Part shown: positions 1 to 64,000 of the stretch, piece by piece
Position numbering within the stretch: position 1 is the stretch's first letter
How the letters are laid out: every line of letters begins with the position of its first letter
Made by a program: the position numbers and the translations under genes
Notes under the pieces: model-generated
The model's input: only the letters and a program-made list of their open reading frames with translations
Told to the model about the DNA's origin: nothing
Databases searched by the model: none
Assembly (NCBI RefSeq): GCF_030373545.1
Contig: NZ_JAUDCO010000001.1
Span: forward strand, 186,001 to 250,000
Source: Collinsella tanakaei
GTDB lineage: Bacteria; Actinomycetota; Coriobacteriia; Coriobacteriales; Coriobacteriaceae
Direction of reading: 5' to 3'
Length of the DNA stretch: 64,000 bases

Positions 1-150
1 TATGTGGGCAACGAACCGCACACCGGCTCGACCACGAATCTCGGTACGACCTCAGAGGGCTATATAATCTCGGCAAGCGAGGCGGGCGCCGGCGTGTTCC
101 AAACACCCGACAACCCGTATTCCTCCGGCGCCGTGCTCACGCCGCTGTAA
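1..150 (+). CDS. C-terminal fragment of a CDS cut by the window edge
   Basis: Frame 1 is open from the first base to a TAA at 148-150 and encodes the last 49 residues of a protein whose start lies outside the window. The peptide is rich in Gly, Ser and Thr and has no motif I recognise. It ends about 70 bases before the zinc-ribbon gene on the same strand, so the two may be co-transcribed. It could also be a chance open frame in GC-rich DNA, since only 49 codons are visible. Confidence 0.45.
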   Translation, partial: YVGNEPHTGSTTNLGTTSEGYIISASEAGAGVFQTPDNPYSSGAVLTPL

Positions 151-221
151 TTCCCGGCAGATCCGACAACGCCGAACGAATCCCGCTCACGCCCGCTACC
201 TACCTGCGATTGGAACCTGAC

Positions 222-1019
222 ATGACACGTTTTTGCACCTCGTGCGGAGCTCCCGTAGACGACCAGACAGCGTTTTGCACCCGCTGCGGCGCGCAACTCG
301 GCAGCCAGCCGACCGCGGCCGGCGAGCAGGGCAACGCGACCGCTGGCGCCGAGCAGATTACCGCCGAGCCTCAATCGCCGACGACGGCGCCCATGCCGAG
401 CCCCGCGCCCGCCGCAAGCAGCGATGCGCCCGGACCCCATCGCAGGACCGTGCCCGTCTACGCCCTCGTCGTCATGATGGCATCCGTCGTCGCGGTATGC
501 GGCGTCGTCCTTGCGGTACTGGCGCTCCACCCCTTGGGCGCCAATCAGGCCACCCAGCAGGAAGCGACCGAGATCCGCGTCATCGAGCCCGAAGCCAAAG
601 ATGAGGCCGACGACGATATCGAGATCGTGGAAAAGCAGGTCGAACCGGCAGAGGAGCCCGCAGAACCCGCGCCCGCCGAGCAAAGCGAGGCCCCGGTGCA
701 GCAGGAAGAGCCGCAAGCACAGCAGCCCTCCGCTCCCAACAACTATTACGTATGCCCCGATTCGGCCACGCACGTGTACAGCGACAACGAGCTCTACGCT
801 ATGTCAGCCGACGAGCTCGAGCTGGCGCGCAACGAGATCTACGCCCGCTACGGACGCGGGTTCAGCACTGACTACCTGCAGGCATACTTTGATTCCCAAG
901 CGTGGTACACGCGCAAGTACAGCCCGGAGGAGTTTGACGCCATGGCCAGCCCGCTCAACGCCACCGAGCAGCAAAACGTCGACAACATGCTCCGCGTGGA
1001 AAAGGACCTGCGCAACTAG
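222..1019 (+). CDS. Zinc-ribbon, single-pass membrane protein with YARHG domain
   Basis: The protein of 265 residues starts with a rubredoxin-like zinc ribbon made of two CxxC pairs within the first 25 residues (CTSCG and CTRCG). A Pro/Ala-rich linker leads to one membrane segment at about residues 82-105 (VPVYALVVMMASVVAVCGVV). An acidic Glu/Pro-rich stalk follows, and a C-terminal YARHG domain contains the hallmark NEIYARYGR and a WYTRKYSPEEF stretch. YARHG domains are mostly extracellular, so the ribbon is probably cytoplasmic and the YARHG domain outside. The ATG at 222 is preferred over one four codons upstream because the zinc ribbon conventionally begins right at the N-terminus. No strong ribosome site is visible. 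The function is unknown; a sensing or cell-envelope role is likely. Confidence 0.8.
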   Translation: MTRFCTSCGAPVDDQTAFCTRCGAQLGSQPTAAGEQGNATAGAEQITAEPQSPTTAPMPSPAPAASSDAPGPHRRTVPVYALVVMMASVVAVCGVVLAVLALHPLGANQATQQEATEIRVIEPEAKDEADDDIEIVEKQVEPAEEPAEPAPAEQSEAPVQQEEPQAQQPSAPNNYYVCPDSATHVYSDNELYAMSADELELARNEIYARYGRGFSTDYLQAYFDSQAWYTRKYSPEEFDAMASPLNATEQQNVDNMLRVEKDLRN

Positions 1020-1145
1020 CGGGCTGCGCACCAAACAAAACCAGCACACCGCTGCACGCGAGTCCTCGAAGCGCTTTGCGGCGTGCTCACGCGTCCACAC
1101 GACCCCGTTTCGGCGCCACATCTGAGCCGCCGGGACACTACCCCC

Positions 1146-1270
1146 GTTTAGAAGACGGTTTTGCGGCGGCCTGCCAAGTAGCGCTAAAACCGCCAAGGCT
1201 CCCACCTGCGGTTTCTATGCAGCACAAGCTCCTTATACGCGCGGTGCGCCGCCAAAACCGTCTTCTAAAC
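1146..1270. repeat. Palindromic element, family P1 copy a
   Basis: A left arm at 1146-1168 (core TTTAGAAGACGGTTTT) is matched by its reverse complement at 1247-1270, enclosing about 78 bases. The arms differ only by one inserted G. A relative lies at 20554-20692 in which AGAAGAC is replaced by AGGGGAC, with the matching change in the opposite arm. The interior also aligns between copies (for example the CACCTGCGG or TACCTGCGG stretch). Apart from this element and the MarR promoter, the gap 1020-1511 shows nothing recognisable. Confidence 0.75.
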
Positions 1271-1417
1271 GCATGTTTTGGTTTCCCGGTGCCAAACTGC
1301 AGCTTGATCATCGATTGAAAGCGCCGCGGCACATGGCCCACCGCCTCGGCAACGCGACGCACCTCGCCGTTCCCGGCAAGCCGCAACACTCCGCCCGGAC
1401 CTGAACGATTATTTCAT

Positions 1418-1465
1418 GTACCTAATTATTCGGTACCTTGACTTTATCCTTATCGGTAGTAATCT
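1418..1465 (+). promoter_or_regulatory. Promoter and candidate operator of the MarR-exporter operon
   Basis: A -35 like TTGACT (1438-1443) is followed by 16 bases and TAATCT (1460-1465). Immediately upstream is an inverted repeat, GTACC-N9-GGTAC (1418-1436), in an AT-rich patch. MarR proteins typically repress their own operon from such palindromes. The promoter elements and the palindrome are seen; their use by this MarR protein is inferred. Confidence 0.5.
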
Positions 1466-1511
1466 TCTTTCGTCAAACCGAACGAATCGCATACAGAGAG
1501 AGGAGTAACGC

Positions 1512-2018
1512 ATGTGTATGCCCGCCGACGACACGTCGTCGCGGCCCGATGAGCGGCATGCCCGTCCAGCGCCGGATGAGCCGCAGCCTTCGGACTCCCC
1601 CGAGGAGGCGCGCGCCCGCCGTCTCTTGTGGGATATCGGCTTTTGCGGCCAGTACCTGCACTTTCACAGCGGTGGTAGGTCGGGCCGCGCGGCCATCATC
1701 TGCCTGCTCGCCAAAAACGGGGGTCAGATGTCGCAACAGGAGCTCGGCTCCTTCTTCGAGCTCAAGCCGGGCTCGCTGTCGGAGATTCTCGCAAAGATCG
1801 AGAACGCCGGCTTGATCGAGCGCACGCGCAACCCCGAGGACCGGCGCCAGCTCACCATCCGCCTCACCGAAAAGGGAATCGAGGAGGCGGCGCGCGAGCA
1901 GGAGGGGCGCAACCAATTCCGTCGCCAGGCGTTCGCGTGCCTGAGCGAGACGGAGCAAGAGCAGCTGCTCGACATGCTCGATAAGATTCGAACGCATTGG
2001 GAGGGATTGCATGATTAA
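1512..2018 (+). CDS. MarR family transcriptional regulator
   Basis: This 168-residue protein has a disordered Pro/Asp/Glu-rich N-terminal tail of about 35 residues, then a winged helix-turn-helix. The recognition region is at about residues 74-105 (MSQQELGSFFELKPGSLSEIL) and the wing carries NPEDRRQ, the usual MarR D-x-R arrangement. It is preceded by an AGAGGAG ribosome site. Its end overlaps the start of the first ABC exporter gene by 8 bases, so the three genes form one operon. The context implies ligand-responsive repression of the exporter, a common arrangement for drug efflux pumps. The ligand cannot be read from the sequence. Confidence 0.88.
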   Translation: MCMPADDTSSRPDERHARPAPDEPQPSDSPEEARARRLLWDIGFCGQYLHFHSGGRSGRAAIICLLAKNGGQMSQQELGSFFELKPGSLSEILAKIENAGLIERTRNPEDRRQLTIRLTEKGIEEAAREQEGRNQFRRQAFACLSETEQEQLLDMLDKIRTHWEGLHD

Positions 2019-3840
2019 AACGCTCATGGGGAGCATCCGCGAGTACCGCAAAGCGGCCATCGCGACCCCCATCATCGTGTCGGGCGAGGTGGTGATGGAA
2101 GTCGCCATCCCGTTTGTCACCGCCCAGCTCATCAACGTCATCCAGCAGGGTGCTAGCGTACCCGAGATGCTGCCGTACGCCGGCCTGCTCGTGGCCATGG
2201 CGCTCGCGTCGCTCGCCTTCGGCATCGGCGCCGGCCTCACCTGCAGCCAGGCTTCCTGCGGCTTCGCCAAGAACCTGCGCCACGACGTGTTCGCCGCGGT
2301 GCAGCGCTTCAGCTTCGCCAACATCGACCAGTTCTCCAGCTCGTCGCTGGTGACGCGTCTCACGACGGACATCACCAACGTGCAGCTCGCCTACATGATG
2401 GTCATCCGCACGGCCATCCGCTGCCCGCTGATCCTTGTCTGCGGCATCATCATGGCCTTCGTCATGGGCGGCCCCATGGCCATCGTCTTCGTAATCGTCG
2501 TGCCCATCCTGGGCTTCGGCCTGTTCAAGGTCGTGCGTACTGTGCACCCGATCTTCCGCTCCGTCTTCCGCAAATACGACGCGCTCAACGAGTCGATCGA
2601 GGAGAACGTCACCGGCATGCGCGACGTCAAGAGCTACGTGCGCCAGAACTATGAGAAAGAGAAGTTCGGCCGCGCCGCGCAGGACGTCTGCGCCGACTTC
2701 ACGCGCGCCGAGAAGATCCTCGCCTTCAACTCGCCGATGATGAACCTCGCCGTGTTCACGGTGTTCACGGTCATCATCCAGTTCGGCTCCTACCTGATCA
2801 TCTCGAGCCGCGGCACCATGCTCAACGTCGGCCAGTTCTCCGCGCTGACCACCTACGGCTTCATGATCCTCATGGCGCTCATGATGGTGTCGATGGTCTT
2901 CGCCATGATCACCATGGCGCAGGAGTCCGCCGAGCGTATCGTCGAGGTCATCGAGACCGAGCCCACCATCAAGAACCCGGAGCACCCCGTCACCGAGATG
3001 AAGGACGGCTCCATCGACTTCGACAACGTGACCTTCAAGTACTCCGAGAAGGCAGAGCACCGCGCCCTCGCCGAGATCGACCTGCACATCGCCAGCGGCG
3101 AGACCCTGGGCATCATGGGCGGCACCGGCTCGGCCAAGACGTCGCTGATCAACCTGATCAGCCGCCTATACGACGTGACCGAGGGCTCCGTCAAGGTCGG
3201 CGGCGTGGACGTGCGCGACTACGACCTCGAGTTCCTCCGCAACAACGTGGCCGTCGTGCTCCAGAAAAACGTGCTGTTCTCCGGCACCATCAAGGAGAAC
3301 CTGCGCTGGGGCGACCCGGACGCCTCCTACGACGAGCTCGTGGAGGTCTGCAAGCTCGCGCAGGCCGACGAGTTCATCCAGGGCTTCCCGCAGAAGTATG
3401 ACACCTACATCGAGCAGGGCGGCACCAACGTGTCCGGCGGCCAGAAGCAGCGCCTGTGCATCGCCCGCGCGCTGCTCAAGCACCCCAAGGTGCTGATCCT
3501 GGACGACTCCACCTCCGCCGTCGACACCAAGACCGACGCGCTCATCCGCGAGGGCCTCAGCGCTTACCTGCCCGAGACCACCAAGATCATCATCGCGCAG
3601 CGCACGAGCTCGGTGGAGCACGCCGACCGCATCCTCGTGCTCGACAACGGCCACATCGCCGGCCTGGGCACGCACGACGAGCTCATGAAGACCTGCGACA
3701 TCTACCGCGACACCTACATCCAGCAGAATCGCACCGACGATGACGACGTGAGCGCCGCCGAGCCCGTCGAGGCCGCGCCCGCCGAGGTGACCGCCGCAGA
3801 TGCCGAGACCCCGAAGGGAGGTGTCGCCGATGAGCATTAA
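2011..3840 (+). CDS. ABC exporter half-transporter with degenerate ATP site
   Basis: A 609-residue fused membrane and ATPase half-transporter of the multidrug/lipid exporter type. The N-terminal six-helix membrane domain covers about residues 1-310 and the nucleotide-binding domain about 330-580. Its Walker A reads GGTGSAKT, with Ala where Gly is usual. The signature is VSGGQ, and Walker B ends LILDD, so the catalytic Glu is Asp. This pattern marks the degenerate-site half of heterodimeric exporters of the TM287/288 type. The partner follows immediately with the canonical Glu. A Glu/Ala-rich tail closes the protein. The start overlaps the MarR gene by 8 bases. The substrate is unknown; drug or peptide efflux is likely from the MarR linkage. 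Confidence 0.88.
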   Translation: MIKTLMGSIREYRKAAIATPIIVSGEVVMEVAIPFVTAQLINVIQQGASVPEMLPYAGLLVAMALASLAFGIGAGLTCSQASCGFAKNLRHDVFAAVQRFSFANIDQFSSSSLVTRLTTDITNVQLAYMMVIRTAIRCPLILVCGIIMAFVMGGPMAIVFVIVVPILGFGLFKVVRTVHPIFRSVFRKYDALNESIEENVTGMRDVKSYVRQNYEKEKFGRAAQDVCADFTRAEKILAFNSPMMNLAVFTVFTVIIQFGSYLIISSRGTMLNVGQFSALTTYGFMILMALMMVSMVFAMITMAQESAERIVEVIETEPTIKNPEHPVTEMKDGSIDFDNVTFKYSEKAEHRALAEIDLHIASGETLGIMGGTGSAKTSLINLISRLYDVTEGSVKVGGVDVRDYDLEFLRNNVAVVLQKNVLFSGTIKENLRWGDPDASYDELVEVCKLAQADEFIQGFPQKYDTYIEQGGTNVSGGQKQRLCIARALLKHPKVLILDDSTSAVDTKTDALIREGLSAYLPETTKIIIAQRTSSVEHADRILVLDNGHIAGLGTHDELMKTCDIYRDTYIQQNRTDDDDVSAAEPVEAAPAEVTAADAETPKGGVADEH

Positions 3841-5797
3841 TGCCGAAGCTCGCAAGGAATACGAGGCCAAGCGCCAAAACGTCGCGGGCCGTCAGACCGA
3901 CGACGGAAACCGCCGCCCGGGACGCGGCCGCACGCTCGGACGCCTCATCCGCACCCTGTTCTCGTTCTATCCCAAGCTCCTGCCGATCGTGGCCGTCTGC
4001 ATCGTCGTGCAGGCGATCCTGTCGGCCATGCCGGCGACCTTCATCCAGCGCGCCCTCGAGATCGTGACCGCCACCTGGCAGTCCGGCGACTGGGCGTCGG
4101 TCTCGGGCCGCATCACGTCGCTCACCCTCACGCTCATCTGCGTGTATGCCGTCACGCTCATCGCCAACTTCACCCAGACGCGCCTCATGGCCATCATCAC
4201 CCAGGGCTCGCTCGAGAAGTTCCGCGAGAAGCTGTTCGACCACATGCAGGACCTGCCGATCAGCTACTTCGATCAGCACCAGCGCGGCGACATCATGAGC
4301 TACTACACCAACGATATCGACACGCTGCGCCAGATGATCTCGCAGTCCATGCCCAACATCTGCCTGACGGTCATCACCTGCTGCTCGGTCATCTGCGTCA
4401 TGATGTACTACAGCGTCTGGATGGCGCTCGTGGTCATCGCCGGCGTGGGCTTCATGGCCTACATGACCAAGCAGCTCGGCGGCCGCTCCGCCCGCAACTT
4501 CGTGGCGCAGCAGCACGAGATCTCGGTCGTCGAGGGCCATGTCGAGGAGATCATGAACGGCCAGCGCGTCGTCAAGGTGTTCTGCCATGAGGACGCCGCC
4601 CAGGAGGACTTCGACGTCCGCAACGAGCGCCTGTTCCGCGCTGCCCGCGCCGCGAACATGTACACCAACACGCTTGGCCCGATCCTCATGAACCTCGGCA
4701 ACCTCATGTACGTCATCGTGGCGCTCGTGGGCGGCATCTTCATCGCCACCGGCGTGCCCAACGTGTCCGTGTCCGGTCTGGCGTTCTCCGTCGCCGTGAC
4801 CGTGCCGTTCCTCAACATGACCAAGCAGTTCGCCGGCCAGATCGGCCAGATCTCGCAGCAGATCAACGCCGTGGTCATGGGCCTTGCGGGCGCTGAGCGC
4901 ATCTTTGAGCTCATGGACGAGGAGCCCGAGCACGACGAGGGCTACGTCACGCTGGTCAACACCAAGATGGAGAACGGCCAGCTCGTCGAGGCCGCCGGCA
5001 AGCACACCGGCCGCTGGGCCTGGAAGCACCCGCACCAGGACGGCACCGTGGAGCTCGTGCCGCTTCAGGGCGACGTGCGCCTGGTCGACGTGGACTTTGG
5101 CTACAAGCCCGGCCACACGGTGCTGCACGACGTGAGCGTGTGGGCCAAGCCCGGCCAGAAGATCGCCTTCGTGGGCGCGACCGGCGCCGGCAAGACCACG
5201 ATCACGAACCTGATCAACCGCTTCTACGACATCAACAAGGGCAAGATCCGCTACGACGGCATCAACATCGAGAAGATCCGTAAGGACGACCTGCGTCGCT
5301 CGCTCGGCATGGTCCTGCAGGACGTGAACCTGTTCACCGGCACCGTTATGGACAACATCCGCTACGGACGCCTGGATGCCACCGACGAGGAATGCATCGC
5401 CGCGGCCAAGCTGGCCGGCGCGCACGGCTTCATCGAGCGCCTGCCGGAGGGCTACCAGACGATGCTTTCCGACAACGGCTCCAACCTGTCGCAGGGCCAG
5501 CGCCAGCTGCTGTCCATCTCGCGCGCCGCGGTCGCCGACCCGCCCGTCATGATCCTGGACGAGGCGACCTCGTCGATCGACACGCGCACCGAGGCCATCG
5601 TGCAGCGCGGCATGGACGCCCTCATGAACGGCCGCACGACGTTCGTGATTGCCCACCGCCTGTCCACCGTACGCAACTCCGACGCGATCATCGTGCTCGA
5701 CCACGGCCGCATCATCGAGCGCGGCAGCCACGACGAGCTGATCGCCAAGCGCGGCACCTATTACCAGCTCTACACCGGCGCGTTTGAGCTGGAGTAA
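3830..5797 (+). CDS. ABC exporter half-transporter, catalytic partner
   Basis: This is the second half-transporter of the operon, 655 residues. The membrane domain spans about residues 35-335. A short insertion between membrane and ATPase domains (GRWAWKHPHQDGTVELVPL) is typical of this subfamily. The ATPase has Walker A GATGAGKTT, signature LSQGQ, and Walker B ending LDEATSS with the catalytic Glu present. The ATG at 3830 is chosen because it follows the ribosome site AAGGGAGG at 3814-3821 and begins inside the last codons of the preceding gene, giving an 11-base overlap. Together with the upstream gene it should form a heterodimer with one consensus and one degenerate ATP site. Confidence 0.9.
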   Translation: MSINAEARKEYEAKRQNVAGRQTDDGNRRPGRGRTLGRLIRTLFSFYPKLLPIVAVCIVVQAILSAMPATFIQRALEIVTATWQSGDWASVSGRITSLTLTLICVYAVTLIANFTQTRLMAIITQGSLEKFREKLFDHMQDLPISYFDQHQRGDIMSYYTNDIDTLRQMISQSMPNICLTVITCCSVICVMMYYSVWMALVVIAGVGFMAYMTKQLGGRSARNFVAQQHEISVVEGHVEEIMNGQRVVKVFCHEDAAQEDFDVRNERLFRAARAANMYTNTLGPILMNLGNLMYVIVALVGGIFIATGVPNVSVSGLAFSVAVTVPFLNMTKQFAGQIGQISQQINAVVMGLAGAERIFELMDEEPEHDEGYVTLVNTKMENGQLVEAAGKHTGRWAWKHPHQDGTVELVPLQGDVRLVDVDFGYKPGHTVLHDVSVWAKPGQKIAFVGATGAGKTTITNLINRFYDINKGKIRYDGINIEKIRKDDLRRSLGMVLQDVNLFTGTVMDNIRYGRLDATDEECIAAAKLAGAHGFIERLPEGYQTMLSDNGSNLSQGQRQLLSISRAAVADPPVMILDEATSSIDTRTEAIVQRGMDALMNGRTTFVIAHRLSTVRNSDAIIVLDHGRIIERGSHDELIAKRGTYYQLYTGAFELE

Positions 5798-5830
5798 CGC
5801 TGTCTGAGCGCATACGCCTTAGGCATGACG

Positions 5831-5864
5831 ACGGCCTTCCCGGAATTCCGGGGAGGCCGTTTTT
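5831..5864 (+). terminator. Rho-independent terminator of the MarR-exporter operon
   Basis: A 13-base-pair stem (ACGGCCTTCCCGG with CCGGGGAGGCCGT) around an AATT loop is followed by five T, 34 bases after the exporter stop codon. Confidence 0.9.
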
Positions 5865-5927
5865 CGTGCTGCGATTCAGGCTACAGGACGCGGCAGGCCG
5901 CGATAGGACGCATGTCTTGCCCCACAG

Positions 5928-6059
5928 GTCGCGAAGTGAGTGCTTCGATTCGGAATGGCCGAGTAGACGCACTCGGTCAATGCGCAAAACCGCTGGTACG
6001 CAAATTGCGACCGCTTCGGTATACAAAGCGGTTCCGAAAGAAAGCACTCACTTTGCGAC
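5928..6059. repeat. Palindromic element with inner hairpins (family P5)
   Basis: A 27-base left arm at 5928-5954 (starting GTCGCGAAGTGAGTGCTT) pairs with 6033-6059 at about 23 of 27 positions. Inside are two further hairpins, CCGAGT/ACTCGG (around 5959-5976) and AACCGCT/AGCGGTT (around 5988-6032), so the whole could fold as a three-way junction. It lies between two converging genes (exporter and HAD phosphatase). Size and layout match the other palindromic elements here, but I found no second copy in this window. The rest of the gap 5865-6120 holds nothing else recognisable. Confidence 0.6.
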
Positions 6060-6120
6060 GTCGGGACATGCGCGGGCGAGAAATGGGAGGGATGCCGCGC
6101 TTCGAGGTGCGGCATCCGGG

Positions 6121-6927
6121 CTAGATGAGGCCGAAATGCTCCAAGCCGGTGACGACGCCGTCGTGCTCAGCGGAGTCCGTCACGTAGGCGGATGCGGCCT
6201 TCACGCTGGCAAGGGCGTTGCCCATGGCGACCGGGGTCTCGACGGCGCGCAGCATCGGCAGGTCGTTCTCCGAGTCGCCGAACGCGTAGGTGCCCTGCGC
6301 GTCCAGGCCGAGCGCCGCAAGCGCGGCGCGCACGCCGACGCCCTTGTCCACGCCGCGCAACGTGCACTCGCCGGTTCCCAGCCCCAGATCGTAGGTCCCG
6401 TAGTGCGCGTCGATAAACTCCTTCATGTGCGCCAGGCGGGGCAGCATCTCGTTGGTGTAGGAAAACTTGCTGAAGCGCATGGGCGTCTTGGCGCGCAGCT
6501 CGGCCAGGGAATGCGTCACGACGGTACCCGGGATGTCGGTGTAGTCGCCGCCGCGGGGCAGCAGGGCGGCGACGGTATCGCTGCCCTCGAAGATCACCTC
6601 GATGCCCAGCTCTTCAAAATGCCGGACGGTCTGCTCGAGCAGCGGCACGTCGATGGTTTTCTCCGACACCATGGCGCCGTCCATATACAGGCAGGCGCCG
6701 GCGGACAGCACGAGCCCCGTGGGCTTGAGGTCGAGCAGCTCGCGCTGCAGCAGGCATAAGGGACGCCCGGTGCAGATGAAGGTGCGGTGGCCGCGGGCAT
6801 GCAAGCGCGCAAAGGCCTCGATGATCCCGGCGGTCGGGCGCGCGTGCGCGACGTTTTTGGCAGCGTTGCTCGACGGGTCGTGCCAGATCAGCGTTCCGTC
6901 CACATCGAAAAACACGGTTGCAGGCAT
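6121..6927 (-). CDS. HAD family (Cof-type) sugar phosphatase
   Basis: A 268-residue HAD superfamily hydrolase. Motif I, DVDGT, is at residues 8-12. Motif II is in FICTGRP, and motif III/IV is the C-terminal FGDSENDLPML, giving the Mg2+-binding GDxxND pattern of the Cof/YbiV subgroup. These enzymes dephosphorylate small sugar phosphates or nucleotide-like compounds; the substrate is not predictable. The ATG at 6927 is chosen because it follows AAAGGAG with 7-base spacing and the family begins about seven residues before DVDGT. It diverges from rlmKL with about 105 bases between. Confidence 0.88.
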   Translation of the reverse strand: MPATVFFDVDGTLIWHDPSSNAAKNVAHARPTAGIIEAFARLHARGHRTFICTGRPLCLLQRELLDLKPTGLVLSAGACLYMDGAMVSEKTIDVPLLEQTVRHFEELGIEVIFEGSDTVAALLPRGGDYTDIPGTVVTHSLAELRAKTPMRFSKFSYTNEMLPRLAHMKEFIDAHYGTYDLGLGTGECTLRGVDKGVGVRAALAALGLDAQGTYAFGDSENDLPMLRAVETPVAMGNALASVKAASAYVTDSAEHDGVVTGLEHFGLI

Positions 6928-6988
6928 ATCCCCTACTCCTTTCGCAACGGCGCGGGGCACATGGGGCCGGCCGCGCCGCAACCCATCA

Positions 6989-6994
6989 TATAAT
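6989..6994 (+). promoter_or_regulatory. Possible -10 element of rlmKL
   Basis: A perfect TATAAT stands 38 bases before the rlmKL start codon, in the divergent gap with the HAD gene. No good -35 is seen at 17 bases upstream. The motif is partly palindromic (ATATAAT), so it may serve either strand. Confidence 0.35.
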
Positions 6995-7032
6995 GGACCT
7001 CGCATGTTGAACCCCTTCTTGAGAGGTCATCC

Positions 7033-9369
7033 ATGGAATTCTTTGCCAGCTGCCCCGAGGGCTTCGAAGACGCGCTCGCCGACGAGCTGCACGCGCTCGG
7101 CGCGCGACAGGTCCGCAAGCTCAAGGGCCGCGTTGCCTTTGCGGGCGAGGCGCGCGACGCCCAGCGCGTGTGTCTGTGGTCCCGCCTGGCGAGCCGCGTG
7201 CTCGTCGTGCTCGCCCGTTTTGATTGCCGGGACGCCGACGAGCTCTACGACGGCATCTACGCCATGCCCTGGGAGGATATCCTCGCGCCGCGCGCCACCG
7301 TCGCCGTGTCGGCGCGCGGCACGAACGACCGTCTGCGCAACTCACACTACGTCGCGCTGCGGGTCAAAGACGCCCTGTGCGACCGCTTGGCCGACGAGGC
7401 CGGAACGCGCGCCGACGTGGACACCGCTCACCCCGACGCCCGCATCGCCGTCTCGCTGCGCGGAGAGCGGGTGAGTGTGCATCTTGACCTGTCCGGCGAG
7501 CCGCTGTTCCGCCGCGGTATCGACGCCGTGCACGGCGCGGAGCGCACGCGCGGGCTTCGGGCGGACTACGCGGCACTCGCCCTCATGCAGGCGGGCTGGA
7601 ACGAGCTGTGCGATGGCGCGGGCGCTACAGGCGATGCGGGCCAGGGCGCCGGCGCGCCGGTGCTTATCGACGCCAGCTGCGGCGACGCCGGCCTGTTGCT
7701 CGAGGCATCCGCCATGGCGGCTGGACGCGCGCCCGGGCTGCTGCGCGAGCGCTGGGGCTTTACCGCGTGGACGGGGCACGATGCCGCCGCCTGGCACGAG
7801 CTGGTCGATGAGGCCGATCGACGTGCCGAGCAGGGGGCTGACAGCCCGGCACGCATCCTGGCGACCGACATCGACGGCCAGGCGGCGGCGCTTGCGCGGC
7901 GCGCCCTCAAGCGCGCCGGCCTGACGCGCAACGTGATCTTCGTCCAACCCGACGTCGAGAAGATTATGCAGAAGCTTCCCCACCCCGCAGGTGATGCGGG
8001 GCGCGATGACCTGGCACCGAGCGCCGGCGCCATCGTGCTCAATGTGGCAGACGCCCCGTTCGGGCACATGAACCGCACGCTCGAGCTGGTCGAGGACCTC
8101 TACGGCACGCCGGAGCTCGCCTCCTTCCCCGTCGTCGCCCTCGCCCGCGACGGGCTCGTCGCCCGCGCGGTCGCAGGCGCGACGTCCCGCTCGGTTGACA
8201 TCCGGCTCGACAGCAAGCCCGCACGCATCGTCGCCTTCGCCCCTGCGCAGGATCGCGACACGGCGGGCGATGAAGGCCGCACGGGCTCCGCCCGGGCGAC
8301 CGTGGACGTAGGTGACGGCAAGCCGGTCGGCGTGCTCGTCCCCGAGTCCGATCAGTTTGCCGCCCGCCTGCGCAAGGTCGCCCGACAGCGGCGCAAATGG
8401 GCCAAGCGCACCGGTGTCACCTGCTACCGCGTCTACGACGCCGACCTGCCGGACTATTCCGCGGCCATCGACCTGTACGAGACCTGCGGCGACCGTCCGC
8501 AGCGCTGGATGGTCCTCGCCGAATACGCCGCGCCCCGTTCGGTAGACCCCGAGCTCGCCCAAGCGCGCCTGCTCGATATGCTCGCGATCGCCCCGCGCGT
8601 GCTCGACGTCGCACCCGAGCGCGTCATCGCCCGCTCGCGCACGCGCTCGCGCGGCGGCTCCCAGTACGCCCACGCAGGCGGCGCACGCACCGAGGCGCGC
8701 TCGGTGCGTGAGGGGGCGTCGCCCGAACACAGCGGCAGAGAAAACCTGCTCATACGCGAAGGGGGCCTGACGTTTGAGGTCGACTTCGAGAGCTATCTGG
8801 ACACCGGCATCTTCCTCGACCATCGCGTGACGCGCGACCTGGTGCGCCAACGCGCGCAGGGCTGCCGGCGCTTCCTCAACCTGTTTGCCTACACCGGCAC
8901 CGCGACCTGCTACGCGGCCGACGGAGGCGCACAGCAGACGACGACGGTGGACCTGTCGAACACCTACCTCGAGTGGGCGCGGCGCAACATGGCGCGCAAC
9001 GGCTTTACCGGCCCCGCGCACCGCTTCGTGCGCGCCGACGTGCTCACCTGGATCGATCGCGAAGTGCGCGCCGGGCACCGCTGGGACCTCATCTTCTGCG
9101 ACCCGCCGACGTTTTCCAACTCGTCCAAGATGGGGCAGCGCACCTGGGACGTGCAACGCGACCATGTCGAGCTGCTCTCTGCGCTCGCCCGCCTGCTCAC
9201 ACCCGGCGGATGTGCCATCTTCTCATGCAACCTGCGCACCTTTAAGCCGGATACCGCCGCGCTCGAGCGCGCGGAGGTTGCCCTCGAGGATATCAGCGCA
9301 CAGACCATACCCGAGGATTTCGCCCGCAATCCGCGCATCCATCGCTGCTACCTCGTGCGTGCGCGCTGA
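7033..9369 (+). CDS. rlmKL: Bifunctional 23S rRNA methyltransferase RlmKL; RlmL half degenerate
   Basis: The 778-residue protein has the RlmL/RlmK architecture: a THUMP domain (about 50-160), an RlmL-type methyltransferase (about 165-400) and a C-terminal RlmK-type methyltransferase (about 560-778). Family members methylate G2445 (N2) and G2069 (N7) of 23S rRNA by E. coli numbering. The RlmK half keeps its DPPTFSNS motif (Asp690) and a FAYTGT SAM motif. The RlmL half aligns well around RAPGLLRERWGF, but its SAM motif reads DASCGDAG (residues 213-220) where relatives have DPMCGSGT. Its catalytic NPPYG motif is replaced by ADAPFG (339-344). So I expect RlmK activity, and possibly no RlmL activity. 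The start ATG follows GAGAGGTC. Confidence 0.85.
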   Translation: MEFFASCPEGFEDALADELHALGARQVRKLKGRVAFAGEARDAQRVCLWSRLASRVLVVLARFDCRDADELYDGIYAMPWEDILAPRATVAVSARGTNDRLRNSHYVALRVKDALCDRLADEAGTRADVDTAHPDARIAVSLRGERVSVHLDLSGEPLFRRGIDAVHGAERTRGLRADYAALALMQAGWNELCDGAGATGDAGQGAGAPVLIDASCGDAGLLLEASAMAAGRAPGLLRERWGFTAWTGHDAAAWHELVDEADRRAEQGADSPARILATDIDGQAAALARRALKRAGLTRNVIFVQPDVEKIMQKLPHPAGDAGRDDLAPSAGAIVLNVADAPFGHMNRTLELVEDLYGTPELASFPVVALARDGLVARAVAGATSRSVDIRLDSKPARIVAFAPAQDRDTAGDEGRTGSARATVDVGDGKPVGVLVPESDQFAARLRKVARQRRKWAKRTGVTCYRVYDADLPDYSAAIDLYETCGDRPQRWMVLAEYAAPRSVDPELAQARLLDMLAIAPRVLDVAPERVIARSRTRSRGGSQYAHAGGARTEARSVREGASPEHSGRENLLIREGGLTFEVDFESYLDTGIFLDHRVTRDLVRQRAQGCRRFLNLFAYTGTATCYAADGGAQQTTTVDLSNTYLEWARRNMARNGFTGPAHRFVRADVLTWIDREVRAGHRWDLIFCDPPTFSNSSKMGQRTWDVQRDHVELLSALARLLTPGGCAIFSCNLRTFKPDTAALERAEVALEDISAQTIPEDFARNPRIHRCYLVRAR

Positions 9370-9401
9370 TTGTGGCCCACCTGAGCGGACGACAGAAAGC
9401 A

Positions 9402-9577
9402 GCGACAAGGAAAGCGGCCCTCAGGGCGATAAGGCGCCGACAAGAAGGATGGCGGCCCAGAGCGAGAAGGCGATGACAGCGGAACCCGATGAGGGGACAT
9501 CGGTGGAGCAGCTGAACAAGAGACGCGCCGCGCGTCAGGCCTTGTCGCCATGTTCGGGCGGCCGCTTCCTGTTGTCG
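9402..9577. repeat. Imperfect inverted repeat upstream of kup
   Basis: GCGACAAGG followed by AAAGCGGCC (9402-9419) is mirrored by GGCCGCTTCCTGTTGTCG (9560-9577), enclosing about 140 bases. Additional copies of GACAAG and CTTGTCG occur inside (for example 9453-9458 and 9541-9547). The heptamer is the one that bounds the P3 units elsewhere, so this may be a decayed element of the same kind. The gap 9370-9685 otherwise holds only the kup promoter. Confidence 0.4.
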
Positions 9578-9614
9578 TGCACCTGTCAGCCGAAGCAACC
9601 CCCCCTCACGACCA

Positions 9615-9643
9615 TTGCATCCAAGGGCAAAGCCTTAGATAAT
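9615..9643 (+). promoter_or_regulatory. Promoter of kup
   Basis: TTGCAT (9615-9620), a 17-base spacer and GATAAT (9638-9643) give a good sigma-A-type promoter with an expected transcript start near 9650. The leader would be about 36 bases. I looked for a cyclic-di-AMP (ydaO) riboswitch, which often controls K+ transporters, and saw none. Confidence 0.55.
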
Positions 9644-9685
9644 TACCTCTTAACCTGTCAGTCGAATCGGGAGGATACGTCCACC

Positions 9686-11734
9686 ATGAAAGATTCCGCC
9701 CAAGCCGTAGCCGGGGATACTTCCTCGTCATCGCACTCTTCGGGCAACATCCCCATCAGCATCGGAGCGATGCTCGTCACCCTCGGCGTGGTGTACGGCG
9801 ACATCGGAACGTCGCCCATGTACGTCACCAAGGCGCTGCTCGCCGGAAACGGCGGCATCATGTCCGTCAACGAGGAGTTCATCCTCGGCGCGCTCTCGCT
9901 CGTCATCTGGACGGTCACGCTGCTGACCACGGTCAAGTACGTGCTCATCTCGCTGCGCGCCGACAACCACGGCGAAGGCGGCATCTTCGCGCTCTACAGC
10001 ATCGTGCGCCGCGGCGCCAAGTGGCTCATCATCCCCGCCATGCTCGGCGGCTCCGCGCTGCTGGCCGACGGCGTCCTCACCCCTGCGGTGACGATCACCA
10101 CCGCCATCGAGGGCTTGCGCACCATCCCCGAGGTCCATGCGATCATGGGCGATAACCAGACCAACGTCGTCGTCATCACCCTCATCATCGTGTGCCTCCT
10201 GTTCTTGGTGCAGCGCGCCGGCACGTCCAAGATCGGCCGTGCGTTCGGCCCGGTCATGACGTTTTGGTTCCTGTTCCTCGGCGTGTCCGGCCTGCTCCAC
10301 GTGCTGGGCAACCCCGTGGTCATCAAGGCATTCAACCCCATCCGCGGCATCATGTTCCTGTTCTCGCCCAACAACCACGCAGGCATCATGATCCTCGGCA
10401 GCTGCTTCCTGGCCACCACCGGCGCCGAGGCCCTCTACTCCGACATGGGTCACGTCGGCCGCGGCAACATCTACGCCACCTGGCCGTTCGTCAAGATCTG
10501 CCTGGTCCTGTCCTACCTGGGCCAGGGCGCGTGGCTGCTCGCCAACGCCGGCAACGCCGACCTGCTGAGCATCGAGGACCTGAACCCGTTCTTCCAGATG
10601 CTGCCCGATGTCATCCGTCCCTTCGGCGTCGTGCTGTCCACCTGCGCGGCCATCATCGCGTCTCAGGCCCTCATCACCGGCGCCTTCTCGCTGGTGTCCG
10701 AGGCCAGCCGCCTCGACCTCATGCCGCACATGCAGGTGTTCTACCCCGCCGAGACCCGCGGCCAGCTCTACATCCCCATGGTCAACTACGTCATGTGGGC
10801 GGGCTGCATCATCGTCGTGCTGCTGTTCCAGTCCTCCGCGCACATGGAGGCCGCCTACGGTCTGGCCATCACCATCACGATGCTGTGCACGACGCTGCTT
10901 CTGTTCTACTTCCTGCACGTCATCCGCAAGGTCAAGCTCACCCCGTGGATCTTCGTGGTGTTCTTCGTCGCGCTCGAGGGCTTCTTCTTCATCTCGTCGC
11001 TCACCAAGTTCTTCCACGGCGGCTACTTCACCATCATCCTGGCCCTGCTCATCGCCAGCATCATGGTGAGCTGGTACTACGGCAGCGCCGTCGAGCGCCG
11101 TCAGGCCAACCTGCTGCCCGTGCGCGACTACCTCGCCCAGCTCGATCGCCTGCGCCACGACTCCACCTACGACAAGCTCTGCGACAACCTGGTCTACCTC
11201 ACCAACAACGGGCGCACCAACTACCTGGATCGCGACATCCTGTACTCGATCTTTGACAAGCATCCCAAGCGCGCCAACGCCTACTGGTTCGTCAACGTCA
11301 AGGTTACCGACCAGCCGCACACGTTTGAGTACTCGGTGGAGAACTTCGGGACCGACTACGTCTTCCGTGTCCACCTGTATCTGGGCTACAAGGTCAACCA
11401 GCGCGTCAACGCCTATCTGCGCCAGATCGTCGGCGAGCTGTCTGCCTCCGGCGAGCTGCCCCCGCAGCGCAGCGACTACTCCGTCTATAAGACGCCGGGC
11501 CCCATCGGCTCGTTCCGCTTCTGCATGGTGTACAAGACGCTGGCGCCCGAGTCCGATGTCGACCCGCGCGAGCGCTCCGCCATCGCCCTCAAGTACGCGA
11601 TCCGTCGTCACGCCGGCTCGCCGGTCCAGTGGTACGGCCTGGAGAACTCCAACGTCATCTACGAGTACGTGCCGCTGTTCACCAAGTTCAAGGCTGTCGA
11701 CCATCTGACGCGCATCTACCCGAACACGAAGTAG
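9686..11734 (+). CDS. kup: KUP family potassium uptake protein
   Basis: A 682-residue K+ transporter of the KUP/HAK/KT family, expected to import K+ with H+. The family signature GVVYGDIGTSPMYV is at about residues 33-46. About twelve hydrophobic segments cover residues 20-470, and a soluble C-terminal domain of about 200 residues follows (ends VDHLTRIYPNTK), all as in the family. The ATG at 9686 follows GGGAGGAT. The open frame continues far upstream through rlmKL only by chance. It stands alone between its own promoter and a terminator. Confidence 0.92.
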   Translation: MKDSAQAVAGDTSSSSHSSGNIPISIGAMLVTLGVVYGDIGTSPMYVTKALLAGNGGIMSVNEEFILGALSLVIWTVTLLTTVKYVLISLRADNHGEGGIFALYSIVRRGAKWLIIPAMLGGSALLADGVLTPAVTITTAIEGLRTIPEVHAIMGDNQTNVVVITLIIVCLLFLVQRAGTSKIGRAFGPVMTFWFLFLGVSGLLHVLGNPVVIKAFNPIRGIMFLFSPNNHAGIMILGSCFLATTGAEALYSDMGHVGRGNIYATWPFVKICLVLSYLGQGAWLLANAGNADLLSIEDLNPFFQMLPDVIRPFGVVLSTCAAIIASQALITGAFSLVSEASRLDLMPHMQVFYPAETRGQLYIPMVNYVMWAGCIIVVLLFQSSAHMEAAYGLAITITMLCTTLLLFYFLHVIRKVKLTPWIFVVFFVALEGFFFISSLTKFFHGGYFTIILALLIASIMVSWYYGSAVERRQANLLPVRDYLAQLDRLRHDSTYDKLCDNLVYLTNNGRTNYLDRDILYSIFDKHPKRANAYWFVNVKVTDQPHTFEYSVENFGTDYVFRVHLYLGYKVNQRVNAYLRQIVGELSASGELPPQRSDYSVYKTPGPIGSFRFCMVYKTLAPESDVDPRERSAIALKYAIRRHAGSPVQWYGLENSNVIYEYVPLFTKFKAVDHLTRIYPNTK

Positions 11735-11756
11735 CGCACCGCATATCGTCGAGTAA

Positions 11757-11794
11757 ACCCGCCGTCCCGGAAGTCACCGGGGCGGCAGGTTTTT
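11757..11794 (+). terminator. Rho-independent terminator of kup
   Basis: A GC-rich stem (CCGCCGTCCCGG with CCGGGGCGGC, one mismatch and wobble) with a six-base loop is followed by TTTTT, 22 bases after the kup stop. Confidence 0.85.
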
Positions 11795-11809
11795 CGTTTG
11801 CAGCGGCAT

Positions 11810-11913
11810 GGGAAAATAGGGACAGGCACCTTTTTTCCCAATGGCTACCGGCAAGATGGTAATGAGCACAAACATGTCGTCATCGGGAAAAGGGCGACTG
11901 TCCCTATTTTCCC
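11810..11913. repeat. Palindromic element, P4 head module carrying a P3-like unit
   Basis: A perfect 16-base inverted repeat, GGGAAAATAGGGACAG (11810-11825) and its complement (11898-11913), encloses 72 bases. Inside, 11849-11879 is a 31-base stretch, starting CGGCAAGATGGT and ending CACAAACATGTCG, that aligns with the P3 unit at 30681-30711. The same order (P4 head, CACC-TTT-CCC, then P3 unit) recurs at 43788-43858. The element lies between converging genes kup and the nitroreductase gene. Confidence 0.75.
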
Positions 11914-11921
11914 TCGTCGCT

Positions 11922-12710
11922 CTACCAGTTCTTGAGCCACAGCTCCATGGAGCGCCCCATCTCGGCCATGAAATCCGAGGTGTGCTTGCGCTCGTAGATG
12001 TCGAGCACGCGCTCGCCCGCCGTCTTCGCATGCGGGCGGAACATCGCGTCCATCTCGGCCACCTGCGCGTCGAGCGTCGCGGCGTCGGCGCGGCGATAGC
12101 GCTCGGGCATGACCAGGTTCACGGTAGGATGCGGCGTCGCGGGACGCTCCTTTGCCGGGACGCCCAGGATGAGCATGGACAGGGGAACCGTGTGCTCCGG
12201 CAGGTCGAGCAGGTCGCGCACCGCCTCGGCATTCTCCACGATGTCGCCGATATAGCAGCTGCCCAGGCCGACCGCCTCTGCGGCGATCACCGCATTTTGC
12301 GCCGCGATCACTGCGTCCTGCGCCGCGATGGCAAACTCGCCAAGACCCGGCGTGCGGCGGGGCTGCCTGCCGGTGCGCGCAACGTAGTCCTCATCGAAGC
12401 AGCCCACATGCTCGAACAGGTCGATCCACTTGCAGTAGTCGACCACGAACACGAGCGCCCAGGGGGCCTGCGCGATCATCGGCTGGTTGTCGCACAGGAC
12501 CGCCAAGCGGTCGCGCGTCGCCTGTTCGCGCACGTCGATGATGGAGTACATCATCATCGCGCCCGCCGACGGGGCGCGCGTCGCCGCATGGAGCACCGCT
12601 TCGCGCTGTGTTGCGCTCACCTCAACGCCGTCGGCGAACCGCCGCGTGGAACTCCGCTGATCGATAAGCCGAAGCGTCGCGTTCTCCTGTATCGCCGCTG
12701 TGTTGTCCAT
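11922..12710 (-). CDS. Nitroreductase family protein
   Basis: A 262-residue FMN-dependent nitroreductase-fold protein. It carries the N-terminal RSSTRRF motif that binds the FMN phosphate, at about residues 18-24. The central EAVGLGSCYIGDI segment and a C-terminal region are typical of the NfsA/FRase-like clade. Such enzymes reduce nitro-compounds, quinones or flavins with NAD(P)H; the physiological substrate is unclear. The ATG at 12710 follows GGTGGGA. It is monocistronic and diverges from the LtaS-like gene across 182 bases. Confidence 0.87.
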   Translation of the reverse strand: MDNTAAIQENATLRLIDQRSSTRRFADGVEVSATQREAVLHAATRAPSAGAMMMYSIIDVREQATRDRLAVLCDNQPMIAQAPWALVFVVDYCKWIDLFEHVGCFDEDYVARTGRQPRRTPGLGEFAIAAQDAVIAAQNAVIAAEAVGLGSCYIGDIVENAEAVRDLLDLPEHTVPLSMLILGVPAKERPATPHPTVNLVMPERYRRADAATLDAQVAEMDAMFRPHAKTAGERVLDIYERKHTSDFMAEMGRSMELWLKNW

Positions 12711-12892
12711 GGCTTCCCACCATTCTTAGGATTCTTGGAATTTTGCTCAGATGCCCTGCTTATTGACGGATTCTCGACAATCGCACGGTACCATATCGTT
12801 CGCACTGTCAAGCACCTGTCAGCTTTTGTTAAGGATACATCCAGCCGCCCTCGGCACCACCGTGCAGCCGACGCGGCAAGAGGAGTTCATCG

Positions 12893-15097
12893 ATGCTCGT
12901 CACCATCATCACCTGCGCGGGCCTTGTCGCCACGCTGCTGATCGGCGCCCGCGCGCAGCACGCGTCGCGCGCCGCAGGCTCCCCGCTTGCACCCGCCACG
13001 ATTGCCTGGGGCGTCATCTTCGCCCTGTTCCAGCTGTTCATCGTCGTGTGGTCCGGCATCGGGCTGGTCGAGAACGAGCCCGCCTCCGCCATCGTGTTCA
13101 ACATCGTGACGTGCGCCTGCGCGTACGCGAGCTTCCATCGGCCCACCCTGCAGGAGCGCATCCGCGCACTCGCGGGCCCGCAGGGCACCTTCCCCCACCC
13201 CGTCGTGGCGACGGTCATCGCGCTCGTGCTTGCCGGCATCTTCGCCACGCTCGGCCTCGAGGTGCCGTCCAACCACAACCTGCTGTGGATGTACCCGCTG
13301 TGCCTGCTGCTCGAGATCTCACTCGTTACCGCCCTGCTCGCCGGCACCTTCTTCTTGCTGCAGCGCCGCGCCGGCCTTGCCGGCATCTTCGCGTTCGCCC
13401 TTTTCCTCGTGGGCATCGCGGAGTACTTCGTCATCACCTTCAAGTCCATGCCGATCACCCCGGGCGACCTTACCGCCATCTCCACGGCGGCCGCGGTTGC
13501 CGGCACCGGCTACACCTATACGCTATCGGCCTACTGCCTGGTGGGCATGGCGCTTATGGGCATCTCCCTGGTCTGCCTGCAGACCGCGGCCCTCATCTGC
13601 CCCGAGGCCGCGCGCCACGGCCGCCGTGCGCTCGTGACCAACCTGGTCGTCGCCCTCGTGTGCCTCGGCGGCCTGACCGCGCACGTGACGCTCATCGACT
13701 ACTACCACACCCTTACCATCCAGGTGTACACGTGGCGCCCGCTCGAGAGCTATTACCGTCAGGGCTTCCTGCCGGCCTTCATCTCGGGCGCGCAGACCAT
13801 CAAGCCGCCGCGTCCCGACGACTACTCCACCGAGGACGCCGAGGCACTGATCGCGGACTATGTCGATCGCTACGACGCGGGCGCCGGCACCTCCGACGAG
13901 CGCACCGCCGCGGCCGCGCAGTTTGACGAGGAGCAGCCCACCGTCATCGCCATCATGAACGAGACGTTCTCCGATCTGTCCATCTACCAGCAGATGCACG
14001 CGAACTATGAGGGCCCCGAGTACTTCAAGAGCATCTCGGACTGCGTGTCGCGCGGCCGCCTGTACGTCTCGGCCTACGGCGGCGGCACCGCCAACACCGA
14101 GTTCGAGTTCCTCACCGGCAACTCCATGGCCAACCTCGGCTCCGGCGTATACCCCTACACCATCTACAACCTTATGGACACCGAGAACCTCGCTGCGCAG
14201 TTCAAGAGCCTGGGCTACGACACGACCGCCATGCACCCTAACCACGCCACCAACTGGAACCGCGAGAACGTCTACGAGGACTTCGGCTTCGACCAGTTCC
14301 TCGCCATCGAGGATTTCCAGGACGCCGAGACCCTGCGCGGCATGGTGACGGACCGCGCCACCTACGACAAGATCCTCGATCTGCTCGATGAGAACGAGAA
14401 CCCGCAGTTCATCTTCGACGTGACGATGCAGAACCACTCCGGCTACAACACCGGGCTCGTCCCCGCCGACAAGCAGCTCAACCTGTCCATCGACGGCATG
14501 TACGACGGCGAGGTCAACGAGTACGTGTCGCTCATCCAGGAGTCCGACCGCGCGCTCGAGTACTTCATCGACCAGCTGAGCCAACTCGACCGCAAGGTGG
14601 TCGTGGTGTTCTTCGGCGACCACCAGCCGTTCTTCCCGTCGACCTACAACGACCTGTGGTTTACCGACGATGACCCGGCGGCCCACCAGATGCGCCTGTG
14701 GCAGACCGACTACATCATCTGGGCCAACTACGACGTCGCCGGCAACGACCAGGTAAGCGAGGTCGACGACCTGTCGACCAACTACCTGGCAGCCGAGCTC
14801 ATGAACCTCATCGGCGCGCCGATGAGCGACTACCAGAAGGCCCAGATCGTGCTGCGTGAGGCCATGCCCGCGATCAACTCCTCCGGCTACGAGGACGCCG
14901 CCGGCACCTGGTTCCTCACGGGCAGCGTGTCCGACGATGAAGACACGAGCCCCGTCGAGCAGGCGCGGGCCGACTATGCCGTCATGCAGTACTACGAGAT
15001 GTTCTACGACGGCAAGGAGATCTACACCAAGCGGTACCAGTCGGCGGCCAACGAGACGGATCCCAACCTGACACCGGGCACCACCAAGATCAAGTAA
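12893..15097 (+). CDS. LtaS-like membrane sulfatase (phosphoglycerol transferase family)
   Basis: The 734-residue protein has about seven membrane segments in residues 1-275, then an extracytoplasmic alkaline-phosphatase/sulfatase domain. The catalytic Thr is Thr358 in NETFSD, and a metal-binding GDH motif is at Asp576-His577 (FFGDHQPF). MQNHSGYN is another family block. LtaS-type enzymes polymerise glycerol phosphate onto glycolipid anchors (lipoteichoic acid); related enzymes decorate other envelope glycans. The extra N-terminal helices and the long C-terminal tail (about 60 residues after the catalytic domain) differ from classical LtaS, so the exact polymer is uncertain. The ATG follows AAGAGGAG. 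It is probably monocistronic. Confidence 0.87.
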   Translation: MLVTIITCAGLVATLLIGARAQHASRAAGSPLAPATIAWGVIFALFQLFIVVWSGIGLVENEPASAIVFNIVTCACAYASFHRPTLQERIRALAGPQGTFPHPVVATVIALVLAGIFATLGLEVPSNHNLLWMYPLCLLLEISLVTALLAGTFFLLQRRAGLAGIFAFALFLVGIAEYFVITFKSMPITPGDLTAISTAAAVAGTGYTYTLSAYCLVGMALMGISLVCLQTAALICPEAARHGRRALVTNLVVALVCLGGLTAHVTLIDYYHTLTIQVYTWRPLESYYRQGFLPAFISGAQTIKPPRPDDYSTEDAEALIADYVDRYDAGAGTSDERTAAAAQFDEEQPTVIAIMNETFSDLSIYQQMHANYEGPEYFKSISDCVSRGRLYVSAYGGGTANTEFEFLTGNSMANLGSGVYPYTIYNLMDTENLAAQFKSLGYDTTAMHPNHATNWNRENVYEDFGFDQFLAIEDFQDAETLRGMVTDRATYDKILDLLDENENPQFIFDVTMQNHSGYNTGLVPADKQLNLSIDGMYDGEVNEYVSLIQESDRALEYFIDQLSQLDRKVVVVFFGDHQPFFPSTYNDLWFTDDDPAAHQMRLWQTDYIIWANYDVAGNDQVSEVDDLSTNYLAAELMNLIGAPMSDYQKAQIVLREAMPAINSSGYEDAAGTWFLTGSVSDDEDTSPVEQARADYAVMQYYEMFYDGKEIYTKRYQSAANETDPNLTPGTTKIK

Positions 15098-15165
15098 GGC
15101 AAAACGGGGCGGAGCGGACGGGCCGCTTCGCCCCGATGCGTGGGAGCCGCAACCAAAGCGGCTCA

Positions 15166-15213
15166 AAAAGAGGGCAGGTTACCTTCAGCGCGAACGGTAA
15201 CCTGCCCTCTTTT
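15166..15213. terminator. Bidirectional terminator between convergent genes
   Basis: An almost perfect 18-base-pair stem built on AGAGGGCAGGTTACC and its complement has a 12-base loop and is flanked by A5 and T4. It serves the LtaS-like gene on one strand and the flavodoxin gene, which ends at 15217, on the other. Confidence 0.9.
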
Positions 15214-15216
15214 GCG

Positions 15217-15762
15217 CTAGAGCGCGGCGCGGGCCGCGGCGACGATAGCCGCCAGATCGGCATCGTCAGGGTGGCTCTCCGCGGCGTGGAAGTTGTCGAT
15301 CATCGACATGATGCGCGCGTCGCCCGGCTTCTCGGCAAGCATCGCCTCGTAGCGCGCGAGCACCCCGCCGCCCATGCGCCCCTGGCACATGGCTCCGCCC
15401 AGATAGACGGCGTCGGCGGGCAGCTTGGCGCGCACCGACGACAGGATGCGGTCGAAGTAGGCCGCCTCGCCGCCGAAGCCCGCCGTTCCGAACAGGAACA
15501 CGCACTTGCCCGACAGCCCGGCCAAAACCTCGGCCACCTCATCGGTGCACGACCCTTTGTCGCACCAAAAGCCAACGAGAACCGTATCGGCGGCCTCGGT
15601 GAGCACCGACGCGCGCTTGACCGACTCCGGCGTGACCTGAATCGATGTCACCTGCGCCCCGTCGGCAGCGAGCGCGCGCTCGAGGGCCTCCGCGACCGTG
15701 CGCGTGTTGCCGCTGTTGCTGTTATAGGCGATGGCGATAGCTTTGCGAGCGGTATCGTTCAT
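15217..15762 (-). CDS. Flavodoxin family protein
   Basis: A 181-residue flavodoxin-fold protein. The FMN phosphate loop SNSGNTRTVAEAL is at about residues 15-27, and a central VGFWCDKGSCTDEVAEVL block and LFGTAGFGG follow. The family transfers electrons or acts as an FMN reductase partner. This subgroup is common in anaerobic gut bacteria, often of unknown partner. No adjacent redox gene identifies the partner here. It lies between the terminator and the PTS gene and is read on its own. Confidence 0.85.
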   Translation of the reverse strand: MNDTARKAIAIAYNSNSGNTRTVAEALERALAADGAQVTSIQVTPESVKRASVLTEAADTVLVGFWCDKGSCTDEVAEVLAGLSGKCVFLFGTAGFGGEAAYFDRILSSVRAKLPADAVYLGGAMCQGRMGGGVLARYEAMLAEKPGDARIMSMIDNFHAAESHPDDADLAAIVAAARAAL

Positions 15763-15829
15763 GGTGTGCTCCCATCTTCTTCGGCATCAAAGCACCCCTG
15801 TTGTACCCACTTTGCCGACAACAAAGGAG

Positions 15830-15870
15830 CAGGCGCGCCCCGCCGACATCGTGTCGACAAAACGCGCCTG
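15830..15870 (-). terminator. Nested hairpin downstream of the PTS gene
   Basis: CAGGCGCG (15830-15837) pairs with CGCGCCTG (15863-15870), and an inner CGACA-TCG-TGTCG hairpin sits at 15844-15856. It lies 27 bases beyond the PTS stop on the minus strand. There is no clear T-run, so terminator function is a guess. Confidence 0.4.
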
Positions 15871-15896
15871 TCCCTCGCCGTAACGGGACCCTGCCG

Positions 15897-17777
15897 TTAC
15901 CCGTTCAGCACCTCGGCGATCCACGCCACGTCATCGGTGGTCTTCATCTTCTCGAGCACGGCCACGTCCTCGATGGCCTTGCACACGGCCGCCAGGACCT
16001 CCAGGTGCTCGTTGCCCTTGCCGGCGATACCGAAGAGCAGATATGCCTTCTCGCCGTCGAAGTCGATGCCGTCGGGATACTGCTGGAGCACCACGCCCGT
16101 CTGCTTCACCGCGTCCTTGGCCTCGTTGGTCCCGTGCGGGATGGCGACGCCCATGCCCATGTAGACGCTCGTCAGGCGGTCGCGCTCAACCATGGCGTCG
16201 ACGTACGCCTCGTCCACGCAGCCCTTCTTGACGAGCAGCTCGCCGGAGGCGCGAATGGCGTCCTCGCGCGGCAGGCTCGCGCAGCCCACCTGGATGTCGT
16301 CGACGGTCACGCTCAGCACAGGGGCCTCCTCGAGTGCGAGCTCGGGCGCGGGCTCCTCCTTGAGCGCCGGAGCCGCGACGTCGCCGGCCTTCAGCTCATG
16401 GGCGCGGGCAAGCTCGGTCAGCGCCTTGTAGAGCGCATCGAGCGCGGGGTCGTCCAGGAAGTTATCGATGGTCACGATCTGCGCGGTCGGGGCGCTCTTG
16501 CGGGCGCGCTCGGACAGCACGCGCTGGCAGACCACGATGGCGGCGTCGGCGGGCACCGTGTCCACACTCGAGTGCTCTACGGTGAGGTCGGGGCGCTCCG
16601 CCTTGATGCGGTTGCGGAAGCGCGTGGCGCCCATGGCCGAGGAGCCCATGCCGGCGTCGCAGGCGAAGACGATCTTGCCGCCCTGCGTGTCGGAGATGAC
16701 CGCAGCCTCGGTCGTGCCCTTCATCTCGCGCATCTGCTCGCTCGCCGCGTCCAGGTCCGCTGCCGCCATAGAGCGCACGAGCGGCACGGCGATGGCAAAC
16801 GAGACGCCCGCGGCGATGGCTACGCCGATGATGTTGGTCACCATGAACTCAGGCGGCGTCATCGACAGGAAGGCGATGATCGAACCGGGCGAGGCGGCCG
16901 AGGTCAGACCAGTGCCCGTGAAGCTGAACCACGCGATGGCGCACATGTTGCCCACGATGGGGGCGATGATGACCTTGGGGTTCATGAGGACATACGGGAA
17001 GTAGATCTCGTGGATGCCGCCGAAGAAGTGGATGATGACCGCACCAGGGGCGGACTGGCGGGTCTTGGCGTCCTTGCAGAAGAAGCAGTACGCAAGCAGC
17101 ACACCCACGCCCGGGCCGGGGTTGGCCTCGAGCATGTACATGATGGAGCGGCCCGTCTCCTCGGCCTGCGCGATGCCGATTGGCGTAAAGATGCCGTGGT
17201 TGATCGCGTTGTTGAGGAACAGCACCTTGGCCGGCTCGATGAAGATGGCGAGCAGCGGCATGAGGCCGTACTGGATGAGGATCTGGACGCCGCCCATGAG
17301 CACGGCGAGGATGGCCGTCATGATCGGGCCAATCGCCAGGTAGCCCAGCATGGCAAGCAGCATGCCGATGATACCGACCGAGAAGTTATCGATCAGCATC
17401 TCGAAGCCCGCCGGCGTCTTGCCCTCCATGAGCTTGTCGAACATCTTGATGATCCAGCCCGCAAACGGACCCATCACCATGGCGCCCATGAGCATCGTCG
17501 TATCCGGCGCGCCCGCGATGCAGCCGATGACCGCGATGGCGCCGACGATGCGTCCGCGGTCCCCGCCCGTGAGGAATCCGCCCTGGGCCGCGATGAGCAC
17601 CGGGATGAGATAGCTCAGCATCGGACCCGTGATGCTGGCGAACTGCTCGTTGGGTAGCCATCCCGTCTCGATGAACAGCGCCGTCAAAAAGCCCCATGCG
17701 ATAAAGGCACCGATGTTCGGCATCACCATACCGCTCAGGAACTTTCCGAATGACGACACCTTGTCTTTAATCGCCAT
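15897..17777 (-). CDS. mtlA: Mannitol-type PTS permease, EIICBA fusion
   Basis: A 626-residue phosphotransferase permease with all three domains. The EIIC membrane domain covers about 1-345 (GIFTPIGIAQAEETG and GGIHEIYFPYVLMNP are mannitol-family blocks). EIIB follows with the phosphocysteine loop ACDAGMGSSAMG, Cys373. An EIIA-fructose/mannitol domain has the active His548 in AIPHGT. It imports and phosphorylates a hexitol or related sugar. The start ATG at 17777 follows AAAGGGAGG. No mannitol-1-phosphate dehydrogenase is next to it. Instead a divergent kinase and a SorE-like reductase sit beside it, so the natural substrate may not be mannitol. Confidence 0.82.
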   Translation of the reverse strand: MAIKDKVSSFGKFLSGMVMPNIGAFIAWGFLTALFIETGWLPNEQFASITGPMLSYLIPVLIAAQGGFLTGGDRGRIVGAIAVIGCIAGAPDTTMLMGAMVMGPFAGWIIKMFDKLMEGKTPAGFEMLIDNFSVGIIGMLLAMLGYLAIGPIMTAILAVLMGGVQILIQYGLMPLLAIFIEPAKVLFLNNAINHGIFTPIGIAQAEETGRSIMYMLEANPGPGVGVLLAYCFFCKDAKTRQSAPGAVIIHFFGGIHEIYFPYVLMNPKVIIAPIVGNMCAIAWFSFTGTGLTSAASPGSIIAFLSMTPPEFMVTNIIGVAIAAGVSFAIAVPLVRSMAAADLDAASEQMREMKGTTEAAVISDTQGGKIVFACDAGMGSSAMGATRFRNRIKAERPDLTVEHSSVDTVPADAAIVVCQRVLSERARKSAPTAQIVTIDNFLDDPALDALYKALTELARAHELKAGDVAAPALKEEPAPELALEEAPVLSVTVDDIQVGCASLPREDAIRASGELLVKKGCVDEAYVDAMVERDRLTSVYMGMGVAIPHGTNEAKDAVKQTGVVLQQYPDGIDFDGEKAYLLFGIAGKGNEHLEVLAAVCKAIEDVAVLEKMKTTDDVAWIAEVLNG

Positions 17778-17788
17778 CGTGTCCTCCC

Positions 17789-17806
17789 TTTCGATAGTTG
17801 CTATCG
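17789..17806. promoter_or_regulatory. Candidate operator in the divergent sugar-locus control region
   Basis: TTTCGATAGTTGCTATCG contains a perfect CGATAG-TTG-CTATCG palindrome in the leader of the PTS gene. A related TTTCGACAGTAT lies at 17835-17846, and TTTCGAAAAGCTGCTATGA lies upstream of the DeoR-type gene (20875-20893). TTCGA-containing palindromes are typical of GlpR/DeoR family operators. Binding by the local DeoR protein is inferred. The remaining divergent gap 17778-18090 holds the kinase promoter. Confidence 0.4.
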
Positions 17807-17938
17807 GTTCGATAGCTGGCATAGTAGATTGTTGTTTCGACAGTATCGTGATTATCGAGGATTTTCTGCTGTGAGCGGTATGTTTCGCTCGGTGGATGGT
17901 CGATTTCGCCGTTGTTTTCAAAGTTTTTGACTGTTGTA

Positions 17939-17966
17939 TTGACAATGATTCTTTGCGATTTACTAT
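17939..17966 (+). promoter_or_regulatory. Promoter of the kinase-reductase operon
   Basis: A consensus TTGACA (17939-17944), a 16-base spacer and TACTAT (17961-17966) in an AT-rich stretch point toward the kinase gene 125 bases downstream. Confidence 0.6.
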
Positions 17967-18090
17967 GTGCTTAGTTTTGTTACGAAAGCCATCGGCGCTT
18001 TCGGAGTGCGTTTCGCAAGCGGCACGCGGGCGGCGGACATGACCGCGGACAACCGCCTGCGAACGCGATCCCGACAGAGAGGGACCCGCC

Positions 18091-19020
18091 ATGATCTACA
18101 CCGTCACGCTCAACCCGGCCATCGACAAGACGGTCTACGTCGACCGCTTCACCATCGACGCGGTGAACCGCGCCACGAAGGTCCGCCAGGACCCCGGCGG
18201 CAAGGGCATCAACGTCTCCAAGACCATCCGCGCGCTCGGGGGCACGAGCACGGCGTTTGCCATCGTCGGCGGCGCCACCGGTGCGCTAATCGCCAGCTCC
18301 CTCGACAAGCTCGGCATTTCCAAGCAGGTGTTCGAGGGGTTGGGGTCCACCCGCACCAACACGAAGATCGTCGATCTCGCACTCGGAACCTACACCGACG
18401 TCAACGAGCCGGGCGCATCGGTCACCCAGTCGCTGCTCGACGACGCGCTCGCCATCCTCGCCCTGCAGGTCTCCCCCGGCGACATCGTCGTGCTCTCGGG
18501 CAGCCTGCCGGTGGGCGCCCCCACCAACACCTACGCCACCTGGGCGCGGGCATGCCGCAAGGCGGGCGCGCGCGTGTTTCTCGACGCCGACGGCGAGGTG
18601 CTCAAGGCGGGCCTTGCCGCCAAGCCCGAGCTCGTCAAGCCCAACGAAGTCGAGCTCGGACGCATGCTCGGGCGCGAGCTGGACACGACCGACAAGATCG
18701 TCGAGGCGGCACGCGAGCTGCAGGACCAGGGGATTTCTCAGGTCATGGTCTCCATGGGCGGCGAGGGCGCGGTGTATGTGACCGCCGCGGGAGCCTGGCG
18801 TCTGCGCCAGCCCGCAGTCGAGGTCGTCTCGACCGTCGGCGCGGGCGACTCCGTCGTGGCGGCGCTGGCCTACGCGCTCGACGCCGGCATGGAGCCGATC
18901 GACGCAGCGCGGCTCGCCATGGCGACGGGCGCTGCCACCGTCATGCGCCCCGGCACCGAGCCGGCGCGCCGCGAGGATATCGACGCGCTGCTGCCGCAGG
19001 TAGACGTCGAGGAGTTGTAG
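18091..19020 (+). CDS. pfkB: 1-phosphofructokinase family hexose kinase
   Basis: A 309-residue PfkB-type kinase of the FruK/LacC branch. It has the N-terminal TLNPAIDKT block, the GGKGINVSK sugar-binding motif and the C-terminal GAGDSVVAALAY motif with catalytic Asp253. FruK phosphorylates fructose-1-phosphate, LacC phosphorylates tagatose-6-phosphate, and relatives act on other ketose phosphates. It diverges from the EIICBA gene and precedes the SorE-like reductase by 111 bases. The cluster therefore looks like import, interconversion and final phosphorylation of a ketose or hexitol phosphate. The start ATG follows AGAGAGGGA. Confidence 0.85.
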   Translation: MIYTVTLNPAIDKTVYVDRFTIDAVNRATKVRQDPGGKGINVSKTIRALGGTSTAFAIVGGATGALIASSLDKLGISKQVFEGLGSTRTNTKIVDLALGTYTDVNEPGASVTQSLLDDALAILALQVSPGDIVVLSGSLPVGAPTNTYATWARACRKAGARVFLDADGEVLKAGLAAKPELVKPNEVELGRMLGRELDTTDKIVEAARELQDQGISQVMVSMGGEGAVYVTAAGAWRLRQPAVEVVSTVGAGDSVVAALAYALDAGMEPIDAARLAMATGAATVMRPGTEPARREDIDALLPQVDVEEL

Positions 19021-19131
19021 GTCGTACGTGCCAGCACGGCGTATTCCCGCCTGCGCGCCGGCGCGATTTTGAGCGACCACCCAATCAGGTACGAGCGCGC
19101 CCCGGCCGGGGCGCGAGAGAAAGGAGTCATC

Positions 19132-20397
19132 ATGAAAGCCAAGGCAGTGCGTCTCCACGCAGCCAACGACCTGCGTCTCGAGGAGTTCGAGCTTCCGCAG
19201 ATCAAAGACGACGAGGTGCTCGTGCGCGTCGTCTCCGACAGCATCTGCATGTCCACCTACAAGTGCGCCACCCTGGGTGTCGACCACAAGCGCGTCCACG
19301 AGGACGTGGCCGAGCACCCCGCCATCATGGGTCACGAGTTCGCCGGCGACATCGTCGAGGTCGGCGCCAAGTGGGCCGACCGCTTTAAGCCCGGCATGAA
19401 GTTCACGATCCAGCCCGCTTTGAACTACAAGGGCACCATGTGGAGCCCCGGCTACTCCTACGAGTTCTGCGGTGGCGACGCCACCTACTGCATCCTGCCC
19501 GCAGAGGTCATGGAGTGCGACTGCCTGCTCGAGTACACCGGCGAGGCCTACTACCAGGCCTCTCTTGCCGAGCCCATGAGCTGCTCGATCGGTGCGTTCC
19601 ATGCGGCGTATCACACGCAGATGGGCGTCTACACCCATGAGATGGGCATCCGCGAGGGCGGCAAGCTCGCCATCGTGGCCGGCGCCGGCCCGATGGGCCT
19701 GGGCGCGCTCACCTACGCGCTGCACTGCGACCGTCGCCCGTCGCTCGTGTGCGTCGCCGACATCAATCAGGACCGTCTGGACCGCGCCGCCGAGCTATTC
19801 CCGCCCGCGGAGATCAAGGAGCAGACGGGCATCGAGCTCGTGTTTGCCAACAATGGCACGATGGCCGACCCCGCAGCCGAGCTGCGCGCCATCGCCGGCG
19901 GCGAGGGCTTCGACGACGTGTTGTGCTATGCGCCTGTGGCGCCCGTCGTCACGCTGTCTTCTGCCATCATGGGACGCGACGGCTGCCTGAACTTCTTCGC
20001 CGGCCCCACCGACAAGCAGTTCAGCGCACCGATCAACTTCTACGAGGTGCACTACGGCAGCCACCACGTCATGGGCACCACCGGTGGCAACACCGCCGAC
20101 ATGGTCGAGTCGCTCGAGCTCACCGCGGCCGACCGCGTCGACCCCTCCGTCATGGTGACGCACGTGGGCGGCCTGGACGCCGTCGCCGAGACGACGCTCA
20201 ACCTGCCAAAGATCCCTGGCGGTAAGAAGCTCATCTACACGCATGTGAGCATGCCGCTGACCGCCCTCGATGAGCTGCGCGATCGCGCCGCCGAGGACGA
20301 GCGCTTCGCCGGCCTGGCCGACATCGTCGAGGCCAACCGCGGCCTGTGGTGCCCCGCCGCCGAGCGCTACCTGCTCGAGCACTGGACCGAGGCCTAA
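19132..20397 (+). CDS. SorE-like zinc-dependent sugar-phosphate reductase
   Basis: A 421-residue medium-chain zinc dehydrogenase. Its opening (KAVRLHAANDLRLEEFELP), the GHEFAGDIVEVG zinc-site block and the coenzyme loop AGAGPMGLGAL resemble L-sorbose-1-phosphate reductase (SorE) from enteric bacteria. SorE interconverts sorbose-1-phosphate and glucitol-6-phosphate. The neighbouring EIICBA permease and fructokinase fit a hexitol/ketose pathway, but the exact substrate is inferred. The ATG at 19132 follows AAAGGAG. It is likely co-transcribed with the kinase gene. Confidence 0.78.
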   Translation: MKAKAVRLHAANDLRLEEFELPQIKDDEVLVRVVSDSICMSTYKCATLGVDHKRVHEDVAEHPAIMGHEFAGDIVEVGAKWADRFKPGMKFTIQPALNYKGTMWSPGYSYEFCGGDATYCILPAEVMECDCLLEYTGEAYYQASLAEPMSCSIGAFHAAYHTQMGVYTHEMGIREGGKLAIVAGAGPMGLGALTYALHCDRRPSLVCVADINQDRLDRAAELFPPAEIKEQTGIELVFANNGTMADPAAELRAIAGGEGFDDVLCYAPVAPVVTLSSAIMGRDGCLNFFAGPTDKQFSAPINFYEVHYGSHHVMGTTGGNTADMVESLELTAADRVDPSVMVTHVGGLDAVAETTLNLPKIPGGKKLIYTHVSMPLTALDELRDRAAEDERFAGLADIVEANRGLWCPAAERYLLEHWTEA

Positions 20398-20553
20398 GCA
20401 CACCCCCTCCTGTTGACCTTCTTGAACCGTGGCGGCGGGCGATGGCATGCAACCCCATCGCCCGCCGCCACTCCGTCACAAAGGACCTCCGTTTGCCCCG
20501 TCCGCGCCTCCGGACGCGACCAGATGAGCCCCATCGGCACCCCCCGGAACGCA

Positions 20554-20692
20554 TACCCCCGTTTAGGGGACGGTTTTGCGGCGGGGCCCCGAGTAGACCG
20601 AAAACGCGCACCCCGTCTACCTGCGGGTTTCACGGGGCGAAGGCGCCGCCTACTCGAAGGGTCCCTCCAAAACCGTCCCCTAAACGGGGGTA
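20554..20692. repeat. Palindromic element, family P1 copy b
   Basis: A 24-base arm at 20554-20577, containing TTTAGGGGACGGTTTT, has an exact reverse complement at 20669-20692. An inner CGAGTAG/CTACTCG stem (20590-20596 with 20650-20656) is nested inside. Copy a at 1146-1270 has the same core with AGAAGAC in place of AGGGGAC and compensating changes opposite. It directly abuts the P2 element at 20695. The gap 20398-20943 consists largely of these two elements. Confidence 0.8.
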
Positions 20693-20694
20693 CC

Positions 20695-20840
20695 GCAAAC
20701 GGGTCGGTTGGGGACGTGTTCCGTTCAACCCATCTGCGGCAAGGCGCGCCGCCCCCTCTGCGAAGACGGGGCCAGGGAGCGCGGGCGAAGGAGGCCCGCA
20801 AATGGGTTGAACGGAACACGTCCCCAACCGACCCGTTTGC
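20695..20840. repeat. Palindromic element, family P2 copy a
   Basis: A perfect 39-base inverted repeat (20695-20733 and 20802-20840), containing GGTTGGGGACGTGTTCC, surrounds a 68-base GC-rich interior. The family recurs at 25821-25948 with three substitutions per arm, each matched in the opposite arm. The interior is not conserved between the two copies. Confidence 0.85.
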
Positions 20841-20943
20841 AGCAACGTTGCCCTTGCTGGCAACCATACTGTCGTTTCGAAAAGCTGCTATGATGCTATG
20901 AGGAGATCATGCGCTCTACGAGCTGCTTCAACAGGGGGTTTCC

Positions 20944-21696
20944 ATGGAGGAACGTCGCAACGCCATCGTCGATCTGGTTAATGCGCAAGGAACCGTTTCG
21001 TTCCGACAGCTCAAGGAAGTCTTCCCCAACGTCTCCGATATGACGCTGCGCACCGACCTCAAGGCGCTCGACGCCGAGGGCCGCATCGTCCGCATACACG
21101 GCGGCGCGCGCTCCGTCGAGCAGATCATCGGCACCGACGGCCTGCTCAGCACGCGAACCGCCAAAAACACCGACGCCAAGAACCTCATCGCCCGCAAGGC
21201 CCTGTCGCTCATCCGTCCCAACACGACGGTCTTCCTGGATTCCGGCAGCACGACGACGTCGTTTGCCGCCGCGCTTCCCGACGAGAACCTGCTCATCTTC
21301 ACGTCAGGCCTCACCTGCGCCGCCGAGCTTGCGCGCCTCGAGCGCCCGTCGGCCTACCTGGTCGGCGGAAAGCTCAACCGCTACAGCATGAGTGTCAACG
21401 GCAGCCAGAGCGTCGACGCCATCCAAGGGCTTGCCTTCGACCAGTACTTCATGGGCGTCACGGGATACTCGCCCAAGACCGGCTTTGCCTGCGGCGCAAG
21501 CGAGGAGGCGGGCCTGAAGCGCGCCTGCATCGAGCACGCCGACGAGGTCATCGCGCTGATGGATTCCAGCAAGGTGGGCGTGCGCAGCACGTTTTCGGTC
21601 TGCGGACTCGACCGCGTCGACATCGTCGTGAGCGACGGCAACCTGCCCGCCGACTTCCTCCAGGCCTGCGCCAACAACGGCGTCGAGGTCCTGTAG
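20944..21696 (+). CDS. DeoR/GlpR family sugar-locus regulator
   Basis: A 250-residue regulator with an N-terminal DeoR winged helix (RRNAIVDLVNAQGTVSFRQL, then TLRTDLKALDAEGRIVRIHGG) and a C-terminal DeoRC sensor domain. The sensor has FLDSGSTTTSFA, the usual phosphate-binding GSTT loop. DeoR proteins sense a sugar phosphate and repress catabolic operons. Its position behind the kinase-reductase genes suggests it controls them and the PTS gene. TTTCGA-type motifs occur upstream of this gene and in the PTS-kinase control region. The ATG follows AGGGGG. Confidence 0.85.
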   Translation: MEERRNAIVDLVNAQGTVSFRQLKEVFPNVSDMTLRTDLKALDAEGRIVRIHGGARSVEQIIGTDGLLSTRTAKNTDAKNLIARKALSLIRPNTTVFLDSGSTTTSFAAALPDENLLIFTSGLTCAAELARLERPSAYLVGGKLNRYSMSVNGSQSVDAIQGLAFDQYFMGVTGYSPKTGFACGASEEAGLKRACIEHADEVIALMDSSKVGVRSTFSVCGLDRVDIVVSDGNLPADFLQACANNGVEVL

Positions 21697-21698
21697 AC

Positions 21699-21760
21699 CG
21701 ACAAGAAGGGGTCGGGTGCAAACGTGTCGCGACGCGTTTGCACCCGGCCCCTTCTTGTCG
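21699..21760. repeat. Palindromic repeat, family P3 copy a (62 bases, no loop)
   Basis: Two 31-base arms meet with no spacer. The left arm runs CGACAAGAAGGGGTCGGG...GTGTCG and the right arm is its complement except at two positions, both of which would be G-U pairs in RNA. It lies in the 74 bases between the DeoR stop and the stop of the converging ABC gene, where it may double as a terminator. A third CTTTTGTCGG lies just beyond. Confidence 0.8.
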
Positions 21761-21770
21761 CTTTTGTCGG

Positions 21771-23636
21771 TTAGACTTCGGCGAACTGGGAATTGTACAG
21801 CTCCGCGTAGGCACCGCCCAGCGCGAGCAGCTCGTCGTGCGTGCCGCGCTCCTCGATCACGCCGTCGCGCATGTACAGGATGCAATCCGAGTTGCGAATC
21901 GTACTCAGGCGATGGGCCACCACAAAGCTCGTGCGCCCGGCCATGAGCTCGTCGAATGCCGCCTGGACCTGCAGCTCGGTACGGGTATCGATACTCGACG
22001 TCGCCTCGTCCAACAGCAGGATCGCAGGGTCGGTAAGCATGACGCGGGCGATGCACATAAGCTGCTTCTGGCCGGCGGAGAACGAACCGCCGTCCTCGCC
22101 GATCACGGTGTCGTAGCCGTCGGGCAACGCCGCGATGAACTTGTCGGCATGCGCCCGGCGCGCCGCCTCGATAACCTCCTCGCGCGTGGCATCGGGCTTG
22201 CCATAGGCGATATTGTCGTGCACCGTGCCCTCGAACAGCCATGTGTCCTGCAGCACCATGCCGAAGCTCCGGCGCAGGCTGGCACGCGTGATGCTGGCGG
22301 TGTCGACGCCGTCGAGCGTGATCGTGCCCGCATCCACATCGTAGAAGCGCAGCAGCAGGTTGATGAGGGTCGTCTTGCCGCAGCCCGTGGGACCCACGAG
22401 CGCAAAGCGCTTGCCGGCGGCGGCATCGATGCAGATATCCTGCAGCAGCTTGCGATCCTTCACGTAGGAGAAGTCCACGTGCGACAGCGACACGTCGCCG
22501 CGGGCGTCTGCAAGCTCTACGGCATCCGGCGCGTCGGGCACCTCCTCGGTAGCGTCGAGCAGGGCAAACAGGCGACGCGCCGAGGCGTAGGCCGTCTGGA
22601 TCTGCGTGATGACGCTCGTGATCTCGTTGAAGGGCTTGGTGTACTGGTTGGCGTAGGAAAGAAACGTCTGGACCTCGCCCACCGTCAGCGCGGCGGGCAC
22701 GCCCGTGATCACGCCGACGCAGCCGATGATGGCCACGACCGCGTAGATGATGTTGTTGATGAAACGCGTACCGGGATTGGAAAGCGAACTCAAGAACTGC
22801 GCGCGCTCGCCGGCGGTATACAGCTCGTCGTTGATGCCGTCAAACCCCTCGCGGGCCTCAGCCCCGTGCGCGAAGGCCTCCACGAGCTTCTGGTTGCCCA
22901 CGTACTCCTCGATATAGCCGCCCAGCTGGCCCTGAATGCGCTGCTGGTCGTTGAAGCTGCGGTTGGAGAACTTGGCGATGAGCGACGCGGCGAGCACGGA
23001 CAGCGGCGTCACGAGCACCACGACGATAGCCATGGGCACCGAGATGGTCAACATGAACACGAGCGTGCCCACAATGGTCACGACACCGGTGAACAGCTGG
23101 GTGAATCCCTGGAGCAGGCCGTCGCCCACCTGGTCGACGTCGTTCACCACGCGCGAGATCAGGTCGCCGTGCGGATGCGCGTCGATAAACGACAACGGCA
23201 TGCGGCTGAGCTTCTCGCTCGCCTCGATGCGCATGTCGCGCACCGTCTCGTAGCACAGACGGTTCACGCAGTAGCCCTGCAGCCATTGGAAGGCGGCCGC
23301 ACCCACGACGACGAGCGCCAGCGTCTGCACGAGCGGCATGAGCGCATCGAAGTCCACGCGGCCGGTATCGATGATGAGGTCGATGCCACGGCCGATGAGG
23401 ATCGGCGTATACAGCTGTAGCACCACCGAGATGGCAGCGGAGATGAACGAGATGGAGAACGACGCCGCGTGCGGTCGGACGTAGGTCAGCAGACGGCGCG
23501 TGACCTCGGCGGTCGTGAGGCGACGGCCACCGATGTCGCCGCGCGGCGCACCCTTGCCGTCGCCGTTCAGGTTGTCGTTACCGGAAACGCTGGCCGTGAC
23601 CGTCGAGACGGAACCGGCGGATGCATACGGATTCAT
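21771..23636 (-). CDS. ABC exporter half-transporter, catalytic partner (second exporter)
   Basis: A 621-residue exporter subunit. About 50 disordered residues precede a six-helix membrane domain (about 55-350) and an ATPase domain (about 370-610). The ATPase has Walker A GPTGCGKTT, signature FSAGQ and Walker B LLLDEATSS with the catalytic Glu. It starts inside the stop of the upstream subunit gene (ATGA overlap at 23633-23636), so the two are translationally coupled and should form a heterodimer. No regulator is adjacent on this strand. The substrate is unknown; multidrug or peptide export is the family role. Confidence 0.9.
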   Translation of the reverse strand: MNPYASAGSVSTVTASVSGNDNLNGDGKGAPRGDIGGRRLTTAEVTRRLLTYVRPHAASFSISFISAAISVVLQLYTPILIGRGIDLIIDTGRVDFDALMPLVQTLALVVVGAAAFQWLQGYCVNRLCYETVRDMRIEASEKLSRMPLSFIDAHPHGDLISRVVNDVDQVGDGLLQGFTQLFTGVVTIVGTLVFMLTISVPMAIVVVLVTPLSVLAASLIAKFSNRSFNDQQRIQGQLGGYIEEYVGNQKLVEAFAHGAEAREGFDGINDELYTAGERAQFLSSLSNPGTRFINNIIYAVVAIIGCVGVITGVPAALTVGEVQTFLSYANQYTKPFNEITSVITQIQTAYASARRLFALLDATEEVPDAPDAVELADARGDVSLSHVDFSYVKDRKLLQDICIDAAAGKRFALVGPTGCGKTTLINLLLRFYDVDAGTITLDGVDTASITRASLRRSFGMVLQDTWLFEGTVHDNIAYGKPDATREEVIEAARRAHADKFIAALPDGYDTVIGEDGGSFSAGQKQLMCIARVMLTDPAILLLDEATSSIDTRTELQVQAAFDELMAGRTSFVVAHRLSTIRNSDCILYMRDGVIEERGTHDELLALGGAYAELYNSQFAEV

Positions 23637-25465
23637 TCGGCAGCCTCCTTATCCGCGGCCTGGCCGGGCGTGGCGGCGCCAGCCCCCTCGAGCTCCTCGC
23701 GCTTGAGCTGGGACAGACAGATCTCCTCGTACAGCGGGCAGCTGGCCAGCAGCTCGTCATGCGTGCCGAGCCCGGCCACGCTGCCGTGCGACATGACGCA
23801 GATGAGGTCCGCGTCGCGCACCGACGAGACGCGCTGGCTCACGATGACCGTGGTGAGCGGCAGCGCGCCGCCCGCAGCGCCCTCGACGGAGCGCTGGTGA
23901 ATTGCACGGCGCAGCGCCGCGTCGGTCTTGAAGTCGAGCGCGGAGGCGGAATCGTCCAGGATCAGCAGCAGCGGGTTGCCCACCAGCGCACGCGCGATGG
24001 TGAGACGCTGGCGCTGACCGCCCGAGAAGTTCTTGCCGCCCGCCTCGACCGGCGCGTCCAGGCCCTGCGGCAGCTTGCGCACGAAGTCCTCGGCCTGCGC
24101 GATCGCAAGCGCGGCCCACAGCTCATCGTCGGTCGCCTTGGCATCGCGCCACGTCAGGTTGGAGCGGATGGTGCCCGAGAGCAGCGACGCCCGCTGCGGC
24201 ACGATGCCCACCACGTGGCGGAGCTGGTCGAGCGGCCAGCGGCGCACATCGGTGCCCATGACCTCCACCGAACCGGAGCGCACGTCGTACAGGCGCGGGA
24301 TGAGCGAGACGAGCGTCGACTTGCCCGAGCCCGTGCCGCCGATGACGCCGAGCGTCTGCCCCAGCTGCAGCGTGAGGCTCACGCGATCGAGGGTGTTGAC
24401 CTCGGCGTCGCCGAAAGCGAAGCAGGCGCCGTCCATGCGCAGCGCGGCCGGTGCGGTACCGCGCTCCACATCGGAGGCGCTCGGCAGGGTGACCGGCTCG
24501 TTGCCGTCATCGGTGATGCTCGGCTCGCAGTCCAGCACGTCGTTGACGCGCGAGGCGGAGGCGCTCGCCTTGGTGAACACCACCACGAGGTTCGCCACGT
24601 AGACGATGGAGAGCAGGGTCTGGGTCATGTAGTTCACGAACGCCATGACCTGGCCCTGCGTGAGCACGCCCGTGTCGACCTGGATGCCGCCCATCCACAG
24701 GATGGCGCATACGCCGAGATTCATGACCAGGAAGGTGACGGGGTTCAGCACGCTCGAGAGCTTGCCGACCGCGATGGCCACGGCCGACTGCTCGTACGCC
24801 GCCGCGCGGAAGCGCTCGCGCTCGTGGTCCTCGCGCACGAAGGCGCGCACGACGCGCATGCCCGACAGGCCCTCGCGCGTGATCAGGCCGATGCGGTCGA
24901 GTTTTGCCTGCATCTGCTTGAAGTACGGCACGCACCTCGCCATGACCAGCCAGAACACCAGGCCGATCAGCGGCGTGGAGATGAGGAACACGAGCCCGAG
25001 CTTCAGATCGATGAGCAGGGCGGCGCACATGGAGCCCACCGCCAGGAAGGGCCAGCGGATGAGCTGGCGCACGCCGAGCGCCACAGCGAGCTGCACCTGG
25101 TTGATGTCGTTGGTGATGCGCGTGATGAGCGACGGCGTGCCGAAGCGGTCGAGCTCGGCATAGGAGAACTCGTTGATACGGCGGAAGAGCGCCGAGCGGA
25201 TCTGGGTGCCCATGCCCTGCGAGGCGAGCGCCGCCATCTTCTGACAGACCAGGGTGAAGCACATGCCGACGACCGCCATGCCGATGAGCAGGGCGCCGTA
25301 GCGCAGCACAAGACCGGCATCGTGCGTGCCGACACCCTCGTCGATCATGCGGGCGATGACCAGCGGCGTCAGAAGGTCGAAGAAGACCTCGAGCAGCTTG
25401 CACGCCGGACCGATGATAAAGTAGCGACGGAATCCGCCGGAGAAACGCCTGAGCAGCTCTAGCAT
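23633..25465 (-). CDS. ABC exporter half-transporter, degenerate-site partner (second exporter)
   Basis: A 610-residue exporter subunit with a six-helix membrane domain and an ATPase domain. Walker A is GGTGSGKST, the signature FSGGQ, and Walker B ends LILDDSAS, with Asp where the catalytic Glu should be. This is the mark of the degenerate half of a heterodimer. The ATG at 25465 is taken as the start; a TTG 14 codons upstream is also in frame. The upstream gap to the SRP RNA has no strong promoter that I could place. Confidence 0.88.
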   Translation of the reverse strand: MLELLRRFSGGFRRYFIIGPACKLLEVFFDLLTPLVIARMIDEGVGTHDAGLVLRYGALLIGMAVVGMCFTLVCQKMAALASQGMGTQIRSALFRRINEFSYAELDRFGTPSLITRITNDINQVQLAVALGVRQLIRWPFLAVGSMCAALLIDLKLGLVFLISTPLIGLVFWLVMARCVPYFKQMQAKLDRIGLITREGLSGMRVVRAFVREDHERERFRAAAYEQSAVAIAVGKLSSVLNPVTFLVMNLGVCAILWMGGIQVDTGVLTQGQVMAFVNYMTQTLLSIVYVANLVVVFTKASASASRVNDVLDCEPSITDDGNEPVTLPSASDVERGTAPAALRMDGACFAFGDAEVNTLDRVSLTLQLGQTLGVIGGTGSGKSTLVSLIPRLYDVRSGSVEVMGTDVRRWPLDQLRHVVGIVPQRASLLSGTIRSNLTWRDAKATDDELWAALAIAQAEDFVRKLPQGLDAPVEAGGKNFSGGQRQRLTIARALVGNPLLLILDDSASALDFKTDAALRRAIHQRSVEGAAGGALPLTTVIVSQRVSSVRDADLICVMSHGSVAGLGTHDELLASCPLYEEICLSQLKREELEGAGAATPGQAADKEAAE

Positions 25466-25648
25466 GCGGGAACCCTTACCTTGCAGCGGAGACAATCCGA
25501 GGTTCAATCATACGATATCGAGGTTGCGCGCAGGTAATGCGAAGGTAATTTCACCGAGCGTTGAAGGCGGCAGGGTACAGGGGCGGGGGTGAAAACGCCT
25601 GGCCGAATCCCGCATGATGTCGGCGCAGCAAGAAGCGCCTGTGCACTC

Positions 25649-25737
25649 GATGGGAACGGGTGCCCGGCAGAGGCTCCTTATGGCTGCTTCCTCCCGGACC
25701 TGACCAGGTTCGGAACATATCGTCACCCGAACCCATC
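25649..25737 (-). ncRNA. ffs: Small signal recognition particle RNA (4.5S type)
   Basis: On the minus strand the region contains the invariant SRP core: GAACCTGGTCAGGTCCGG, then the GGAAGCAGCC tetraloop/asymmetric-loop segment bound by Ffh. The ends pair (GATGGG at 25737-25732 with CCCATC at 25654-25649, plus GGGTG with CACCC), giving an 89-base hairpin without an Alu domain, as in most bacteria outside Bacillus. The exact ends are judged from pairing. Neighbours are the ABC exporter gene downstream and a P2 palindrome upstream. Confidence 0.93.
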
Positions 25738-25820
25738 GAACGCGCAAGCGCTGTAAGCGACATGATACCCGACTCGAACCGGAAAATGGAAGCAACGACC
25801 ATTCTCCCACGCATCTGCAC

Positions 25821-25948
25821 ATGGGTTGGTTGGGGACGTGTTCCATCCAACCCATAATGGGTTGAGCGACAAGATGGTGCCAGGTACAAACCTGTCGGGT
25901 GACGCCGGTCAGAATGGGTTGGATGGAACACGTCCCCAACCAACCCAT
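25821..25948. repeat. Palindromic element P2 copy b with an inserted single P3 unit
   Basis: A perfect 35-base inverted repeat (25821-25855 and 25914-25948), containing GGTTGGGGACGTGTTCC, encloses 58 bases. Inside, 25867-25897 is a single 31-base P3 unit that differs by one base from 30681-30711. Compared with copy a at 20695, every arm substitution is compensated opposite. It lies 7 bases beyond the stop codon of the PatB-type gene. Confidence 0.85.
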
Positions 25949-25954
25949 ATGCTG

Positions 25955-27193
25955 CTACGAGAGGACGCGGGCGATGCGCTCGCAGGCGTCGAGCAGCACG
26001 CGGCGCGGGCTCGGCACCACCATGCGCTGGAAGAACTCGCCGCCTTGCGGGTCGAAGTTCACACCGTCCTGCAGCAGCACGCGGGCGTCCTCGTAGATGC
26101 GACGGTGCAGCTCAGCCCCATCGATACCCAGGGCACGGCAGCGCTCGGTGAAGTCGAGCCACAGGATGTAGGTGCCCTCCGGCGCGCGCACGCCCACGTC
26201 GGGCAGATGCTCGGCCATATAGGCGACGACCGTGCGGATGTTGCCGTCCAGATACGCCAGGCACTGCTCGAGCCAGTCCTCGCCCTCCTCGTAGGCGGCA
26301 ATCGCTGCGCTGATGGCAAACGGCGAGGGGTTCGCATGTCCTAAGGCGCTCTCGAAGCATTCCTTGTCGGCGGCATCGCTGAAGACCACATTGGTGGCGG
26401 GAAGCCCGGCGAGGTTGAACGTCTTGTTGGTGGCCGTGCAGGTGACGACGCGCGCCTCGGGTGCAACCTGGGCCACGTGGCGCATGCGCACGCCCGGCGC
26501 CAGCAGGTCGCCGTGAATCTCGTCGGCAACGATCAGCGCGTCATGACGGCTGCAGATGTCCGCGAGCCGCGCGATCTCCTCCTCCGTCCACACGCGGCCG
26601 ACCGGGTTGTGCGGGTTGCACAGGATGAGCATGCGGGCCTCGGGGCGCGCCGCCAGCTCCTCCAGCCCCTCGAAATCCATCGTGTAGTACAGGTCGCCCT
26701 GCTCGTCGGCGGCGGTATGGCGCACCAGATGGTTGTCGAGCAGGGTGCGTCCGTTGCCCTCCACCGCCTTGGCAAACGGCGGGTAGACGGGGCGCTGGAT
26801 GATGATGGCGTCGCCCGGCTCGGTAAACGCGCGCACACAGGCGTTGAGCGCCGCAACCGTTCCGGCGGAGTACGCCACGAGCGACGTGTCGATCTCCCAG
26901 CCGTCGCGCCGTGCGAACCAATCGCGCACCGCGGAGAAGTAGCGGTCGTTGCCCCCGATGCCCGAATAGCCGAAGATACCGTGGTCGACGGTTGCGTGGA
27001 GCGCGTCGAGGATGGGCCGCGCACAGCGGAAATCCATGTCTGCGGTAAAGAGGGCGATATGGTCGTCGGTGATGGCCGGCACGCCGCAGTGCTCCGCCGT
27101 CGCGACGGAATCGCTCCATTTCTCCGAATAGCTCCACCGGTCGTGGCGACGGTCGATAACCTGGTCGAAGTTGTAGGTGACGTGCTCGGACAT
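25955..27193 (-). CDS. patB: MalY/PatB family PLP-dependent C-S lyase
   Basis: A 412-residue fold-type I aminotransferase-like enzyme. The N-terminal YNFDQVIDRRHDRWSYSEKW block and TADMDFRCA are typical of MalY/PatB cystathionine beta-lyases. The PLP lysine lies in TNKTFNLAGLP (about Lys257), and ILCNPHNPVGRVW is the cofactor-contact block. Such enzymes cleave cystathionine or cysteine to release homocysteine or sulfide plus pyruvate. The ATG at 27193 follows TAGGAG. It probably forms its own unit; the next upstream gene ends 54 bases away. Confidence 0.88.
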   Translation of the reverse strand: MSEHVTYNFDQVIDRRHDRWSYSEKWSDSVATAEHCGVPAITDDHIALFTADMDFRCARPILDALHATVDHGIFGYSGIGGNDRYFSAVRDWFARRDGWEIDTSLVAYSAGTVAALNACVRAFTEPGDAIIIQRPVYPPFAKAVEGNGRTLLDNHLVRHTAADEQGDLYYTMDFEGLEELAARPEARMLILCNPHNPVGRVWTEEEIARLADICSRHDALIVADEIHGDLLAPGVRMRHVAQVAPEARVVTCTATNKTFNLAGLPATNVVFSDAADKECFESALGHANPSPFAISAAIAAYEEGEDWLEQCLAYLDGNIRTVVAYMAEHLPDVGVRAPEGTYILWLDFTERCRALGIDGAELHRRIYEDARVLLQDGVNFDPQGGEFFQRMVVPSPRRVLLDACERIARVLS

Positions 27194-27247
27194 ACGCGCT
27201 CCTATCGTTTTCCGGTAAACGATAGGCATCGTACCACGCAGAGGCTC

Positions 27248-29077
27248 CTAACCGTACAGGCGCATGAGCGTCTCCGCCGCGCAAGTAAGATTGCGCCGCG
27301 CTTCCTCGGGACGCAGTGCCTCGTCGAGCGACATGGGACGTCGCACGACTGGGATGACGGCCTTGATACCCGCCCGGTAGAGCGCGTCGAGCTCGTCGGC
27401 CCTGCCACCGACCAGCGCCACGACGGGAACGCCCGCCGCCTGCGCCCGGCGCGCGACGCCAACCGGTGCCTTGCCCGCCGCGGACTGCTCGTCCATCATC
27501 CCCTCGCCCGTGATGACGAGGTCGGCGTCCGCAAGCTTGGCGTCAAAGCCGACAAGATCCAAAACGGCATCGACTCCGGAGACAAGCTCGCCGCCGAGAG
27601 CGAGGACGGCGGCACCCAGACCGCCGGCAGCGCCCGCGCCAGGCACGCCGCCCAGCGAGCGGAACGCGCGGTCCTCCAGACGTCTGCTCGCCTCGTCCAG
27701 AAGCGCGCCGTATGCAATCATCCAGCGATCGTATGCACGCAGCGTGTCCGCATCGTCCGGCAAGCCCTTCTGCGGCCCGAACACCGCGATAGATCCACGG
27801 GGCCCCACCAGCGGACTCTTCACATCGGCAAGCGCCACCACGCGAGTGCCGCCCAAGGCATCGAGCGCCGGCGAGAGGTCGATATACGCGACGTCCTGCA
27901 ATCCCACGAGGCCGTCACGGACCTCACGGCCCGCATCGTCAAGCAGGCGGGCGCCGAGGGCGCGCAGGAAGCCCGAGCCGCCATCGCAGGTCGCGCTACC
28001 TCCCAGCCCCAGGTAAATCGTCCGGGCACCTTCCTGCGCCGCAGCGCGCACCAGCTGGCCCACGCCGTATGTCGACGCCGCAAGCGCCGCCTCGTGGGAG
28101 CGCCGGGAAAGGTCGAGGCCCGCCGCCTGCGCCATTTCGATAACCGCGATCGCGCCGCCCGATGCAGCGGCAAGCAGTCCTTCCGGCGCGGCTGAACGCG
28201 GCCCCCGCTCGCCAGGGACTTCAGGCGCGCCCGCCTTCCCTGCGTCGAGCCACGCATACCGCGCCGAGCAGGTGATGCCGAAGGCGTCGCGCACCTCCAT
28301 GCGCCGTTCGGCTGCGCCGGGTATGGACAGCACGGCGTCGAGTGTGCCCTCGCCGCCATCGGCGACGGGGACGCATTGGACCTGAATCGCCTTGTCGGCG
28401 CGGGCGATGCCCTCCGCGGCCCATTGCTCCACCTGCGCGCTCGAGGCGCTGCCCTTGAAGGCGTCCAGAGCGAGGAGGACGTTTTTAACAGGGCGCCCGG
28501 GCCGGGACGCCGCGCGCCTGCGGGCAGCGGTCGGGCGCGCAGGCGAAACCGCAGCACCCGCAGAGCACTCGTCGGCGCACGCATCCCGCCGTGCAGCCGT
28601 GACGCCATGCCGCCGCAGGTCCGAGAAAAAGGCCGTAAGCTCCGCGGCGCATTCATCTTCCAGGACACCCGCGGTGACCTCGAACGCATGGTTTAGGCGG
28701 TCGTCTTCGTTGAGGTCGTACAGCGATCCCAGCGCGCCGCCTTTCGGATCGGCTGCACCGTAGACGCAGCGGTCGATGCGGGCGTTGACCATGAGGCCCG
28801 CGCACATGGTGCAGGGCTCGAGAGTGACGTAGACCGTGCAACCTGTCAGGCGCCAGCGACCGAGGGCGCGCGACGCGGCGACCATGGCCGAAAACTCCGC
28901 ATGCGCCGAGGGGTCCTCGTCGTGTTCGCGCAGGTTGTGGGCACGGGCGATGATCTTTCCCTCGTGGACCACCACCGCACCGATAGGGACCTCCCCCATC
29001 TGCGCCGCAACACGCGCCTCGGCAAGCGCCTCGCGCATGAAGCGCTCATCAAGCTCGGCCATCTCGATTGTGTCCAC
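27248..29077 (-). CDS. tadA: Fusion of tRNA adenosine deaminase TadA and glycerate kinase
   Basis: A single 609-residue frame encodes two enzymes. Residues about 8-155 are TadA, which converts A34 to inosine in tRNA-Arg(ACG). It has the zinc-site HAE (59-61) and PCTMC (88-92) and the catalytic Glu61. After an Ala/Arg/Pro-rich linker, residues about 197-609 form a type 1 glycerate kinase: ALDAFKGSASS, LGLGGSATCDGG, VGPRGSIAVFGPQKG and VITGEGMMDEQSAAGK. I see no ATG, GTG or TTG with a ribosome site at the junction (the kinase begins CCT GTT AAA AAC), so it reads as a true fusion. A GTG start at 29077 is chosen for its upstream GGGAGGA; an ATG at 29062 is possible. Confidence 0.85.
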   Translation of the reverse strand: MDTIEMAELDERFMREALAEARVAAQMGEVPIGAVVVHEGKIIARAHNLREHDEDPSAHAEFSAMVAASRALGRWRLTGCTVYVTLEPCTMCAGLMVNARIDRCVYGAADPKGGALGSLYDLNEDDRLNHAFEVTAGVLEDECAAELTAFFSDLRRHGVTAARRDACADECSAGAAVSPARPTAARRRAASRPGRPVKNVLLALDAFKGSASSAQVEQWAAEGIARADKAIQVQCVPVADGGEGTLDAVLSIPGAAERRMEVRDAFGITCSARYAWLDAGKAGAPEVPGERGPRSAAPEGLLAAASGGAIAVIEMAQAAGLDLSRRSHEAALAASTYGVGQLVRAAAQEGARTIYLGLGGSATCDGGSGFLRALGARLLDDAGREVRDGLVGLQDVAYIDLSPALDALGGTRVVALADVKSPLVGPRGSIAVFGPQKGLPDDADTLRAYDRWMIAYGALLDEASRRLEDRAFRSLGGVPGAGAAGGLGAAVLALGGELVSGVDAVLDLVGFDAKLADADLVITGEGMMDEQSAAGKAPVGVARRAQAAGVPVVALVGGRADELDALYRAGIKAVIPVVRRPMSLDEALRPEEARRNLTCAAETLMRLYG

Positions 29078-29128
29078 GAATCCTCCCGACTTTAGCCGCA
29101 TTGATTCGATGCTATCATTACAACTCAC

Positions 29129-29218
29129 GGAGAGATGGCAGAGCGGTTGAATGCGGCGGTCTTGAAAACCGTTGAGCGCGCGAGCGTTCCGAGGGTTCGA
29201 ATCCCTCTCTCTCCGCCA
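29129..29218 (+). tRNA. tRNA-Ser (anticodon TGA)
   Basis: A 90-base tRNA with acceptor GGAGAGA/TCTCTCC, anticodon loop CTTGAAAA giving TGA, a long class II variable arm (around 29170-29189), T-arm GGGTTCGAATCCC, discriminator G and encoded CCA at 29216-29218. It diverges from the tadA fusion. The last 17 bases before the final A of CCA recur twice downstream (29380-29396, 29607-29623). Confidence 0.96.
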
Positions 29219-29274
29219 GTTACCTTTACGATAATGAAATAGCCCGAGGCCCGAAGCCCTTCTCAACTGAGGGC

Positions 29275-29396
29275 GAGAGGGATTCGAACCCGCAGGGCGC
29301 GAAGCTGAGAAAATGCGTTGAGCATTTTCCAGCGAAGCGCGCAAGGAGGCCCGCAGGGCCTGCGCAGCAGGCGGCCGACATCCCTCTCTCTCCGCC
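29275..29396. repeat. tRNA-Ser tail repeat, copy 1
   Basis: The unit begins with an inverted T-arm (GAGAGGGATTCGAACCCG), continues through GC-rich hairpins, and ends with the exact 17-base tRNA-Ser 3' end ATCCCTCTCTCTCCGCC (29380-29396). Its last 38 bases are identical to those of copy 2 (29586-29623). The gap 29219-29751 is filled mostly by these two units. Confidence 0.75.
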
Positions 29397-29481
29397 CCGA
29401 TCAGGACACGGCATTGGAACATAGCAGCCTACCTGCTCCATCCCAACAGGTTTGAAACCGGAGCCCTTTACCGCCACGGGC

Positions 29482-29623
29482 AGAGGGATTCGAACCCGTA
29501 GGGCCTCATGCTGCGCAAAGCGCGCGAGCCTCTTTGCCAGCATGAGTCGCAAGGAGGCCCGCAGGGCCTCTGCAGCGGGAGGTCGCCTGCGCAGCAGGCG
29601 GCCGACATCCCTCTCTCTCCGCC
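29482..29623. repeat. tRNA-Ser tail repeat, copy 2
   Basis: This has the same layout as copy 1: an inverted T-arm (AGAGGGATTCGAACCCG), GC-rich interior including CGCAAGGAGGCCCGCAGGGC shared with copy 1, and the 17-base tRNA-Ser 3' end at 29607-29623. It is longer than copy 1 by about 20 bases in the middle. Confidence 0.75.
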
Positions 29624-29751
29624 GCCGCCGGCCGACGGCGAAAGCCCGCTCCGCGCCCCTTCTCAACCGCCGGGCACCAACATCCCCCATCCCCCATAAA
29701 GCGTGTAAGATAGCGATGGTCTATCCCCGTATCGCAACCGGAAAGATGCCC

Positions 29752-30639
29752 ATGCCCGCTCTGCTCGCCATCACCGCTCCCGCCGTAGCGACCGTGTTCG
29801 CCGGAGGCGGTGCCGACTACCAGATGGTCCCCATCCCTATCGGCTTCGAGATGGCAGCCGTCGTCATCGCATCGGTCACCGGTGCGCTCACTGCACGCAA
29901 GCAGAAGCTCGACCTGGTCGGTGCCATCGCCCTCGCGGTCTTCTGCAGCCTGGGCGGCGGTCTGATCCGTGATGTCATCCTGCAGGTCGGCAGCGTCTAC
30001 TTCCTCGACCAGCCCCTCGCGCTGCCGTCCGCGGTCATCACCGCGGCCGTCACGTTCATGATCCCCTCGCTCATCGAGAAGCAAGACCGCCTCATCGCGG
30101 TGCTCGACATCTTCTCGGTCGGCCTGTTTGCCGCGACTGGCGCCGACAAGGCCTATGTCTACGGCTTCGAGCCCATCATCTGCGTGACCATGGGCTTCTT
30201 CACAGCGGTCGGCGGCGGCATGCTGCGCGACATCTGCCTGGGTCGCACGCCCGGCATCTTCCAGCGCAGCAATCTCTACGCCGTCGCGGCAATCGCCGGC
30301 GCCATCGCGTACGTGCTGCTTGCCGACATGGGCATCGACCACATCATCGCCGTCATCGTCTGCGTTGCCACCACGATGCTTTTGCGCTTCATCTCGCTTG
30401 CCTACGACATCAAAAGCCCTGCCGACATGGACATCGCCGAGGCGATCCATCGCTCGCGCCGCAAGATGCGCGCCACGCGCCCCGAGACGACGACCCGCTC
30501 CCCCGAGGAGCTTGAGGGCCGCCGCGAGCGCGTGCAGGCCGATATCGAGCGCCGGCGCCACCGCGAGCGCCGCAAGGCCGCGCTCGACCGCCTGCAGCGC
30601 CACCGCAAGGCGCGCGCCCACCGAAAGCTCGACCTCTAA
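29752..30639 (+). CDS. TRIC-type trimeric cation channel
   Basis: A protein of about 295 residues of the YadS/TRIC family, with about seven membrane helices in the first 215 residues and a charged, Arg-rich cytoplasmic tail. The two internal TRIC repeats each carry the hallmark glycine/charge motif, GGGLIRDVIL and GGGMLRDICLG. The family forms homotrimeric K+ (cation) channels. The start is uncertain. The ATG at 29752 has GGAAAG six bases upstream, and a TGTAAGAT extended -10 at 29704-29711 would place the transcript start near an alternative ATG at 29716. The Arg-rich tail after residue 235 is longer than usual. Confidence 0.82.
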   Translation: MPALLAITAPAVATVFAGGGADYQMVPIPIGFEMAAVVIASVTGALTARKQKLDLVGAIALAVFCSLGGGLIRDVILQVGSVYFLDQPLALPSAVITAAVTFMIPSLIEKQDRLIAVLDIFSVGLFAATGADKAYVYGFEPIICVTMGFFTAVGGGMLRDICLGRTPGIFQRSNLYAVAAIAGAIAYVLLADMGIDHIIAVIVCVATTMLLRFISLAYDIKSPADMDIAEAIHRSRRKMRATRPETTTRSPEELEGRRERVQADIERRRHRERRKAALDRLQRHRKARAHRKLDL

Positions 30640-30649
30640 AGCGGCTAAG

Positions 30650-30711
30650 CGACAAGTTTGTACCTGGCACCATCTTGTCGCGACAAGATGGTGCCAGGTA
30701 CAAACTTGTCG
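30650..30711. repeat. Palindromic repeat, family P3 copy c (perfect 62-base palindrome)
   Basis: Two 31-base arms, 30650-30680 and 30681-30711, are exact reverse complements with no loop. Each arm itself starts CGACAAG and ends CTTGTCG, and the core contains GGTGCCAGGTACAAA. It lies between converging genes (TRIC channel and typA). Single-arm relatives are at 25867-25897, 43828-43858 and, weaker, 11849-11879. Confidence 0.9.
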
Positions 30712-30728
30712 ACCCCCTTAACGCGAAA

Positions 30729-30756
30729 CGCCGCCACATCGTGCGATGCGGCGGCG
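30729..30756 (-). terminator. Terminator-like hairpin after typA
   Basis: CGCCGCCACATCG and CGATGCGGCGGCG form a stem of about 13 base pairs (one mismatch) 29 bases beyond the typA stop on the minus strand. It is followed by only GTTTCGCG, so the T-run is poor. Confidence 0.5.
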
Positions 30757-30784
30757 CGAATCCGAGCGTCTCTAAGAAAAGCCC

Positions 30785-32620
<1,836 letters not shown>

Positions 32621-32717
32621 GTACCCTCTTCCTCACTGCAGCGCGCGCCAGCCTCAATCGGCAGGCGCGCGATAATATCGGTAACCGGTTTAAAAAGCGC
32701 TTATATAGTAGCGGACC

Positions 32718-33170
32718 TTAGAAGAGCTGGGGCTCTTCACCTGCAGGTTCAGGGTCGCTCCACATAAAGTTATCGCCTGCGCCCATGTTGTCGAACAGCA
32801 CGTAGGCCGAATAGCCGCAGGGCAGCCCGCGCTCGCAGAAACTCACGAGTACGGCGTTCTCGTAATCGCCATCGATATCCACGCAGCCCGCGTAGGCGAC
32901 CGCATAGCGCTCGATCTTGCCCACACCTTCGTCGGTCACACCGTGGGCGGCGTGGGAGGAGATGAACTGCTGCGCGGCGGCGAGACAGGCTTCCTCGCCG
33001 TCCTCGGAAAAGGCCGCTTCGTAGCGGTTCCCCTGGGCATCTTCCACGCAGATGACGACGCCGGGGTTCTCGCCCTCGGCGAGTGCGTCGAGGAACAGAC
33101 CGATCATGTCGCACGTCATGGCGTCGAGTTCCGGCGATACGGCGCCGGCTGTCTGCTGATTGTCGGTCAT
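32718..33170 (-). CDS. Hypothetical acidic 150-residue protein
   Basis: An acidic soluble protein without a signal peptide or membrane segment. Visible features are VVICVEDAQGNRYEAAFSED and a C-terminal MWSDPEPAGEEPQLF tail. I do not recognise the family. The ATG at 33170 is selected because AGGGGAG lies 8 bases upstream; the open frame upstream is Arg-rich non-coding translation. It ends about 100 bases from typA and may be co-transcribed with it. Confidence 0.7.
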   Translation of the reverse strand: MTDNQQTAGAVSPELDAMTCDMIGLFLDALAEGENPGVVICVEDAQGNRYEAAFSEDGEEACLAAAQQFISSHAAHGVTDEGVGKIERYAVAYAGCVDIDGDYENAVLVSFCERGLPCGYSAYVLFDNMGAGDNFMWSDPEPAGEEPQLF

Positions 33171-33315
33171 ATCCCAGACTCCCCTCTCATGGGCTAACGA
33201 AACATTGTAGCGCACAGCACCCCTCGACGCGCATAGCCAGATGCAGGACGCCTGACGAGGGAGGGCGGCAGGCGGAGCGCCCCTCGTCGGACCCCATCCG
33301 CGCTCGGCGCCCCCA

Positions 33316-33903
33316 TCAAGCACCGAGCTGCGAGGCCTCCTCGGCGATCTTGCGCGCAGCGTCCCGCGTCTGCAGGAGCTCCCGCGAGCGCTTCTGCAGG
33401 GCGTCAACCTGACTCGAGAGCAGCACCGCATCGATGACGCCCCACACCGCCACCATCGAGGCGACCGAAAAGATGGTGAGACCGATGCCTCCCCGCATCC
33501 GCGAGAAGAAAAACGCGATCACAGCCGCCACCCCCGCCATCATGAGCATGGACCGGCGCCGTTCGCGCATGGTGCGCAGGTCGGCCACGACAGACAGGCG
33601 CGCCGTCTCGGCAGCGTTGGCACGTGCGGTGGCCTCGAAGGCGATGGACGCGGGCGAGCTCGCCGTCGCGGAGGAGGTCCTTCCCCCCGCCGTGCGCCGC
33701 GAGCTCCGCGCACCCTTGAGCAGCACGTCGCGCGCCTCGTTGATGGTGCGCATCTGCTGCTCGGCACGGGCGCGCAGGCGCTTGTTGTCGCCGTATTTAT
33801 CGGGGTGAAGCATCTGGGCAAGCTCGCGATACGCCGCAGAGATCTCCTCGCGGCTCGCACCCGCAGCGAGCCCGAGCACGTTGAGCGCCTCGTCGCGCGT
33901 CAT
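33316..33903 (-). CDS. DnaJ-domain membrane protein
   Basis: A 195-residue protein with an N-terminal J domain (about 1-70: DEALNVLGLAAGASREEI, then the HPD motif in LHPDKYGDN). A linker follows, then two close membrane segments at about 125-165 (MLMMAGVAAVIAFFFS and IGLTIFSVASMVAVWGVI) and a short coiled-coil-like C-terminus. J domains stimulate DnaK ATPase, so this may recruit DnaK to the membrane. It has no zinc-finger or substrate domain of true DnaJ. The ATG at 33903 follows GGAGGTGGAGG. Confidence 0.85.
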   Translation of the reverse strand: MTRDEALNVLGLAAGASREEISAAYRELAQMLHPDKYGDNKRLRARAEQQMRTINEARDVLLKGARSSRRTAGGRTSSATASSPASIAFEATARANAAETARLSVVADLRTMRERRRSMLMMAGVAAVIAFFFSRMRGGIGLTIFSVASMVAVWGVIDAVLLSSQVDALQKRSRELLQTRDAARKIAEEASQLGA

Positions 33904-33964
33904 GCCTCCACCTCCAACAAAACGCAGGCGGCCGGCGACGTGCCCTGGCGCCATCCTGCGGTAC

Positions 33965-33989
33965 GAAAAAGCCCCGTTGCCGGGGCTTT
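33965..33989 (-). terminator. Terminator of tRNA-Lys
   Basis: A nine-base-pair stem AAAGCCCCG/CGGGGCTTT with loop GCAA is followed by T's on the minus strand, 14 bases after the tRNA-Lys 3' end. Confidence 0.88.
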
Positions 33990-34003
33990 CATCATGCAAA
34001 GGG

Positions 34004-34076
34004 TGGGCCGTTAGGGGTTCGAACCCTAGACCTTGGGATTAAAAGTCCCCTGCTCTGCCAGCTGAGCTAACGGCCC
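34004..34076 (-). tRNA. tRNA-Lys (anticodon TTT)
   Basis: A 73-base tRNA with acceptor GGGCCGT/ACGGCCC, D-arm TAGCTCAGCTGGCAGAGC, anticodon loop CTTTTAA giving TTT, T-arm GGGTTCGAACCC and discriminator A. The CCA is not encoded (CCC follows). An extended -10 TGGTACAAT lies just upstream on the minus strand (complement of 34086-34094). No tail repeats follow this tRNA, unlike tRNA-Ser and tRNA-Gly. Confidence 0.97.
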
Positions 34077-34150
34077 GCGACAGGCATTGTACCACGCACC
34101 GCGGGTGCGGGCCACACGCCGCGCGGACAACGGAACGCGGGGCGCTCGCG

Positions 34151-35431
34151 CTACTCCCAGCTCCACTGGCCGTTCACGAACACCGGCACCTCCGTGCCGT
34201 CAGCGCAGATACCCATGATGTCCATGTCATCGGTGCCGATCATGAAGTCGACGTGCGTGCTCGACGTGTTCACGCCGTGCGCGCGCAGCTCCTCGGGCGT
34301 CATCTCGTAGCCGCCCTCGTAGCACTCGGCAAACCCGATGCCGAGCGCCAAGTGGCAGCTCGCGTTCTCGTCGTACAGCGTGTCGTAGAACAGGATGCCG
34401 CTCTCGCTGATCGGCGTGTTCTTTGAGATGAGCGCGACCTCGCCCAGGCGGCGCGCGCCCTCGTCGGTATCCAGGATGGCCGTCAGCACGTCGCGACCGA
34501 CGACGGCGTCGTAGTCGACCACCACGCCGTTTTCAAAGCGCAGCCAGAACCCATCGACCTTGCTCCCGTAGCGGATCAACGGCAGCGCGGAGTGCACGAT
34601 GCCGTTCACGCGTTCGCAGTCGGGCGAGGTGAAGACCTCCTCCGTCGGGATGTTGGGGAAGAACGGATGGCCGTCGGGCGTCTCGCCGCAGCCGCCCGCC
34701 CACAGGTGCTTGTCGGTCAGGCCGACCGTCAGATCCGTGCCGTTTTCGGAAGTGAAGTGCAGCGAGTCGAAGTGGCGCTCGTTCAGGAACCGCAGGTTCT
34801 TCTCGAACGTCGCGTCGTGCAGCTCCCAGTCGCTCTCGGGGTCGTCGCCGTCGGCGCGAGCGACGGACAGGATGGCGCACCACAGGCGGTAGATCGCCGC
34901 TTCCTCGCACAGGTCGGGAAAGACCTGCTTGGCCCAGGCGGCCACCGGCGCGCCGGCGATGCACCACGGATTGATGTTGAAGTCGAGACCACGACGAAAC
35001 GCGCGACACTGCGTATTGCGCGCCTTGGAAGCGGTCGCGGGCTTGGCGGGATCGATGCCGGCAAGCGCCTGCGGGTCGGATCCCTCGACGAAGATGAAGC
35101 AGGCGCCCATCTCGGCCAGAGACTCCAGCTGGATGCGCTGCCACTCGGGCGTCTGCTCGAAGTACGACACGTCCATATGCTCGTAGGTCAGGCGTGTCAC
35201 CACGTCGTCACCCCAGATGACCGTGACGTGGCCGGCACCGGCCTCGTAGCCGTGCTTCACGAGCTTGCGGACAAAGTCCTGCGTCTCGACGGGAGCCTGG
35301 ATTACCAGCTCCTGTCCGGGTTTGACGTTCACGCCGGTGCGGACAACCAGGCTGGCGTAGCGATCAATCTGCGGGTCGAGCGTCCTCATGCCCATGCGGG
35401 CGTCTTCGGCGGTCAGCTCGGATTTGATCAT
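34151..35431 (-). CDS. M29 family aminopeptidase
   Basis: A 426-residue metallo-aminopeptidase of the M29 (thermophilic/AmpS) family. Recognisable blocks are YASLVVRTGVNVKPGQELVI at the N-terminus, FTSENGTDLTVGL, NIPTEEVFTSPD and the C-terminal ALGIGFAECYEGG and STHVDFMIG metal-site region. These enzymes remove N-terminal residues from peptides using two metal ions. The ATG at 35431 is chosen because GGGAG is correctly spaced upstream; an ATG five codons earlier would have the ribosome site inside the gene. It follows tRNA-Lys on the same strand as a separate unit. Confidence 0.9.
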   Translation of the reverse strand: MIKSELTAEDARMGMRTLDPQIDRYASLVVRTGVNVKPGQELVIQAPVETQDFVRKLVKHGYEAGAGHVTVIWGDDVVTRLTYEHMDVSYFEQTPEWQRIQLESLAEMGACFIFVEGSDPQALAGIDPAKPATASKARNTQCRAFRRGLDFNINPWCIAGAPVAAWAKQVFPDLCEEAAIYRLWCAILSVARADGDDPESDWELHDATFEKNLRFLNERHFDSLHFTSENGTDLTVGLTDKHLWAGGCGETPDGHPFFPNIPTEEVFTSPDCERVNGIVHSALPLIRYGSKVDGFWLRFENGVVVDYDAVVGRDVLTAILDTDEGARRLGEVALISKNTPISESGILFYDTLYDENASCHLALGIGFAECYEGGYEMTPEELRAHGVNTSSTHVDFMIGTDDMDIMGICADGTEVPVFVNGQWSWE

Positions 35432-35630
35432 GGGCGCTCCCAACATCGGATAACGGTACGTCTTTCAGTCCATCTTTCATTATCGCATGATTTGATGGCG
35501 CCCCGGCCAACGAGCAGGCAGGCGGCAAGGGACCGGTTCGCCCGGCGGCACGCGTGGACGAACGGATAACGGGCGCAGGGCGGCCCTGCAACGCGGCGCA
35601 CCTCCGCCACCTCAGGGCCGACAGCCAAAA

Positions 35631-35661
35631 ACGGGGCGCACGCCCTTGGCGCACACCCCGT
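35631..35661 (-). terminator. Terminator of the purC operon
   Basis: On the minus strand ACGGGGTGTGCGC pairs with GCGTGCGCCCCGT, followed by TTTTT, 25 bases after the stop of the membrane protein gene. Confidence 0.87.
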
Positions 35662-35685
35662 ACCAGCATCGATAATGTGACAGCG

Positions 35686-36345
35686 CTACTTCTTCTTGGA
35701 GCGCTTCTTTCCCTGTTTGGCAGCTGCGGCAGGCTCAGCCTCCTGCTCGGCCTCGTCCTTCTTGGCATCGCGCTTCTTGTTGCTCTTGGCAGCAACCTCC
35801 TCGAGCAGCGCGAGCTGCTTGGCCTCAGACATGCCCTCGGCGCGGCTGCGCGCGTCGTTGCGCAGCGGACGGACGCGCACGATGTCAAAGATGAACGAGC
35901 CGATGATGGCCGCATACGCCACGACCAGGCCTACGATCTGCGCGATCTGCATGGTGCCAACCTCGGTGGTGGGCGCGGCGACCATCATGATCCACACGAA
36001 CAGCGTGGCCACGATACCGACAGCGAGCAACGCCCAGAACACCCTGCGCCTCGACCTGTAGTCGGGGTCGGCGCGCAGCAGCTCGTTGGACACCGCGTAA
36101 AGACGGTCCTCGCGCAGGCGCTCCTCCTTCTTGCGGGCGCGCTTCTCCTCCTTGGAGAGGCCCACCAGCGACTCGCCGCGCTGAGCCTGGCGACGCTTGT
36201 CCTTAGCGGAAGCGGGGACAACGCGCACGGACGAGCCGGCGTTGCGGGCGGGCTTGGCGGACGCGGCGGACTTGCGCGTAAAGCCGGTGGCCTCGCCGGT
36301 CTGCTGCGCCTGGCTGCGCTTGTTCAGGGGGTTGCGGGTACTCAC
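35686..36345 (-). CDS. Hypothetical two-helix membrane protein downstream of purC
   Basis: A 219-residue protein with highly basic ends. An N-terminal Arg/Lys-rich coil (LSKEEKRARKKEERLREDRLY) leads to two membrane segments at about 103-122 and 132-152, then a Lys/Glu/Ala-rich tail ending KRSKKK. I do not recognise the family. It starts with GTG immediately after the purC stop (0-base gap), using AAGGAG inside purC, so the two are translationally coupled. No purine-related motif is visible; the link may be only transcriptional. Confidence 0.75.
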   Translation of the reverse strand: MSTRNPLNKRSQAQQTGEATGFTRKSAASAKPARNAGSSVRVVPASAKDKRRQAQRGESLVGLSKEEKRARKKEERLREDRLYAVSNELLRADPDYRSRRRVFWALLAVGIVATLFVWIMMVAAPTTEVGTMQIAQIVGLVVAYAAIIGSFIFDIVRVRPLRNDARSRAEGMSEAKQLALLEEVAAKSNKKRDAKKDEAEQEAEPAAAAKQGKKRSKKK

Positions 36346-37233
36346 TTAGTCGTTCTCCTTCATGGACTCAAATGCGGTACCGGTGAGAAGCTCGTAGGCC
36401 TCACGGTAACGGGCGGACGTGCCCTCGATGACCTCGGCGGGCAGGTGCGGCGCGTCGCCGGTCATATCCCAGTTGGCCTTCAGCCAATCGCGCACGTACT
36501 GCTTGTCGTAGCTGCCCTGGACCTTGCCCTCCTCGTACTCGGCGGCAGGCCAGAAACGGCTCGAATCGGGAGTCAGGCACTCGTCGATCAGCGTCACCTT
36601 GCCATCGATGATGCCGAACTCGAACTTCGTGTCGGCGATGATGATGCCGCGGGTCGCCGCGTAGTCGGCTGCGGCGGTGTAGATCTTGAGCGAAAGGTCG
36701 CGGATCTGCGAAGCGATATCCTCGCCGACGATCTCGACGCAGCGCTCATAGGAGATGTTCTCGTCATGGTCGCCGATGGCCGCCTTGGTGGACGGGGTGA
36801 ACAGCGGCTCGGGCAGCTTGGACGCCTCGACCAGACCGGCGGGCAGCTTGATGCCGCACACGGTGCCGTCCTGATCGTAGGTCTTCTTGCCGCTGCCGGT
36901 GAGGTAGCCGCGAACGATGCACTCGATCATGATCGGCTCGGCCTTCTTGACCAGCATCGCGCGGCCCGACAGGTAGCTGCGGTACTCGGCGAACTCCTCG
37001 GGGAACTGCTCGGCATCGATCGTCACCATGTGATTGGGGACGATGTCGGCGAACTTATCAAACCAGAACGCGGAGATACGGTTCAGGACCTCGCCCTTAT
37101 AGGGAATCTCGTCGGGCAGGATGTAGTCAAACGCCGACAGGCGGTCGGTGGCGACCATCAGCAGGTTGTCACCGGCATCGTAGATATCACGAACCTTGCC
37201 ACGGGAATCCGGACGACGCTCCATCTGAGTCAC
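36346..37233 (-). CDS. purC: SAICAR synthetase, purine biosynthesis
   Basis: Phosphoribosylaminoimidazole-succinocarboxamide synthase of 295 residues. It ligates aspartate to CAIR in de novo purine synthesis. The N-terminal GKVRDIYD and TDRLSAFD blocks, ECIVRGYLTGSG and LIDECLTPDSSRFWPA are the family signatures. A GTG start at 37233 is chosen because GAGGAG is nine bases upstream; an in-frame ATG follows three codons later. It heads a two-gene operon. The next step of the pathway, purB, is 5 kb away rather than adjacent. Confidence 0.95.
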   Translation of the reverse strand: MTQMERRPDSRGKVRDIYDAGDNLLMVATDRLSAFDYILPDEIPYKGEVLNRISAFWFDKFADIVPNHMVTIDAEQFPEEFAEYRSYLSGRAMLVKKAEPIMIECIVRGYLTGSGKKTYDQDGTVCGIKLPAGLVEASKLPEPLFTPSTKAAIGDHDENISYERCVEIVGEDIASQIRDLSLKIYTAAADYAATRGIIIADTKFEFGIIDGKVTLIDECLTPDSSRFWPAAEYEEGKVQGSYDKQYVRDWLKANWDMTGDAPHLPAEVIEGTSARYREAYELLTGTAFESMKEND

Positions 37234-37473
37234 GTTGGTCAACTCCTCACACAAACGCTGAATCGATCGCACCGGCGCACCGGCACGCTGTCCGCACCAT
37301 GCGCGGAGCGGCAGGGACGCGACCCTCCTTGACCGGCAAAGTGCAAACTAGCCCCTCATTGTAGTGGAACGCGCGCCGCATGCGCAGGCGCGCGCTCCCT
37401 GAATCATAAAATAGTAAGACCGATCCCCGGGTCACGGGCACGCATCGCCGCGCGTCCGTCGCCGCATCGGCTG

Positions 37474-39153
37474 CTACTCGGAGACGTGCTCGCGCGGCAG
37501 GTGGATCGTGAACGTCGTGCCCTTCCCGAGCTCGGATTCAACCGAGATGAACCCGTGGTGGCGCTCGATGATCTGCTTGGTCACCGCGAGGCCCACGCCC
37601 AGGCCGCCCGCCTCGCGCGCGCGGCTGGAGTCAGCGCGCCAGAAGCGCCCGAAGATGCGCGACAGGTCCTCCTTGGCGATGCCGATGCCCGTGTCGGCCA
37701 CCGAGACGAGCACGTTTTTGCGGTCGAGCATCACCGACACGACCACCCAGCCGCCCTCGGGGGTGTAGCGCATCGCGTTGCTCATGAGGTTGATGATGGC
37801 CTGCGTGATCATATCGGGGTCGATCTCGATGGTGGCCGAGCGCCCGTCCGTCTCGTCGGAGAAGCGCAGGCGCAGATCGCGGGAGATGAAGAGCTGTTCC
37901 TGCGCGTTCACGATGTTGCGCGTGAGCGAGACCACGTCGACCGGCTCCAGGTTGAGCGGAGCGGTGCGATTCTCCATGCGCGAGAGATCGAGCATCTGCT
38001 GGACCAGGCGCGCAAGGCGCCGGGTCTCGGAGGCGACTGTCTCGAGATGCTCCGCGTCCGTCGGGTACACGCCGTCTTGCATGGCCTCCACCGTGGCGAG
38101 CATGGCCATGAGCGGCGTGCGCAGCTCATGGGCGACGTCCGAGGTCAGGCGGCGCTCGTGCTTGAGGTCCTTCTCGAGCGAGGTCGCCATCTCATCGAAC
38201 GTCTCGCCGAGCTGGTCGATCTCGTCCTCGCCGCGCAGATTGGTGCGCGCGGACAGGTCGCCGTCGCGAATCTGCTTGGCCGTGCTGGTGATGCGCCCGA
38301 TGGGTTTCACGAGCATGCGGGAGACAAGAAGGCCGATGAGCAGCGAGATGGTCACCGCGACGACCGCCGCGATGACGATGGCGTTGAAGGTGCGGTCGCG
38401 AAACGCCGCGTCGGCCTTGGTGAGCAGCACGTCGCTGCCCATGACCCACAGGCGGACCGACCCGACGGTCTCGCCGTCGGAGGTCACGACCGGCTCGGTC
38501 ACCGCCCCCTCGGCATCCGTCGGCGCCGACGAGGTCAAGCTGTGCGCCTGGGCGATCCATTCCTCCTCGCCCGCCTTGGCGTCCGCCCGTGCTGCGGCGG
38601 CAGCCGCATCGGCCGCGGCTGCTGCGGCTGCCGCGTCTTCGGCGTCCTGTTCGTTCTCCGCGGAATCAGCAGCCTGCTCCGCCTGCTCGGCGCGCCGCTG
38701 AGCTGCTTCCTCTTGCTCGCGCAGGCGCTTGAGCTCAGCTGCGACCGGAGCCGCGGGCCACGTGTCGTCGTAGAGCACCGTGCCGTCGGCCGCCATGATC
38801 TGCAAGCCGATATCGTCCGAAACCATGGTGGAGTCGGAAAGGGATGCGAGATCGGACAGGGTCCACTCCCCGCTCGTCTCATAGATGCTGGCGAGCTTCT
38901 CGCTCGTGAGCCTGGCGAGCTCGGTCACGTTGGCGCGCGTGTACTCGCTGAACACGCCGCCCCACACCACCGAGATCACGCACACCAGAATACCCACGGT
39001 CATGAGCGAAGTCAGTGCGAAGGACAGCGCCATGCGCGACCCGTACGACATGCGCGTACGCGAATCGGAACGAGGCGTGTTCCAGCTCGCGCGGGAACTC
39101 GCCTCGTTTTCCGGCTTATTCTTTTGTCCGATCACCATGCGGGCGGGCATCAT
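37474..39153 (-). CDS. Membrane sensor histidine kinase
   Basis: A 559-residue sensor kinase. A first membrane segment (about 43-65) and a second (about 260-280) flank an extracytoplasmic domain of about 190 residues. That domain contains a striking Glu/Gln then Ala-rich coil (about 140-190). HAMP, dimerisation and catalytic domains follow: His342 in AHELRTPLM, N-box NLMSNAMRYTPEGG, G-boxes DTGIGIAKED and GLGVGLAV. It is coupled to the response regulator gene through a TAATG overlap. The stimulus is unknown; the layout resembles envelope-stress kinases. Confidence 0.92.
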   Translation of the reverse strand: MMPARMVIGQKNKPENEASSRASWNTPRSDSRTRMSYGSRMALSFALTSLMTVGILVCVISVVWGGVFSEYTRANVTELARLTSEKLASIYETSGEWTLSDLASLSDSTMVSDDIGLQIMAADGTVLYDDTWPAAPVAAELKRLREQEEAAQRRAEQAEQAADSAENEQDAEDAAAAAAAADAAAAAARADAKAGEEEWIAQAHSLTSSAPTDAEGAVTEPVVTSDGETVGSVRLWVMGSDVLLTKADAAFRDRTFNAIVIAAVVAVTISLLIGLLVSRMLVKPIGRITSTAKQIRDGDLSARTNLRGEDEIDQLGETFDEMATSLEKDLKHERRLTSDVAHELRTPLMAMLATVEAMQDGVYPTDAEHLETVASETRRLARLVQQMLDLSRMENRTAPLNLEPVDVVSLTRNIVNAQEQLFISRDLRLRFSDETDGRSATIEIDPDMITQAIINLMSNAMRYTPEGGWVVVSVMLDRKNVLVSVADTGIGIAKEDLSRIFGRFWRADSSRAREAGGLGVGLAVTKQIIERHHGFISVESELGKGTTFTIHLPREHVSE

Positions 39154-39881
39154 TACTTGGCGCTGCCCTCGTCAGCCTTGGGCTGCTGGGGAGCCTCGAA
39201 GCGGTAGCCGACGCCGTGCACCGTGAAGAGCCACTTGGGATGCTTGGGGTCGTCGCCCAGCTTGGCTCGCAGGTTCTTCACGTGGCTGTCGATCGTGCGC
39301 TCGTAGCCCTCGAAGTCGTAGCCGAGCACCTTCTCGACGAGCTCCATGCGGTTGTACACGCGACCGGGGTGACGCGCCAGCGTGGTCAGGAGCTTGAACT
39401 CGGAAGCCGTGAGGTCGACTTCCTTGCCCTCGACCAGGATCTTGTGACCCGAGATGTCGATGACCAGGTCGCCGAAGTCCAGGACCTCGACCTGCGGCTC
39501 ATCGGCAAGATGCGTGCGGCGGAACAGCGCGCGCACGCGGGCGACGAGCTCGCGCGGCGAGAACGGCTTGATGAGGTAGTCGTCGGCGCCGAGCTCCAGA
39601 CCGATGATGCGATCCTCGACCTCGCCCTTGGCGGTCAACATGATGATAGGCACGTCGGAGGTATCGCGGATGGCGCGGCAGACGCGCTCGCCCGACAGCT
39701 TGGGCAGCATGAGGTCGAGCACGATGAGGTCGAACTGATGCTTTTCGAACTCCTCAACAGCCGATTGACCGTCGCCGACGCCGACAACCCAATATCCTTC
39801 ACGCTCAAGGTAGGCGGCCACGGCATCGCGGATCGCCTTTTCATCTTCGACCAGCAGAATCTTTCGTGCATCCGAAGCCAT
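39153..39881 (-). CDS. OmpR family response regulator
   Basis: A 242-residue regulator. The receiver domain has the phosphorylated Asp56 in VLDLMLPK, an acidic pocket in VEDEK, Thr in MLTAKG and Lys in IKPFS. A C-terminal OmpR/PhoB winged helix follows, ending FTVHGVGYRF. The ATG at 39881 follows AAGGAGG. It is the first gene of the two-component operon; the kinase start overlaps its stop by one base. Confidence 0.95.
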   Translation of the reverse strand: MASDARKILLVEDEKAIRDAVAAYLEREGYWVVGVGDGQSAVEEFEKHQFDLIVLDLMLPKLSGERVCRAIRDTSDVPIIMLTAKGEVEDRIIGLELGADDYLIKPFSPRELVARVRALFRRTHLADEPQVEVLDFGDLVIDISGHKILVEGKEVDLTASEFKLLTTLARHPGRVYNRMELVEKVLGYDFEGYERTIDSHVKNLRAKLGDDPKHPKWLFTVHGVGYRFEAPQQPKADEGSAK

Positions 39882-40053
39882 ACCAGGCCTCCTTCTTCTT
39901 ACGTACAAAACCTAACTGCTCATTCTAGCGCACATTTCGTCCTATGAGCTCCGGGCGCTCGACGGATGCGCACGACAAGGCGACGAGTGTGCCTCGTTGC
40001 TGTACATTATTCCCAGGCACACCGTTTTCTTCCGTATGAATCGAGAGGGCTCC

Positions 40054-40557
40054 ATGCGCTACACAATCCGCGACGCGCGACCCGAAGACGCGGCCGACCT
40101 GCTGGCCATCTACGCGCCTTTCGTCACCGGCACGACCGTCAGTTTCGAGCTCGAGGTCCCGAGCCTCGAGGAGTTCACGCACCGGGTTGAGCGGACCGCC
40201 GCGCGCTATGCCTACCTGGTCGCTGAGGATGCCGAGACCGGCGAGGTTGCCGGATACGCCTACAACAGCTCGTTTCGCTCGCGCCCCGCGTACGGCTACG
40301 CGTCGGAGATATCGATCTACCTCGCTCCTGCACATCAGCGGCATGGACTTGGTTCCCAGCTGCTCGACGAGCTCGAGCACCGCATGCGCGAACAGGGCAT
40401 GCGCATGAGCGAGGCATGCATCACCTCGGACAATGCCGGTTCGATCGCCTTCCACGAACGCCATGGGTACCGCATCTGCGGCGAGCACCATACCTGCGGC
40501 TACAAGCTCGGGCAGTGGCTTTCGGTCACCTGGATGGAAAAGGACCTGACCGCGTAG
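40054..40557 (+). CDS. GNAT N-acetyltransferase (phosphinothricin acetyltransferase-like)
   Basis: A 167-residue GNAT protein with the acetyl-CoA-binding loop HQRHGLGSQLLDEL at about residues 93-106. Blocks YTIRDARPEDAADLLAIYAPFVTGT and SIAFHERHGYRICGEHH are typical of the Pat/YncA branch. These acetylate small amines such as phosphinothricin-like compounds or methionine sulfoximine, usually as detoxification. The ATG at 40054 has AGAGGG upstream; earlier in-frame starts lack one. It diverges from the two-component genes. Confidence 0.87.
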   Translation: MRYTIRDARPEDAADLLAIYAPFVTGTTVSFELEVPSLEEFTHRVERTAARYAYLVAEDAETGEVAGYAYNSSFRSRPAYGYASEISIYLAPAHQRHGLGSQLLDELEHRMREQGMRMSEACITSDNAGSIAFHERHGYRICGEHHTCGYKLGQWLSVTWMEKDLTA

Positions 40558-40637
40558 GGCGACCGTGCGGGGCGCAGATCGCGCCTGCGCCGCCTGAAGC
40601 GCACGCCGGCAGCGCAGCGCACCCGGCGGCCGACGGC

Positions 40638-41852
40638 CTACAGCGCGAAGACGCGGGCGATGACGTCAGTCGGGATGCCTTCCCGGTTCTTGATGGTCGC
40701 GAAGGTCACGAACTGGTCGCACGTCCCCTCGCTGGCCGGATAGTCGCCGTAGTCCAACGAGCGGTCCGGACACGAGAGCGTGGCGTAGGTCTGCTCCTCG
40801 GTGTCGATCACGAAGTGCGAAGAGCGCGTCTTGACCAGATAGACCGAACCCTTGCCCGCAGGACAGGCGGCGGGCTCGCGCCCCACGTAGATGAAGGGGC
40901 CGCCCTCGCGGCCGATGAACGTGCCCATGTTGCCCAGGCTGCCGCTGCCGCTGTAGCTCGCCTCGATGGCGAAGGCAAACGAATCGCCCATGTAGACCGC
41001 CTCGAAGGGGCGGACGCCGGCGGGCAGCACGAGCTGGTCGACGCGACGGAAGTTGGTGTCCGTGATGTCGATCGCCGTCATGCCGTAGTAGGTTCCCTCG
41101 TCGGCACGCACGCGCGGCGCGATGGTGAGGATCCCGTTGCACACGCGCGGATGCGTGGCAAAACGCCCGGGGGACTCGTAGATTTCCTGATGGGCGTCGT
41201 CCTCGATCGAGCGACGATAGCAGTGGCTCGCGTCGGAGGTGTGCGAACCCGACAGACTCGGCATCTTGAGCCAGTAGACGGTCGACCCGATCGCGGTGAA
41301 GGGAGCGGGGTCCCAATCGGCGTCGCCGCTATCGAGCTCAATCGGCTCTCCCACGATCTGCCCGTCGGCATAGGTGGCGGCGAGCAGCGACCACGAAAGC
41401 GTGGCGTAGTCGATCTCGGTCCACGCGAAGACGCCGGAGCCGCAGCGGACCTCGAAGAAGCTGTAGCGACTGCCTTTCGTGGGAGTCTCCACCAGCGTGA
41501 TGAGGTTGCCCGAAGTAAGGGACAGGACGCCGATGGTGTTGATGGACACCGCGGACTCGGGCGTCATCATGGCGGCGCTCCAGACGCCGTCGCTGTGGAA
41601 CAGCTGCGTGCCCAGCGGGAGCGTCCAGGTGTTGACCGCCTTGAGCGTGTTGTCGACGCCCTTGTACTCGTCGAGCGCGTCGATGATCAGCGAGTCGTCC
41701 TCGATGACCTGGGGCTCGCCCGTCGTCTCGTTTCCGTTGGAGTCTCCCGAGCAGCCGGCAAGCGAAACCGCTGCGGCCGCCGCGGCGGTGGCCGCAGCGC
41801 TTCCCGCCACGAAGCGGCGGCGGGTTATGCCGTCCTTGCCGAAGAGCTTCAT
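40638..41852 (-). CDS. Tat-exported lipoprotein of unknown function
   Basis: A 404-residue protein with an N-terminal Tat signal (ITRRRFVAGSAAATAAAAAA). It runs directly into a lipobox, SLAGC, so the mature protein should be a membrane-anchored lipoprotein folded before export. The rest has repeated short beta-rich stretches (VYWLKMPSLSG, AFAIEASYSG) suggestive of a beta-propeller, but I recognise no family. Use of Tat plus a lipobox is seen in high-GC Gram-positives. It overlaps the upstream TSCPD gene by four bases. Confidence 0.75.
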   Translation of the reverse strand: MKLFGKDGITRRRFVAGSAAATAAAAAAVSLAGCSGDSNGNETTGEPQVIEDDSLIIDALDEYKGVDNTLKAVNTWTLPLGTQLFHSDGVWSAAMMTPESAVSINTIGVLSLTSGNLITLVETPTKGSRYSFFEVRCGSGVFAWTEIDYATLSWSLLAATYADGQIVGEPIELDSGDADWDPAPFTAIGSTVYWLKMPSLSGSHTSDASHCYRRSIEDDAHQEIYESPGRFATHPRVCNGILTIAPRVRADEGTYYGMTAIDITDTNFRRVDQLVLPAGVRPFEAVYMGDSFAFAIEASYSGSGSLGNMGTFIGREGGPFIYVGREPAACPAGKGSVYLVKTRSSHFVIDTEEQTYATLSCPDRSLDYGDYPASEGTCDQFVTFATIKNREGIPTDVIARVFAL

Positions 41853-42115
41853 GCGGTCGCCTTAGCAGCCGCCTCCGTGAGCGCGCGCGTGAGCTGATCG
41901 GCGCAGGAGGTGGGACGCGGGCCGCACGTGTTGCCGGCGAGGATCTTGACGACCTGCTCGACCGGCATGCCGGCGACGAGCTTGGAGATGGCCTTGAGGT
42001 TACCGTTGCAACCGCCCGTGAACGCGACGTTCTCGACGGTCTTGCCGTCGTCGGACAGCTCGACGTGGATCAGGCGCGAGCAGACGCCGCGAGGGATGTA
42101 GTCGGTCTCGATCAT
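41849..42115 (-). CDS. TSCPD domain protein (TIGR03905-like)
   Basis: An 88-residue protein matching the small stand-alone TSCPD family. Blocks are YIPRGVCSRLIHVEL, FTGGCNGNLKAISKLV and the Cys-containing GNTCGPRPTSCADQL. TSCPD domains otherwise occur at the C-terminus of B12-dependent ribonucleotide reductases. The four conserved Cys suggest metal or redox function, which is not established. The ATG follows AGGAGTCCATC. Its stop overlaps the lipoprotein start (ATGA), so the two are coupled. Confidence 0.82.
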   Translation of the reverse strand: MIETDYIPRGVCSRLIHVELSDDGKTVENVAFTGGCNGNLKAISKLVAGMPVEQVVKILAGNTCGPRPTSCADQLTRALTEAAAKATA

Positions 42116-42321
42116 GATGGACTCCTATCGCTGTTTCCTGCTGGCCATTATAGACGCGGCGCTCCGTCGGGACGTCCACCCCGCACGAACCCCATAGGTA
42201 TTCCGACGTGGCAGGCGGTCGTGGCAGGCGGTCGTGGCAAGCAGCGGCCCCTCGCCTGTCCGCATTCGAACAGAAACGTAATGGGTTTCAGGCGACACGT
42301 GGTATACAGGATGAGCCGCCT

Positions 42322-42362
42322 ACAAAAACGAGCGGCCCCGCCGATGTCGGCAGGACCGCTCG
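42322..42362 (-). terminator. Terminator of purB
   Basis: A stem CGAGCGGTCCTGCCG/CGGCGGGGCCGCTCG with loop ACAT (minus strand) is followed by TTTTTG, 22 bases after the purB stop. The rest of the 42116-42383 gap holds a short direct repeat, GTGGCAGGCGGTC twice (42209-42234), and nothing else recognised. Confidence 0.9.
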
Positions 42363-42383
42363 CCTCGCGGTGACGTTACGAGC

Positions 42384-43727
42384 TTAAAACTCCAGCTCAT
42401 CCAGGCGGTCGAAGACGCGATCGATGCGGGTCAGGAAGTCCCACGGATCGAAAATCTCGTCGAGCTTCTCGGATGCGACCGTGCAGCGCGGATCGGCCTC
42501 GAGCTTCTCGCGGAACGTGGTGCCGCCGGCGCACTGCTGCACCTCGCGCCACGTGGCCATGGCGTTCTCCTGCACGATGGCGTAGGCCTCCTCGCGCGTG
42601 ATGCCCGTCTCGACGAGGGCGAGCAGTACCTTGGACGAGAAGATGAGGCCGCGGGTCTTGTTGAGGTTGGCCTTCATCTGCTCGGGATACAGGATGAGGC
42701 CGTCGACCACGCGGGTAAGGCACTGGAACATGTGGTCGAGCGCGATGAAGCTGTCGGCCTGCGCCACGCGCTCGGCGGAGGAATGCGAGATGTCGCGCTC
42801 GTGCCACAGGGCGACATTGTCAAAGGCGACCTGCGCGTTGGCCTTCACCACGCGGGAGAGGCCGCAGACCTTCTCCATGGTGATGGGGTTGCGCTTGTGC
42901 GGCATCGCGCTCGAGCCCTTCTGCCCCTTCTTGAAGGGCTCCTCGGCCTCAAGGGTATCAGTCTTCTGCAGGTTGCGGATCTCGGTGGCGATGCGCTCGC
43001 AGGTGGCAGCCGTGGTGGCGAGCACGCCGGCGAGGTAGGCGTGGTGATCGCGGGAGATGACCTGCGTGGACAGCGGATCGTGGACCAGGCCCAGATGCTC
43101 GCAGACGTACTCCTCGACAAACGGGTCGATGGAGGAGTAGGTGCCCACCGCGCCGGAAATGGCGCCGAACGCCACATTGGCGCGGGCATCGATCAGACGG
43201 TCGAGGTCGCGCTTGAGCTCCCAAGCCCAGCTGCCGAACTTCATGCCGAACGTCATGGGCTCAGCATGGATGCCGTGGGTGCGGCCGACGCACAGGGTCT
43301 CGCGCTCCTCGAAGGCACGACGCTTGCAGATCTCGCCGAGCTTGCGGCAGTCCTCGATGATGATGTCGGTCGCCTGGACAAGCTGGTAGCACAGGGCCGT
43401 GTCGCCGAGGTCGGAGGACGTCATGCCAAAGTGCACCCAGCGGCTGGGCTTGGGCTCGCCCTCGGGGACCTCCTTATCGATGTACTCACCCATGTTGGTG
43501 AGGAAGGAGATGACGTCGTGGTTGGTGACGGCCTCGATAGCGTCGACCTCGTCCTTGTTGAAGGCGGCGTGCTCGCGAATCCAAGCGGCCTCCTCCTTGG
43601 TGATGCCGATCTTGCCGAGCTCTGCCTGAGCCTCGCAGGCAAGCACCTCGATCTCCTGCCAGATGGCGTACTTGTTCTCCAGCGAGAAGATGTGGCCCAT
43701 CTCAGGACGGGTGTAGCGATCGATCAT
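42384..43727 (-). CDS. purB: Adenylosuccinate lyase
   Basis: A 447-residue lyase that cleaves SAICAR and adenylosuccinate, releasing fumarate, in purine synthesis. The family signature SSAMPHKRNP carries the mobile-loop Ser, and GMTSSDLGDT and GRTHGIHAEPMTFG are active-site blocks. The ATG at 43727 follows AAAAAGGAG; longer upstream frames lack support. It is monocistronic with its own terminator. A P4/P3 repeat sits just upstream. Confidence 0.95.
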   Translation of the reverse strand: MIDRYTRPEMGHIFSLENKYAIWQEIEVLACEAQAELGKIGITKEEAAWIREHAAFNKDEVDAIEAVTNHDVISFLTNMGEYIDKEVPEGEPKPSRWVHFGMTSSDLGDTALCYQLVQATDIIIEDCRKLGEICKRRAFEERETLCVGRTHGIHAEPMTFGMKFGSWAWELKRDLDRLIDARANVAFGAISGAVGTYSSIDPFVEEYVCEHLGLVHDPLSTQVISRDHHAYLAGVLATTAATCERIATEIRNLQKTDTLEAEEPFKKGQKGSSAMPHKRNPITMEKVCGLSRVVKANAQVAFDNVALWHERDISHSSAERVAQADSFIALDHMFQCLTRVVDGLILYPEQMKANLNKTRGLIFSSKVLLALVETGITREEAYAIVQENAMATWREVQQCAGGTTFREKLEADPRCTVASEKLDEIFDPWDFLTRIDRVFDRLDELEF

Positions 43728-43787
43728 TGCGGCTCCTTTTTGTGTATTGGCACGCTGACGGTACGCACATATTGTACGCGCTCGCAT

Positions 43788-43858
43788 GGGAAAATAGGGG
43801 CAAGCACCATTTCCCCAGGCATGAGCGCGACAAGATGGAACCGGGCACAAATGTGTCG
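43788..43858. repeat. Truncated palindromic element: P4 head plus single P3 unit
   Basis: GGGAAAATAGGGGCAAGCACC (43788-43808, one base split by wobble from copy a) is followed by TTTCCCC, then a 31-base P3 unit (43828-43858: CGACAAGATGG...ATGTGTCG). The matching right arm present at 11898-11913 is missing, and tRNA-Gly tail repeats begin at once. It lies upstream of purB. The whole gap 43728-44116 is repeat DNA apart from the purB leader. Confidence 0.7.
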
Positions 43859-43864
43859 CCTCGC

Positions 43865-43963
43865 GACTCCAACGGGCTCGAGTCCCCGAAAGGGGCTCGG
43901 AAAAGGAAACGGCACCGTGGTCGGTGCCGTAAAAGCTCTGGAGCGGGCAACGGGACTCGAGCC
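43865..43963 (-). repeat. tRNA-Gly tail repeat, distal copy
   Basis: A unit of about 100 bases about 85-90 per cent identical by eye to 44043-44142. In tRNA orientation it contains the tRNA-Gly 3' end (CTCGAGTCCCGTTGCCCGCTCCA, broken here at CTCGAGTCCC), the terminator hairpin CGGCACCGACCACGGTGCCG and an inverted T-arm. Substitutions in the terminator stem loop (GTGG versus GCGG) leave the stem intact. Note it carries no 5' part of a tRNA. Confidence 0.75.
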
Positions 43964-44042
43964 GGCTGCGCCGGCTCCCCCGCTGCGGCGCTTCGCGCCT
44001 TGCGCGCTGCGCGGGGAACGCTCACGCGTTCCCACGCTCCGC

Positions 44043-44142
44043 GACCCCAACGGGTTCGAGTCCCTGGAAGAGGCTCCGAAAAAGAAACGGCACCGCGGTC
44101 GGTGCCGTAAAAGCTCTGGAGCGGGCAACGGGACTCGAACCC
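44043..44142 (-). repeat. tRNA-Gly tail repeat, proximal copy (overlaps the tRNA)
   Basis: This includes the true 3' end of tRNA-Gly, its terminator and, beyond it, an inverted T-arm with GGGACTCGAACCCG on the minus strand (44050-44063). Between the two copies lies an 80-base GC-rich segment (43964-44042) with several CGCG-rich hairpins. Confidence 0.75.
44081..44107 (-). terminator. Terminator of tRNA-Gly
   Basis: CGGCACC-GACCGC-GGTGCCG followed by TTTCTTTTT on the minus strand, ten bases after the encoded CCA. An equivalent hairpin recurs in the distal repeat (43910-43930). Confidence 0.85.
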
Positions 44143-44191
44143 GCGAGTGTCAGCTTGGGAAGCTGATGCCTTACCACTTGGCGATGCCCGC
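44117..44191 (-). tRNA. tRNA-Gly (anticodon CCC)
   Basis: A 75-base tRNA with acceptor GCGGGCA/TGCCCGC, anticodon loop TTCCCAA giving CCC, T-arm CGGGTTCGAGTCCCG, discriminator T and encoded CCA. Its 3' part is repeated downstream. Confidence 0.96.
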
Positions 44192-44223
44192 GTATGTGTG
44201 CCGATGACGTCGGCGTACGGTGT

Positions 44224-44252
44224 AGTATAGCGTGCCGGTTTTCGCCGGACAA
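44224..44252 (-). promoter_or_regulatory. Promoter of tRNA-Gly
   Basis: On the minus strand TTGTCC, exactly 17 bases, then consensus TATACT; the tRNA 5' end is 33 bases downstream of the -10. Confidence 0.75.
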
Positions 44253-44564
44253 GGCGGGTGCCGCAAACAGCCTTGAACCGCAGGAAAATTGCTGCTGTCC
44301 CATACGAACACCTCAGCGGCACCATCGACGTGGGCCAAGTTCGCCCCAACGGTTCAGATTTGTGCTGATATGGCGCGGTTTTGACGGCATGTCCGTACCG
44401 ATAGGTCTTTATCCATGAACTTTGAGCCCTGCCTTCACCAGCCGTTGTTGGGTTGCTTTGGATAATCGCGGGACCGCCGTCTTGTGCCCTGTTGGATACC
44501 TTTGAATTTCTGTCCAATTTGACCATCTATCATCTCCTTCCCATCGCGATGAAGGAGGTCGGTC
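44253..44564. other. Non-coding leader of the surface-protein island
   Basis: About 310 bases without a convincing gene. It is less GC-rich by eye than its surroundings. Only the ribosome site AAGGAGGT (44552-44559) of the adhesin gene is recognisable. Open frames on the minus strand (to 44526) show no family resemblance and no ribosome site. It may contain the adhesin promoter, which I could not place. Confidence 0.4.
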
Positions 44565-47500
44565 ATGAGATTGCCGTCTCGGTTAGCCCGCCGGTCGAGC
44601 CGTGCTCGAAAAGGACGAGATCACAGGAGGATGCGTTCCGGATACCCGTGCGCAAGAGCGCTTGATGTGCACGTGCTTTGTGCGCGGTTGGCGCTTCTTG
44701 TTGCGGCGGCGTGCGCCCTGTCGCTTGTCGCGTGGCTTCGCATCAATCCTGCGGAAGATGCCTATGCAGCCCAATCGACGATTTCTGTAACCGAGCTGCC
44801 GAGCAATCCGCACTCGTCTGACGGCGAGGGAACGTTCATTCGCGTCAGCGGGCCGACCTCCTCCGTCGCGTACTGTGCACAGGGATGGCTGCTCACCCCT
44901 GAAGTCGGGCAGCGCCTCGAGCGGTACGGTTCGCTCGAGATTCCCGAGCTCGACTACGTCATGTACCACGGCTACGACGGCAAGGTCGTGACGTCGGTAT
45001 ACGGTCTCGATGAGCAGCGGTCCGAAGCGGCGACCGCGGCTGCGGTATGGCTCGCCATCGCCGACCAGCGCGGCGACATCCTTGATTATGTGGGCGACGG
45101 GGAGCAGTTCCACGGCAACCAGATGTATCTTGAGCGCTGGCAGCTCATCAAGGACGAGCAGGTCAAGGATGCTGCCTGGAAGCTCTACCAGGCCGGACTC
45201 GACTACAAGCGCGCCGGCGCGGGCGGAGACGAAGCGGGATGCGCAACCCTGTGGACCAACAAAACCGCTCACGACCAGACCGGGCTGTTTGAATATCAAT
45301 GCCTTGTGACCTCGGATAAGGTGGTGACCGCAACATTCACGAAGACGTCAGCGGATATGCAGATCACCGAGGGCAACGAATCGTACTCGCTCGCGGGCGC
45401 CAGCTACGACATCTATCGGGCTTCAGACGATCGGAAGGTCGCATCCATCGAAACGGACGAGGATGGGCGCGCGTCGCTGCAACTCGAGCCGAATACCTCC
45501 TATTACGCTATCGAGACATCCGCGCCGAACGGCTTTTTAGTCAACGAGCAGCGTATCGAGTTCAAAACCGGAACGCAGCCCTCAAACGTGGAACTTGTCG
45601 ACACGCCCGCGCGCTTCTCGCTCGTCGTTTCCAAGCGCGATGCGGCAACCCGCGGTATCGCGCAGCCGGGAGCCACCCTCGAGGGCGCGGAATTTCATCT
45701 CACCTCGCTCTCGGTCGATGGATTCGAGCGGAGCGGAACGACCGATGAGCACGGCGTTCTTGAGTTTGACGACCTTCCGCTCGGCACGGTTCGAGTGGTG
45801 GAGACCAAGGCCCCGGAAGGATACGTGCTCGACCCGACGCCACGTGAATACACCGTAGAGGCCAGCGACCTGTCGGAAACAGGTGAGCTTACCCTGATGC
45901 CTGAAGAGGATTATCTTGAAGTCCCCGTCGCCTTCGACCTTGAGATCGCGAAGTTTCGGGGTGATATCGAACCGGGCAGCTCCGCCCATAAGACCCCTGC
46001 GGAGGGCGTGGAGTTCCTTATCATCTCGAACTCTACGGGCGAGACCGTCGGGTCCATCGTCACCGGAAGCGACGGATACGCGACGACCGAGGGGCTCTGG
46101 TTCGGCGAGGGCGAGCGCCCTGACAACGCAGCCGGCGCCCTTCCCTACGATCGAGCGGGCTATCTGATCCGCGAGAACGAGGAGACGACCCCCGACGGAC
46201 TCAAGCCACTCGATGACTGGTCAATCAAGGCGGATCAGATGGCGAACGGGGTCACGCTGCGTTATATCGTGAGTAACCAGGCCGTAGCGGCGCGCCTGCA
46301 GATCGCGAAAGTCGATGCGGACACGGGCGAGCGCATCGCGGCCGCCGGTTTCTCGTTCCAGATTCTCGATGAGCAGGGTGAGCCCATCAGCCAAAACGCG
46401 TGGTACCCAAACCCCGTCACCACCGATGTGTTCACGACCGACGAGAGCGGCACCGTGACGCTTCCCGAGCTGTTGCGCGCCGGGTCATATCGCATCCGCG
46501 AGGTGGCCGCCCCCGCTCCCTACCTGCTCGGCAATGAAGATGTGACCTTTACCATCGAAGATGAATCCGACGGCGCTCTCGTCGTCGTGGAGGTGGCAGA
46601 CCGCCAGGCGACGGGCAGCGCCCGCCTAGCCAAGACATGCTCGCAAGACGGCAAGGCCTTGGCGGGAGCAACCTTCGATGTCGTGGCGCTGCAGGATGTC
46701 ATAGGCCCTGATGGATCGATCCTTGCAGCTGAAGGGTCGATTGTGGGAACGGTGACGACCGACGAGGAAGGAACGGCGCACATAGAGGGCTTACCGCTTG
46801 CCGCCGACACGGTCCGTTACGCGTTCGTAGAGACCGAAGCGCCCGACGGACACGTGCTCGACACATCCCCGATCGAGTTTTCCCTGAGCTTCCAAGATGG
46901 CGAGACACCGACCGTGGTCACGGAGGTTTCGGCAACCAATGAGCCGACACGGGTCGTGGTGCACAAGCGGGTGGGTGGGAATCCCGATGAAGGAGTCGAG
47001 GGCGTTGAGTTCACGCTGTGGCGCGCGGACGACGAGGCGGAAGGAAGCGAAGAGGTTGATGGGGTGCCCAAGCTTGTCGACGGGCGAGAAGCGCTGACGG
47101 TCGAAACCGATGCGCAGGGAGACGCCATCGTCGAACATCTTGAGCAGGGAACCTGGCGCATGAAGGAGACGGGTGCTCCGCAGGGGCTCATCCCGAGCGA
47201 CGAGGTCTTTGAGTTCACCGTAGATGACCAGGGTCTGATCGAGGGCGAGCGGTCGTTTGAGGTCACCATGGAAAACGACTACACCAAGGTGGATATCTCG
47301 AAGCGCGACATCACGAATGAGGAGGAGGTTCCCGGAGCTCACCTGACCATCTTGGACGAGGACGGCAACGCAGTCGAGAGCTGGGTTTCTGGAACCGAAC
47401 CCCATCGCATCGAGCGACTCGCTCCTGGAACCTACTATCTCATCGAGGAGCTCGCACCGCAGACCCATGAACAAGCAAGCGCCATCGAGTTCACCGTCGA

Positions 47501-48476
47501 TGCGACCGGCGGGGTCCAAACCGTCGTCATGTATGACCAACCCATCTCGATCGAGGGCACTGTCGACAAGCGCCAGGAGGTTGTCGGCCCGGCTGACGGG
47601 GACGACGAACCTTCCGGAAACGATGGGCCCAATGACAGCACATCCGCAGATAGAAGCTATGCCTACAGCATCGACGTACGCAACGGAAGCACGACATGGG
47701 TCGACGAGTTCACGGTGACCGATGAGATCGACGGCGCCGAGGCGGGGCTTGTCGAACTGACCGCACTTACCACACCGCAAGCGTCTGGGGATTTCGATGG
47801 GAAGCTCAACGTGTGGTATCGGACGAATCTACCCGCGGACACCGTGGAGGACAGCAGCGCGAACGCCACGCTCGATGACGGTCACGGCAATCCTTGGTTG
47901 GCCCACGACAACGTGATGGCATCTCTCGGCAGCGACGGACGAGCACTCGACTACACCGGATGGCGTCTGTGGTGCGAGGACGTGAGCACCGAGCAGGCAG
48001 TGCAGCTGAACGTCACCGACTTGCACCTAAGAGATGGGGAGACGGTCGTTGCGATTCGCTTGGAATACGGCTGCGTCGACGCCGGGTTCTGCACGCGCTC
48101 GGAGCGATGGGATGCCGACGACATCAAGGACGCGCATGACAACGTCGATGAGATCTTGGCGACCCATGAGGGTGACACGTTTGAAACCTCAACAGGAGAG
48201 ACAGCGGAACGAGCGCCGCTCGTCTTGCACATGCGCGTCACCGATCGATATCAACCTGGAGATGAGCTGATCAACGATGCCCGCGTCGATCTGTACCGCA
48301 ACGGAGGTGGAGAGGAGCTTGAAGACCACGACGAGGACCGCGTGGAGCAGACGCCCGACACAGGCACCTGGCCGCTCGACCAGACCGGTATCGGGGCGGG
48401 CGTTGCGGTGATTCTGCTGGCAGCAAGCGGTGCGGCGTGGTGGTTCGCGCGCACCAAAGAGTCGCGGGCCGCATGA
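44565..48476 (+). CDS. Cna-B repeat surface adhesin/pilin, sortase-anchored
   Basis: A 1303-residue cell-wall protein. An Arg-rich leader precedes a hydrophobic signal segment (about 38-56). Then comes a thioester-domain-like region (about 70-230: VAYCAQGW and TAAAVWLAIA). About seven Cna-B domains follow (about 245-1000), each with a Lys (SKRD, IAKF, IAKVD, LAKT, HKRV, ISKRD) and a matching Glu (VETKAP, RENEE, REVAAP, VETEAP, KETGAP, IEELAP) able to form isopeptide bonds. A last beta-rich domain leads to TPDTG (1263-1267), a membrane helix and an Arg/Lys tail, the sorting signal. The thioester motif TQxA reads TAAA, so the Gln is missing. ATG 44565 has an ideal AAGGAGGT. It overlaps the sortase gene by 4 bases. 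Confidence 0.88.
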   Translation: MRLPSRLARRSSRARKGRDHRRMRSGYPCARALDVHVLCARLALLVAAACALSLVAWLRINPAEDAYAAQSTISVTELPSNPHSSDGEGTFIRVSGPTSSVAYCAQGWLLTPEVGQRLERYGSLEIPELDYVMYHGYDGKVVTSVYGLDEQRSEAATAAAVWLAIADQRGDILDYVGDGEQFHGNQMYLERWQLIKDEQVKDAAWKLYQAGLDYKRAGAGGDEAGCATLWTNKTAHDQTGLFEYQCLVTSDKVVTATFTKTSADMQITEGNESYSLAGASYDIYRASDDRKVASIETDEDGRASLQLEPNTSYYAIETSAPNGFLVNEQRIEFKTGTQPSNVELVDTPARFSLVVSKRDAATRGIAQPGATLEGAEFHLTSLSVDGFERSGTTDEHGVLEFDDLPLGTVRVVETKAPEGYVLDPTPREYTVEASDLSETGELTLMPEEDYLEVPVAFDLEIAKFRGDIEPGSSAHKTPAEGVEFLIISNSTGETVGSIVTGSDGYATTEGLWFGEGERPDNAAGALPYDRAGYLIRENEETTPDGLKPLDDWSIKADQMANGVTLRYIVSNQAVAARLQIAKVDADTGERIAAAGFSFQILDEQGEPISQNAWYPNPVTTDVFTTDESGTVTLPELLRAGSYRIREVAAPAPYLLGNEDVTFTIEDESDGALVVVEVADRQATGSARLAKTCSQDGKALAGATFDVVALQDVIGPDGSILAAEGSIVGTVTTDEEGTAHIEGLPLAADTVRYAFVETEAPDGHVLDTSPIEFSLSFQDGETPTVVTEVSATNEPTRVVVHKRVGGNPDEGVEGVEFTLWRADDEAEGSEEVDGVPKLVDGREALTVETDAQGDAIVEHLEQGTWRMKETGAPQGLIPSDEVFEFTVDDQGLIEGERSFEVTMENDYTKVDISKRDITNEEEVPGAHLTILDEDGNAVESWVSGTEPHRIERLAPGTYYLIEELAPQTHEQASAIEFTVDATGGVQTVVMYDQPISIEGTVDKRQEVVGPADGDDEPSGNDGPNDSTSADRSYAYSIDVRNGSTTWVDEFTVTDEIDGAEAGLVELTALTTPQASGDFDGKLNVWYRTNLPADTVEDSSANATLDDGHGNPWLAHDNVMASLGSDGRALDYTGWRLWCEDVSTEQAVQLNVTDLHLRDGETVVAIRLEYGCVDAGFCTRSERWDADDIKDAHDNVDEILATHEGDTFETSTGETAERAPLVLHMRVTDRYQPGDELINDARVDLYRNGGGEELEDHDEDRVEQTPDTGTWPLDQTGIGAGVAVILLAASGAAWWFARTKESRAA

Positions 48477-49213
48477 TTGAGTCAGCGCGCGTCGGAAAGG
48501 TCATCGCCTCGTCGTGCCTTCTGCTCGCAGCCATGTCGGGGGCGGTGCGGTGCGCCCGCATCGATCTGGATGAGATGGCGTACCGCATCGCCGCCGCCTC
48601 GCGCATGTCGATCCACGACGGCGATTCGCCTTCGAGAAACGATGGGGCTCAGGACCCTATGGCGGACAACCCCGCGATCGTAGGATGGCTGGATATCGAA
48701 CAACCGAAGCTTTCCTACCCTGTCGTGCAGCCGCGCGGAAACACGCCCCGCTCCTGGTATCTTGACCATGACGCCTGGGGCAACAACAGCGAGCTTGGCT
48801 GCCCGTATCTTGATATCCGCGCTACGGAGACCGATGACCATCTGCTCGTATACGGACATCGAATCTTGGGGACCGACTCCATGTTCAGCCGTCTGGCCGA
48901 TGCCTATCTCCCTGACGTCTTTTGCAAGCTGGGAAATGCACGGTGGGAATCGCGCGACGGAAGACAGCTATCCTGCACCCCGCTTCTTGCAATGCAGGTG
49001 CAGGCGGCATATCAGCCAATCCAGCAATTCGACTTCGGCGATTCAGCGGACCTCAGGGCATGGCTGCGGCGCTTAACCGAAGACGCCTCCGCCGTGTCGC
49101 ACACAGCGGAGGCGTTGATATCGTCTAGCACGGCGGCCGTCACGCTGGTCACCTGTTCGGGAAACCTCGTCGGTTCCAGCTGGCGGACGCTGGTGGTCTA
49201 CGTGGCCCGTTAG
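48473..49213 (+). CDS. Class B sortase
   Basis: A 246-residue membrane transpeptidase. An N-terminal hydrophobic segment (about 8-25) anchors it, and the catalytic triad is visible: His129 in VYGHRI, Cys228 in TLVTCSGN and Arg238 in SSWRTLVVYVA. VGWLDIEQPKLSYPVVQ and YLDHDAWGNNSELGCPYLD are class B blocks. It should cleave the TPDTG-type signal of the upstream adhesin and attach it to peptidoglycan or polymerise it. The start overlaps the adhesin stop (ATGA), so the pair is co-translated. Confidence 0.92.
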   Translation: MIESARVGKVIASSCLLLAAMSGAVRCARIDLDEMAYRIAAASRMSIHDGDSPSRNDGAQDPMADNPAIVGWLDIEQPKLSYPVVQPRGNTPRSWYLDHDAWGNNSELGCPYLDIRATETDDHLLVYGHRILGTDSMFSRLADAYLPDVFCKLGNARWESRDGRQLSCTPLLAMQVQAAYQPIQQFDFGDSADLRAWLRRLTEDASAVSHTAEALISSSTAAVTLVTCSGNLVGSSWRTLVVYVAR

Positions 49214-49216
49214 GCG

Positions 49217-49495
49217 CTACGCATCGTCGCCGCCCTCGGTGTCCTCAGCGGTATCGCCATCCTCGGCAGCCGCATCGTCCTCTGCCTCTTTTTCCTGTTC
49301 ATCGATGGCTTCATCAATGAAGGTCTGGTCGTTGGAAGCATCCTGCGCCCGCTCCGCCTCGTTGCGCTCGACACGCTGCGCCTCGGGAGTCGATCCCGCA
49401 ACGCCGACAAAGTACGAAAGGCCGAGGCCCAGAGCAATGGCCACGATGGCACCGATGAGATAGGCGATCCAATGGCGCTTGATGAACGAGAACAC
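49217..49495 (-). CDS. Small membrane protein with acidic tail
   Basis: 92 residues: a basic N-terminus, one membrane segment at about 9-31 (WIAYLIGAIVAIALGLGLSY) and a strongly acidic Glu/Asp/Ala tail. No family is recognised. A GTG start at 49495 follows GAGGAGG. It converges on the sortase gene with three bases between the stops and has no operon partner. Confidence 0.7.
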   Translation of the reverse strand: MFSFIKRHWIAYLIGAIVAIALGLGLSYFVGVAGSTPEAQRVERNEAERAQDASNDQTFIDEAIDEQEKEAEDDAAAEDGDTAEDTEGGDDA

Positions 49496-49681
49496 GTATC
49501 CTCCTCGACATGGTTCGTTTGCCCAGTATGCTACCAGCTTTTTGCATCGCGCATTGCGCGGCGATGCATGCGCGGGCGTATCTCCAGAAGCCGTGCGGCG
49601 TCTTTTGATTATCGGGATTCATAACGAGAGGCGCCAGCCGTTCATCTGGCTGCTGAGATGCAATCCCGTACAGCATGAAAA

Positions 49682-49714
49682 AGCCCGGCTGCGGCTCGTT
49701 GCCGCAGCCGGGCT
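49682..49714 (-). terminator. Terminator of the M28-like gene
   Basis: A perfect 14-base-pair stem AGCCCGGCTGCGGC/GCCGCAGCCGGGCT with loop AACGA and a T5 run on the minus strand, 23 bases after the stop. Confidence 0.93.
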
Positions 49715-49737
49715 GCTGAAACGCGGTGTCGCGCGTC

Positions 49738-52700
49738 TTACGAGCGGCGAATGACCTCGGTGACCACATCGGCGGCGAGGTCGATGTTGTCGGTGTTGAT
49801 GTTGACGGGGATGTCCTCGGTGCTGTGGGAGCACGCGAAGCTCGTGCCGTCGACACCACCAAGGGTCACGGAGCGCAGACTCATCTCCATGGCGGCATGG
49901 GCGTCGGTATCGACGAACGGCATGTCGACCGAGCCGATCTCGTGATGGAAATCGGAGGAGACGCGCGAGATGAGACCCATGATGCGCTTGTCACCCTTGA
50001 GCACGCGGCGCTCGCCCTCGGTGGAGACCATCGCGAGCATGCCGGAGCCGACGCACTCGAGGTTGATCAGGAAGACGCCGCGCAGGCGGTCGCGATGGGA
50101 CTCGAGGAACGCGCGGGCGCCGGCGTTGCCGTTCTCGGACGAGCCGGTCGCCACGAACCAGATGTCGTGACCGAGGAGCTCGTCATCGCCCAGGGAGGTG
50201 ATCGCCTCGCGCAGCTCGGTCTCGGACAGCGTGCCGTCGCTGGCAGCGCCGCCCTTCCAACCGTCGTCGCCCTCGAAGTTGTCCCACGAGCCGATGTCGC
50301 GGCCGGAGCGCTTGGCGTCGTAGTTGCTATCGACGCCAAGCCAGTCGCTCATGCTCGACTCGTCCCGCTTCTTCTTGCGCCCGAACAGGCCGCGCTTCTT
50401 TTTCTTCACCGGCTGCGGAGCGGGAGCCTTGATGGTGTCGAAGGTACCCGGGGCAGGAGCGCTCGGCGCGACGACGTCATCGGAATTGATGACCGTGAAC
50501 TGCGAGGTGGAGGGAGAGGACACATGGACGCTGCCCGTGGCGCCGACGTTCGCGAACGGATCGGACGCGAGGGCGGACGGATCGGGCAGGTCGAGCAGGG
50601 ATGCGCGGTTGGCGGCAGACGCGGCGCCGGCGATCGTGCGGGGCGCCGGATCGACGGCGGGCACGACCGGGGGAACCGTACGGGTCACCTGGGGCGCGTT
50701 CGAAGCGATATCGGGAATGTTCATCGCGCGCTGCGGGCGCTGCGGACGAGCAGCGGTGATCTCGGCCATCAGCGAGTCGACCGTATCCTGGCGGCGCGGC
50801 TGCGTCGCATCGATCGGCTTCTCGCTGAACGGATGCGTCCCCTGCAGGACGGTGGACATATCGAACGTCTGCGTGGCGCCGCCGAGCGGAACCTGCTGGT
50901 CGGCAGCATGCTCGTTGCCCTCGGACTCATCAGCGTCGTCATCGTCATCGTCATCGTCGGCGAGGATCCCGTCGACATCATATGCCATCTCGTCATCCTC
51001 GGCGGCATCGTCGTCGGCCTCGACCGGCGCGTCCTCGTCGTCACGCGCAAGCGTGGGATCCATGGGGGCGAACGTGGAGGTCTTCTCGAGTTCAACTGCG
51101 TCCTCGGAATCCGCGAGAACGTCGTCGGCCTCTTCGCCATCGACCGGCTCATCATCATCGAGCACCTCGTAGATGGCCTCCATGATGTCGACATCGTCGT
51201 CGTAAGCGGGCTCGGCCTCTTCTTCGGCGGCCGCGATGTCCTCGTCGCTCAGAGGCTCGAACACGTCGGTCTCACCGCTGAAGAAGGCTTCCTCGCCATC
51301 GCCAGAGGCATCGGCCGGCACCTCGCCAGCATTGCCATCGACGGGTTCTTCGTCCTCGATGGGCTCGTCTTCGGCAGGCAGCTCGACCGCGTCTTCGGCG
51401 GCTGCGATGTCCTCGTCGCTCAGGGGCTCGAACACACTGGTCTCACCAGAGTAGAAGGATTCCTCATCATCCTCCTCAGGCTCCTCGCCATCGAAGGCCT
51501 CGTCGTCGACGAACTCCTCGACGCCAGACTCCTCCTCAACGTACTCGTCCTCCGTGAGCTCCTCCTCGGCGAGCTCCCCCTCTGCTTCCCCATCGAATGC
51601 GGGCTCGTCCTCGGCGAACTCATCCTCGTCGTCCAGGGTCTCGTAGGCGGCGTCGACGGCGGCGTCGAGTTCGGACTCGTCGTACGCCCACTCGTCCTCG
51701 TCGTACTCCTCGAGCTCGTCGAGCTCCTCGTCGTCCTCGGCCTCGTAGGCCTCGAACTCCTCAGACGCGACGGTCGGCTCGACGACAACGTCGTCGTCAG
51801 CGGAGGCGAACTCCGGCTCAGCCTCGACCTCGGGCTCGACGGCAGGCTCCGGCTCAACGACAGATGCGTCCTCGATCTCGGGAACAATGTCGACCACAGG
51901 TGCAGTGGGAACGACGGGAACCGCGGCGGAAACCGCAGATGCGGCTTGCGCAACATCGGCGACCGTATGCGCGGCGCGCGCGGCGGCGGGCACAGGAAGC
52001 GCGCCCTCCTCGTACTCGATCGCGCACGAAGTGGCTACCATGCCGAGCGAGCGCAGCGCATCGACGCCATAGCGGATGCAGCCGGCCTCGTTGACGGGCA
52101 GGCCGGGCTCCTCGTCCTCGACCGGCTCCTCCTCGGCGACCTCCTGCGCGATCTCCTCGGCATCGGCCTCGTCGGCCTCGGCCGGCTCGTCGTCAGCAGC
52201 CTCGGCCAGCTGATCGTCCTGAAGCGCCGGCATGGTGATGGTCGCGCCCGTGAGTGAAACCTCCTCTTCGGCAACCTCGTCATCGGCGCCGTAGTCGATA
52301 TCGGGCACGATGGTGAACCCGTCTTCGACCAGCTCGTCCGCGCCCTCGTCGGCAAATTCATCTTCAAACGAAGCATCGGAATCGTCGGCCTCGGCGCCGT
52401 CGACAAGCTCGTTGTCGCCGTACGGCACGGCCACGACACCGCCGTCGTCGGTATAGCTCTCCACGGCGTAGAGGCTCTGCTGCTCCTCCATGTACTCGTC
52501 GAAGGGACGGTCCTCGGGGAACTCATCGGCCCCCTGGAAGGGCGCGACGGCATCCATGACGCCGAGCATCGCCGCGACCGAGGACTTGTTGCACACAGAA
52601 CCCGAGGTGTAGGGCAGCACGTAGCGATTGAGAATGATGGCGACCGCATTGAGAAGCGGAATCAGGGAGGCGAGGATCGCGAGAACCCACAGCACGACCT

Positions 52701-53256
52701 TCGCGGCACCGGGCAGCGGGAAGATGCGCAGGATGCCGATGATCGCCGGGACGACCATGGCAACGGGAAGCAGCTTGACCAGCAGGGGACGGTACGCGGC
52801 GAAGGGAGCCTGCGCCAGGATGTCGGCGCGCGGGGAATCATAGTGGGCGACCACGACGACCGGGCGGTTGCGCGGCGAGGCGAGCGGGCCGGACGCCTTG
52901 TGATATGCGATGACGTTCTGCGAGAGACCGCCGGCACCGATCTGCGGCAGCGAGATGCGGCCGAGGCGCTCGAGGATGAAGATGGCGCCGCAGACGATGA
53001 CGAGAATCGTACCGACCACGCCGAGCGCGCCGCCGATGCCCATGAGCACCGTCGCGACGAACAGCACGCAGCCGAGAATCGCACGGATCAGCTTGGGCGA
53101 CGAGGACGAGGTGAACTCCTGGATCTCGGGCTCAAACCCGTGATTGGAAAAGATGTGCGCGATCTCCTCGGCGGCGACGCGCTCCTCCTCGCTGCAAGCA
53201 GGGGTGATTCCGACCGTCTGAAGCAGGTGGTTCAGATACTTTTGGGTATTCGCCAT
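49738..53256 (-). CDS. M28-like membrane peptidase homologue with a giant acidic insertion
   Basis: 1172 residues. The N-terminal part (1-240) has two or more membrane segments and an M28-type AHYDSPRA (His138, Asp140). The C-terminal part (about 1000-1172) has FVATGSSENGNAGARAF, NLECVGSGML and FACSHSTEDIP, matching the second half of the M28 aminopeptidase fold. Between them lie about 750 disordered, Glu/Asp-rich residues. The usual Asp-Asn of the M28 metal bridge reads CNKSS, and the EE pair reads SE, so catalysis is doubtful. The insert repeats SGET(S/D)VFEPLSDEDIAAAE twice. It is monocistronic, ATG with AGGTG-like site weak. Function unknown. Confidence 0.75.
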   Translation of the reverse strand: MANTQKYLNHLLQTVGITPACSEEERVAAEEIAHIFSNHGFEPEIQEFTSSSSPKLIRAILGCVLFVATVLMGIGGALGVVGTILVIVCGAIFILERLGRISLPQIGAGGLSQNVIAYHKASGPLASPRNRPVVVVAHYDSPRADILAQAPFAAYRPLLVKLLPVAMVVPAIIGILRIFPLPGAAKVVLWVLAILASLIPLLNAVAIILNRYVLPYTSGSVCNKSSVAAMLGVMDAVAPFQGADEFPEDRPFDEYMEEQQSLYAVESYTDDGGVVAVPYGDNELVDGAEADDSDASFEDEFADEGADELVEDGFTIVPDIDYGADDEVAEEEVSLTGATITMPALQDDQLAEAADDEPAEADEADAEEIAQEVAEEEPVEDEEPGLPVNEAGCIRYGVDALRSLGMVATSCAIEYEEGALPVPAAARAAHTVADVAQAASAVSAAVPVVPTAPVVDIVPEIEDASVVEPEPAVEPEVEAEPEFASADDDVVVEPTVASEEFEAYEAEDDEELDELEEYDEDEWAYDESELDAAVDAAYETLDDEDEFAEDEPAFDGEAEGELAEEELTEDEYVEEESGVEEFVDDEAFDGEEPEEDDEESFYSGETSVFEPLSDEDIAAAEDAVELPAEDEPIEDEEPVDGNAGEVPADASGDGEEAFFSGETDVFEPLSDEDIAAAEEEAEPAYDDDVDIMEAIYEVLDDDEPVDGEEADDVLADSEDAVELEKTSTFAPMDPTLARDDEDAPVEADDDAAEDDEMAYDVDGILADDDDDDDDADESEGNEHAADQQVPLGGATQTFDMSTVLQGTHPFSEKPIDATQPRRQDTVDSLMAEITAARPQRPQRAMNIPDIASNAPQVTRTVPPVVPAVDPAPRTIAGAASAANRASLLDLPDPSALASDPFANVGATGSVHVSSPSTSQFTVINSDDVVAPSAPAPGTFDTIKAPAPQPVKKKKRGLFGRKKKRDESSMSDWLGVDSNYDAKRSGRDIGSWDNFEGDDGWKGGAASDGTLSETELREAITSLGDDELLGHDIWFVATGSSENGNAGARAFLESHRDRLRGVFLINLECVGSGMLAMVSTEGERRVLKGDKRIMGLISRVSSDFHHEIGSVDMPFVDTDAHAAMEMSLRSVTLGGVDGTSFACSHSTEDIPVNINTDNIDLAADVVTEVIRRS

Positions 53257-53490
53257 GTTGGCTCCACATCATATTGTCCGAATATGCGGACGCCGCGCGG
53301 GGCGCTTCGTCCGTACGTAGTCGAAAGTATACCCTGAACGAATCGTACCTGCAGCTTTCCATCCCTCTTACCGACAAAAGCGGCCCGTTCGTCGCGGACG
53401 CGCCGGTACGCCCGACACAGGCCCGACACACATCCGACAGCGCATCCCTACTGGTAGCGCGGCCGTCCGCAGACGAGCGTCGCTGGTCCG

Positions 53491-53520
53491 GTCGCCTCGT
53501 TTAGAATGAAACGAGGCGAC
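53491..53520. promoter_or_regulatory. Palindrome overlapping the likely -10 of the WYL regulator pair
   Basis: GTCGCCTCGTTT and AAACGAGGCGAC form a perfect 12-base inverted repeat with a six-base centre, 37 bases before the first WYL gene. TAGAAT (53502-53507) in its centre could be the -10. An operator for autoregulation or a leader hairpin are both possible. The rest of the gap 53257-53557 shows only a weak TATACT on the minus strand (53326-53331). Confidence 0.45.
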
Positions 53521-53557
53521 GCGGGGCGCACGACAAGGCCCCAGAAAGGTCCCATCT

Positions 53558-54580
53558 ATGGATACACGTCAGCACACACAGGACGCCGAGGACACGACGA
53601 CGCACGACACCGCGCGCCGTATCCTCAACCTCCTGTTTATCCTCAATTCGTCATCCACGCCCCTGACCACCGAGCAGATTGTATCCGACAGCGATCTGGG
53701 ATACGGCTCGCTGAATCGCGCGTCGGACCTCAAGAAGTTCAAACGCGACCGCGAGAAGCTCGCCGAGCGCGGCATCCACATCATCGAGATCAGGGCTGCA
53801 GGGGCCCAGCAGACCGAGGAGAGCTCGTGGACGATCGACCGGCGCAGCACCTACGCGGCGGCGGGCGCTCTGTCCCGCGCCGACGCCGAGGTGCTCCTGC
53901 GCGCGGTCGACGAGTGCCTCGCGCGCGAGGACACCCCGTTTCGCCATGGGCTGCTGAGCATCAGGCACAAGCTCGAAGGGCTCGGGGGCATGACCGCCGA
54001 GCCCTCGCCGCTCGACAGCGAGGCCACCGCGCAGGAAAACCCCGCTGCCGAGGCTCTGTGGAGCGCGTTTGTCCTCAAGCGCAAGATCCGCTTTTCGTAT
54101 CTGGACGCCAAGGGGCAGGAAAGCAAGCGCACCGTCGCCGTCTGGGGCGTGTTCATGCAGGACGGCCACAGCTATTTTGTCGGTCTGGACGAGCAGTCGG
54201 GCGGCGTGCGCACCTTCCGCGACGACCGCATCGTCCGCGCATGGCGGCCGACCGGCCGCTATGAGGTACCCGCGTGGTTCGACATCGGCAACTACCTCTT
54301 TTTGCCCTTCGACCTGGCCGCCGGCATGGCGCAGCCCGTCGAGTTCTCACTGCGCCGCGACCTGTCGCAGCCCGAGGTCGAGGCGCTTATCCACGGGCGC
54401 GGTGAGCTCGAGCGCGCGACGGACGGGTCGTGGCGCTGGCGCGTGAAGGCGCGCGACCTCGACGCCGCGGCCAGCTTCGCGCTCGCCCACAGTGCGATGG
54501 GCATGCGCCCCGTCGCGCCGAATCGCCTGGTTACCGCATGGAAAACCCTGATCGGAAAGGTGGTGGAGGCCCATGGCTAA
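53558..54580 (+). CDS. WYL-domain transcriptional regulator, PafB-like
   Basis: A 340-residue protein with an N-terminal helix-turn-helix (RRILNLLFILNSSSTPLTTEQ, then KKFKRDREKLAERGI), a WYL sensor domain (about 165-235, core RKIRFSYLDAKGQE) and a C-terminal WCX extension. This matches the PafB half of the actinobacterial PafBC activator of DNA-damage genes. The next gene is a second WYL protein overlapping by 8 bases, as in pafBC. Proteasome genes are not adjacent. The function in this lineage is inferred. Confidence 0.83.
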   Translation: MDTRQHTQDAEDTTTHDTARRILNLLFILNSSSTPLTTEQIVSDSDLGYGSLNRASDLKKFKRDREKLAERGIHIIEIRAAGAQQTEESSWTIDRRSTYAAAGALSRADAEVLLRAVDECLAREDTPFRHGLLSIRHKLEGLGGMTAEPSPLDSEATAQENPAAEALWSAFVLKRKIRFSYLDAKGQESKRTVAVWGVFMQDGHSYFVGLDEQSGGVRTFRDDRIVRAWRPTGRYEVPAWFDIGNYLFLPFDLAAGMAQPVEFSLRRDLSQPEVEALIHGRGELERATDGSWRWRVKARDLDAAASFALAHSAMGMRPVAPNRLVTAWKTLIGKVVEAHG

Positions 54581-55505
54581 GCCCGGATCGCTCACCGCGG
54601 ACCGCACGCTCACCGCGGGCATCAAGCTGCTCGAGGCCCTGTCGGCCGCACCCGACCATCGCCTGGGCGTCGTCGACGCGGCGGCTGCCGCAGGTATCGG
54701 GACCGATGACCTCCCGGCCGTCGTCGATACCATCGGCGCGCTGTCCGACCGCATGAGCGGGGCGCGCGCGGCGATCGAGACCGAAGGCGACCAGATCCAC
54801 CTGTACGGAGACGCCGCCCTGCTCATGCCCCTGCGTCTGAGCGTTGAGGAGAGCATGATCGTCTCGCATATGATCGACCTGCTCGACTTGGATTCCGAAA
54901 CCCGCCAGCGCATCCGCGAGGGCCTCATGCCCGACGGCGATGAAGACACGGCGCGCGGCATCGCCGAGACATCCCGGTACGGTTCGTGGCTTGTCCAGCT
55001 CTCGGAGGCCATCCAGGACGGCGTGCGCTGTCGGATGACCTATCGCTCGCTGACCGACGACACCGCCCGCACGCGCACCGTGGACCCCCTGCGCATCGAC
55101 GACGAGCAGGGCCGCGCCTACCTGATCGCGTGGGATGTCGAGCGCGACGAGGAGCGGCGCTATCGCCTGGACCGCATCGCCGACGTGGCCTACACCGACG
55201 ACTCGGTCGCCCCGCATGAGGTGAAGACGCGCAGCACGGCGGAAAGCCTGCGCGCGCACGGCGCCGCGGCGCGGCTCGTCGCGGCAGACGAGGAGACGAT
55301 GCGCAGGCTCACCTGGTCCGGCATAGGGCAGATCGAGGCGCGCGACGACGGCAGCTGCGTCTTCACGCTCTACTACTCGTCAAAGCGCTGGCTTTTCGAC
55401 CAGGTACTCGCCGCCGGCGGTAACCTGCAGATCGTCGAACCGCGAGAGCTCCGCGACGAGCTTCGCGCCTACGCCGCGGAGCTGCTCGCTTCCAACGACG
55501 GCTGA
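54573..55505 (+). CDS. WYL-domain transcriptional regulator, PafC-like
   Basis: A 310-residue WYL protein. The N-terminal region (TAGIKLLEALSAAPDHRLGVVDAAAAAGI) is a divergent helix-turn-helix. The WYL domain (about 145-205) contains VRCRMTYRSLTDD and AYLIAWDVERDEERRYRLDRI, and a WCX domain ends the protein. It overlaps the upstream WYL gene (ATG at 54573), so the two are co-translated and likely form a complex like PafBC. Confidence 0.83.
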   Translation: MAKPGSLTADRTLTAGIKLLEALSAAPDHRLGVVDAAAAAGIGTDDLPAVVDTIGALSDRMSGARAAIETEGDQIHLYGDAALLMPLRLSVEESMIVSHMIDLLDLDSETRQRIREGLMPDGDEDTARGIAETSRYGSWLVQLSEAIQDGVRCRMTYRSLTDDTARTRTVDPLRIDDEQGRAYLIAWDVERDEERRYRLDRIADVAYTDDSVAPHEVKTRSTAESLRAHGAAARLVAADEETMRRLTWSGIGQIEARDDGSCVFTLYYSSKRWLFDQVLAAGGNLQIVEPRELRDELRAYAAELLASNDG

Positions 55506-55532
55506 CGGTAGCCGCAGCGCTCGTGCGCGCAA

Positions 55533-58427
55533 TCAGCGCTCGTGCGTGCGGCGCCACAGCTCCAGGTAGCGACCCACCTGGCCGCTCTCGATGCGCTGGT
55601 AGCCCGAGGTGGGCAGCGAGCTCAGGAACTTCTTGCCGTATCCCTTGGTCACCAGGCGGGAGTCGGCGAGCACGAGCACGCCCACGTCGGATGATGTGCG
55701 AATCAGGCGCCCAGCGGCCTGCTTGACTTCGAGCACCGCCTCGGGCAGGGCATACTGCGCCCACGCCCGCTCCTCGCGCAGGCCGCGCTCGCAGGAAAGC
55801 GGGTCGGTTGGGCTGGAGAACGGCAGCTTGGGGATGACCACGCAGCGCAGCGTGTCACCGGAGGCGTCGAATCCCTCCCAGAAGGCCTTGAGGGCGAACA
55901 GCGACGAGGACTTCTGCGATATGAAGCGGTCGCGCAGCTGGCGCGACGACGCGTTGCGCTGCTGGCACGCCAGCTCCAGGCCCGCCGCGGCAAGCTTGGG
56001 CTCCACGCGCGCATACAACTCCTCCATGTCGCGCCTGTTGGTGAACAGCGTGAGCGCCGAGCCGCCCATGGCGATATGCACGTCCACGAGCAGCTGCTCG
56101 AGCGTGTCGAGATAGGCGTCGCGGTTGCGCGGATCGGGAACGTCGCCGGCGACGACAACCGTCATGTTCTCGTCGAAGTCGTAGCTCGAGTCGAGGTGCA
56201 GGGCGCGCGAGGAACCCGGGCTCAAACGGTCAAGACCGACAGCCCGGTTGAAATGGTTGAAGTTTCCTGCGATCGAGATGGTCGCGGACGTGAAGATGGC
56301 GGTATGGACCTCGGGCAGCCAACGGGTCGCCAGCATCTCACCCACATCGAGCAGCTCGGCGGTCAGCGACTCGCCTCCGGCGCGCAGGCGCCGGTTGACC
56401 TGCAGGGAGTACACATAGCGCTCGTCCTCCCCCTTGACGATCAGGTCGAGCGCGTCGTGTATCTCCCCGGTGCGCCGAGCCGCGTCGGCGGCGTCGACCA
56501 CGAACTCCGGCTTGTCCTCGGATACGGTCTCCACGAGCGATGCCAGGTTGCGATGGGCCTCGTCCAGTGCGTCGATGGCGGTCAGCGCGGGCGGCAGAAA
56601 CACCTGCCACCCGGCGCTTGCGCGCATATCGGGCCCGATCCAGATGTTCGCGTTGTCGTAGCCATCCGCCTTCCCGCGGCGCGACAGCTCGCGCACGGCC
56701 TCGAACAGCTCGGCCATGGCGAGCGAGGCCCGCTGGACGCTCGCGGTCGCCTTGGCGGTCAACCCCATATACAGCGTTGCCGCATCGGAGCCGGCAAGGT
56801 TGCGGATGAGCTGCCCCATGACACCGGAGCGCTCGCCGCCCAGGCGCTCGAACAGTGCGCGCGCCTCGTCGGCGGACACGGACAGCGCCCACTGGCGACG
56901 CGCCTCACGCTCGACCGAATGGGCCTCGTCGACCACCCAATGCCTGATGGGAGGCAGAATCTTGCCGTCAGCCGCCACGTTGCGGAACAGCAGCGAGTGG
57001 TTGGTGACGACCACGTCCACGCGCGCCGCGCGGCGGCGGGCGCCGTGCACCAGGCACCGATCGGGATAGAAGGGGCACAGGCGGCGGGCGCACTCGCGCG
57101 ACGGCGTCGTGAGGTCGGCGCGATTGACGCTGCGCCACCGAATGCCGAGCCCGTCGAGGTCACCGGTGGGTGACTGGCAGACGAAGGCGTAGATGACCGC
57201 CACCGCGGTCAGGGTGTCCGCCGGGTCGCGGTTCGTCTTGATCTCCGCCGTCGAGCGGCTCATGCGCTCGAGCTTGCGCAGGCACGGATAGTGATCGTAG
57301 CCCTTGAGCGCGCAGAACGTCAGGCCGCCGGGCAGCTCGCGCGCGAGACGCGGGAGCTCGTGGTACATGAGCTGGTCGGCCAGGTTGTTGGATTTGGTCG
57401 CGATGCCGACGGTCACATGGTTGCGCCGGGCGGCCTCGGCGAAGGGGACGAGGTAGGCGACCGATTTGCCGACGCCCGTGCCCGCCTCGATGACGCGGTG
57501 CGTGCCCGTCGCGAGCGCATCGCGGACCTCGCAGGCCATGTCGACCTGCTCGGCGCGGGGCTCATAGCCCGGATACATGCGATTCACCAGGCCGCCGGGC
57601 GCGTAGCATGCCTTGACCTCGTCGGATGAGGGCATGATAAGACCGGGAAGCTCGTCGGCGTCCACGCGCTCCTCGGGCGCCTGCGCGCGCAGGACCTCCG
57701 TGCGCGCCGCGGCCAGCGAGAAGATGCCGTCGGGGTCCTCGCCTGCCAGATAGGAGAAAATCGGCCGATAGCTCCAGGGAACGTCCGGATGCATGTCCGC
57801 CAGGCGGCGCATGAGGCCGCGCGGCAGGTCGGTCAGGCCGACGAGCAGGATGCGCCACACCCCGCACAGCGCCTCGACATCGTCGATCGCGCGGTGAGAC
57901 ACGGCGGCGCAGCCGAACAGCTCGGCGAGGTCGGCAAGCTTATGCGAGCTCAGGCGCGGCAGGGCGATGCGCGACAGGGCGAGCGAGTCGATCCACACGT
58001 CGCTGACGTTCACCCCGCCCTTGACCGCCTCGATAAACGAGCGGTCGAAGGCCGCGTTGTGCGCGATGACCGGGCAGCCGCCCACGAACTCCTCGAGCAT
58101 GGCAACCGCCTGCTCCGAACTCGGCGCATGCGCGACGTCGGCGTCGGTGATGCTCGTCAGGCGCGTGATCTCCTCGGGGATAGGGATGCCAGGGTGAACG
58201 AAGGTGTCAAAACGGTCGATGATCTCGCGCCCGCGCAGACGGGCCGCGGCGATCTCGATCAGCTTGCTGTCCTGCACCGACAGGCCGGTCGTCTCGGTGT
58301 CGAGAACGATGACATCTTCTTCTATCAGGCCAAACGTGCGCGTGCGAGCTCGTTCGGCCAGCGTCTCGTACTGCTTGACGATGAAGTCGGGAGTCCCGGC
58401 CATCACCGCCTCGGCGACAGTTGTCAC
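55533..58427 (-). CDS. dinG: DEDD exonuclease fused to DinG-type Fe-S helicase
   Basis: 964 residues. An N-terminal DnaQ-type 3'-5' exonuclease (about 38-210) has LDTETTG, IAHNAAFD and HRAIDD, the DEDDh ligands. Then comes a superfamily 2 helicase of the XPD/DinG type: Walker A EAGTGVGKS, DEAH in VVDEAHS, Cys residues CLRKLE...CARRLCPFYPDRC for a 4Fe-4S cluster, and C-terminal KQAAGRLIRTSSDVGV. The arrangement matches Firmicutes DinG-like proteins with exonuclease domains and repair roles. A GTG start at 58427 has GGAG seven bases upstream. It follows ddl by 15 bases, so they probably share a transcript. Confidence 0.9.
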   Translation of the reverse strand: MTTVAEAVMAGTPDFIVKQYETLAERARTRTFGLIEEDVIVLDTETTGLSVQDSKLIEIAAARLRGREIIDRFDTFVHPGIPIPEEITRLTSITDADVAHAPSSEQAVAMLEEFVGGCPVIAHNAAFDRSFIEAVKGGVNVSDVWIDSLALSRIALPRLSSHKLADLAELFGCAAVSHRAIDDVEALCGVWRILLVGLTDLPRGLMRRLADMHPDVPWSYRPIFSYLAGEDPDGIFSLAAARTEVLRAQAPEERVDADELPGLIMPSSDEVKACYAPGGLVNRMYPGYEPRAEQVDMACEVRDALATGTHRVIEAGTGVGKSVAYLVPFAEAARRNHVTVGIATKSNNLADQLMYHELPRLARELPGGLTFCALKGYDHYPCLRKLERMSRSTAEIKTNRDPADTLTAVAVIYAFVCQSPTGDLDGLGIRWRSVNRADLTTPSRECARRLCPFYPDRCLVHGARRRAARVDVVVTNHSLLFRNVAADGKILPPIRHWVVDEAHSVEREARRQWALSVSADEARALFERLGGERSGVMGQLIRNLAGSDAATLYMGLTAKATASVQRASLAMAELFEAVRELSRRGKADGYDNANIWIGPDMRASAGWQVFLPPALTAIDALDEAHRNLASLVETVSEDKPEFVVDAADAARRTGEIHDALDLIVKGEDERYVYSLQVNRRLRAGGESLTAELLDVGEMLATRWLPEVHTAIFTSATISIAGNFNHFNRAVGLDRLSPGSSRALHLDSSYDFDENMTVVVAGDVPDPRNRDAYLDTLEQLLVDVHIAMGGSALTLFTNRRDMEELYARVEPKLAAAGLELACQQRNASSRQLRDRFISQKSSSLFALKAFWEGFDASGDTLRCVVIPKLPFSSPTDPLSCERGLREERAWAQYALPEAVLEVKQAAGRLIRTSSDVGVLVLADSRLVTKGYGKKFLSSLPTSGYQRIESGQVGRYLELWRRTHER

Positions 58428-58442
58428 AGGTTGTCTCCGTAT

Positions 58443-59402
58443 CTAGTTGCGCGCGGCGCGAGCGAGCGCCATATCGACCAGCTCGGCGCACACGTCGGAA
58501 AACTGCAGTCCGGCGTGACGGACCTCGTCGGGGAACAGCGAGGTCTTGGTCATGCCCGGAATGGTGTTGGTCTCGAGGATCACCGGACCGCGCTCGCCGA
58601 CGATGAAGTCGCTGCGCGAGATGCCGAAGCAGCCGAGCGCACGGTGTGCCATCTTCGCAAGCAGCTGGGCCCGCGCATAGTCCCCCTCGCTCAGACGCGC
58701 CGGGATGCGGTGGATGTCCTTGGGGTCCACGTACTTCACGCTCAGGTCGTAGAACTCGACATCCACGGGACAGCAAATCTCGACGATGGGAAGCGCGGTG
58801 AGCTCGGCATCGCCGTATACACCGACCGTGATCTCCGTGCCCTCGAGGCACTCCTCCACGAGCACCTTGCGATCGAACTCGAAGGCGCGCTCAATCGCAT
58901 CGGCAAGATCTTCGGCGCGATTCACCTTGGAGACGCCATAGCTCGAGCCGTTGTACGCCGGCTTGACGAACAGATGGGAGCCCAGCTTCTCGACGAGCTG
59001 CTGCACGTCGTACGCCTCGCCGCGCTTGAGGGCAGCACCGCGCGCAACGGGAATGCCCGCGCGCTCGTACAGAACCTTGGAGAGCTCCTTGTCCATGCCG
59101 CACCCGCTCGCGAGCGGACCCGAACCCGTATAGGGAATGCCCAGGTACTCGAGGATATGCTGGACCATGCCGTCCTCGCCACCCACACCGTGGAGGGCGA
59201 CGAACGCGACGTCGTAGGATGCGTCACGCAGACGGTCGATGAAGTCGCTATCGGCCGGATCGAGCACATCGACCGTACCGTACCCCGCCTTGAGCAGGGC
59301 CTCCTGCGCGTGCGCGCCCGACGAGCACGAGACGTCGCGCTCCGCCGACGTTCCTCCCGCCAGTACCGCGATCCGCATGTCGCTGCGCTGCTTGTTATCC
59401 AT
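58443..59402 (-). CDS. ddl: D-alanine--D-alanine ligase
   Basis: A 319-residue ATP-grasp ligase making the D-Ala-D-Ala dipeptide of peptidoglycan. The N-terminal VLAGGTSAERDVS, FVALHGVGGEDG, KPAYNGSSYGVSKV and C-terminal LETNTIPGMTKTSL are family blocks. The omega-loop keeps FYDLSVKY, with the Tyr expected for D-Ala rather than D-Lac ligases. The ATG follows GGAGCGCAGGCC weakly spaced. The gene precedes dinG on the same strand and diverges from rlmN. Confidence 0.93.
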   Translation of the reverse strand: MDNKQRSDMRIAVLAGGTSAERDVSCSSGAHAQEALLKAGYGTVDVLDPADSDFIDRLRDASYDVAFVALHGVGGEDGMVQHILEYLGIPYTGSGPLASGCGMDKELSKVLYERAGIPVARGAALKRGEAYDVQQLVEKLGSHLFVKPAYNGSSYGVSKVNRAEDLADAIERAFEFDRKVLVEECLEGTEITVGVYGDAELTALPIVEICCPVDVEFYDLSVKYVDPKDIHRIPARLSEGDYARAQLLAKMAHRALGCFGISRSDFIVGERGPVILETNTIPGMTKTSLFPDEVRHAGLQFSDVCAELVDMALARAARN

Positions 59403-59536
59403 GGCCTGCGCTCCTTCGTGCCCGAGGCGTCAACCGAGATGTTGTGTATCCGATGGGCGCGCGCGATGCACGCCCCCTCCATGCAGTACCTTATTGTATA
59501 AGTATCGGGCTGGCATCGTTTTGTGAAAGGCATGAT

Positions 59537-60580
59537 ATGGAGCGCACCAACCGCCTACAGGATATTCGCACGCTCAGCCGTGACGAGCTGAACGACGTCG
59601 TCGCGGAGCTCGGACAGCCCGCTTTTCGCGCCAAGCAGCTCGCCGAGTGGCTGTTCGCCAAAAACGTCTCGTCGTTTGACGAGATGACCAACGTCCCCAA
59701 GAAGCTGCGCGATCAGCTTGCGGAGCGCTTCTGCTTCAACGTTCCCACCGAGGTCGCCAAGCAGGTTTCGCGCGACGGCTCGCGCAAGTACCTGCTCGAG
59801 TTCTCGGACGGCACCTCCGTCGAGACGGTCGGCATGCCGAGCCGCAATAAGCTGTCGGTCTGCGTCTCCACGCAGGCGGGCTGCGCCATGGGCTGCGCGT
59901 TTTGCGCCACCGGCTTCAACGGCCTGTCCCGCTCGTTGACCGCCCGCGAGATCGTCGACCAGGTCATCCACGTCGCCAACGACTTCGACGAGCGCGTGAC
60001 GAGCGTCGTATTCATGGGCCAAGGCGAGCCGTTCGCCAATTTCGACGAGACGGTCAAGGCGCTGCGCATTCTGAACGATCCCGACGGCATGGCTATTGGC
60101 GCACGCCACCTTACGGTGTCTACCTGCGGCGTTATCCCGGGTATCCGTCGGTTCGCCGAGCTGCCCGAGCAGTTCACGCTCGCTATCTCCCTGCACTCCG
60201 CCATCCAGAGCACGCGCAACAAGCTCATGCCCGGCATCAAGAAGTACACGCTCCCCCGTCTGCACGAGGCGATTCAGCAGTATGTCGAGAAGACCGGCCG
60301 CCGCCCGAGCTACGAGTACGCGATGATCGACGGCATCAACGACACCAATCCCGAGATGGAAGCCCTTATCTCGTTCTGCGAGGGCACGCTGTGCCACGTG
60401 AACCTCATCCAGCTGAACGACACGCCGGGCAGCCTGATGAAGCCGTCGCCCATGAAGAAGGTCGAGTCCCTTCAGAAGCGCCTGAGCATTCATGGCGTGG
60501 AGACCACGATCCGCAATTCCCGCGGAAATGACATCGATGCGGCGTGCGGGCAGCTCAAGCAGAAGCACGTGAACCTGTAG
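59537..60580 (+). CDS. rlmN: 23S rRNA/tRNA adenine C2 methyltransferase, radical SAM
   Basis: A 347-residue radical SAM enzyme that methylates A2503 of 23S rRNA and A37 of some tRNAs. The cluster motif CAMGCAFC is at Cys116, Cys120 and Cys123; MGQGEP is the SAM block; the substrate-methylating Cys is likely Cys337 in DAACGQL. The ATG at 59537 follows GAAAGG. An extended -10, TTGTATAAG (59495-59502), lies upstream. A degenerate parS (60586-60601) and a terminator follow the stop. Confidence 0.95.
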   Translation: MERTNRLQDIRTLSRDELNDVVAELGQPAFRAKQLAEWLFAKNVSSFDEMTNVPKKLRDQLAERFCFNVPTEVAKQVSRDGSRKYLLEFSDGTSVETVGMPSRNKLSVCVSTQAGCAMGCAFCATGFNGLSRSLTAREIVDQVIHVANDFDERVTSVVFMGQGEPFANFDETVKALRILNDPDGMAIGARHLTVSTCGVIPGIRRFAELPEQFTLAISLHSAIQSTRNKLMPGIKKYTLPRLHEAIQQYVEKTGRRPSYEYAMIDGINDTNPEMEALISFCEGTLCHVNLIQLNDTPGSLMKPSPMKKVESLQKRLSIHGVETTIRNSRGNDIDAACGQLKQKHVNL

Positions 60581-60585
60581 AGACG

Positions 60586-60601
60586 CGTTTCACATGAAAC
60601 A
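60586..60601. promoter_or_regulatory. Degenerate parS site
   Basis: CGTTTCACATGAAACA differs from the parS consensus TGTTTCACGTGAAACA at the first base and at one central base (CA for CG). It lies 6 bases after rlmN and 6 kb... within 2 kb of the three better parS sites at 62645-62914. Confidence 0.5.
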
Positions 60602-60604
60602 ACA

Positions 60605-60640
60605 AAGGGGACATTCTCTATGAATGTCCCCTTATTTTAT
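60605..60640 (+). terminator. Terminator of rlmN
   Basis: A perfect 12-base-pair stem AAGGGGACATTC/GAATGTCCCCTT with loop TCTAT is followed by ATTTTATT. It may also serve the minus-strand par operon ending at 60668. Confidence 0.9.
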
Positions 60641-60667
60641 TGAATATATTCTTTTAGATATTTTTAT

Positions 60668-60922
60668 TTAATATCCTATATTACTCCATTGGTTAGAAAC
60701 CCACTCCTGGTTGATTTTTGGGTTCTTCGTCATCTGAGCGGTCCTGACGGCAACATCCTCCGTCATGTCGCTGACCTTCTTCTTTGAAGTCTTGTACATA
60801 TCCTGGGCTCCACGGGTAATTCTTCCGCGAAGCTCAGAGTCGGTTGCAACCTTGTACCCGACAAACGCGCCGGCTGCAACAGCCGCCACTCCAATGACCG
60901 CCCCGATGATCCTATTCTTCAT
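60668..60922 (-). CDS. Small YtxH-like membrane protein at the end of the par operon
   Basis: 84 residues: one N-terminal membrane segment (IIGAVIGVAAVAAGAFVGY) followed by a basic amphipathic stretch (YKTSKKKVSDMTEDVA). The layout resembles YtxH-like proteins of unknown function. The ATG at 60922 is preferred because GAGGGG lies six bases upstream; it lies inside the parB 3' end (11-base overlap), so the two are coupled. A role in segregation is not established. Confidence 0.75.
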   Translation of the reverse strand: MKNRIIGAVIGVAAVAAGAFVGYKVATDSELRGRITRGAQDMYKTSKKKVSDMTEDVAVRTAQMTKNPKINQEWVSNQWSNIGY

Positions 60923-61805
60923 CGTCATCCCCTCGGCTCTCTTGGCTTGCCATCACCTGAGTAAGAATCCGTGCAAGATCGTCTTCATCTTTGAATTCGA
61001 TCTCAATCTTGTTCTTACCCCTCGTTGCCTTCACGCGAACGTTGGTATTGAAAACCTGGCGAAGCACACGTGCCGCCTTCTTGTAGGACTGCGGTGTGAC
61101 GGGACGCGGTGCTTTTGGCGTATCACCGACTGAAAACAGCGGTGCAAGGTTTTCAGTCGCGCGAACCGACAATCCCTCCGCAACGACCTTCTCCGCAAGC
61201 TTGATGCGTGCATCCTCAAAGGGAACAGCCAGAATCGCACGAGCATGACCGGCACTCAGCTTGCCATCGTAGAGCATGTCCTGAACAACCTCGGGAAGGT
61301 CAAGCAGACGTAGCGAGTTGGTGATTGCCGAGCGCGACTTTGAGACCGCTTTGGACAGAGCCTCCTGAGTCATGCCACTCGCTTGAATCAGTTGACGGTA
61401 GCCCTTTGCCTCTTCGATGGGATTCAGGTCAGAACGCTGAAGGTTCTCGATCAGGGCAAGCGCGAGCATCTCTTGATCGTCAACATCCTTGATAATGACC
61501 GGAAGCTCCTCGATACCCGCGAGCTTTGCCGCCTGATAGCGCCGCTCGCCAGCGATGATCTCATAACCTTCCGGGCTCTTACGCACCAGGAGCGGCTGCA
61601 GCACGCCATGCTCGCGAATGGACTCACTCAGCTCCTGAAGTTGCGTCTCGTTGAAATGCGTACGGGGCTGATTCGGATTGGGATGGATCTCCTGAATGGA
61701 GACCTTGTTCTCCTGTCCGGAGACATTGCTTCCCGTCTCGGTCTGCGCTTCCTGAATCAGCGAACCCAGGCCGCGACCAAGCGCCTTCTTCTTGGGACTA
61801 GGCAC
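60912..61805 (-). CDS. parB: Chromosome partitioning protein ParB
   Basis: A 297-residue CTPase/DNA-binding protein that loads at parS and spreads. The N-terminal peptide GRGLGSLIQEA may contact ParA. The ParB/Srx domain has IAGERRYQAAKLAG, the GERR CTP-binding box, and the helix-turn-helix MTQEALSKAVSKSRSAITNSLRLL. A basic C-terminal dimer domain (KATRGKNKIEIEF) completes it. A GTG start at 61805 lies inside parA (8-base overlap). parS sites occur just upstream of parA. Confidence 0.95.
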   Translation of the reverse strand: MPSPKKKALGRGLGSLIQEAQTETGSNVSGQENKVSIQEIHPNPNQPRTHFNETQLQELSESIREHGVLQPLLVRKSPEGYEIIAGERRYQAAKLAGIEELPVIIKDVDDQEMLALALIENLQRSDLNPIEEAKGYRQLIQASGMTQEALSKAVSKSRSAITNSLRLLDLPEVVQDMLYDGKLSAGHARAILAVPFEDARIKLAEKVVAEGLSVRATENLAPLFSVGDTPKAPRPVTPQSYKKAARVLRQVFNTNVRVKATRGKNKIEIEFKDEDDLARILTQVMASQESRGDDDEE

Positions 61806-62598
61806 GACGAATCACCTCTCTCGCAAGCTGCATATACGCCTGAGCACCCTTGTTGTTGGGTGCATACATAACGACCGGCATACCGAAGGAGGGGGCCTCG
61901 GATACCTTCACCGAACGAGGGATACATGTTTTGAAGGCCTTTTCGCCAAAGTACGATTGCACTTCCTCGACCACCTGGTTGGAGAGGGATGTGCGCGAGT
62001 CGTACATGGTCAACAGCACACCGAATGTATCGAGACTCTTGTTGATACGCCCTTTCACCATCTTCATGGATTCAAGAAGTTTCGTTACGCCCTCAAGTGC
62101 GTAGTACTCGCACTGAATGGGAATCAGGACGCTATCTGCAGCAGTCAACGCGTTGATGGTCAGAAGACCAAGCGATGGCGGGCAATCGATAAAGATGAAA
62201 TCGAAGTCATCGACAACCGGAGCAAGAAGGTCCTTCAAACGCGTTTCACGCGCCATGGTGGAAACGAGTTCGATCTCTGCGCCTGCAAGCTGAATCGTTG
62301 CTGGAACGACAAACACTTTTTTGCACTCGGTCGACTGAATGATGTCCTCAACCGGCACATCGTGAAGCAATGCATCGTACACGCAGTTCTCAAGCTGCTC
62401 TTTTTCGATACCAAAACCGCTGGTTGTATTTCCCTGCGGGTCAAAATCAACCACAAGCACCTTATACTTCAATTCGCTGAGTGCGGCAGCGAGATTCACA
62501 GCGGTTGTAGACTTACCTACCCCGCCTTTTTGGTTGATTATTGCGATAATGCGTGTGTCGATACCAGTTTTCGAACGCTTAACGTCGCGAAAGCCCAC
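61798..62598 (-). CDS. parA: Chromosome partitioning ATPase ParA (Soj)
   Basis: A 266-residue deviant Walker ATPase that, with ParB, moves replication origins. The deviant Walker A KGGVGKST is at residues 24-31 with the signature Lys early in the loop; Walker B and switch regions follow in VVDFDPQGN and FIDCPPSLGLL. The start is set at GTG 62598, five bases after GGAGG; an upstream in-frame TTG lies within the ribosome site. It is the first gene of the parAB operon, with parS sites in the 316-base gap up to rsmG. Confidence 0.95.
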   Translation of the reverse strand: MGFRDVKRSKTGIDTRIIAIINQKGGVGKSTTAVNLAAALSELKYKVLVVDFDPQGNTTSGFGIEKEQLENCVYDALLHDVPVEDIIQSTECKKVFVVPATIQLAGAEIELVSTMARETRLKDLLAPVVDDFDFIFIDCPPSLGLLTINALTAADSVLIPIQCEYYALEGVTKLLESMKMVKGRINKSLDTFGVLLTMYDSRTSLSNQVVEEVQSYFGEKAFKTCIPRSVKVSEAPSFGMPVVMYAPNNKGAQAYMQLAREVIRRA

Positions 62599-62644
62599 TT
62601 CACCCTCCAATAGTTCAAATATGCTTCATTCCGGAGTGAATCAA

Positions 62645-62660
62645 TGTTTCACGTGAAACA
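62645..62660. promoter_or_regulatory. parS site 1
   Basis: TGTTTCACGTGAAACA, a perfect 16-base ParB palindrome, 47 bases upstream of parA. Confidence 0.93.
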
Positions 62661-62684
62661 CGACCGTGTCTCACGCTCTCATTA

Positions 62685-62700
62685 TGTTTCACGTGAAACG
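62685..62700. promoter_or_regulatory. parS site 2
   Basis: TGTTTCACGTGAAACG, one mismatch in the last base. It lies 40 bases from site 1, on the same helical face spacing (about four turns). Confidence 0.88.
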
Positions 62701-62818
62701 TCCATGCAAGATTGAATATGAGAAAACTTACGACTGTCTCGAATGCAGCTGATAAGAGATAACGGAATGAAAGACATCGACTGTATGAAAGGAAGCTTGC
62801 TATCTATATATTGACGCA

Positions 62819-62856
62819 ATAAAAAGGGCTCGGATCCAAGCCTGAAACCGAGCCCT
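62819..62856 (-). terminator. Terminator of rsmG
   Basis: A nine-base-pair stem AGGGCTCGG/CCGAGCCCT with a 14-base loop is followed by a T-run on the minus strand. Confidence 0.85.
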
Positions 62857-62898
62857 ACTTATATATATGTGGAAGAGGTATCTTAGTGGGAATAACAG

Positions 62899-62914
62899 TG
62901 TTTCACGTGAAACA
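62899..62914. promoter_or_regulatory. parS site 3
   Basis: A perfect TGTTTCACGTGAAACA, immediately next to the rsmG stop codon (62915-62917). The gap 62599-62914 holds the three parS sites and the rsmG terminator; the AT-rich stretch 62701-62818 has no DnaA boxes I can see. Confidence 0.93.
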
Positions 62915-63685
62915 TCAGGCCAACGGCTTCCGTTTCGCCACCCCAGCAGCACGAGGAAGCTTAAGCGACGGCTCAGCAGTCTTAACAAAAGACAGAAGCT
63001 CTCGATGTCCAAGGTCACGAGGAAGATCGAAGGAGATATGCTGATTGAGCGTCAGCCCACAGATCTCTGCGGCGCGCAAGCCGGCCTCAAGCTCCTGAGA
63101 ATCAAGCTGACCCTTGGACACCAAAAGGGACCCGTCCTGCTTCAAGAGCGGCGTGGCGTATTCAATCAAGATGGGCAGCGACGCCATCGCACGTGCCATC
63201 ACATGAGCGAACTCACCCTTATGGTCACCGGCGTAATGCTCGACGCGCGCATGAGCAAACTGAAGCCCATCGAGATGGAGGGCATCAGCGATAGCAGCAA
63301 CCGCCTTGACCTTCTTCCCTACCGAATCGAGTAAGACGCCAGACAAATTCGTCAGCACATGGAAAGGAATACCGGGGAACCCAGCACCAGTTCCCATATC
63401 GAGGAACCGACCTTCAGACTCATGAGTCAACAGACCGAAGAGCAGTGAGTCGAGAATATGAAGCACCAGGGCGTCGTGCAGATCGGTGATGCGGGTGAGG
63501 TTGATAAAGTCATTAATCTGCTCAACATAGAGCAGGTGCCCAACAAGCGTCTCGAGGTCTACACGTGAGACCTCGAGCTCAGTATCGGATACAAGCATCG
63601 CAAGCTCGTCGGTCAAAGACACGATCAACCCCTGCTGGTCATCCAGAGAAGTCAGAATAATAGGGCGTTCGGCATGTTGAGACAT
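62915..63685 (-). CDS. rsmG: 16S rRNA m7G527 methyltransferase
   Basis: A 256-residue Rossmann methyltransferase (GidB). SAM-binding residues lie in LDMGTGAGFPGIP (about 93-105), and FINLTRI is the usual N-terminal block. It methylates N7 of G527 in 16S rRNA; loss gives low-level streptomycin resistance in many bacteria. The ATG at 63685 follows AGAGGTG; an in-frame TTG precedes it. The gene belongs to the conserved jag-rsmG-par order but has its own terminator, and 150 bases separate it from jag. Confidence 0.94.
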   Translation of the reverse strand: MSQHAERPIILTSLDDQQGLIVSLTDELAMLVSDTELEVSRVDLETLVGHLLYVEQINDFINLTRITDLHDALVLHILDSLLFGLLTHESEGRFLDMGTGAGFPGIPFHVLTNLSGVLLDSVGKKVKAVAAIADALHLDGLQFAHARVEHYAGDHKGEFAHVMARAMASLPILIEYATPLLKQDGSLLVSKGQLDSQELEAGLRAAEICGLTLNQHISFDLPRDLGHRELLSFVKTAEPSLKLPRAAGVAKRKPLA

Positions 63686-63782
63686 CAAGCACCTCTTTGC
63701 TCAATCGTGACTGAAATCAGTGTATCAAGAATGTGAGTCAGAACATCGCGTAGTGCACATGCCGACTCAAAGACAGAGGATA

Positions 63783-63812
63783 TAAAAAGAGGGTGGGACG
63801 AACCCACCCTCT
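63783..63812 (-). terminator. Terminator of jag
   Basis: AGAGGGTGGG/CCCACCCTCT with a five-base loop and T5 on the minus strand, 23 bases after the jag stop. Confidence 0.9.
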
Positions 63813-63835
63813 AGCAGCATCGTATGTCAGAAACC

Positions 63836-64000
63836 CTACAGCACCGTGATGACCACACGGCGCTCGGGATCGCTGCCCTCGGAGTGCGTATCTACGCGGT
63901 CGTTGTCGCGCAGAGCGATGTGCACGAGACGGCGCTCGTAGGCGCTCATCGGAGGCAGGCTCACGGAGCTGTGCTGACGGACAGCACGTGAAGCCGCGGA
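63836..64000 (-). CDS. jag: Jag/KhpB RNA-binding protein, C-terminal part
   Basis: The last 54 codons of a frame cut by the window edge. The peptide is an R3H domain end: VSLPPMSAYERRLVHIALRD, then SEGSDPERRVVITV. This ending is characteristic of Jag (KhpB), a KH-R3H RNA-binding protein encoded with yidC next to the origin. The upstream KH domain and start are outside the window. Confidence 0.9.
   Translation of the reverse strand, partial: SAASRAVRQHSSVSLPPMSAYERRLVHIALRDNDRVDTHSEGSDPERRVVITVL

Follow-up and report, generated by a model that had tools for sequence, protein, structure and literature searches.

A dispersed palindromic repeat family of Collinsella and its probable RAYT transposase

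In the TIRYT/TIRtron system (Di Nocera et al. 2013, PMC3733652), an HUH/Y1 gene is flanked by long inverted repeats of a kind other than GTAG REPs; the repeats form dispersed families, some of which are self-complementary (PMC3733652). In REPtrons, the REP is a short, extragenic, imperfect palindrome that is dispersed through the genome and lies inverted around its own RAYT, which carries a Y---NP motif. REPINs (Bertels and Rainey 2011, PMC3116915) are dispersed palindromic repeats as well, some of them inverted doublets forming long hairpins. Each of these traits has a counterpart in P3, the repeat described here from Collinsella tanakaei. As for further features of the known systems, inverted doublets predominate among REPINs and singles are decayed (PMC3116915), E. 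coli strains without the RAYT retain their REPINs (PMC8049555), and Quentin et al. (2018, PMC6006769) found no REP-like sequences near RAYTs of their subclass 2.1, to which TIRYTs correspond. No description of such a family in Coriobacteriia was found in the literature searched, in keeping with the initial annotation, which had supposed the family undescribed in this lineage.

The P3 unit and its copy number

P3 is a 31-base imperfect palindrome, CGACAAG-ATGGTGCCAGGTACAAA-CTTGTCG, with the consensus GGTGCCAG / GGGGCCAG, in which a 7-bp hairpin stem surrounds a GG[TG]GCC[AG]GGT core. Across 88 sampled units, variation is lowest in the 7-base stems; within the interior, the GG, GCC, GG and CAA positions hardly change and positions 12, 16 and 20 are variable, and beyond the 31 bases there is no conservation except for a weak G before the unit and a weak C after it. 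In the window, that is, the whole stretch of 64,000 nucleotides analysed, a check of the sequence found the unit everywhere the initial annotation had placed it (Table 1). The doublet at 30650-30711 is a perfect 62-base palindrome with a predicted DNA fold of -35.8 kcal/mol, and the doublet at 21699-21760 is 94% complementary, both differences being a T opposite a G. Single units had been described as lying within larger palindromes that belong to other families, which is the case at 25867 and 11849 but not at 43828, where the unit is preceded by a left-arm-like stretch alone. The orthologue of the decayed 11849 unit in a related genome (G038, below) is nearer to the consensus, with 6 mismatches. 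Next to the 43828 unit, a 110-nt direct repeat (89%) occupies window positions 43857-43966 and 44035-44144; the 44035 copy extends into tRNA-Gly(CCC) at 44117-44191 (-) and the other copy carries a partial tRNA, an arrangement that resembles an attachment-site duplication.

Table 1. Coordinates of P3 units and of the palindromes of other families in the window
Feature	Position	Strand	Details
P3 unit, left half of inverted doublet	30650..30680	-	exact consensus
P3 unit, right half of doublet	30681..30711	+	exact consensus; no spacer
P3 unit, left half of inverted doublet	21699..21729	+	6 mismatches to consensus
P3 unit, right half of inverted doublet	21730..21760	-	6 mismatches; no spacer
Single P3 unit	25867..25897	+	1 mismatch; within loop of B-REP palindrome
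Single P3 unit	43828..43858	+	6 mismatches; preceded by GGGAAAATAGGGGCAAGCACC-type stretch
Decayed single P3 unit	11849..11879	+	8 mismatches; within loop of GGGAAAATAGGGACAGGCACC palindrome
GGGACAGGCACC-family palindrome, left arm	11802..11838	+	encloses decayed P3
GGGACAGGCACC-family palindrome, right arm	11885..11921	-	encloses decayed P3
B-REP, left arm of palindrome	25817..25855	+	palindrome hosts P3
B-REP, right arm of palindrome	25914..25952	-	palindrome hosts P3
B-REP, left arm of second palindrome	20695..20739	+	P3 absent
B-REP, right arm of second palindrome	20796..20840	-	

At up to 3 mismatches, the bare stem pattern matched 20 times in the window against 4.1 expected, a count reached by none of 100 shuffles. 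With a fuller pattern and the same tolerance, the 2.2-Mb genome to which the window belongs (G000) gave 122 forward and 119 reverse matches, against 1 and 1 for a reversed control; P3 is nearly palindromic, so that one place may match on both strands, which puts the number of places at 122 to 241. Sampled stretches totalling 199 kb yielded 88 units at up to 9 mismatches, and a Markov-resampled background yielded 0. P3 is a genome-wide repeat family with well over a hundred copies in G000.

A candidate cognate transposase

Of 45 Collinsella genomes, four are rich in P3 (at least 50 matches per strand at up to 2 mismatches), namely G000, G022 (C. tanakaei An791), G038 (an uncultured Collinsella metagenome bin) and G043. 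Four more have it sparsely and the rest essentially lack it, 36 having none; outside the genus only traces were seen, in two genomes belonging to a single genus. Two of the four P3-abundant genomes, G022 and G038, carry a single-copy chromosomal Y1/HUH tyrosine transposase associated with P3, here named RAYT-A (100% and 84% identity, respectively; the two proteins are about 84-85% identical), a co-occurrence with P = 0.006 over the 45 genomes in a test that ignores phylogeny. In both, two P3 units lie upstream of RAYT-A and one, inverted, lies downstream, at 102, 8 and 19 bp in G038 and 111, 17 and 0 bp in G022; this association comes from two genomes, one of which (G038) is a fragmented, 87%-complete bin with RAYT-A near a contig end. 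Twelve RAYT loci of P3-rich genomes were examined, and P3 is missing within 250 bp of the remaining 10. The initial annotation had pointed to a RAYT with the unit in its flanks as the gene to look for, and RAYT-A is such a gene, present in G022 and G038 and not in the window's genome. The absence of a transposase, previously remarked on for the window, extends to all of G000, where a search for RAYT-A found none.

The protein has the hallmarks of the family. Over 15 aligned RAYTs, H63 and H65 (HUH), Y122 and N126 (Y122xxxN126) are invariant and P127 is nearly so; the family profiles PF01797 (47 bits) and NF047646 REP_Tyr_transpos (E = 2e-19) match, the latter with a score of 69.7 that lies under the curated NCBIfam cut-off of 80. 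A sequence search against solved structures gave no significant match. A fold search with the RAYT-A structure model, which is of moderate confidence (pLDDT 77) and has a helical C-terminus, returned as its best hit 4ER8 (E = 1e-5), the structure of TnpA_REP in complex with a REP hairpin, followed by the IS200, IS608 and ISDra2 transposases. Within the family but outside Collinsella, the nearest relatives of RAYT-A reach at most 54% identity. P3 is very probably the REP-type repeat of RAYT-A. The link to a RAYT-type HUH transposase that had been suggested from the window alone is thereby borne out by the flanks of RAYT-A, but its REPIN component is not.

G000 has three Y1-transposase matches: RAYT-B (C3), a third RAYT, L003 (C12), and an IS200-like fragment (L001, a 129-residue open frame), which was set aside. 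With respect to the C-terminal HTH of TIRYTs (Bac_DnaA_C, HTH_23 or HTH_28), RAYT-B gave only weak, sub-threshold matches, to other HTH models. P3 in G000 could still be mobilised in trans by RAYT-B or L003, in which case it would not be an orphan. It is as near to consensus there as in the RAYT-A genome G022 (46 + 49 versus 41 + 47 close copies at up to 1 mismatch), and the P3 content of G000 and of its closest relative is not the same at 21699 and 25867. We nevertheless consider such mobilisation unlikely: neither RAYT-B nor L003, the full-length RAYTs of G000, has P3 within 250 bp, RAYT-B is flanked by a distinct repeat of its own (B-REP, GGGTTGGTTGGGGACGTGTTCC..CAACCC) that is dispersed in G000 with 52 + 53 matches, and each tnpA_REP is described as possessing a REP family of its own (PMC6006769).

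Other repeats surround this system. A palindrome with TACCCCCGTTTAGGGGACGGTTTTG arms at window positions 20554-20692 adjoins a B-REP palindrome, and the same arm family also occurs in G038 (L068), where a B-REP palindrome holds it in its loop. In genome G016, a variant of B-REP, TTGGGGACGGGTTCGTTYCAACCC, gives about 87 strand matches, and several of these form inverted pairs with a separation of about 49 bp. Most of the other Collinsella RAYTs examined (loci L041-L051) have palindromic repeats of their own in inverted orientation on both sides, in several cases with a core of GGGGACAG type, and Collinsella holds many RAYT/repeat families.

Arrangement, gene context and turnover of P3

In samples centred on P3 matches, as distinct from a full census, 243 kb contained 103 units, of which 38 stand alone and the others form 25 doublets and 5 triplets. 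Of the neighbouring pairs, 21 are direct and 14 inverted, and their spacing is most often 31-33 bases, so that the units abut or are separated by 1-2 bases; the tail-to-tail orientation of the 30650 doublet is the rarest (2 of 35 pairs). Inverted doublets, part of the layout described in the initial annotation, are therefore a minority, and singles and head-to-tail pairs predominate. Mean mismatches are 2.76 for singles and 3.26 for clustered units, so that singles are no more diverged. GTAG precedes 4 of 80 units; the GT[AG]G hairpin foot of canonical REPs is absent. That P3 might be a canonical REPIN, with the inverted doublet as the mobile form and singles as its remnants, would suit the perfect and near-perfect inverted doublets at 30650 and 21699 and the inverted orientation of the units around RAYT-A; the counts of singles and direct pairs and the divergence of singles, no greater than that of clustered units, speak against it, as does a presence/absence site with a single unit (L101:14435), and we regard it as quite unlikely.

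P3 is an extragenic, high-copy short palindrome, its extragenic placement being drawn from crude gene calls together with the window sites. The gene caller was crude: 22 of 69 P3 clusters fell within ORFs, many of them probably spurious, and site 30650 was miscalled. According to the same crude calls, P3 sites often lie just past gene ends, and the location between converging genes once attributed to most sites applies at 21699 and 30650 but shows no genome-wide enrichment. An Rfam search at P3 sites matched no family.

Orthologous junctions differ in their P3 content. The single unit at L101:14435 is present in G000 and G038 and missing in G043 and G022; this is the cleanest presence/absence site, and its immediate flanks differ as well. 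At the 30650 site, G000 has the doublet, G043 a pair of direct units at the orthologous place, and G038 a single diverged unit; G022 has no P3 there. At 25867, the same B-REP palindrome has a nearly empty loop in G043 and a loop with another palindrome in G038; at 21699, a different palindrome is present in G038 and G043, and one P3 unit in G022. Many P3 sites are common to G000 and G038. These differences, in which insertion boundaries and target are not exact, amount to P3 sites gained or lost over time between species. At the 30650 junction, G043 and G038 also have a palindrome of about 150 bp (GGTTTAYGGTTCGGTTTTA..., L061 and L062), where the window has the P3 doublet only.

Probable transposase replacement at gpmI-secG, and known systems

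RAYT-A (in G022 and G038) and RAYT-B (in G000 and G043) share one address, between gpmI and secG. In G022, an isolate assembly, the order is gpmI - P3 - RAYT-A - P3 - secG. G000 and G038 share 94% identity over the longest match of the window. At this locus, their identity is 97% on the gpmI side and 93% beginning with secG, but in the RAYT it falls to about 67%, and there only a part aligns; G000 and G043, by comparison, are about 90% identical straight through RAYT-B. The RAYT-A and RAYT-B proteins are 51% identical, and the RAYT-B proteins of G000 and G043 are 91% identical. In G043, a truncated P3, cut off by B-REP, lies upstream of RAYT-B, and in G038 a B-REP remnant lies upstream of RAYT-A; these remnants point to successive states at gpmI-secG. 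The order may have been RAYT-A first, RAYT-B next and, in G038, a return to RAYT-A, the G038 side of this sequence of events coming from a metagenome bin. In the window's genome, RAYT-A has very probably been replaced by RAYT-B at this address, which leaves the P3 copies there as an orphan population. The difference between G038 and G000 could in principle be an assembly artefact of the G038 bin, which is fragmented, carries RAYT-A close to where a 13.3-kb contig ends and has flanking P3 units that invite misjoining; this is very unlikely, however, given that the separate isolate assembly of G022 has the same gene order and that G043 independently has RAYT-B there with the truncated P3.

A further genome, G039, has another RAYT at gpmI-secG, 48% identical to RAYT-A and with another repeat. 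A leader, ATCCTTACCGGAACCCAACACATA...CTACCTGCGGAA..GGGTA (L054:2070-2126, with counterparts in L045, L037 and L050), lies upstream of three gpmI-secG RAYTs with differing repeats and is a possible cis-regulatory element. Tentatively, and as a possibility we would not rate as even, gpmI-secG may be a dedicated transposase locus at which whole cassettes of RAYT and repeat, differing in specificity, are exchanged between Collinsella species, each swap orphaning repeats that persist in more than 100 copies, nested in the palindromes of the new family.

If RAYT-A acts as TnpA_REP and the IS200/IS605 transposases do, it would recognise P3 as a folded hairpin of single-stranded DNA, its tyrosine would cleave at the hairpin foot (cleavage and strand choice being presumed), and units would be pasted into single-stranded DNA; the mobile form may be a single unit or a tandem array, not only the inverted doublet. 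Orphan P3 copies in G000 might then be decaying relics or be kept for a side role, for example as 3'-end hairpins. That P3 consists solely of host-function hairpins, terminators or stabilisers of mRNA 3' ends with no mobile element, is highly improbable despite the strong doublet fold and the frequent position after gene ends, for the 31-base sequence itself and not the fold alone is conserved, the 30650 doublet lacks a T-run and was not called as a terminator, terminator-like matches in the region are at chance level (5 versus 5.7), and sites come and go between species, most of the Collinsella genomes having none.

The mobile-repeat reading places RAYT/TIRYT-driven repeat families in Coriobacteriia, for which no earlier description was found. 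Sister genomes that share a repeat population, with and without the transposase, offer a natural experiment on repeat persistence, and also on whether RAYT genes behave as host genes fixed at one address and exchangeable by recombination. Among described systems, TIRYT/TIR is the nearest, and the RAYTs here probably belong to subclass 2.1 of Quentin et al., as judged from their C-terminal extension. Like TIRYTs, the 15 aligned RAYTs have the HUH motif and the Y---NP tyrosine, and several other Collinsella RAYT loci have a flanking GGGGACAG-type motif reminiscent of the GGGGWSAS of most TIRYTs, from which the P3 core GG[TG]GCC[AG]G differs; a further difference from TIRYT is that in Collinsella one address holds different RAYT/repeat cassettes across species. 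The predicted fold of RAYT-A, nearest to that of E. coli TnpA_REP (4ER8), recalls REPtrons, but P3 lacks the GT[AG]G foot, is a 31-nt unit with 7-bp stems and is without its cognate transposase in the window's genome. Unlike in REPINs, singles and direct pairs predominate, close pairs are mostly flush or 1-2 nt apart and singles are not more decayed; and unlike in the E. coli strains that keep REPINs without a RAYT, another RAYT with its repeat occupies the gpmI-secG locus. In our judgement, P3 joins the RAYT/REP and TIRYT/TIR group as a new family, the cassette swap being its unusual trait.
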